From a virus, in the IMG/VR virus record IMGVR_UViG_3300027825_000010, positions 1 to 27,459 of that record: a DNA stretch of 27,459 nt, one strand, 5' to 3'. How positions within the stretch are numbered: the first letter of the stretch is position 1; the number at the start of each line of letters is the position of its first letter. The position numbers were made by a program, and so were the translations under genes. Of this stretch, positions 1 through 27,459 are shown in pieces. The notes beneath the pieces were generated by a model, which saw nothing but the letters and a program-made list of their open reading frames with translations, was not told the DNA's origin and did not search any database.

Positions 1-99
1 ATACATCTTCTGTTGCAAATAATGCTTTAAGTTGTTCCCTTTGTGCTGCCCTACGTAGTATTTCCCGCTTACGTGGTTGGCTATCAAATAGATGAACAC
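1..99 (-). CDS. GIY-YIG homing endonuclease, N-terminal fragment cut by the window edge
   Basis: Thirty-three codons are visible before the gene leaves the window. Residues 2-4 are FIY and 15-17 are YVG, the two strands that name the GIY-YIG nuclease domain, followed by QHKG. About two thirds of the residues match the start of the complete GIY-YIG gene at 25114-26112. The in-frame start is GTG at 99-97, five bases after a GGAGG Shine-Dalgarno (109-105), the same spacing as in the paralogue. An ATG at 101-99 overlaps it but is out of frame and meets a stop after five codons. The gene lies 38 bp downstream of the baseplate J gene on the same strand. It is more AT-rich than its neighbours, which fits recent arrival. 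Whether the rest of the gene is intact cannot be seen. Confidence 0.82.
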   Translation of the reverse strand, partial: MFIYLIANHVSGKYYVGQHKGNNLKHYLQQKMY

Positions 100-149
100 A
101 TGAACCTCCACTAAAGCACTGTGAAAGTTCGTTTATGTCATAAATACAG
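100..149 (-). repeat. Leader of the left GIY-YIG gene, copy A of a shared upstream element
   Basis: On the minus strand this stretch begins TGTATTTATGA and ends with a GTGGAGGTTC Shine-Dalgarno block. The same two blocks occur directly in front of the GIY-YIG gene at 26112, where they abut; here about 25 nt separate them. The TGA inside the first block is also the stop codon of the baseplate J gene. I infer common descent of the two endonuclease leaders. Confidence 0.5.
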
Positions 150-3100
150 AACTACCACGCGACCAGCCGTGAAATATTCGGTGCTGCTCAAAACGATGTC
201 CTTGGCGCTGCCCTCCCCCTCGACAACGTAGGTCACGAAATAGCTCTTCAAAGACGGCGAGGTAGTGTCTGCCGGAATCGTGATGATTACCTTCTGTGCA
301 TAACCCGCAGGAAATGGAACCGAGGAAGAGACTGAGTCGTTGCTCCCGATGATGTAAAACGAACCGTTCTGGGAAGATACAGTCGGCGTGACGGCGTTGG
401 CCAGAAAGTCCTGGACGGATGCTGTGCGGGCGTATTCCTGTCCCTGGTAAAGCAGACCAACGAAGGAATTCTTGGGTCCCCCGGAGGGAACCGTCAGGTC
501 CGGCAGGATCGGGGAAGTCGAGATGAAACTATGGTTGGGGATGGAGACAATCCCGGAGAAAGCCGGGTCGGACCCGAGCGGTGTCCACGCCGTGCCCGTG
601 GGGATGACGACCCCGATGTCGTAGGAACCGTCGCTCTTGGCACACTTGATTAACGGAACGATCACGGACTGGACTCCGGTCGTTGCCTGGACGGCGCTGA
701 TGATCTCGGACTGGTAGAGCGTTCCTGTGGCGTTGTCCAATACCCGGTCGATGGCGGTCCTGATGACCGGATCGAGCGTGCTGGAGGAGACTCCCGACTT
801 GAGGCTGACGGTCAGGGTGATGTCTACCGGATTGGCCACCATGGCTTTGACGAGGACGCTTCCTCCCGCATTTCTGGTGGACTCTATTTCGTTGGCCAGG
901 ATCGGAACAAAAGAGGGGAACTCCGTGGAAACATCGAAGGCTTCTGTGCAGAAGTAGGAAACGAGCACCTGTGCCCCGTCTGGAATGCGGCTGACGCCGG
1001 TCGAAAGGTTCCTTGCAACCGTGGCGGACCCGGAGACGGAGTTGACGGTCAGGGTGTAGTCCTGGTTTTCCAGCATCACGACACCATTGTAGGTCACTTT
1101 GACATAGCGACTGTCATGAGAGGTTAAAGCGCCGACCAACCCGGTGGAAGCCGTGACATTGACGGTGCCGTCAGGGTTAATCACTGCGCCGTCGAGCGTG
1201 AGATCGAATCGGTTCCAGCTTTCGGGGAGCCATACGTTGTAGACGAACCCGTTGTTATTCAATGTGCTGGGGATAGTACCGTTGAGGGTCTGGGTCTCGC
1301 CCGAGACAAAACTGAGGTGTTCGCTCAAAACAAACTTGTTGTAGCTCACTACCACTCGCTGGCCGTCCTGTATGGCGCTTCCGGTTGCCGTCCCGGTATC
1401 CGCAGCGGATGTATAGTCGGCATGGGGGTAGACGGCGGTAAACGATGTCCCGTTCGAAGAGGCGACGACGACGATTTGGTTGTTCAAAAACGTGGCGGCG
1501 GTCAGACCTGCCAAAGTCACCGGAGCGCCTACGCCGAAGTCGTTCACGCACGTTACGGCAAGGGTCCCGTCTGTAAGAGAGACGTTGGTGATGTTGAACG
1601 AAACGGTCAGGGGGACAAGTCCGTAGGTCCGGTAGGGTCCCGTGGCGGCGATGTTGTAATCCCGCCCGAAGACGTAGAGGGTGGAAAGGTCCGTGGAACG
1701 GACGGAAAGCACGTTCCCTATGACACCGTTCGCATCGACGGTCAAATCCATGGCCGAGTCGATAGTGACTGGTTGCGACACGCTCGACGTGATGGTGACG
1801 GTGACGGGAGATGAATCGATGCTCACCACCTGGACCTGATCGCCCGCTTGATTGCTCCCTCCGTAAAGGAGAAAGTCGGAGGTATGGATAAGGCTCAGCA
1901 ATTCCTCGGGAATGGCCCCCGTATAACCGGGCTGACCCACGACTGAATTGACGGCGGCGACTGGCTGCTCCGTAGGCGTATCGGTGAGAGGAGTCTGGAG
2001 CCGAACAAAAAGCTGGTAGACGACGTTGCTCCCGGCACCGCTTACGGCGGCTAGGTTGGTGATGTAGGGAATCCTGACCTGTGACACCCCGTTCCCCGAG
2101 ACTTGATAGGTAAGTTCGCCGGGGTCTAAGGTCAGGTACCCGGAGGCGGTGTCGAATTGCGACTTGTTGACACCCAGGAAGAACGACCCCGAAGGGCTGG
2201 AGATCAACAGTTCGACCGCATGGTAAAGAGGCCATTGAAGCTGCTGGAAGGCGACGTTCTGGACCTGAAACTTGATAAGGGAACTCGACACCGAGACGAG
2301 GGAAAGCGGTAGGTAGCTTGCAAAAAGACCCTCGGTACCGGAATTGCCGTACACAAAGGCAACGATGTCATCGTTTTGCGAGGACGATGTTCCCTGGGTA
2401 TAGATGTCAACGCACCCGAAAACGTGCTTTTGCCGAATAGGGTCCCAGTCACGGAGCATCTCCACGTCGCCAGCGGCGACGACCGTGGCGGATACAACCC
2501 CTGGGGTTGCCAGGGCGGTGGTGAGATACCCGTTGCGGGTCCCGGAATCCACGCCTACGATTTGCTTGATGGCGATGCGGGCGGCGAATTTGGAATTGAT
2601 CTCGGAATCCTGACCGAAGGTTGCGGTGGCAAGGTTGGTGACGTTCCAGCTAGCCGGTGCGGTCGAACTAATGGTGTTGATTGTCCCTGCGCCCGCATTT
2701 GTAGATGCCCCTGTGGTCTGGCAGGAAGCTGGGATGCTGACGGCGTAGAAGCCGTTGACCGGATCATAGAATGAAGCAGCGGAGCCGGGGGTAACCACCG
2801 CCGAGCCCGTGGTGACGAAGCTCAAGGACGGGGTGACATTGTCCGGGATGGTGGCGCAGAGAATCCCGATTGGGAAAGTCGCCGTCTGAGTGGGCTTGGT
2901 GTAACTGTAGAATGTAAGGGTTACAACCGAACCTATGGCTCCTCCACGAGTGAGCCCCGCACCTTCCCCGAGGATGTCAAACTGTTTGTCAATCAATGTC
3001 TGGGTGTCGTTGACATTGAGACCGAATGCCCGAGAAATCTGCTGCTTGATGGGGGAGGAATTGAAATCGTCGCTGACGCCGTCCCCGTTGGCATCGTCTA

Positions 3101-4523
3101 TTTGGCTCATGGCCGAGACCGATGTGCTGCAACGGGCGAACCACTCCCGAACGCTTGCATTGGAGAGTTCGATTGCAATCGGGTCGATGAGCAGGTCCCG
3201 AAGCTCCGACCTGGGGGACAGGTCCAAGTTGGGATAAAGCGTCGTCATATTGGCGATGAGCCGCCCCGCTATGTCTTCCTTGCGCTGAAGGGCAAGAAAG
3301 TCCGTGGGACTGACCAAGGAAAGATTGACGAACCCGCAGAGAAGAGGACCGTTCTGCTGCGATTCGAACAAAGCATTGGTGACCGGGTCCTGGACCACGG
3401 TGCTCAACAAGGCGTAAAATTGCGTTGCATTGTTGACGGTACTCGGCGGGATGTCCACGTAATTGTACGTGAATGTCTCCGTCTGATTGGTGTCGGTGAT
3501 GATCTGCAAACCAGTGACCGGGTCAAAGCTCGTCGTGCTGTTGGAGCTTATGACTTGAACATTCGCCCGGCTGACGGCGGTGACCGGCACGATGTCACCG
3601 TACTGGACATACGGAGGATTGATCCCAGCGGGGTCCGTAGAAATGACCACCCTGGTGCCTACCGTACCGGCGAACGTCGGCATAAGCCATTCCACTCGGC
3701 ATGCCACTTGGGATTTGTAGGATGTAATGGCCGATGGCGGGCCAATGACAGCGCTGGAACCGCTCACAAACGGGATGATCGCAAACTGAACCACGGGGCT
3801 GATTTCGTAAAGACCCACGTTCACCCAGGTGACGCCGCCGTCATGGGTGACAACCCCCGCGATACCGTTTTCGGGCGAAGACTGGGAGTAAGCGATGGCG
3901 TTGTTGTTGTAACTGGCAGTGAAGCCCGTAGGAGTAGCGGTTAGGATAATCACGGACACGCCGTTCAAAAAGGCGGCCAATCGAAGCCGGGAGAAGGCAA
4001 CGATCTCGCCCGCCGTGAAATTGTTGGCGGCGGTAACGGTCAGGATGTTGCCGACACTGATGGAGATCGCCGTGACCTGAGCTATGGTATCGTTGGACGC
4101 ACCTAAGGTAAAGGTGATAGGGAGGGTTCCTCCCGAGAAACTGGTAGCGGCCAAAACACTCTGAACATACCCATTTTGGTCAACAATACGATCCCCAGCC
4201 AAATGAGCGACTCCAGGAAGCCATGTCACGGTAGGATCATAATTGCGAGCCAAGAACTGGATGGGTGCGGAGCCCTGATTCAATTCGATGTTTATCGTGC
4301 CAGTAAAGGTCACCAATCCTGAAGAAGGCTTGGAAGGAGACGAATTTACGGCGATTGCTCCGTAGGCCGAAACTTCAAGTCTGGTGTATGTCTGGTCAGC
4401 CTGAATAACATAAGGGAGGACGGTGGAGTCCACCGACATAGCGGTGATCTGCACGGGTGGACTGCCGACCAGGACTACCGGAGCGGTGAACAAAAGCGAG
4501 TTTCCTACATTTGGCGGTTGCAT
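138..4523 (-). CDS. Baseplate J/gp6-like wedge protein, very long form
   Basis: Probably forms the baseplate wedge ring of a contractile tail. The Baseplate_J-like core starts near residue 410 with a helical segment (LDLSPRSELRDLLIDPIAIE). It continues near 660-690 with VDSGTRNGYLTTALATPGVV and ends with the typical C-terminal domain near 1220-1320 (VDITLTVSLKSGV, then ATTGVQSVIVPL). At 1461 aa it is far longer than usual family members (T4 gp6 is about 660 aa). The excess is beta-rich modules: one related module occurs twice (near residues 155-225 and 980-1045), and two YxxGxDYxL...IxDGxxVxVSY modules lie near 935-1075 and 1125-1215. The ATG follows a GGGGAG Shine-Dalgarno, 5 bp after the gp25-like gene. 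Family call is from motifs only. Confidence 0.83.
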   Translation of the reverse strand: MQPPNVGNSLLFTAPVVLVGSPPVQITAMSVDSTVLPYVIQADQTYTRLEVSAYGAIAVNSSPSKPSSGLVTFTGTINIELNQGSAPIQFLARNYDPTVTWLPGVAHLAGDRIVDQNGYVQSVLAATSFSGGTLPITFTLGASNDTIAQVTAISISVGNILTVTAANNFTAGEIVAFSRLRLAAFLNGVSVIILTATPTGFTASYNNNAIAYSQSSPENGIAGVVTHDGGVTWVNVGLYEISPVVQFAIIPFVSGSSAVIGPPSAITSYKSQVACRVEWLMPTFAGTVGTRVVISTDPAGINPPYVQYGDIVPVTAVSRANVQVISSNSTTSFDPVTGLQIITDTNQTETFTYNYVDIPPSTVNNATQFYALLSTVVQDPVTNALFESQQNGPLLCGFVNLSLVSPTDFLALQRKEDIAGRLIANMTTLYPNLDLSPRSELRDLLIDPIAIELSNASVREWFARCSTSVSAMSQIDDANGDGVSDDFNSSPIKQQISRAFGLNVNDTQTLIDKQFDILGEGAGLTRGGAIGSVVTLTFYSYTKPTQTATFPIGILCATIPDNVTPSLSFVTTGSAVVTPGSAASFYDPVNGFYAVSIPASCQTTGASTNAGAGTINTISSTAPASWNVTNLATATFGQDSEINSKFAARIAIKQIVGVDSGTRNGYLTTALATPGVVSATVVAAGDVEMLRDWDPIRQKHVFGCVDIYTQGTSSSQNDDIVAFVYGNSGTEGLFASYLPLSLVSVSSSLIKFQVQNVAFQQLQWPLYHAVELLISSPSGSFFLGVNKSQFDTASGYLTLDPGELTYQVSGNGVSQVRIPYITNLAAVSGAGSNVVYQLFVRLQTPLTDTPTEQPVAAVNSVVGQPGYTGAIPEELLSLIHTSDFLLYGGSNQAGDQVQVVSIDSSPVTVTITSSVSQPVTIDSAMDLTVDANGVIGNVLSVRSTDLSTLYVFGRDYNIAATGPYRTYGLVPLTVSFNITNVSLTDGTLAVTCVNDFGVGAPVTLAGLTAATFLNNQIVVVASSNGTSFTAVYPHADYTSAADTGTATGSAIQDGQRVVVSYNKFVLSEHLSFVSGETQTLNGTIPSTLNNNGFVYNVWLPESWNRFDLTLDGAVINPDGTVNVTASTGLVGALTSHDSRYVKVTYNGVVMLENQDYTLTVNSVSGSATVARNLSTGVSRIPDGAQVLVSYFCTEAFDVSTEFPSFVPILANEIESTRNAGGSVLVKAMVANPVDITLTVSLKSGVSSSTLDPVIRTAIDRVLDNATGTLYQSEIISAVQATTGVQSVIVPLIKCAKSDGSYDIGVVIPTGTAWTPLGSDPAFSGIVSIPNHSFISTSPILPDLTVPSGGPKNSFVGLLYQGQEYARTASVQDFLANAVTPTVSSQNGSFYIIGSNDSVSSSVPFPAGYAQKVIITIPADTTSPSLKSYFVTYVVEGEGSAKDIVLSSTEYFTAGRVVVLYL

Positions 4524-4528
4524 CTAAC

Positions 4529-5308
4529 TTAGCTCCCCACGAGGTTTCTTGTTGACGATATCGAGAAATTGATCGGCAAGGGACTGGACTGGGTCCCGTA
4601 ACTGGTTACCGAAGCCGCCACTGCGACCGATGTCGGATCGGGCATAGTGGTGGAAATCCCGGTTATATCCTTCAGCCTTTCCAGCAGGCTCAAGGTCTGG
4701 ACCGTGGCTTGAGCCGACTGTATATTTTTCAAACTCTGAAGAGCGTCCATTATCTGCATGGATATATCGTCGGAGGTCACTACCGTACCGAACTTCTTGC
4801 CAATGTAATCCCTGATCGCGCAAGTGAATTGCGGATAGAATGCACACCTGGATGTCAGTACGAACTTCAATACCTTCTGAACCAATTCGTCCGTATTCGT
4901 CACCCGTGAAAAGCTGCCAACGCCGCTGCCCGACAGCTTGAAGTCGTTGAGTTGCCCCGTGGCGCTGCACCTCAGGCAGTAAGGCTGCAAGGTGATGTAT
5001 TCCACCTCGATGAGGGGGATGAACCACCTGACAGGGAGATTGAACACGATCTTGCGGAACTGATCCTGGGTCAAAAGGCGATTCTCGTCCGCAACTATGG
5101 AATACCCGTAAACGGGGTCGTTCTGCTGGACTTCTTCGCCGCTTATCCTGACGATTACCTGCGAGAGCCCGTTGATCGGAGCCCTCATATTCAAAGCTGT
5201 GTCAGCCGCCAGATGGAGCGTCTTGAAATCAACGGTATCCACAATATACCGCTCCCCGGTAATCAGATGGGGACAGGGACCGCTCCGTGTGTTGAAATCG
5301 TAGCTCAT
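4529..5308 (-). CDS. Probable gp25-like baseplate wedge protein with a CxxC motif
   Basis: A 259-aa protein just upstream of the baseplate J gene, where tail gene order normally puts gp25. The C-terminal half carries a gp25/GPW-like pattern: DELVQKVLKFVLTSRCAFYP, then IRDYIGKKFGT, then a helical ISMQIMDALQSLKNIQ. Ahead of it is PYCLRCSATGQLNDF, which looks like half of a zinc ribbon; CPHL near residue 12 could supply another ligand. I start it at the ATG whose ATGA overlaps the HNH stop. The longer frame reaching 5374 would begin inside the HNH gene with no better ribosome site. No clear Shine-Dalgarno precedes 5308, so translation probably depends on coupling. The gp25 call rests on pattern and position and is moderate. 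Confidence 0.6.
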   Translation of the reverse strand: MSYDFNTRSGPCPHLITGERYIVDTVDFKTLHLAADTALNMRAPINGLSQVIVRISGEEVQQNDPVYGYSIVADENRLLTQDQFRKIVFNLPVRWFIPLIEVEYITLQPYCLRCSATGQLNDFKLSGSGVGSFSRVTNTDELVQKVLKFVLTSRCAFYPQFTCAIRDYIGKKFGTVVTSDDISMQIMDALQSLKNIQSAQATVQTLSLLERLKDITGISTTMPDPTSVAVAASVTSYGTQSSPLPINFSISSTRNLVGS

Positions 5309-5856
5309 GCTGTTGCTTTCAAAACTTTGGACTCTTCTCGCATTTGGCGAATGAGATTTCCAATGCAAAGCCATTCGTCATGAGAGAATTCCGCCCCTTT
5401 ACCTCGGTTACAACGGCGGCAACAAACCACTAAGTTATCCTTTTCATAACCTCGGCTGCAATCTTTTCTGTCAAGGTGGTATCCTTTGCCCCCCTTGCGC
5501 TTTACATCCTGAAATTTGTACCAGATTACATCTTCGCCGCAGTAGTAGCACAGATTTATATTTGTGAAATCTAAAAAATCTTCAAATGAGAGGTGGGACA
5601 ATTTCTTACGTTTAGCCACTGATAACATGTTGGTATACAAAAACTTATACGGAATTCCTCTTCTACTACACCCACAACTTTTAGTGCCTCTTCCACTCCT
5701 CCTTGAAAGACACCCTGCGGCAGTGGGAAGGTGTTCCGTGCCACAGTCGCAAGAACACTCCCATATGGCTCCCACCCGAGGAACTATCTTCAAAAGACGG
5801 TTCACTGTAAGCTTTCCAAATTTCAATCCCGTTAAATCGTTGATTTTCCCTCTCAT
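5305..5856 (-). CDS. HNH homing endonuclease, free-standing, nested between tail genes
   Basis: A 183-aa HNH nuclease that would cut DNA at an allele lacking it and spread by repair. The N-terminus has a GLKFGKLTV motif common in phage HNH proteins, then a Cys cluster (C34, C36, C38 and a later SCGC), probably zinc-binding. The nuclease core has CYYCGED, then YHLDRKD, DNLVVCCRRCNRGKG, giving the His/Asn residues and paired CxxC of a zinc-stabilised HNH fold. A GGGGGA Shine-Dalgarno lies about 10 nt before the ATG, inside the upstream gene. Both ends overlap the neighbours by ATGA, and CATGAG occurs at both boundaries. Base composition is visibly more AT-rich than in flanking genes, which supports recent insertion. 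Confidence 0.93.
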   Translation of the reverse strand: MRGKINDLTGLKFGKLTVNRLLKIVPRVGAIWECSCDCGTEHLPTAAGCLSRRSGRGTKSCGCSRRGIPYKFLYTNMLSVAKRKKLSHLSFEDFLDFTNINLCYYCGEDVIWYKFQDVKRKGGKGYHLDRKDCSRGYEKDNLVVCCRRCNRGKGAEFSHDEWLCIGNLIRQMREESKVLKATA

Positions 5857-6575
5857 GGGTCTATTTTCCCCCTATCTACAATACCAATGGGGAAATTAGA
5901 AGGACTGTGGTTAGCTTGCTCTAATTCAAAAATTGTGGGAGGGTCTGCGGGATGGACCCGGAAGTAGGGTTGATTTTTGTATAACTTAGTGTCGTCTACC
6001 AATACACTTTGATACTCTGGTTTCGAGAAATAGCTGTCGATCTTGGTCAGGATGTCCTGCAAAGCCGTGGGATCGCTCGGAACGCTTTTAGGCGTGCCCG
6101 CAGGCGTCGAAGTCTGGACAAAATCGTTGGTATATTGAGCTAGGTCCTCGTGTTTCTCAATGATGCACCGGACTTGGTTCATATAGTAGGAGGCATCCTC
6201 GTGACGCTGGAACATCTCGCGCATGCGAGTCTTGACTTTGCCCACCAGGACCATAGGGAGTTGATCGTCCCCTGACGGGAAGTTGAAGTGCCCGTTCTCT
6301 CCTGGTTTCCAGGCTTCTTTGTTAAAGGTGGGAGCGAGGGTCTCACCGTAAGTGCCGGTTTCCCCTGGATATACCGAGGAATAGTACTGTTCTAGAACGC
6401 CCGCCGTCTTGCGGAGTTGCTGAGCCCTGATACGATGGAAAGTAGACACCGCCGCCACGTCGCCCTGACGAGAGTTTGCCCACTGTTTCAGGGCATTCCA
6501 CTGGGTCAGAGAGAAGTTCCCCAACCAGTGGAAGGGAGGTCCGGGATAAGCATACTTCCAGTTGTATCCGGCCAA
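5853..6575 (-). CDS. Unrecognised 240-aa protein of the baseplate/tail block
   Basis: I do not recognise the family. The protein is soluble-looking with no membrane segment, rich in aromatic residues at the N-terminus (YNWKYAYPGPPFHWLGNF) and helical in the middle (VKTRMREMFQRHEDASYYMNQ). Its place between the Ig-repeat fibre gene and the gp25/gpJ pair suggests a baseplate or tail component. The start is a TTG: AGGGGGT lies five bases upstream and the first in-frame Met is only near residue 108, so TTG is the best choice. It begins 10 bp after the 1932-aa gene and ends in an ATGA overlap with the HNH gene. Confidence 0.75.
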   Translation of the reverse strand: MAGYNWKYAYPGPPFHWLGNFSLTQWNALKQWANSRQGDVAAVSTFHRIRAQQLRKTAGVLEQYYSSVYPGETGTYGETLAPTFNKEAWKPGENGHFNFPSGDDQLPMVLVGKVKTRMREMFQRHEDASYYMNQVRCIIEKHEDLAQYTNDFVQTSTPAGTPKSVPSDPTALQDILTKIDSYFSKPEYQSVLVDDTKLYKNQPYFRVHPADPPTIFELEQANHSPSNFPIGIVDRGKIDP

Positions 6576-6585
6576 GCGCTACCCC

Positions 6586-9500
6586 CTAGCTGCGGACGAC
6601 GGTGATGGTAGCGATCTGTCCATTGACATAGGTAATCGTTCCAGATGTTATCGTCGTACCGCTCAAATAAGTCAAATGACCCGATAGAGACAGACTAAGA
6701 GCGAAAAGATAGGTGCCGCTCCCCGCAGGCGGGAATTGGACCACCGCCGTGTAGCCCGTCAGCCAACCAGCGAGTGCGCCGCTGCCGTAAGTCGGAGTGA
6801 TGCTCACGATTGAAGCGCCGTTGTTAATCGAAGCGAACACATTCACGGTGTTTCCCGTGCTGCTGGCGGTTCCCTGCTGCTGCGGAGACAGCGGTTTGTA
6901 GAATACTATGGCAACGCTGGAAGTAGACGGGACAGTGTAAGTCAGTGACAGCTTGGCGCTTGAAACCTGAAGTACTGCACCGGTACCTGGTTGCTGGGTG
7001 CATTGCAGATAAAAAGTGAAGCCGAATGCACTACTGTTTGCTTCGTTGGGAGTCACTCCGCTCAAAACGAAATCGAAGCGACCGGAACCAACCTGCACTC
7101 CGCTCTGTGCGGACGGCGGATGGGCGGTGCCGATCAAAGTAACACCGTTCTGGAAAGTCTCACTGCTACCGGCAGACTGCGAAACGACCAGAGACACCGT
7201 CGCGTTGGTGATGGTTGCGTTCGCCGGAATGCTGAACCCCATATTGGTCATGTTCAACGTGTGCGAAATGTGTGCGTTGCTGTTGTCGCTCCCGTAAAGG
7301 GTGATGGTATCGGACCCCCCGTTTTTGAGGTTTCCGAAAGAAACCCACCCGACAGAACCGGAAGTTACCTGAACGTCGGCTTCGGTCTGAGGCGTGGAGG
7401 GACCGACAGTGTGGATGAAGGTGTTGTTGGAGATACCAATTGAAGTCCCGGATACGGACACCGTCGGCATGACCATGTAAAGAAATGGGGTGACCAATTG
7501 TTGGCCGCCCTTGCCGGACCCGAAGCCGAACAAGTCGAAGGCTTCCGTGCCGGTACTTGGGTATGACAGATCGAACCACGCGATATCGAAATCGGTCAAA
7601 GTCAAGTCGGTGAGCGCCACGCCGGAAGGCAGCGCTCCACCGGCATAGGCATACTGGAAATTGGGATTGGCATAGCTGAAACTGACGATCCCGCTGGAAG
7701 CGCTGTTGTCGGCCGACAGGGAGAAATCCCCGGTCCCGTCGATATGGGCGGCCTGGGCCTTATCGACCGCAGCGCCGTTGTAGGTCTGGAAGTTGAAAGC
7801 CCCCGGAGCATTGTAGATGGGCAGACTCCCCGCAGTCCCTTCCAGGAGGGGCACGCCGTAAGCGGGGACGGTGCCCACCGTAGGACCGAGACTCAAAGCG
7901 CCGTTGGAATAGACGACCCAAGTGAACGTGGCGAAACCGACGATCCCCCCAACGTCCGTGACGGTTACGGGGAAGTTGTTAGACCCCAAGGTCCCGTTGG
8001 CGAACGGACCGCTGAGGACGATGAAAGCGGTATATCCGAGAGACGCTCCACCGCCTGTCACGCGCGTGAAGACAAAAGGAAAGGAGACCGAAAATCCTGC
8101 CGGGACGGTCACGCTCATCTGGCTGGGGTCGTTGGCGAGAAGATGGCTTGCTACGATGATAAACGAACGGTTCCAGCTGGAACCGATGGTGGTGACATCC
8201 CCGTTTCCGACGTAGCCTAGGATTCCCAAATTCAGGGAATTGACATAGTCAATTCCGGTGCTGAGAGTCAGCCCGGTATTGATCGTCAATATCGCTGGCG
8301 ACGGACCGTTAAACGCCTGGGTCGCCTTCGATCCGATACTGTCCTGAACCTGGACAGTGAAACTGAAGTTCCCAGTCTGATTGGTAGTTCCGCCCAAGAT
8401 TCCACCGGTGCTGACCGTGATCCCGGTCGGAAGGGTACCCGCAACCAAAGACCACGTATACGGAGGAACGCCGCCAGAAGCCTGCAAGGTCTTGGAGTAG
8501 GCAACCCCCGCCTCGCCTGACCCCAACGTGGTAGTGAAGATAATGAGTGTGCTGGAGGTGACTTGCATGGTGAAGAGGTGAGATGCCGTATCTGCCGGGC
8601 TCATGGCATCTACCACTTGAACGGTGAAGTTCCAGGTAGTTGCCACGCCGCCAGTTCCTTGCAGCAATCCGCCGCTGCTCAAGGAGAACGGGAACCCTGG
8701 CGGAGGAGAAGGAATCGACCACGTATAGACAGGGGTGCCGCCTGACGGGTCGCCGCCGCCCGTAGCCGTAAGTTGGATGGGGGTGATAGCAACCCCAACG
8801 GTTGCCGTAGGCAACCCGAAATAGCCCGGAAACGGCGGAGGGTTGATGGCCAGGTTCGTCGTGGCGGTGATGGTCACGATGGCGGTGGCCAAATGCCCCG
8901 CTTGGTCAATCGTTTGGACGGTGAAAGAAGGCTGCGCACCGGCTGCGCCTGCGAAGACGCCCGTAATCTTAGCAGTGGTGCCGTAGTCCGAGACGCTGGC
9001 GGTCAATGAGAGCCCGGACGGGAGAGAACCCAAAATCACGGACCAACTCACCAAGTTTGAAGGTCCTGGAGTCGAAGGATCGGAAACCGACAAAGTCCCC
9101 AAGTAGGGAACTCCCCTCAGTAGATCGCCGACCCCGGCCGTGCTGATGGTCATGCCCGCGACAATTCCTACAGTGACGGCGAGGCTTTTGTTGGCTGTGT
9201 TCAACAAGGAATCAGTGACGATAAAATTCACGGATTGAGTGCCATAGCCTGCTTGTGCAGTGGTGCCTGAGATGAGACCGGAACTGTCGATTGTGATCCC
9301 GGTCGGCAACGATGCCGATACGTTGGTCCAAGCATAAGGAGCGAGACCGCCAGTAGCCGTCATCTGGAACGAGTACGGTACGTTGATGGTGATGGGGGGA
9401 ATGGATATGGTGGCGACCAGCAATGTGCTGAAAACATGGACGACTATTTGCCTTGTGGTCACCGATCCGACGCTGTCCGTGAGGGTGAATGTGATGGTAG

Positions 9501-12384
9501 CGCTCTGTCCCTCCAGACCAGCGGCAGGCGGAACGGTGCCGGACAGGACTCCGGTACTGGGATTGAGGGTGATATAGGCTACGAGAGCGGGAAAGCTCGT
9601 CGCCATATCACTGGTCCACGTATAGGCCGGGACGCCGCCGTACCCCTGCAATGTCGTAGAGTAGGCTTGATTGACGATGATGTTCGGCAACGATGCGGTG
9701 AGGATGAGCGCCGGTGTACTGTAAGTTACGGCAAGGCGTTGATAGATGTAGCCCGTAGCTCCGGTAGTGGTGGTCACCGCTATCCAGACATCGAAATACC
9801 CGGCTTCCGTGGGGGCTCCGCTCCAAGTGACGGTGCTTCCGGTGGCGGAAAGGATCGTACCGGCCGGAAGATGACCACGATAGACACTGGCTGAGGCCAG
9901 GTTGGTTGCCTGAGAGGAGATTGTAACGGCGAAAGACCTGTTGATGGGCACCGAAGCAAAGGTGCCTTGAAGAGGTACTGCATTACTGACGGTGTCCCAG
10001 AAAACTGTCACGGTCCCGTGGACGACGTTGTAAGCGTCTATGTACTCGAAAACACTGGTATTGCCCCCGGACAAAGTCCCGAAGGTCGCAGTAAGATTCC
10101 CGTAAACCAACCCAGAGATTTGATCGAGAGACAGACCGGAGGGGAGCGAAGAACCGGATTGCACCCTGACGGTGTAGGGAGAATTGAACACCTGAGGAGA
10201 ATTGAAATAAGGTCTCCTGGGGTCGAGTCCGATGAAATTTCCCACGATGTAAGGTCCGGTGTAGGTTGATACCGTCCCGATGTCCGAGGTACCGCTGTGC
10301 GTGATGAGCGAGAACTCCTGAACGATGGTGGCTACCGTGGCGGTTCCGTTGGTGAGCGGGATATGTACCCGAGCCTCGATGTTGTTATAAGGGGCGCTTG
10401 GCGGACCGACGACTGTCACCTTGGGTCCAGAAGGATCGACTGTCACAACGAGACCGTTGGAGCGGGAAAAATCGGACTGAACCAGAAGGTTGTTCTGATT
10501 GATGAGGAATCCCCCCAAAGGTCCCGTTATCGAGAACGATGAAGACGTACCGTCGCCGCTGCCCCAAATGTGGTCGAAAGCGGCATGGGTCACAAGGATG
10601 TTGCTGATCTCCTTGTTCACATTGTAGTAAAAAGTCTGAGTGATTAAGCCAGCGGCGATATCGTTCACGGTGATGGTGAAACTGTGCGTGCCCTCATGAC
10701 CGGAAGGAACTGCGATCTGAAGTTCGAATTTACCGTTATCCAGTTGATTGTAGTTGTCACCGTTGGGATTCAGGGCGTATGTACCATCGTCTGTAAAACT
10801 GAAAAGCGTGTAAGGAGGAGTACCCCCGAGAACGGGAACCTCAAGACGAAAATCCTGTCCTGCAAAAATCGTCGGTTGAACGAGAAAACCTAATTGGAGA
10901 GCGGCACGAGATAAAGTAAACTGAAAAGTTGCCGAAGCCAGTGCGCCGACAGCATCCTGAACTTGAATGGTGACGGAGAACGGGTTGACATAATCCGTGG
11001 TGTTGTAAGAGCAGGGAATTCCCGAAATCACCCCCGTGCTTGGATTCAGAACCAACCCAATCGGCAGAGTGCCGCTCTGAATGGACCACGTGAAGGGGAG
11101 CAGTCCCCCCGAATTTTTGACCGTGGTGGTATACGGTGTCAGGACCGTAGCTCCGGGAAGGGATGTCGAGGTGATTGCCAAGTTTGTCAGGACGGTATAG
11201 CTGAACGTCTGCTGCGCTATGAACGGGGTCGGCGTGCTGGAATCCATAACCGAGATGTTCACCGTGAAGGTGCCCAACTGGGTAGGGGTTCCGCTTATCG
11301 TACCGTCAATGGACATCCTCAAGCCGGGCGGCAAACCGGTAGCAAACCAGCTAAACGGACCGTTGGAAGCCGGACCGGCAGTCATGAACTGGAAGTATTC
11401 CTGCGGAATACCGATGAAGGAATTCGAGGGCATGCTGGTCGTCGTAATGCTCGTCGGGGAGGCGGACGAGGACGATCCGGGGACGATCCCCAACGGCGTG
11501 AGGGGTTCGGTGGCCTGCGGACGACCCATTACGGGGAATACGTCCAGAGCCATAGTCCCGAGCAAAGAGCTTGCGTTGGAGAATCGACTCGTAGCGACTA
11601 GGAGCTTGAGTTCGTTCGTGATCGTGTCACGGACAAGGTTGCGGACGATGACTTCGTAAGGGGCGGCCTGGACGGAAGAGGTTGTGTTGTTGACGATCTC
11701 GAATCCCTGTTCGCCTGCCACGCCAAGCGTGCCGGTTATGGAGGTCTGGGGAGCCGTGGTGAACTGCTGGTTAATCACGAAAACGGAAAAGCTGAAGGAT
11801 CGCGTCAACTTGACGGCGGGGGCGGCGTTCGTGAAATTGGCGAACACCTGGACGACGATGTTCTGCTGGCCCGGAGCGGTGAAAATCTTGGTCGTAGTCC
11901 GGCTGGTCAAAGGCAGGGGACCCGACGTGGTTCCATCTTGATAAAGGACTTGCCAACCGCTGGCAATGGAGCCGTCATAGCTTCCGCTGAGGGTGATAGT
12001 CAGGGTTTGCCCGAGCGACAGGGTCGTGTTGTCGAACGAAACCAGGGTGCTCGTGAGAGCGTGAGGGAATTCGTGGGGATTGTTGAAATGGGGACTGTTG
12101 AGAAATTGACCGAGGTCCGAAGAAAGTCCCTGCATGTCAAGGGTGTAGTCCCCCGACGTAAGCTGCTGGTCAAAAGACGGGCTGCTGACGGTGCCGCCGA
12201 AAGCCGTGCCCGTGGTGAAGTACGTCACGGGAGTGTTGCCGGGAGGTGTGGCAACGAAGAGATTCCACCCCGAATAAATGGAGTAGTTCCCATTGACATC
12301 GAACGGGGTCCAATTCACCGTCAAAAGGTAATTTTGGTCGATGTTTGCGACTGTCGGTGCTGCTTGAAGTGCTGGTGTGCTCAT
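6586..12384 (-). CDS. Giant tail fibre/adhesin with an array of Ig-like domains
   Basis: A 1932-aa, Ser/Thr/Gly-rich, all-beta protein. From about residue 320 to 1370 it holds roughly eight tandem units of the He_PIG/putative-Ig type. Each unit shows a GGxxPYTWS strand, a LPxGLxL...GxISGT turn and a final FTVxVxDS strand, for example GLLPFTWSIQSGTLPIGL and GVPPYTWSLVAGTLPTGI. Such arrays act as extended surface-binding stalks in phage virions and bacterial adhesins. The C-terminal 550 residues are a different beta-rich region with jelly-roll-like strands (ITNATVSLVVSQSAG, later LQVSSAKLSLTYTV) that may bind the receptor. It starts at ATG 12 bp after the 1258-aa gene, with an AGGA site upstream. 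Fibre or spike is inferred from architecture and context. Confidence 0.72.
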   Translation of the reverse strand: MSTPALQAAPTVANIDQNYLLTVNWTPFDVNGNYSIYSGWNLFVATPPGNTPVTYFTTGTAFGGTVSSPSFDQQLTSGDYTLDMQGLSSDLGQFLNSPHFNNPHEFPHALTSTLVSFDNTTLSLGQTLTITLSGSYDGSIASGWQVLYQDGTTSGPLPLTSRTTTKIFTAPGQQNIVVQVFANFTNAAPAVKLTRSFSFSVFVINQQFTTAPQTSITGTLGVAGEQGFEIVNNTTSSVQAAPYEVIVRNLVRDTITNELKLLVATSRFSNASSLLGTMALDVFPVMGRPQATEPLTPLGIVPGSSSSASPTSITTTSMPSNSFIGIPQEYFQFMTAGPASNGPFSWFATGLPPGLRMSIDGTISGTPTQLGTFTVNISVMDSSTPTPFIAQQTFSYTVLTNLAITSTSLPGATVLTPYTTTVKNSGGLLPFTWSIQSGTLPIGLVLNPSTGVISGIPCSYNTTDYVNPFSVTIQVQDAVGALASATFQFTLSRAALQLGFLVQPTIFAGQDFRLEVPVLGGTPPYTLFSFTDDGTYALNPNGDNYNQLDNGKFELQIAVPSGHEGTHSFTITVNDIAAGLITQTFYYNVNKEISNILVTHAAFDHIWGSGDGTSSSFSITGPLGGFLINQNNLLVQSDFSRSNGLVVTVDPSGPKVTVVGPPSAPYNNIEARVHIPLTNGTATVATIVQEFSLITHSGTSDIGTVSTYTGPYIVGNFIGLDPRRPYFNSPQVFNSPYTVRVQSGSSLPSGLSLDQISGLVYGNLTATFGTLSGGNTSVFEYIDAYNVVHGTVTVFWDTVSNAVPLQGTFASVPINRSFAVTISSQATNLASASVYRGHLPAGTILSATGSTVTWSGAPTEAGYFDVWIAVTTTTGATGYIYQRLAVTYSTPALILTASLPNIIVNQAYSTTLQGYGGVPAYTWTSDMATSFPALVAYITLNPSTGVLSGTVPPAAGLEGQSATITFTLTDSVGSVTTRQIVVHVFSTLLVATISIPPITINVPYSFQMTATGGLAPYAWTNVSASLPTGITIDSSGLISGTTAQAGYGTQSVNFIVTDSLLNTANKSLAVTVGIVAGMTISTAGVGDLLRGVPYLGTLSVSDPSTPGPSNLVSWSVILGSLPSGLSLTASVSDYGTTAKITGVFAGAAGAQPSFTVQTIDQAGHLATAIVTITATTNLAINPPPFPGYFGLPTATVGVAITPIQLTATGGGDPSGGTPVYTWSIPSPPPGFPFSLSSGGLLQGTGGVATTWNFTVQVVDAMSPADTASHLFTMQVTSSTLIIFTTTLGSGEAGVAYSKTLQASGGVPPYTWSLVAGTLPTGITVSTGGILGGTTNQTGNFSFTVQVQDSIGSKATQAFNGPSPAILTINTGLTLSTGIDYVNSLNLGILGYVGNGDVTTIGSSWNRSFIIVASHLLANDPSQMSVTVPAGFSVSFPFVFTRVTGGGASLGYTAFIVLSGPFANGTLGSNNFPVTVTDVGGIVGFATFTWVVYSNGALSLGPTVGTVPAYGVPLLEGTAGSLPIYNAPGAFNFQTYNGAAVDKAQAAHIDGTGDFSLSADNSASSGIVSFSYANPNFQYAYAGGALPSGVALTDLTLTDFDIAWFDLSYPSTGTEAFDLFGFGSGKGGQQLVTPFLYMVMPTVSVSGTSIGISNNTFIHTVGPSTPQTEADVQVTSGSVGWVSFGNLKNGGSDTITLYGSDNSNAHISHTLNMTNMGFSIPANATITNATVSLVVSQSAGSSETFQNGVTLIGTAHPPSAQSGVQVGSGRFDFVLSGVTPNEANSSAFGFTFYLQCTQQPGTGAVLQVSSAKLSLTYTVPSTSSVAIVFYKPLSPQQQGTASSTGNTVNVFASINNGASIVSITPTYGSGALAGWLTGYTAVVQFPPAGSGTYLFALSLSLSGHLTYLSGTTITSGTITYVNGQIATITVVRS

Positions 12385-12396
12385 AGGTTCTTTATC

Positions 12397-15300
12397 CTAC
12401 AATTGAGTGACGACTGAAGACGACGGGTCAAGGGTAATTCCCCCCAAAAACGGGTCGATGGTCACTGAACGACTAAGTACTGAATTTGCCGTAAGAATGG
12501 CTTGCCCCGCCGTTTGGAAGCTACCGGCTGCCGCAATGCTGGAGTTGAGTTGGGCGTAGGCAACGACTGTTGACGCCGAGATATTTGTCTCCTGCCCTGC
12601 TGCCGGGGCATGGATCGAAAGATTGAGGGACGAAGAACGCTCCGCCACGAAGAACGAACCTGGGGTCGCCGCTGCCGCAACCGCCAAATCCACATCGGAT
12701 ACCGTGAGTTCCGACTGGGAAAGAACGACTCCGGTGCCCGCAGCGGGGAGGGTAATCGAGCCCCCGGTCATGATGACCCCGGAACCCTGCTCGAAACCGG
12801 CCGCCTGAGCATTGTTCTGGAAGACGCAGGAGACGAACTCAACATCGGAGTCAATCCCGTACACTGCCGGATTGACGAATCCCTGGAACTGCAAGTTGTT
12901 GAAAATAACCCTGCTGTTGTCCACGAAGAACGCCGAGGTAGGACCATCCCCGAAACCCTGCCAGCCGGTGGCGTCGATGACGACCGGGCTGATGGCAGCG
13001 GCTGTGCTGGTGATGACGACTCTTCCTTCTTCCTGGATGCTGAAAGCAAGGTTGGCCAGGGCATACCATTTGGAGGAGCGCACAGTCCCATCCCCAAGGG
13101 CGATGACCTGCAAGGTAGAAGACAGGGAACTGATGCTGTACGCAACGCCCGTGGATACAAGCTGGATGGAACACGGGTGCCTGAGAACCGGAGGGAGAAC
13201 GGCGACCGCCGCCGTGATGGTGAGCTTGGGCGTCGATAGGCTGAGCCCGTCGTTCGAGTCATTCCCGCTGGCATTGTTCACATAAAAGACAATCGGGGCG
13301 ATGGTGCTCTGGAGATTCTGCCCGAGCGCCGTCTTGGGTGCAGGTGCGGTGATGGCAAAGCCGACGTGGGGGATTGCTTGACTGAAGCCCCTGCCTCCCG
13401 TACCTCCTTGAAGAAGCTGTATTTGCTTTCTGATGTCCCTATTCAGCGGAAGGATGAAGTCGTTTGTGTGCAGCGGAACCTCGAACACCGTCTCGACGTT
13501 GCTCTGCCTCATGGCGACGTAGTTGCTGTCGAAAAGCGTCGAGAGCGGGAGGTTCGTAAGCGTCGAATCCAGCCAACCTACCTGAGAAGGCAGAGTAGTG
13601 GAGATGGGAAGCTGCCGGTTATAGGGAAAGACATCGGCTAGACCCACGATGGGAGCGGTGCCGGTCCCGTTGGTAGTGATGAGGGCGTTGTCGTCCGTGA
13701 AGAGGATTTCGTAATTGCGAGCCGTCACCCCTTCGCCCTGGTAGGGGATATACCGCTCTTCCAGGACAAGCACGGAATTGGGATTGAACGCAGGCAAAAT
13801 CGAACCGACAAAGAAGAAATTGGTTCCGCTGCTGCCGGTGACGAGGTTGACTCCCGGAACTGTGATGGTGACAAAGCCGTTGTTGAAGTCCACCGCAGAA
13901 CATTGGACTGCCGTGAGATTGTTGGACTGATCCACGACCCATACGAACTTGTTGGTATCGTCCCCGGATATACCCTTGATTATGCAGTTGTTGGAGGCCA
14001 GCACCACGGTGCTGACGTCGGCGACATTGTCGTAGGATACTGATTCCACCACGACTCGGGAATCCATCGTGAAGGAAGACGAGGAAGGATATGTCCCGAA
14101 CAGTACCGTCTCCTCGATCTCCGTGACGCCCTTGACCGGGGCATTGAAAGCCGCCTGTGCGGTGTCCTGCGCCATGAAGACCACGACCACTATGGAATTG
14201 GCGGGAACTGCCTGCTGGATGGATATGACGCAAGAGGTACCCGTCATACCTCTTGAGGATATGGCATACACATTGCCCGTCGTCAAGTCAAAAGCCGAGA
14301 CGGAATAAAGACCGTTGACGTTCCCGTTTATGCCCATCCTCGGAATGGTGAATGTCGTAACCACACCACTGGCCACCGTCTGCTGGACCCCCGAGGAACC
14401 CGGAATCTGTACCCATACCCTGGTGCCGAATTGGACGCTCGAATATTCGGGGTTGTAGGTCCACACCTGATATGCTTGAGCCGATAGTTGCTGCGTTTGT
14501 ATGACGTATTCCGAAACCCCGTACACCGGAAGCGTCTTGCCGCTGGCGGAGTCCGCATCGAACAAAGTCCCGCCGTCCATGGCGATGGGGATGTTGACGA
14601 GATTGGCCTTCCCGCCGGCCGGGTAGCTGACTCCGAGCGTCACATAGAGGTTGTTCGCCCCTGGGTCGAACGAAGTCCCGATGAGGTTGAAGGGGAAACT
14701 CACGACGATGGTCTTGGACCCGATCCCTGAGATACGCACCTGACCCGACAACAAGTTAATGGGTATCTTAATCCCCGGAGAAGGACTGTTGAATCCCTGC
14801 AAAAAGACACTGCTTATCGATGCCGAGGAAGCGCTCGGAAGAGCGACCACAAAAGCGTCGTTCTGTGTCCATCGAGAGCCTTTGGTACCCACCGATTTGT
14901 TGTTGATCGTAATCCGTTGAGTGACTGGAAACGTTCTCAGGTCGGAAGAGAAACCGTTCGAGAATCCGTCGAAGGCCCCGAGATGCTGGGTATTGGCGAC
15001 GAGAGCAGGAGCCACCGAGACGTAATAGTCCAGGGCGGAGCCCAGGGCGGAGGGACTCATGCCGGGGGATATCCCGCGACCGATATGAGACCGAAGGTTG
15101 CCGGTGAAAAGGTCAACGATCCCTTCGTTGGCGAGCTTCTCGAAATCCCACCCGTCCAGGCTGACGGTCTGCCTGAGATCGACCGTATCGTCGGCATAGA
15201 TTTGATCCGCCAAGCGGGAATCGAACCTGCCGGAAATCTCGTACTGGATGAGACCCGAGGCGCTGATATGGGGGTCTGCGCATCCGAAGACGTTGTTCGA

Positions 15301-16173
15301 GAGATAGAAGGGTCCCGAGTTGCGCTGGAAGACCACGGCAAGCGGCATGGCGTAGCTGTACCCGTCCATGGTGCCGAGGAAATTGTTCGGGTTGCCGTCG
15401 CCCGCACGCCACAAACCGGTGTCACCCGTAATGGCTCCGAGATTATGAAATTGGTAAGCGGTATCCGTGTTGATGGGAGTGGACTGGCCGGCCTGGGCGT
15501 AGACGCCCTGGTTGACTCCTGGTCCGAGAGGGTCAATTCCGTAGCGATTGATCGTGAAGTCGTAGGCCAAGGTGACACGCTGGACGTTGATCCTCCATTG
15601 TATCTGCGCCCGCTGGGTGGTGAAGAGCCCGTTGTTGAAGATATCGACCGAGTCGTCGGGGATGGATTCCAGCAAAGAAGGGTCCGGGGTAACTCCGCCA
15701 TAAGGGTAGAAGTAATTCTGGTTGGTCGTCGGATCGACGTAGTAGCCCGTCTGGGAGCCGAGTGTGGGGTCCAGGGATTGATACCAAAGCTCCAGGAAAG
15801 CCACGTATATACGGGCCGGCTCATCCTGGGACTGATACCAGAAAGCGGGCGGCGGAAGAATGACTTTGTTGACGGTTTGGTCGGCCGACAGGGAGCCGGT
15901 GACGGTTACGACCTCTCCGTTGAACAAGACATCGAATCTGGGAACGGTGAAGGTGTTGGCCACTGTCGTATCGAATGCAAGGGGGGAATACGTCAGACAT
16001 CCCGAATTGGCAGGACCGTCCTTCAGGAGTTGTTGGCGCTTTAACCCTTGAAGGTCTTGGATTAAGTTGATATCGGCATCGCTCAGTTCCCGGTCATGAA
16101 GACCGACAACCGTGAGTAGACTTTTGCCCGAGGGGTCTAGCGTTCTTGAGACCGTAGAAGGATATAGAAACAT
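12397..16173 (-). CDS. Large baseplate/tail spike-type virion protein with C-terminal beta-helix
   Basis: A 1258-aa protein. The N-terminus (ELSDADINLIQDLQGLKRQQ, near residues 29-48) resembles the attachment region of large phage baseplate proteins of the DUF4815 kind; that link is tentative. The middle is beta-rich. Near residue 960 the segment FYVNNASGNDSNDGLSLSTP is the classic entry into a right-handed parallel beta-helix of pectate-lyase-like tail spikes, and short repeating strands follow to the C-terminus. It may therefore carry a glycan-binding or depolymerase spike, though I see no certain catalytic residues. It is the first minus-strand gene left of the divergent junction, with AGGTG about 8 nt before its ATG. 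Confidence 0.7.
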   Translation of the reverse strand: MFLYPSTVSRTLDPSGKSLLTVVGLHDRELSDADINLIQDLQGLKRQQLLKDGPANSGCLTYSPLAFDTTVANTFTVPRFDVLFNGEVVTVTGSLSADQTVNKVILPPPAFWYQSQDEPARIYVAFLELWYQSLDPTLGSQTGYYVDPTTNQNYFYPYGGVTPDPSLLESIPDDSVDIFNNGLFTTQRAQIQWRINVQRVTLAYDFTINRYGIDPLGPGVNQGVYAQAGQSTPINTDTAYQFHNLGAITGDTGLWRAGDGNPNNFLGTMDGYSYAMPLAVVFQRNSGPFYLSNNVFGCADPHISASGLIQYEISGRFDSRLADQIYADDTVDLRQTVSLDGWDFEKLANEGIVDLFTGNLRSHIGRGISPGMSPSALGSALDYYVSVAPALVANTQHLGAFDGFSNGFSSDLRTFPVTQRITINNKSVGTKGSRWTQNDAFVVALPSASSASISSVFLQGFNSPSPGIKIPINLLSGQVRISGIGSKTIVVSFPFNLIGTSFDPGANNLYVTLGVSYPAGGKANLVNIPIAMDGGTLFDADSASGKTLPVYGVSEYVIQTQQLSAQAYQVWTYNPEYSSVQFGTRVWVQIPGSSGVQQTVASGVVTTFTIPRMGINGNVNGLYSVSAFDLTTGNVYAISSRGMTGTSCVISIQQAVPANSIVVVVFMAQDTAQAAFNAPVKGVTEIEETVLFGTYPSSSSFTMDSRVVVESVSYDNVADVSTVVLASNNCIIKGISGDDTNKFVWVVDQSNNLTAVQCSAVDFNNGFVTITVPGVNLVTGSSGTNFFFVGSILPAFNPNSVLVLEERYIPYQGEGVTARNYEILFTDDNALITTNGTGTAPIVGLADVFPYNRQLPISTTLPSQVGWLDSTLTNLPLSTLFDSNYVAMRQSNVETVFEVPLHTNDFILPLNRDIRKQIQLLQGGTGGRGFSQAIPHVGFAITAPAPKTALGQNLQSTIAPIVFYVNNASGNDSNDGLSLSTPKLTITAAVAVLPPVLRHPCSIQLVSTGVAYSISSLSSTLQVIALGDGTVRSSKWYALANLAFSIQEEGRVVITSTAAAISPVVIDATGWQGFGDGPTSAFFVDNSRVIFNNLQFQGFVNPAVYGIDSDVEFVSCVFQNNAQAAGFEQGSGVIMTGGSITLPAAGTGVVLSQSELTVSDVDLAVAAAATPGSFFVAERSSSLNLSIHAPAAGQETNISASTVVAYAQLNSSIAAAGSFQTAGQAILTANSVLSRSVTIDPFLGGITLDPSSSVVTQL

Positions 16174-16244
16174 TTCTAAGCACCTGTGCCTTGACTTCGC
16201 TTCTTCTATTTAGAGAGGCAAAGTCGCAAGACTGAGGATTTCAA
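16174..16244. promoter_or_regulatory. Divergent intergenic region between tail block and plus-strand lysozyme pair
   Basis: These 71 bp separate a long minus-strand block from a two-gene plus-strand unit, so at least one promoter is expected here by layout. On minus, TCTAAATAG (16214-16206) resembles the phage T4 late promoter octamer TATAAATA at 7 of 8 positions. On plus, TTGACT (16191-16196) is a passable -35, but no -10 lies at the right distance. A GAGG ribosome site precedes the plus-strand ATG. Promoter identity is inference. Confidence 0.35.
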
Positions 16245-16775
16245 ATGGCGAATGCTCCCTACAATTATCTCAAGCAGCCGATGGTCGCAACGGCCCTGAT
16301 TCAACAAAGTGACTCGGATGGCTTCTATTTTCCAGGAAACAATGGACATACGGGATACGCCTTCAATGGACAGCACTACACAAACGGGGTGCAGGACATC
16401 GGATACCCGTCCGCCTCGTGGTTTTCAGAAGGGTCCGGTTCTTACCGAGGAGCAGGAACTTCTTTTCCCTTCTACGGCTTAATACTCCTTGGAAGAGCAT
16501 CCATGACCATATTGGACGAAAGCAACCCTTCCCTAAACCTGTGGATGACTTTCCTTTTCGGCAATGGGATGATGCTGACCGACAATTTCATCATGGGAGA
16601 CCCAAACTTTTCAACGAGTTATCAAATGGGATTCACGCCCTCGGGTCTTTCCTATGCGAATGGAAAACTGTCCGTGGTGCTTTCCCCGGACCGTGGTTCG
16701 GAGAGCATAACAAGCACTATGGCAATAACCATTGACTTTTCACAGGACAGGGCTTACCTCGACGTGGCGGTGTAA
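16245..16775 (+). CDS. Unrecognised 176-aa protein, probably virion-associated
   Basis: No family recognised. The sequence is rich in Gly, Ser, aromatic residues and alternating hydrophobics, in the style of beta-sandwich phage structural or lectin-like proteins (FYFPGNNGHTGYAFNGQHYT near the N-terminus, TSTMAITIDFSQDRAYLDVAV at the end). It has no signal peptide or clear membrane helix. It is one of only two plus-strand genes and ends 10 bp before the lysozyme ATG; its stop codon adjoins the AAAGGAG ribosome site of the lysozyme, so the two are surely co-transcribed. It could be an accessory virion protein or relate to lysozyme delivery; the sequence does not decide. Confidence 0.7.
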   Translation: MANAPYNYLKQPMVATALIQQSDSDGFYFPGNNGHTGYAFNGQHYTNGVQDIGYPSASWFSEGSGSYRGAGTSFPFYGLILLGRASMTILDESNPSLNLWMTFLFGNGMMLTDNFIMGDPNFSTSYQMGFTPSGLSYANGKLSVVLSPDRGSESITSTMAITIDFSQDRAYLDVAV

Positions 16776-16785
16776 AGGAGAAACC

Positions 16786-17214
16786 ATGCAATACTCGCTG
16801 AAGGGAGTGGCCTTGACGGAGAGTTTCGAGGGCTGCCGATTGGCTTCCTACCAGGATTCGGTCGGGGTTTGGACCATCGGGTACGGTCACACCCATGGAG
16901 TGGGATCGGGACAAACCTGTACGCAGGAGCAGGCACAGGCGTGGCTCGAAGCCGATATGGCTAATGCGGAAAGCGCCGTCAATCTCTACGTGAAGGTCGT
17001 CCTGACTCAAGGAGAATATGATAGTTTGGTCGATTTTACGTTCAACCTGGGGTCAGGGAACCTGCACTCGTCTACCCTGCTCAAGCTGGTGAACGAAAAC
17101 GATATGGCGGATGCGGCGAACGAGTTCGCCAAATGGGATCGTGCCGGGGGGATGGTGGTCGCCGGACTGCTAAGGCGCAGGCTGGCGGAAAAGACTGAGT
17201 TCCTTGGGAGCTAA
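16786..17214 (+). CDS. Endolysin: T4-type lysozyme, glycoside hydrolase family 24
   Basis: A 142-aa enzyme that hydrolyses the MurNAc-GlcNAc bond of peptidoglycan. The catalytic triad of the family is present with exact T4 lysozyme spacing: E15 (SFEG), D24 (YQDSVG) and T30 (WTIGYGHT), corresponding to E11, D20 and T26 in T4. The later FNLGSGNLHSSTLL and LLRRRLAEKTEFL motifs are also typical. I start it at the ATG five bases after AAAGGAG; a longer frame from 16732 lies inside the upstream gene. There is no signal peptide or SAR segment, so release should need a holin; the nearest candidate is the membrane protein at 21237-21557 on the other strand. Its TAA overlaps the TAG of the convergent mini-gene. 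Confidence 0.93.
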   Translation: MQYSLKGVALTESFEGCRLASYQDSVGVWTIGYGHTHGVGSGQTCTQEQAQAWLEADMANAESAVNLYVKVVLTQGEYDSLVDFTFNLGSGNLHSSTLLKLVNENDMADAANEFAKWDRAGGMVVAGLLRRRLAEKTEFLGS

Positions 17215-17321
17215 AGCTCCTCGTGGCAATCCAAACAGTAGAACCTTCCCGTTTTACGCAACTGTCCTGGGTCTCTGTCATATCGCTCGGGGTCGTCAAC
17301 CGTCGTGATGGCTTCCTTCAC
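17211..17321 (-). CDS. 36-aa CxxC mini-protein
   Basis: A short frame starting at GTG (17321-17319), six bases after an AAGGG site, and ending exactly in the stop of the convergent lysozyme. The peptide is highly charged and ends FYCLDCHEEL, a CxxC knuckle seen in small phage zinc-ribbon proteins. Only one cysteine pair is present, so metal binding would need a dimer or the nearby His. It fills a gap that would otherwise be empty, in a region where genes abut. The gene to the right has a TGA that also offers an ATGA overlap, but that frame closes after six codons. Unrecognised; coding is likely but not certain. Confidence 0.5.
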   Translation of the reverse strand: MKEAITTVDDPERYDRDPGQLRKTGRFYCLDCHEEL

Positions 17322-17339
17322 GTCATGCCCTTAGCTTCC

Positions 17340-17621
17340 TCATTGATCCTCCAGTACCTTTCTGAGTTCCTCTTTGGTCACGTCGTTCAGGATTTTGCCC
17401 GAGGCAACCAAGTCGATGAGTTTTTTGAGCGTTTCTTCCATCCCCTTGATGTCCAGCCGCTTGCCCGTAAAATGCGCCCCGGCCAAGCTCAGGGCGGCGT
17501 AGACCGCATAGGCGGCAGGAGTCCCTGCTTCGTCTTTGACCGAACGCAGAATCCGCTCCAGACGAGTCCTGCCCGTGACGGCCATGAAATCGTCCAAGAT
17601 AATACTCCCGACCTCGTTCAT
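17340..17621 (-). CDS. Unrecognised 93-aa helical protein
   Basis: A small, mostly helical protein. It has an Ala-rich patch in the middle (AAYAVYAALSLAGAHFTG), too short and too mixed for a confident membrane helix, then an amphipathic C-terminus (MEETLKKLIDLVASGKIL...KEELRKVLED). I begin it at ATG 17621, whose ATGA overlaps the stop of the nucleotidyltransferase-like gene and which follows an AAGGAAGGG ribosome site; the frame extends nine codons further upstream but without support. Membership in the overlapping gene chain suggests a role linked to the two nucleotidyltransferases. No function is assigned. Confidence 0.75.
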   Translation of the reverse strand: MNEVGSIILDDFMAVTGRTRLERILRSVKDEAGTPAAYAVYAALSLAGAHFTGKRLDIKGMEETLKKLIDLVASGKILNDVTKEELRKVLEDQ

Positions 17622-18181
17622 CGCCCTTCCTTTCTCAAGGCATCCCACACTTTCTCATACTCGCCTTTGACCTTCGGGTCCACCGGGTAGTCTCTCGGCG
17701 GACGGTTGGCTTTGATGAGTTCCACCACGTCGCCGAGGTCCTTGGCCCTGCCAATCGGACTCCCCATATAACTGGACAGCTTCACGGACAAGAGTTCAGG
17801 AAGCTCCAGGAACACCGGCTCCGAGGACACGACGGTCGGGACCGGCAGGCTCATGGGACCCGGACCCTGGTTGGAGCCGCCCTCCATGAGATCGATAGGG
17901 ACCCTTGTCTTTTTGTCGGTCACTGTCATCTTCGATCCCTGGTTCCTCCTGAAGAGACCGCTCTGCGTCAGCCGCCAGATGGCGTCATTGACGTTCGGGA
18001 CGACGATGTCCACATCCGAGGTCATCCGGGCGTATCCCCGCTCCTGGACGGCAAATCCGCCGCAGACGTAATGGGGAATGTCCCAAGTTTCGAGAATGAG
18101 GACCGCCCTCTTGAGGGCGATCTCCAGGAAGGTGGTTGCGGTGACCTTTCGTAAAAACTCCGCTTTAAGGTTGAAGATCAT
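17618..18181 (-). CDS. Nucleotidyltransferase-fold protein (minimal NTase type)
   Basis: A 187-aa protein with the signature of the DNA polymerase beta/NTase fold: CGGFAVQERG at 40-49, then SDVDIVVP at 55-62, where D56 and D58 would bind metal, and a probable third acidic residue in VPIDLMEGG near 97. Length and pattern fit the minimal or AbiEii-like nucleotidyltransferase group, whose members attach nucleotides to proteins, drugs or tRNA. The substrate here is unknown. It overlaps the CCA-adding enzyme gene upstream by ATGA and the 93-aa gene downstream by ATGA, so the three are translationally coupled. It could be a tRNA-acting partner of the CCA enzyme, an antidefence protein or a host-directed toxin. 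Confidence 0.78.
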   Translation of the reverse strand: MIFNLKAEFLRKVTATTFLEIALKRAVLILETWDIPHYVCGGFAVQERGYARMTSDVDIVVPNVNDAIWRLTQSGLFRRNQGSKMTVTDKKTRVPIDLMEGGSNQGPGPMSLPVPTVVSSEPVFLELPELLSVKLSSYMGSPIGRAKDLGDVVELIKANRPPRDYPVDPKVKGEYEKVWDALRKEGR

Positions 18182-19608
18182 TCGCCTGCCCCTGAATGCT
18201 CGTGGCTCGTCTTGAGCATCTGCAAGACGCCCGCCCTGGTGATGTAATCCCCGTTAAGCTGCCTGTTCTCGATGTCTTCCAGGATTGACCTGAAGTTCTT
18301 CCCCGGCTTCATGCCGATGGCGATGAGATCGTCCCCGGTAATCAGCCGCTCGGGATTGATATCGGCGATGGTGAGACTCCGCAGGTATCTGAGAAGCACG
18401 TCTACGCATGCCCCGGAGGAGTTGGCTCCGTCCCGAGTCCATCCTAATCGAGCGTCTTGCTCCGCCACGGTCAGTCCGCTGTAAGCCCCCGGCGTGCGCA
18501 TCAGGCGCTTCAGCCGAGGGATTTCCCTGTTCGGACTCGACGGTCCGAATTTAAGGGCGTGACCCAGGACCGCTTCCTTTACGTTTAACGCCCCCGCGAT
18601 ATCAGCGGTCTGATCATTTGAGAGCTTGAGTTGAAAACATGCGTCTTTGACAAATCGCAAATCGTTGTTAGACAATAACATAGCCATCCCGAGGAGAGGA
18701 TCGCTGACGGGAAAGGCCTGGAATCGGCGAATCACGTTGGCTACCCCTGTCTTGACTTCCTTCACGAATGGAAGATAGTCGATCAGTCCGGTCTGGATCA
18801 AAGGAGCCAAACCTTCTGTCGGATGCGGGCTGGACACGATCTTGAGAAGTTCGATGGCAATACGCTCGGCCGACACTTGTTGGATGCGTGGGGCGTTGAT
18901 TGCAATGGCCTTCCAGGTATCGGGAGCGATGTCGAACCCAAGCTGGGCAGCGAAACGACATGCCCGGAGCATGCGCAGGGCATCCTCGGAGAATCGGGCA
19001 TTGGGGTCGCCGATGCAGCGGATGGTCTTTCCCTTGAGGTCTTCGTAGCCTTCCACGTGGTCAACGATCCCATAAGTCACTGAATCATCAAAGTCCTGGA
19101 CGGTATAGCGGATGTCCGCCCCCTTGAGGGCTTCCTCGTATTCCGCCACGGTGTAGGCATCAGTGGTGTCGCCCACGCACAGGAGACCGTTGATCGTGAA
19201 GTCGCGGCGGGATACGTCTTCCTCGGCCGAGTCGGAATAAGAGACGGAATCCGGGTGACGCCCGTCCGCATATTCGCCGTCGCTGCGGAAAGTGGCCACT
19301 TCGATGTTGTGGTTCTCGATGTGAACCTCACGAAAATGAGAATCGGTTTTTCCTTCGAAAACGGCGGGTGAATCCTCCGTAACCACGTATTCGACCACTA
19401 CCGTGATGACGCCGAATGACGCCCCTACCGGCACGGTCTTGGGGAACAATCCCTGGACCTGCTCCGGGCGGGCATTGGTGGTGACATCGAAATCCTTCGG
19501 CTCCCGTCCGAGCAAAAGATCGCGGACGCAGCCGCCGACGAGAAACGCCTGGAAGCCCCCGTCATGCAGGGTTTTGAGAACCGACATTGCCGCTTCTTTT
19601 TGAGTCAT
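18178..19608 (-). CDS. tRNA nucleotidyltransferase (CCA-adding enzyme), class II
   Basis: Adds or repairs the 3'-terminal CCA of tRNAs. The class II motifs are complete: LVGGCVRDLLLG (23-34), DFDVTTNA (39-46, metal-binding D39 and D41), IEVATFRSDGEYADGRHPD, RRDFTINGL, and the neck/nucleotide-selecting segment RFSEDALRMLRACRFAAQLGF, followed by ERIAIELLKI. At 476 aa it is somewhat longer than a compact bacterial CCA enzyme; an insert between the strands (YVVTEDSPAVFEGKTDSHF) accounts for part of that. A poly(A) polymerase of the same superfamily cannot be excluded from sequence alone. The ATG overlaps the acidic gene's stop and its own stop overlaps the next NTase gene. CCA enzymes are known from huge phages that carry many tRNAs; no tRNA gene is in this window. 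Confidence 0.92.
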   Translation of the reverse strand: MTQKEAAMSVLKTLHDGGFQAFLVGGCVRDLLLGREPKDFDVTTNARPEQVQGLFPKTVPVGASFGVITVVVEYVVTEDSPAVFEGKTDSHFREVHIENHNIEVATFRSDGEYADGRHPDSVSYSDSAEEDVSRRDFTINGLLCVGDTTDAYTVAEYEEALKGADIRYTVQDFDDSVTYGIVDHVEGYEDLKGKTIRCIGDPNARFSEDALRMLRACRFAAQLGFDIAPDTWKAIAINAPRIQQVSAERIAIELLKIVSSPHPTEGLAPLIQTGLIDYLPFVKEVKTGVANVIRRFQAFPVSDPLLGMAMLLSNNDLRFVKDACFQLKLSNDQTADIAGALNVKEAVLGHALKFGPSSPNREIPRLKRLMRTPGAYSGLTVAEQDARLGWTRDGANSSGACVDVLLRYLRSLTIADINPERLITGDDLIAIGMKPGKNFRSILEDIENRQLNGDYITRAGVLQMLKTSHEHSGAGE

Positions 19609-19985
19609 TGTATCCCCAAACGTCTTCGAACGACGCGAGCGAGGTGGGACTCCTCTTGAGTTTCCTCATCGTCATCGTCCTCGTCTTCTTCACCATTCCA
19701 CCCTTCCCCTTCCGACTCGTCCTCTTCCTCAGGAAGAATGGTCAGCGCACTGGTTTTCACGTTGAAGTCAATGCGCTCGCGGATTTCAAGGTCCAGCCGA
19801 ACCAATAACTCATTCAGCTTTCGGCAATCCTTATGCTTCAAGTCCTCGTCGTCCGAGAGATGATCCCAGTTCTCGTCGTCAATGACATTGTGCAGACAGC
19901 AGCCGCCCGAGTTCCGCTTGTAGATGCTCTTGAACAGGGGTTGTGCCAGCTTGACGAACTCTTCTTCCGAAATATACTCTCTCAT
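19605..19985 (-). CDS. Unrecognised 126-aa acidic protein
   Basis: No family recognised. The N-terminal two thirds look globular and helical, with paired cysteines (GGCCLHNV) and HKDC that could bind metal. Near residues 88-113 comes a run almost entirely of Asp, Glu and Gly, followed by a basic tail (ARVVRRRLGIQ). Such acidic segments occur in nucleic-acid mimics and chaperone-like proteins, but also in disordered linkers, so I draw no functional conclusion. It overlaps the YkgJ-like gene upstream and the CCA-enzyme gene downstream by ATGA at both ends, which places it firmly in the coupled chain. Confidence 0.75.
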   Translation of the reverse strand: MREYISEEEFVKLAQPLFKSIYKRNSGGCCLHNVIDDENWDHLSDDEDLKHKDCRKLNELLVRLDLEIRERIDFNVKTSALTILPEEEDESEGEGWNGEEDEDDDDEETQEESHLARVVRRRLGIQ

Positions 19986-20251
19986 CGGTTCTCCTCGACT
20001 TGCAAGAAAATAAGACAGTTGAATATCCGGCAGGCAAGTGGTCTGTTTTCATGAATCGAACATCGGTCATCCCTGAGAAAAATGCAGGCTCGGTCCGAAC
20101 CGAAGGGGATAACCCACTTGCCGGGCTCGTGCTCGACTGCCGCTTCCTTGAAAAACTCTGGACCTTCCAGCAAGCAGACGGCGAACTCGTTCCCCGTGAA
20201 GCCCTTCTTGCAGCAGGCTCCGGTGCAGCTTGCGCAGGGAGCAGGTGTCAC
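19982..20251 (-). CDS. CxxCxxCC (YkgJ/UPF0153-like) putative zinc- or iron-chelating protein
   Basis: An 89-aa protein with the family signature: CASCTGACC at residues 6-14, then CIFLRDDRCSIHENRPLACRIFNC toward the C-terminus, giving eight conserved-type cysteines. The family is thought to chelate zinc or iron; its biochemical role is not known. The start is GTG at 20251: it forms a GTGA overlap with the stop of the upstream zinc-ribbon gene and follows GAAGGA. The same frame stays open to 20479, but that part is only the shadow of the upstream gene. A paralogue lies at 23356-23706 with the same order of cysteines. Confidence 0.82.
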   Translation of the reverse strand: MTPAPCASCTGACCKKGFTGNEFAVCLLEGPEFFKEAAVEHEPGKWVIPFGSDRACIFLRDDRCSIHENRPLACRIFNCLIFLQVEENR

Positions 20252-20694
20252 TGGCTTTCCTTCACGAAGACCTTCGCCTTTTCCAAGGTCTTGCGAGCCT
20301 CGGCTATGTTGTAGCGAAGACTGAAGTTGTCGAGTTTCTTCGTGAGCAAAAGCTGATCCATATGATAGTTGAATACGGAACTGTAGACCATGAGTGCCCC
20401 GCTTTTGATCTTTCCGGCAGCTACCAGGACATCGAGGGCGTCGTCGGTCGTCTTCCATTCGTCCCTGATCTTCCCCCAAGCCTCGACCGCACGGTGATGG
20501 TTCGTGCCACGGCGGCGGGTCAGGCGAGGAGTCTCATGACGGCAGTTCGTGCAACGCCAGATGGGGACGAATTCATTCTTCTCGTTCCGGCCGTATTCCG
20601 CTTCGTAGATGGTGTTGCCGCAGTTTACGTGTCCGCCACCAGCCCATTCCCGATCATAACCTGGACATTCGACTTTGCGAATTACCGTAACCAT
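20248..20694 (-). CDS. Zinc-ribbon protein, 148 aa, function unknown
   Basis: The N-terminal half holds a probable four-cysteine zinc ribbon: C10 (VECPGYD), C25 (HVNCGN) and CTNC near 48-51, followed by a basic RLTRRRGTNHH stretch. The C-terminal half is helical and charged. Zinc ribbons of this size in phages often bind nucleic acid or act as transcription-associated factors, but nothing here proves it. A GGGAGG site lies 8 nt before the ATG. It is the first gene of the overlapping chain that ends near 17211; a candidate -10 (TATACT) sits directly upstream. Confidence 0.78.
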   Translation of the reverse strand: MVTVIRKVECPGYDREWAGGGHVNCGNTIYEAEYGRNEKNEFVPIWRCTNCRHETPRLTRRRGTNHHRAVEAWGKIRDEWKTTDDALDVLVAAGKIKSGALMVYSSVFNYHMDQLLLTKKLDNFSLRYNIAEARKTLEKAKVFVKESQ

Positions 20695-20714
20695 CGGTGT
20701 TGCCTCCCGCTATG

Positions 20715-20720
20715 AGTATA
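20715..20720 (-). promoter_or_regulatory. Candidate -10 box ahead of the seven-gene chain
   Basis: The minus strand reads GTATACTC, with TATACT matching the sigma-70 -10 consensus at five of six positions. The same eight bases recur in the gap at 21190-21197. No convincing -35 stands 16-18 nt upstream, and the predicted leader would be only about a dozen bases long. It is offered because it precedes the first gene of a tight operon. Confidence 0.25.
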
Positions 20721-20778
20721 CACCATGGCTGCCCGAGATTTGGGGCTATTGTTTGATCGGAGTCGGCATACAGTCGGG

Positions 20779-21078
20779 TCACGCGCCGTCGAGGTGTCGT
20801 TGCGTGTCGGTGATGCTAAGCAGATTGAGGTGGCCGCCAGCATGTTTCTTGACCCGCACCTTTTTCGCCGATGGCTCGATGCGCCATACCCGGACGCCGC
20901 CCTCCAGCTTCTTGCGGGTAAAGACCCTGCCCGTCTTGGCCGACAGGATGGCGATGGTCTTGCTGAGGCTCGAACTGCGGGGAACGTTGATGAGGACGCT
21001 TTCCCCCACCGCAAGCTTTCCCAGGACCGCATACTTCGTCTCTTTGGTAGGTATCGGAATCCCTGATTCGATTTCCAT
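20779..21078 (-). CDS. Small conserved-type phage protein (GIPIP ... GGVRVWR pattern)
   Basis: A 99-aa protein that starts MEIESGIPIP, continues with a VGESVLINVP strand and ends its core with VFTRKKLEGGVRVWRIEP. This combination is common among small phage proteins, often annotated as hypothetical (DUF7303-like); no biochemical role is established to my knowledge. The basic VFTRKK...KKVRVKKH segments would suit nucleic-acid contact, which is inference. Of three overlapping frames here, this one has the coherent domain pattern and a GGAGG site about 10 nt before its ATG. A terminator-like hairpin lies directly ahead of that site, so expression may be attenuated. Confidence 0.8.
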   Translation of the reverse strand: MEIESGIPIPTKETKYAVLGKLAVGESVLINVPRSSSLSKTIAILSAKTGRVFTRKKLEGGVRVWRIEPSAKKVRVKKHAGGHLNLLSITDTQRHLDGA

Positions 21079-21098
21079 TGCTCTGTATCCTCCAAGTC

Positions 21099-21122
21099 AA
21101 AAATCAGCCGGATATCCGGCTG
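21099..21122 (-). terminator. Rho-independent terminator / attenuator with an 18-bp perfect dyad
   Basis: The sequence CAGCCGGATATCCGGCTG (21105-21122) is its own reverse complement. On the minus strand it can fold as a seven-pair GC-rich stem with an ATAT loop and is followed by ATTTTT, the layout of an intrinsic terminator. It is five bases upstream of the GGAGG site of the 99-aa gene, so it would act as an attenuator for that gene and end transcripts from the membrane protein gene. On plus there is no T-run. A dimeric repressor site is the alternative. Confidence 0.68.
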
Positions 21123-21154
21123 TATCCACTAAATACCCAAACTGCGGCAAACAT
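21104..21154 (-). CDS. Possible 16-codon leader peptide ending in the terminator hairpin
   Basis: An ATG at 21154 stands six bases after GGGAGAGG, one of the best ribosome sites in the window, and opens a frame of 16 codons (MFAAVWVFSGYSRISG). Its last five codons and stop lie in the hairpin stem at 21105-21122. A ribosome finishing this frame would cover the stem, so translation could prevent termination. No run of one regulatory amino acid is present. It may equally be a chance frame. Confidence 0.35.
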   Translation of the reverse strand: MFAAVWVFSGYSRISG

Positions 21155-21190
21155 AAAAGACCTCTCCCGCCTCGTAGTGCTCCAGGCAAG

Positions 21191-21219
21191 AGTATACGAC
21201 GGAATCCGATGATTTTGTC
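21191..21219 (-). promoter_or_regulatory. Candidate promoter upstream of the leader ORF
   Basis: TATACT at 21196-21191 is a good -10 box. Upstream, GACAAA lies at 17-bp spacing and CCGACA at 19-bp; both are weak -35 matches. Transcription would begin near 21184, about 30 bases before the leader ATG. The 8-mer GTATACTC is shared with the gap before the chain at 20694, which raises the chance that it is a real phage promoter element. Confidence 0.35.
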
Positions 21220-21236
21220 GGAAAGTTGAAAAAGGG

Positions 21237-21557
21237 CTATTTGGCGTCGGATTTGGTGTCGTCAGGCTTGTTGTTGTCGCCCTGGTCGGGATCGCCGTTC
21301 TTTTTGGTCATATAGCGGGCGACACCGTTGACACCGTGCCCGGCGGCCAGGACCCCGAGAATGGTGGGGTAGCTGGGGTCGGTCCGGCCGGTCGTCAAGA
21401 ACGCCTTGGCATAGATCACGGTGTGGGCGATCATGATGGCGCTGGTAACGAGGGCTGTGAGCAGGAACACGAGGCGGGAATTGACATCCGGCTCTTTAAG
21501 GCAACGCTCGAAAGTGGTTTTGCCGTAAGCGAAAAGTCCTTTTATCTTGTCAAACAT
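21237..21557 (-). CDS. Two-helix membrane protein, holin candidate
   Basis: A 106-aa protein with two hydrophobic segments, near residues 28-52 (RLVFLLTALVTSAIMIAHTV and on) and 63-83 (YPTILGVLAAGHGVNGVARY), between a mixed-charge N-terminus and a strongly charged, disordered C-terminal tail (KKNGDPDQGDNNKPDDTKSD). Size and layout fit a class II-type holin, which the signal-less lysozyme would need. Against this, it is on the opposite strand 4 kb from the lysozyme and directly behind the AAA+ gene, so another membrane role is possible. The ATG follows GGGGGTG by a few bases; 20 bp separate it from the AAA+ gene. Confidence 0.72.
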   Translation of the reverse strand: MFDKIKGLFAYGKTTFERCLKEPDVNSRLVFLLTALVTSAIMIAHTVIYAKAFLTTGRTDPSYPTILGVLAAGHGVNGVARYMTKKNGDPDQGDNNKPDDTKSDAK

Positions 21558-21577
21558 GCTGCACCCCCATTAAGGGT

Positions 21578-22690
21578 TTAGGATGTCTGATTTTTCGCAA
21601 GAGCGGAAATTGCGGTCGTAGCGGGGTCAACCGGAATCACGTCTTCCTTTTTCAGGACCCCTTCTTCCACCCTGGTAAAGGAGAAGCTTTCCCCGAATTC
21701 ATCGACCAGCACATGGTCTCCCATCTTGATCTGCTCCGTGATGAGCAGCCGGGACAGGCTATGCACGATGTGCTTCTCGATGGCACGTTTCAGGGGTCTG
21801 GCACCGTATTTCTTGTCCGTCCCCTTGCTCAAGAGAGACAACTTGGCCTCTTTGGTGAAGCTGAGAATAAAGGGCTTGCCGTTTCTGGATTTGAGGACCC
21901 TCGCCTGTATCCGATTGATTTCGATGTCCACCACTTTTTGAAGCTGTTCGTCGTTGAGACTGTGGAAAACGATCACGTCGTCCAGACGGTTGATGAACTC
22001 CGGGTTCATCCTTTTCCGCAGGGCGGCGTTGACCGCAGTGTCCATCCCCTTTTCTATATTGCCTTCGGTCTCTTCGATTGCCCCGGCAAAGCCCATCTTG
22101 TTTTGAGTCATCTTTTCGATTTCTTGGGCTCCCAGGTTGCCGGTCATCACGATGATGCACTTGTCGAAACTGACTCGTTCGCCGGTCCCCATCGTCGCAG
22201 CGCCCTTGTCCATGATCCCCAAAAGGAGGTTCCAAAGAGCGTCGTTGGCTTTCTCGAACTCGTCCAGGAGAAGCAGGGTCAGCTTCAGTTTGTCGGTATG
22301 GCATCTGTTCAGGTTGTCCTCGGCGAAATACGCCTTCGTCTCCCGGTGGCCAAGATAGCCAGGAGGACTTCCGACGAGCTTGGCGATCTCGTGGCTGTGC
22401 TGGAATTCCGAGCAGTCCACCTTCAGCAGGGCACCGGTGGTGCCGAAGAGCGCTTCGGACATGACTTCCACCGAGAGAGTCTTGCCGCTGCCGGTGGGAC
22501 CGAGGAAAACAAGGTTGGATATGGGGCGGGTGGGGTCGTTCAAACCTGATTGGTAAATTTCGTATGCTTTGACGAGGGCGGCGATGGCTTTCTCTTGACC
22601 CACGATGCGCTCGTGGAGAATGTCTTCCAGTTCGTTCTCATCGTTGTTCTTGATCATGGGGTCAAGAAGCTTCGGTTTCTTGAGTGACAT
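21578..22690 (-). CDS. ClpC/ClpA second-domain-like AAA+ unfoldase, single ring, with ClpP-loop-like MGF
   Basis: A 370-aa AAA+ ATPase of the Hsp100 family. Visible motifs: GPTGSGKT Walker A (64-71), pore loop PPGYLGH with Y112, LLLLDEFEKA Walker B (D143, E144), sensor-1 TGNLG (N185), arginine finger in PEFINRLD (R235) and sensor-2 GARPLKRAI (R298). From NPEFINRLDDVIVFHSL to the C-terminus it reads like the second ATPase domain of ClpC. There is no N-domain, first ring or middle domain. MGF at 199-201 occupies the place of the ClpA IGL / ClpC VGF tripeptide that docks on ClpP; ClpB lacks it. I start at ATG 22690, seven bases after GGGGAG, instead of the extension to 22756. No ClpP is encoded nearby, so the likely partner, if any, is the host's. 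Confidence 0.9.
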   Translation of the reverse strand: MSLKKPKLLDPMIKNNDENELEDILHERIVGQEKAIAALVKAYEIYQSGLNDPTRPISNLVFLGPTGSGKTLSVEVMSEALFGTTGALLKVDCSEFQHSHEIAKLVGSPPGYLGHRETKAYFAEDNLNRCHTDKLKLTLLLLDEFEKANDALWNLLLGIMDKGAATMGTGERVSFDKCIIVMTGNLGAQEIEKMTQNKMGFAGAIEETEGNIEKGMDTAVNAALRKRMNPEFINRLDDVIVFHSLNDEQLQKVVDIEINRIQARVLKSRNGKPFILSFTKEAKLSLLSKGTDKKYGARPLKRAIEKHIVHSLSRLLITEQIKMGDHVLVDEFGESFSFTRVEEGVLKKEDVIPVDPATTAISALAKNQTS

Positions 22691-22733
22691 TCCGCTCTCC
22701 CCTTCTTTCAACTTAAAGCATCCTAAAGCTGTT

Positions 22734-23327
22734 TTACGAGGTGCTGATGAAGGCAAGCTCCTCTTGCATGTTTTCTCTTGCCTTAATGGCCAATGAGGAC
22801 TCGAATTCCGGGCGGAAGTACAGGGGGTTCTTGGTCAGGAGGTACCTTAAGGCAGCGGAACGACCTAGAAACCACGCCGACTCCCCTATAAAAGCCCACT
22901 CTTCCCTGAGAGCGGCGGCATAGGACAGGTACGAATCTTTGTCCTGGCCAAGAACGGCGATGCGCATGTCGCCGATTGTAGAGGAAGGGGGGGATGACGG
23001 TCGGCAGCCGACGATGAGGAAAGTCACATACCTCTCGGCGTCCTCGAAGGAAAAACCCAATGCGGCGGCATCCCTGAGGAAGGCCACTGCGGATGCTTCC
23101 TCGCTGCCGAGTTCGTAGGAGTGGTAAAGCCATGCAGCGAGAGCATCACGTTGCGGGAGCATCCCGAGAAGACGTTCGTGCTCCTTCAAGCCAAGTCTCA
23201 GGTATTTTAGATTGTGCCATTTGCGGGTCGGATCATTGTATTTTTTCAAGGCTGATTCGACAGGAGACAGCCTAGCGCCGTTTTCGGCGACGAGACCCGA
23301 GATCAGGACATCCATGAGAAAGCCCAT
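22734..23327 (-). CDS. Unrecognised 197-aa protein
   Basis: No family recognised. It is predicted to be mostly helical and soluble, with Leu/Ala-rich amphipathic stretches (REEWAFIGESAWFLGRSAALRYLL) that resemble helical-repeat proteins. It stands between the second YkgJ-like gene and the AAA+ unfoldase on the same strand, 43 bp upstream of the unfoldase start, so it could be an adaptor or substrate of that enzyme; this is only positional inference. Neither ATG (23327 or 23315) has a good ribosome site; an in-frame TAA just upstream limits the start to one of them. Confidence 0.7.
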   Translation of the reverse strand: MGFLMDVLISGLVAENGARLSPVESALKKYNDPTRKWHNLKYLRLGLKEHERLLGMLPQRDALAAWLYHSYELGSEEASAVAFLRDAAALGFSFEDAERYVTFLIVGCRPSSPPSSTIGDMRIAVLGQDKDSYLSYAAALREEWAFIGESAWFLGRSAALRYLLTKNPLYFRPEFESSLAIKARENMQEELAFISTS

Positions 23328-23355
23328 GCGAGGTTAATACCGACCAAAACCATGT

Positions 23356-23706
23356 TCAAGCGAGGGTGATTTGCACCAGTTCGAGAACTTCCGGCTGGTG
23401 TTTCAGAAAATCCGAATGATCTCCCGGACCCGACAGGTTGTATCCGACAAGACAATTGAACAGGCTGCAACGGTCGGGACGGTCCTGGTAGATCGAACAG
23501 AGGTTGTTTTTCAGGTAGATGCAGTTCCCGTCAGTGTCGAAAGGGAGAGCGGGTCCGTGTTGCGTTTCGACCTTCGCATTCTTGAATCTGCCGGACGCTT
23601 CTTTTTCGGACAGGAACACGGCGAAATCCACTCCTGCCCTGTACTTCCTGCAACAGGCTCCGGTGCAGGCGCTACACGGAGGGGCAATGATCCACTTGTT
23701 CTTCAT
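23356..23706 (-). CDS. Second CxxCxxCC (YkgJ-like) putative metal-chelating protein
   Basis: A 116-aa protein with CSACTGACC near residues 11-19, then CIYLKNNLCSIYQDRPDRCSLFNCL. The cysteine order and several intervening residues match the 89-aa protein at 19982-20251 (shared CTGACC, FAV, PF, CI.L, CSI, RP, FNCL), so the two are paralogues. This copy has a C-terminal extension (HSDFLKHQPEVLELVQITLA) the other lacks. I chose ATG 23706; a TTG at 23721 is also possible, and neither has a strong ribosome site. It begins 24 bp after the 457-aa virion protein gene. The metal and role are unknown. Confidence 0.82.
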   Translation of the reverse strand: MKNKWIIAPPCSACTGACCRKYRAGVDFAVFLSEKEASGRFKNAKVETQHGPALPFDTDGNCIYLKNNLCSIYQDRPDRCSLFNCLVGYNLSGPGDHSDFLKHQPEVLELVQITLA

Positions 23707-23730
23707 AACCCATAAATACAAAGAAAAGGG

Positions 23731-25104
23731 CTACTTATAAACGACCGTCACGCTGGCAGAGCCGCTGAGGTTGAGGGTGAGACCCGTAAAGAACGGCATG
23801 TCGCCCAAGTCTATCGAAACCGGAGCAAGCGGGTTGTTCTTCGTGATCGCCCCCGAGTTGAACAACTGGGTGCCCGAGTTCGTCGTGTTATCGTAAAGGA
23901 TTATCGTGTTGGCGTTCGCCTGGACTCCGATGATCAGCCTCGTGACGATGCCCGGTCCGAGCTTCAGCGTCGTCGTACCTGAGGCGGCGGTTTGAAACGA
24001 TTTCGATAACGATTCCGAAGCAGGACGACCGATACGATGGATGGCGGCGTTGGATACTTGCAAAGTCGCCGAGGTCGTGCCGGATGCGCTGTTGGCGGAC
24101 CAAGCGTACACCTGAAGATTGAGAGTGTTCGTCAAAGTAGGCGTAGCGACGGGGGACATCGCGTGGATCAAAACGGCGTCGATCAAGAACTGAGCGCCGA
24201 AGCTCCCGTAAAGAATTTCGTAGGTGTGCAGGTTGGTATCCATGACGAACTGGGATACGCTGCCGTTGAAAGAGCCGCTGGCTACCGAAGTGACCGAGCC
24301 GTTCTTGACCGAATTGACGGACAGAGCGCCCGTGCCGCTGACGGAGAAGTAATAACCGTCGAGAGGAGTAACGTTGGAAGAGTCGTTCAGCACGCCCCAT
24401 ACACGGGTAGTGTTGGCCACGGTCGTCGCCGTAAGGCGGCAGAACGCCAGGAATTTATTGGCGCTGCCCAATAAAAACCCTGCGACGGAGACACTGTGCA
24501 ACTGCCCGAACCCCGAATTGGCGGTACCGCTGCTCAAGGTCGCCACGGCGGTGGTCGTGGTCCCGATGTCGGCGACGGAGCCCGTGCCCGAGTTCGTCAC
24601 GGTCCAAAAGTTGGTGTCCGACTGGGAAGCGTTGAAAGTAGACCCGACCAAATGGGTGGCCTCCGCCACCCATAACTGTCTGCGCGGGCAGAACGATCCC
24701 TGGTACCCGAACTGGTCGTACAGCCCGTTCAAACTGGTCTTGAGGTTCCCGAAAGTGTCCAAGGACCGAGGAAGGGTATTGCTGGTATCCTGGCGGAGGG
24801 TCTCAAGACGGAGGGTCGTGGTGGTGACCGCTCCGCTGTTCGTCACCTGGATTTTATACGACTTGCCCACCACCTGCGTGACGATGCCGAAGGACTTTCC
24901 GGGAATATAGGCGAAAGTGTCCGTCACGTCGAAGTTGCTGCCGTCTCCCGACTGGAATACATGGACAACGCAGGTCTGGTCGCAGGAGAGGATGGTCACG
25001 ATGGAGAAGACCCCGAGGGCGGATGTCGCCGTCCCGGTGAACGTCGATCCGGCCGTGAGGTTGGTCGTACTGGAATTGTTCGCGTCAAAAAGTGTCGATG
25101 CCAT
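23731..25104 (-). CDS. Virion protein, 457 aa, lectin-like beta-sandwich candidate
   Basis: A Ser/Thr/Gly-rich all-beta protein. The first 110 residues form one small domain (TCVVHVFQSGDGSNFDVTDTF and on). Then comes a linker SLDTFGNLKTSLNGL, followed by a domain with DTNFWTV, KFLAFCRL, DGYYFSVSGTGAL and HTYEILYGSFGAQFLID, and a C-terminal small domain ending SGSASVTVVYK. The linker and the order of strands parallel the protein at 26220-27458 (LDAFARLRTSG, DGIYFEYANGT, IDLQWLGAGRVRTGF), suggesting distant paralogues with a concanavalin- or jelly-roll-type fold. Probably a surface or tail decoration protein. The ATG follows AGAGGA, directly after the GIY-YIG stop. Confidence 0.68.
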   Translation of the reverse strand: MASTLFDANNSSTTNLTAGSTFTGTATSALGVFSIVTILSCDQTCVVHVFQSGDGSNFDVTDTFAYIPGKSFGIVTQVVGKSYKIQVTNSGAVTTTTLRLETLRQDTSNTLPRSLDTFGNLKTSLNGLYDQFGYQGSFCPRRQLWVAEATHLVGSTFNASQSDTNFWTVTNSGTGSVADIGTTTTAVATLSSGTANSGFGQLHSVSVAGFLLGSANKFLAFCRLTATTVANTTRVWGVLNDSSNVTPLDGYYFSVSGTGALSVNSVKNGSVTSVASGSFNGSVSQFVMDTNLHTYEILYGSFGAQFLIDAVLIHAMSPVATPTLTNTLNLQVYAWSANSASGTTSATLQVSNAAIHRIGRPASESLSKSFQTAASGTTTLKLGPGIVTRLIIGVQANANTIILYDNTTNSGTQLFNSGAITKNNPLAPVSIDLGDMPFFTGLTLNLSGSASVTVVYK

Positions 25105-25113
25105 ATGATTCCT

Positions 25114-26112
25114 CTATTGAGGGTTTGCTAGACTGTTTTTGACCACCAGACGGGACAATCTCTTGCACTCCAGGCAGTAATTTTTGGAATCCCTGCCGCA
25201 GATGTTCTTGTCATGCCCGTGCTTGCAGAATCCGTCTTTCCCGTAGGGGGAAGCCCCGGCAAGCCTTCGCTTGGCTGCCATATGGAGTCTGGCACATTCG
25301 TTGCATCGACCGTGACCTGACGTGCCGATCCTTCCGCAGATGTCCGTATCGTGCCCGTTCAGGCAGAATCGCTTTCGAAGTTGGGGAAGAAGCCTCCCCT
25401 TATGGGCGAGAGACATCTTGGCCTTGGTCTCGTCCGAGGCTTTGCTGCCGGTTTTGGCAAGCGATATCTTGGCTCGGGACTCGTCAGAAATCGAGTGTCC
25501 CATGAGGGAGGCGGAAATCCTTTCGGCCAAATCTGACCCTTCATAACGTTTCTGAAGGGCGGCGGAAGCCATGGCTCGATATTCGGGGTCCTGCCAATTC
25601 TCCTTGCGGGACTCAGAAAGTCTGGCTTTGGTTTCGTCGGATACTTCGTGTCCTTCTTCCCACCTGAAACCCAGATTGCCTCCGGTCTGCTCCCGCAACT
25701 GGTAGTTTTCCCTGATTTTGGCTACCGTGGCATCCCTGAATTCGGGCTCCTGCCATTGTTCCTTGTGGGCGGAGGACATTTTCTGACGGACTCCCTCAGG
25801 ATGAGTTCCCGAAAATCCTTCTCCTCCCCGGCATATGTTGTAGCCAAATTCAGAGTCCTGGGCTCTCAAGAACTTGATGAAGTCTCGCTCTGTCTGGTCT
25901 AATTCTTCTCTGGTTTGGATGTCGGAACGGAGAGCATGGATGGACCAGACATAAGGAAGGTGCTTTTTCATTGAGTTGTAGAGATGGGAACTACCCTTAT
26001 AGTACCTTGCCTGGGATAATTTCTTCTGTAAGTATCGGCGCAGGTCAGCCCCCTTATGCTGTCCTACGTAATACTTCCCGGTCTCGCGGTTGACAATCAG
26101 ATAGATGAACAT
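25114..26112 (-). CDS. GIY-YIG homing endonuclease with NUMOD3 repeats and two Cys/His knuckles
   Basis: A 332-aa mobile endonuclease. The nuclease domain is N-terminal: FIY (2-4), YVG (15-17), and SEFGYNICRGGEG near 92-104. Next come NUMOD3-type DNA-binding helices in repeated form (SDETKARLSESRKENW, SDESRAKISLAKTG, SDETKAKMSLAHKG). The C-terminus has two tandem zinc-knuckle units, each C-x2-GHD-x2-ICGR followed by CxxC (CLNGHDTDICGR...CNEC and CKHGHDKNICGR...CLEC). I start at ATG 26112, five bases after GGAGG; a GTG at 26124 overlaps that site. It separates two related virion genes and ends 9 bp before the next start. It looks intact and well adapted in composition. A paralogue begins at position 99. 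Confidence 0.93.
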   Translation of the reverse strand: MFIYLIVNRETGKYYVGQHKGADLRRYLQKKLSQARYYKGSSHLYNSMKKHLPYVWSIHALRSDIQTREELDQTERDFIKFLRAQDSEFGYNICRGGEGFSGTHPEGVRQKMSSAHKEQWQEPEFRDATVAKIRENYQLREQTGGNLGFRWEEGHEVSDETKARLSESRKENWQDPEYRAMASAALQKRYEGSDLAERISASLMGHSISDESRAKISLAKTGSKASDETKAKMSLAHKGRLLPQLRKRFCLNGHDTDICGRIGTSGHGRCNECARLHMAAKRRLAGASPYGKDGFCKHGHDKNICGRDSKNYCLECKRLSRLVVKNSLANPQ

Positions 26113-26156
26113 TTGAACCTCCACTCATAAATACTGTAGATAGTTCAAATTGTCCA
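26113..26156 (-). repeat. Leader of the complete GIY-YIG gene, copy B of the shared upstream element
   Basis: On minus this reads CAGTATTTATGAGTGGAGGTTC up to the ATG, the same blocks as at 100-149 but without the intervening 25 nt. TGGACA at 26156-26151 and TATTTA at 26133-26128 are 17 bp apart and could form a weak promoter; this pair is not conserved in copy A. The rest of the gap to 26219 is AT-rich with no clear terminator. Confidence 0.45.
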
Positions 26157-26219
26157 TATTTTTAAGTTATCTCTTCTCTTTTCTTAGTAAACTCTTTAGA
26201 ATCAAGAAGTTACACTTGA

Positions 26220-27458
26220 TCATATGACCCCAAGCTCCAACCACGTCATACCAGCGGATACACTTCCCCCTGCATTGAGCCCTTGGCAGGCGATGGTCAG
26301 GGTGTCCTGGTGGTTGAGGAGTCCCGAATATACCAAGGCGAGTTCGGTCGCCAAGGACTCCGTTATCACCACGACCTGGGAACTTGCGTTCGATCCTCCC
26401 GCTGCGAAGCCGCCGTCCACGAGCAGTCCCCCGGAGACCGCAGTGGCCGCAGTGTCATAGTTGGCGATGGAATAGGTCGAATTGACTGGGTTGAAGCTCG
26501 CCCCTGTCAGGGTCGCGTTGAGAAGAAGCTGCCACATGTAGGCATCGTTGGAAAAAAGAAGGTTCAAGCTCTGGAACGTGATGATGCCCTTGTTCTGGAC
26601 ACTGTTCGGTCCTGTAGAACTTGCCTGAAGACTGAAGATAGGGATCAAAGAGGTACCGACCAATGGGGTAGTGGCTCCGGTGTTGGCGCTGAACTGCTGC
26701 CCGTGAAGAGGCTCGTTCTGTCCCTCGTACACCACCGAACAGCACATCTGCTCCATGACAGCCGTGCCGTTGGCCGTGCCGGTGTTGAAATTCTCGAAGC
26801 GGATCGGCTGGTTGCCGCTGCTCATGTAAACGTTGGATATAACGTTGGCATTCAAAAACTGATGGGCGTAATAAGTTACCCCGCCGACGTTGAAACCCGT
26901 GCGGACACGTCCGGCTCCCAACCATTGGAGATCGATGACCAAAATCTGGATGTTGGCCGGAACGAGAGTCACTCCGCTCGGTCCCGTACCGTCGAACTTG
27001 TCGATGTTCCAGCTAGACTGAGCGACCCTGGTCTCGACCAATGAACCGCTTACGGAGGATCGGAGGACTATGTTCATGGTGCCGTTGGCGTACTCGAAGT
27101 AGATGCCGTCAGAGGCGTTGAAGTACCCCGCCCTCCTGGTGTTGTTGGTGACGGACGACCCGAATACCACCGTCATCGTGGCGAACTGGGACTTGCCCGG
27201 AAAATAATGGAAGGTCTTCTTGGACTGGCGGATAATGCTGGCCGTGGAACCGGTCCCGCCCGTCGTCAGATGCACCGACGAACCCGGCAAGTCGTTGGCG
27301 GCCGAAGCTCCGCCTGCGGCCAGGTTCTCCCAAATCAATGCGTTGTCCCCGTACTGTTGCGAGTTGTCGAACAGCGTCACCGGGCCTGACGTGCGTAGCC
27401 TTGCAAAGGCGTCAAGTGCAGCGGAATCCTGGAAGCCGATTTTGCCGAAGTAAGACAT
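26220..27458 (-). CDS. Virion protein, 412 aa, with LDAFARLRTS linker and beta-sandwich domain
   Basis: A complete frame whose ATG is one base from the window edge, so its ribosome site is outside. Residues 14-30 (LDAFARLRTSGPVTLFD) form a signature seen near the N-terminus of many large-phage virion proteins. A long beta-rich domain follows: TFHYFPGKSQFATMTVVFG, DGIYFEYANGTM, IDLQWLGAGRVRTGFNVGG and PIRFENF. The second half includes GIITFQSLNLLFSNDAYMW and ends TIACQGLNAGGSVSAGMTWLELGVI. The layout suggests a jelly-roll particle-surface protein. It resembles the 457-aa protein downstream in order of motifs, from which it is separated by the GIY-YIG gene. The exact structural role is unknown. 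Confidence 0.7.
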   Translation of the reverse strand: MSYFGKIGFQDSAALDAFARLRTSGPVTLFDNSQQYGDNALIWENLAAGGASAANDLPGSSVHLTTGGTGSTASIIRQSKKTFHYFPGKSQFATMTVVFGSSVTNNTRRAGYFNASDGIYFEYANGTMNIVLRSSVSGSLVETRVAQSSWNIDKFDGTGPSGVTLVPANIQILVIDLQWLGAGRVRTGFNVGGVTYYAHQFLNANVISNVYMSSGNQPIRFENFNTGTANGTAVMEQMCCSVVYEGQNEPLHGQQFSANTGATTPLVGTSLIPIFSLQASSTGPNSVQNKGIITFQSLNLLFSNDAYMWQLLLNATLTGASFNPVNSTYSIANYDTAATAVSGGLLVDGGFAAGGSNASSQVVVITESLATELALVYSGLLNHQDTLTIACQGLNAGGSVSAGMTWLELGVI

Positions 27459-27459
27459 A

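Follow-up and report, generated by a model that had tools for sequence, protein, structure and literature searches.

ClpX consists of a single AAA+ ring that docks on ClpP through an xGF loop, and Skd3 (human CLPB), an ankyrin-repeat mitochondrial disaggregase, also has an architecture with one D2-type ring. Direct experimental support for the role of such loops comes from ClpE, whose VGF loop makes contact with the ClpP pocket; the interaction is abolished when VGF is replaced by GGR (PMC13125188). The phage Clp unfoldases described in the open-licence literature that we found are ClpA-like, ClpB-like or ClpX-like, and no description of a phage-encoded single-ring ClpC-type unfoldase was found there. 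The phage ClpA-like ATPases (phrog_4871; PA5oct, XaC1 and Phosso) are two-ring proteins of 739 to 792 aa, and those of PA5oct, XaC1 and Phosso keep an IGF or VGF loop.

The stretch of DNA analysed here (the window) covers all 27,459 bases of an IMG/VR virus record (IMGVR_UViG_3300027825_000010), which is classed as linear and is probably a fragment of a phage. Its phage character is supported by a virion structural protein (phrog_1645, E 3.3e-98), a lysozyme gene and a weaker tail-protein match. A CxxCxxCC gene, a 197-aa gene, an ATPase gene and a 106-aa gene form a tight same-strand run with gaps of 20 to 43 bases, as follows:

21578..22690, minus strand: gene of a single-ring ClpC-D2-like AAA+ unfoldase, 370 aa (AAA_2 and D2-small, MGF at residues 199-201)
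22088..22096, minus strand: codons of M199-G200-F201, the predicted ClpP-docking tripeptide (position calculated from the 370-aa frame)
22734..23327, minus strand: 197-aa protein, degenerate relative of the HD phosphohydrolase family, upstream of the ATPase
21237..21557, minus strand: 106-aa small protein with hydrophobic segments (probably transmembrane, judged by eye), 20 bases downstream of the ATPase
23356..23721, minus strand: 121-aa CxxCxxCC protein (PF03692, by Pfam)

The unfoldase frame is read from 22690 to 21578 on the minus strand, a strand that an earlier note on this DNA did not give, and yields 370 aa from the ATG at 22690. A purine-rich, Shine-Dalgarno-like AAGGGGAG lies just 5′ of this ATG; an alternative TTG start at 22756, which would give 392 aa, is less likely.

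The only full Pfam domains in the 370-aa protein are AAA_2 (residues 55-238) and ClpB_D2-small (245-329), and Pfam found no Clp N-domain, D1, middle domain or ClpX zinc finger in it, in agreement with the earlier note, which had described a protein with neither N-domain, first ring nor middle domain. The complete AAA+ motifs reported in that note were all identified and are conserved: Walker A (G64-PTGSGK-T71), the pore loop (G111-YL-G114), Walker B (D143-E144), sensor 1 (N185), the arginine finger (R235) and sensor 2 (R298), with M199-G200-F201 situated, as had been proposed, between N185 and R235. Across a 33-row phage alignment, the key motor-motif residues, G200 and F201 are invariant or nearly so, and M199 is not.

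ClpC is the best match of the protein in both sequence and fold. Among PDB sequences, D2 domains of ClpC score best (220.7 bits), and the top Foldseek matches of the AlphaFold model (pLDDT 89.6, pTM 0.86) are ClpC chains in ClpC-ClpP assemblies. Like ClpC of S. aureus, B. subtilis and M. tuberculosis (ClpC/ClpC1), the window protein has a D2 AAA+ domain, D2-small, a pore loop, an arginine finger and an xGF ClpP loop, but it lacks the N-domain, the D1 ring and the middle domain, belongs to a separate clade and bears EFQHSHE and GSPPGYLGHRET signatures. With 370 aa and AAA_2 plus D2-small, it does not have the two-ring architecture of ClpA and ClpC (HSP100 class 1), and the full-length Clp models of NCBIfam match it over their last ~300 positions, far below cut-off. 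The other described systems are more distant: phrog_4871 is the best PHROG match, over the C-terminal part of that family only; ClpX differs by a zinc-binding domain that the window protein lacks and by a score of 48.9 bits, where the ClpX cut-off is 359; and Skd3 is a weaker match, at ~104 bits.

Single-ring relatives were gathered from viral contigs and bacterial genomes, and 151 non-identical single-ring rows (the window, 50 phage and 100 bacterial) were aligned with 15 two-ring references. In a maximum-likelihood tree of 101 single-ring rows and the 15 references, a fully supported branch separates the two sets, hence the single-ring rows do not group with the D2 of ClpA or ClpC but lie on the opposite side of that branch. 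Judged by this alignment and tree, the 370-aa protein falls in a clade that is distinct from the two-ring proteins ClpA, ClpB and ClpC. The clade is characterized by a D2 ring alone, the EFQHSHE and GSPPGYLGHRET signatures, a conserved N-terminal LD and an invariant G200, all of which are found in the window protein. Phage rows are interspersed among bacterial ones, and the window protein clusters with those of the phage loci L139 and L140; the tree is a quick one with long branches, in which 44 of the 113 inner forks are weak and fine details are unsure.

Among the matches listed (at least 596 candidate stretches), the bacterial members are nearly all Acidobacteriota, and a strict DNA pattern for EFQHSHEI was present in at least 33 of 297 sampled genomes from the phylum of one acidobacterial member. 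The genomes of bacteria carrying the single-ring gene also hold ClpC and ClpB. Some of them have two single-ring copies in tandem, as in genomes G039 and G040 (L163, L166, L167 and L168), and such copies might form mixed rings. A tblastn search of INPHARED returned no close member (the best match reaches ~38% identity and 217 bits, whereas the best bacterial member scores 378 bits), and the seven INPHARED phage matches with measured ORFs are of two-ring size, 657 to 792 aa. In BFVD, distant matches of single-ring size (356 and 488 aa, 22-30% identity) come from uncultured phages.

An intein-like insertion interrupts the single-ring ATPase in L033 and L047 (8291-10777) and in L049 (8261-10837). 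It begins with CF just before the Ser of GSPPGYLGH, at window residue 108, and ends with HN before SPPGYLGH in L033 and with SN in L049, and it is absent from L140, a close relative.

The earlier note had held that ClpP docking would be refuted if MGF were not conserved among close homologues, and GF or GY is retained in all 151 single-ring rows: G200 is G in 151/151, followed by F in 148 rows and by Y in three. Position 199 varies among L, M, I, F, Y and V, apart from T in two bacterial rows. Most loop positions that flank GF have entropies of 2 to 3 bits and the length of the loop differs among members, and within the phage rows G200 is conserved as highly as any column. Since G and F/Y are each found in 151/151 rows despite a median pairwise identity of 45% among the phage rows, the conservation of GF/GY in this alignment is far beyond chance. 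Control paralogues were drawn mostly from five of the same bacterial genomes, plus E. coli; the E. coli genes kept their annotation, and the others were labelled by length and motif. An [IVLF]G[FL] loop is present in the ClpC-like and ClpA-like control rows and the ClpP loop is absent altogether from the ClpB-like rows, bearing out the statement that the site of the loop is shared by ClpA and ClpC and missing in ClpB. Every single-ring relative carries a GF or GY loop, which sets the family apart from ClpB/Hsp104, and the xG[FL] loop between sensor 1 and the arginine finger is of the type seen in ClpP-partner unfoldases. In the AlphaFold model, MGF sits at a helix end and adjoins a low-confidence stretch between two helices (201-210, mean pLDDT 56). 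Because of the low confidence of this adjoining loop, the tripeptide is predicted to lie beside a flexible segment and is probably exposed.

The sequence data thus make it probable that the gene encodes a minimal, ClpC-D2-like unfoldase that is a partner of ClpP, and docking of the single-ring protein on ClpP is likely. Such a minimal unfoldase keeping the docking loop is what the earlier note had put forward, and the proposal has gained from the conservation, the within-genome controls, the structure model and the co-occurrence with ClpP in two relatives. Six copies would form one ring of ClpC-D2 type, the GYLG pore loops would grip substrates, and ATP would drive their pulling through the ring. 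The MGF loops would dock the ring on the ClpP barrel by entering its hydrophobic pockets, and phages that do not encode clpP would use the ClpP of the host. A one-ring ClpC-type protein whose ClpP hook is invariant, shared by phages and by bacteria that have a full ClpC as well, would be a minimal natural ClpP motor. If this is true, it gives phages a route to steer protein degradation during infection, and what a Clp motor needs beyond D2 becomes directly testable.

The GF loop could also serve another partner or the stability of the ring, in a remodelling ATPase that acts independently of ClpP, for example in virion or tail assembly or in the late clearing of protein complexes. The virion structural, tail-like and lysozyme genes within the same 27 kb would suit such a role, and jumbo-phage ClpA and ClpX have been proposed to be translocases or assembly aids (PMC7824862). 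This reading also draws on the distribution of ClpP: most related phage records have no detectable ClpP (a clear one in 2 of 53, all records being possible fragments). A further point against docking on ClpP is that no clpP link is visible in the neighbourhoods of the bacterial single-ring genes. A clpP operon was dropped for these genes, whose frequent neighbours, judged by eye from their sequences, resemble an M48-type peptidase and a branched-chain aminotransferase. However, the D2 domains of ClpB-type disaggregases, which act without ClpP, lack the loop, whereas the single-ring proteins of phages, and of bacteria with ClpC and ClpB in their genomes, keep an invariant GF, and we regard ClpP-independent remodelling as unlikely.

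As the earlier note had observed, no ClpP is encoded in the 27,459-base window, but this is a linear 27-kb fragment and the missing clpP cannot be read as missing from the phage. A ClpP-family match was found in seven of the 53 related phage records searched, all of them possible fragments. In two of these records, G027 and G021, the match is a full-length ClpP in which a Ser-His-Asp triad is apparent; they are the only two of the 53 with a clear ClpP, and thus combine the single-ring gene with a true ClpP. The clpP and ATPase genes of G027 share a strand, with clpP ~3.5 kb upstream. AAA_2 matched no gene other than the single-ring one in G027 and G021, so that no second Clp-type ATPase was detected in either, and the same holds for eight other tested records of 140-456 kb; in one of these, G025, an intein-like insertion splits the match to the single ORF into two pieces. 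Terminase large subunit genes were identified in G027 and G021 by PHROG scans of individual proteins, whereas searching the related records with Pfam for terminase and tail sheath gave no matches. The pairing of ATPase and ClpP is a co-occurrence in two records and not a statistical association.

In the remaining five records the matches to the ClpP family are weaker or partial (E 1e-13 to 1e-24), of a kind that prohead proteases might give. They suggest a further reading, in which the partner is a phage-encoded, ClpP-like head-maturation protease and the ring acts in capsid processing. Against it, the five matches are scattered, none being shown to adjoin the ATPase, and the protein in the other two records is an ordinary ClpP. 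In addition, we know of no prohead protease that needs an unfoldase, and a head-maturation partner appears very improbable. For the preferred reading, docking on ClpP, it follows from the related phages that bring their own ClpP, and from the bacteria that carry the same family, that the single-ring family is not a phage invention for hijacking.

The earlier note had also suggested that the neighbouring proteins could be adaptors. The 197-aa protein does recur close to the ATPase within one group of phages, but the CxxCxxCC protein is near the ATPase in none of the relatives examined and was dropped as a likely adaptor for that reason. Homologues of the 197-aa protein occur upstream of the ATPase, at ~1 kb or less in L140, L143 and L035 and at 1.7-2.7 kb in L002, L005, L007, L033, L040 and L046 (centre to centre). 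The L002 homologue matches phrog_19425, ‘phosphohydrolase’ (E 1.8e-26). A YHDAVY or YHDSVY segment is intact in most homologues and reads YHSY in the window and YHAA in L140 and L033; given this replacement, the window copy is probably no longer active as an HD hydrolase. The predicted structure of the 197-aa protein is of low confidence (pLDDT 67.8), and its weak top Foldseek match is an HD hydrolase (E 0.44). Because this degenerate HD-hydrolase relative keeps its place close to the ATPase in that group of phages, a functional link between the two is possible; an adaptor role is a guess. It is doubtful, on the whole, that an unnamed one-ring ClpC-type family of Acidobacteriota and large phages constitutes a bare ClpP-docking motor to which, in one lineage, a co-encoded HD-fold pseudoenzyme adaptor delivers the substrates. 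Downstream of the ATPase, homologues of the 106-aa protein are found in L140, L033 and L005, and other members have different small hydrophobic proteins near the ATPase.

Several other genes of the window are worth recording. A second CxxCxxCC (PF03692) protein is encoded at 19982-20479, so that this 27-kb phage fragment holds two, with the one at 23356-23721. A 476-aa protein of the tRNA nucleotidyltransferase/poly(A) polymerase family (18178-19608) has homologues near the ATPase in L140, L141 and L143. Homing endonuclease-like genes (GIY-YIG/NUMOD3 and HNH) are located amid structural genes at 25114-26124 and 5305-5856, and a 1932-aa protein (6586-12384) contains nine He_PIG Ig-like stretches.
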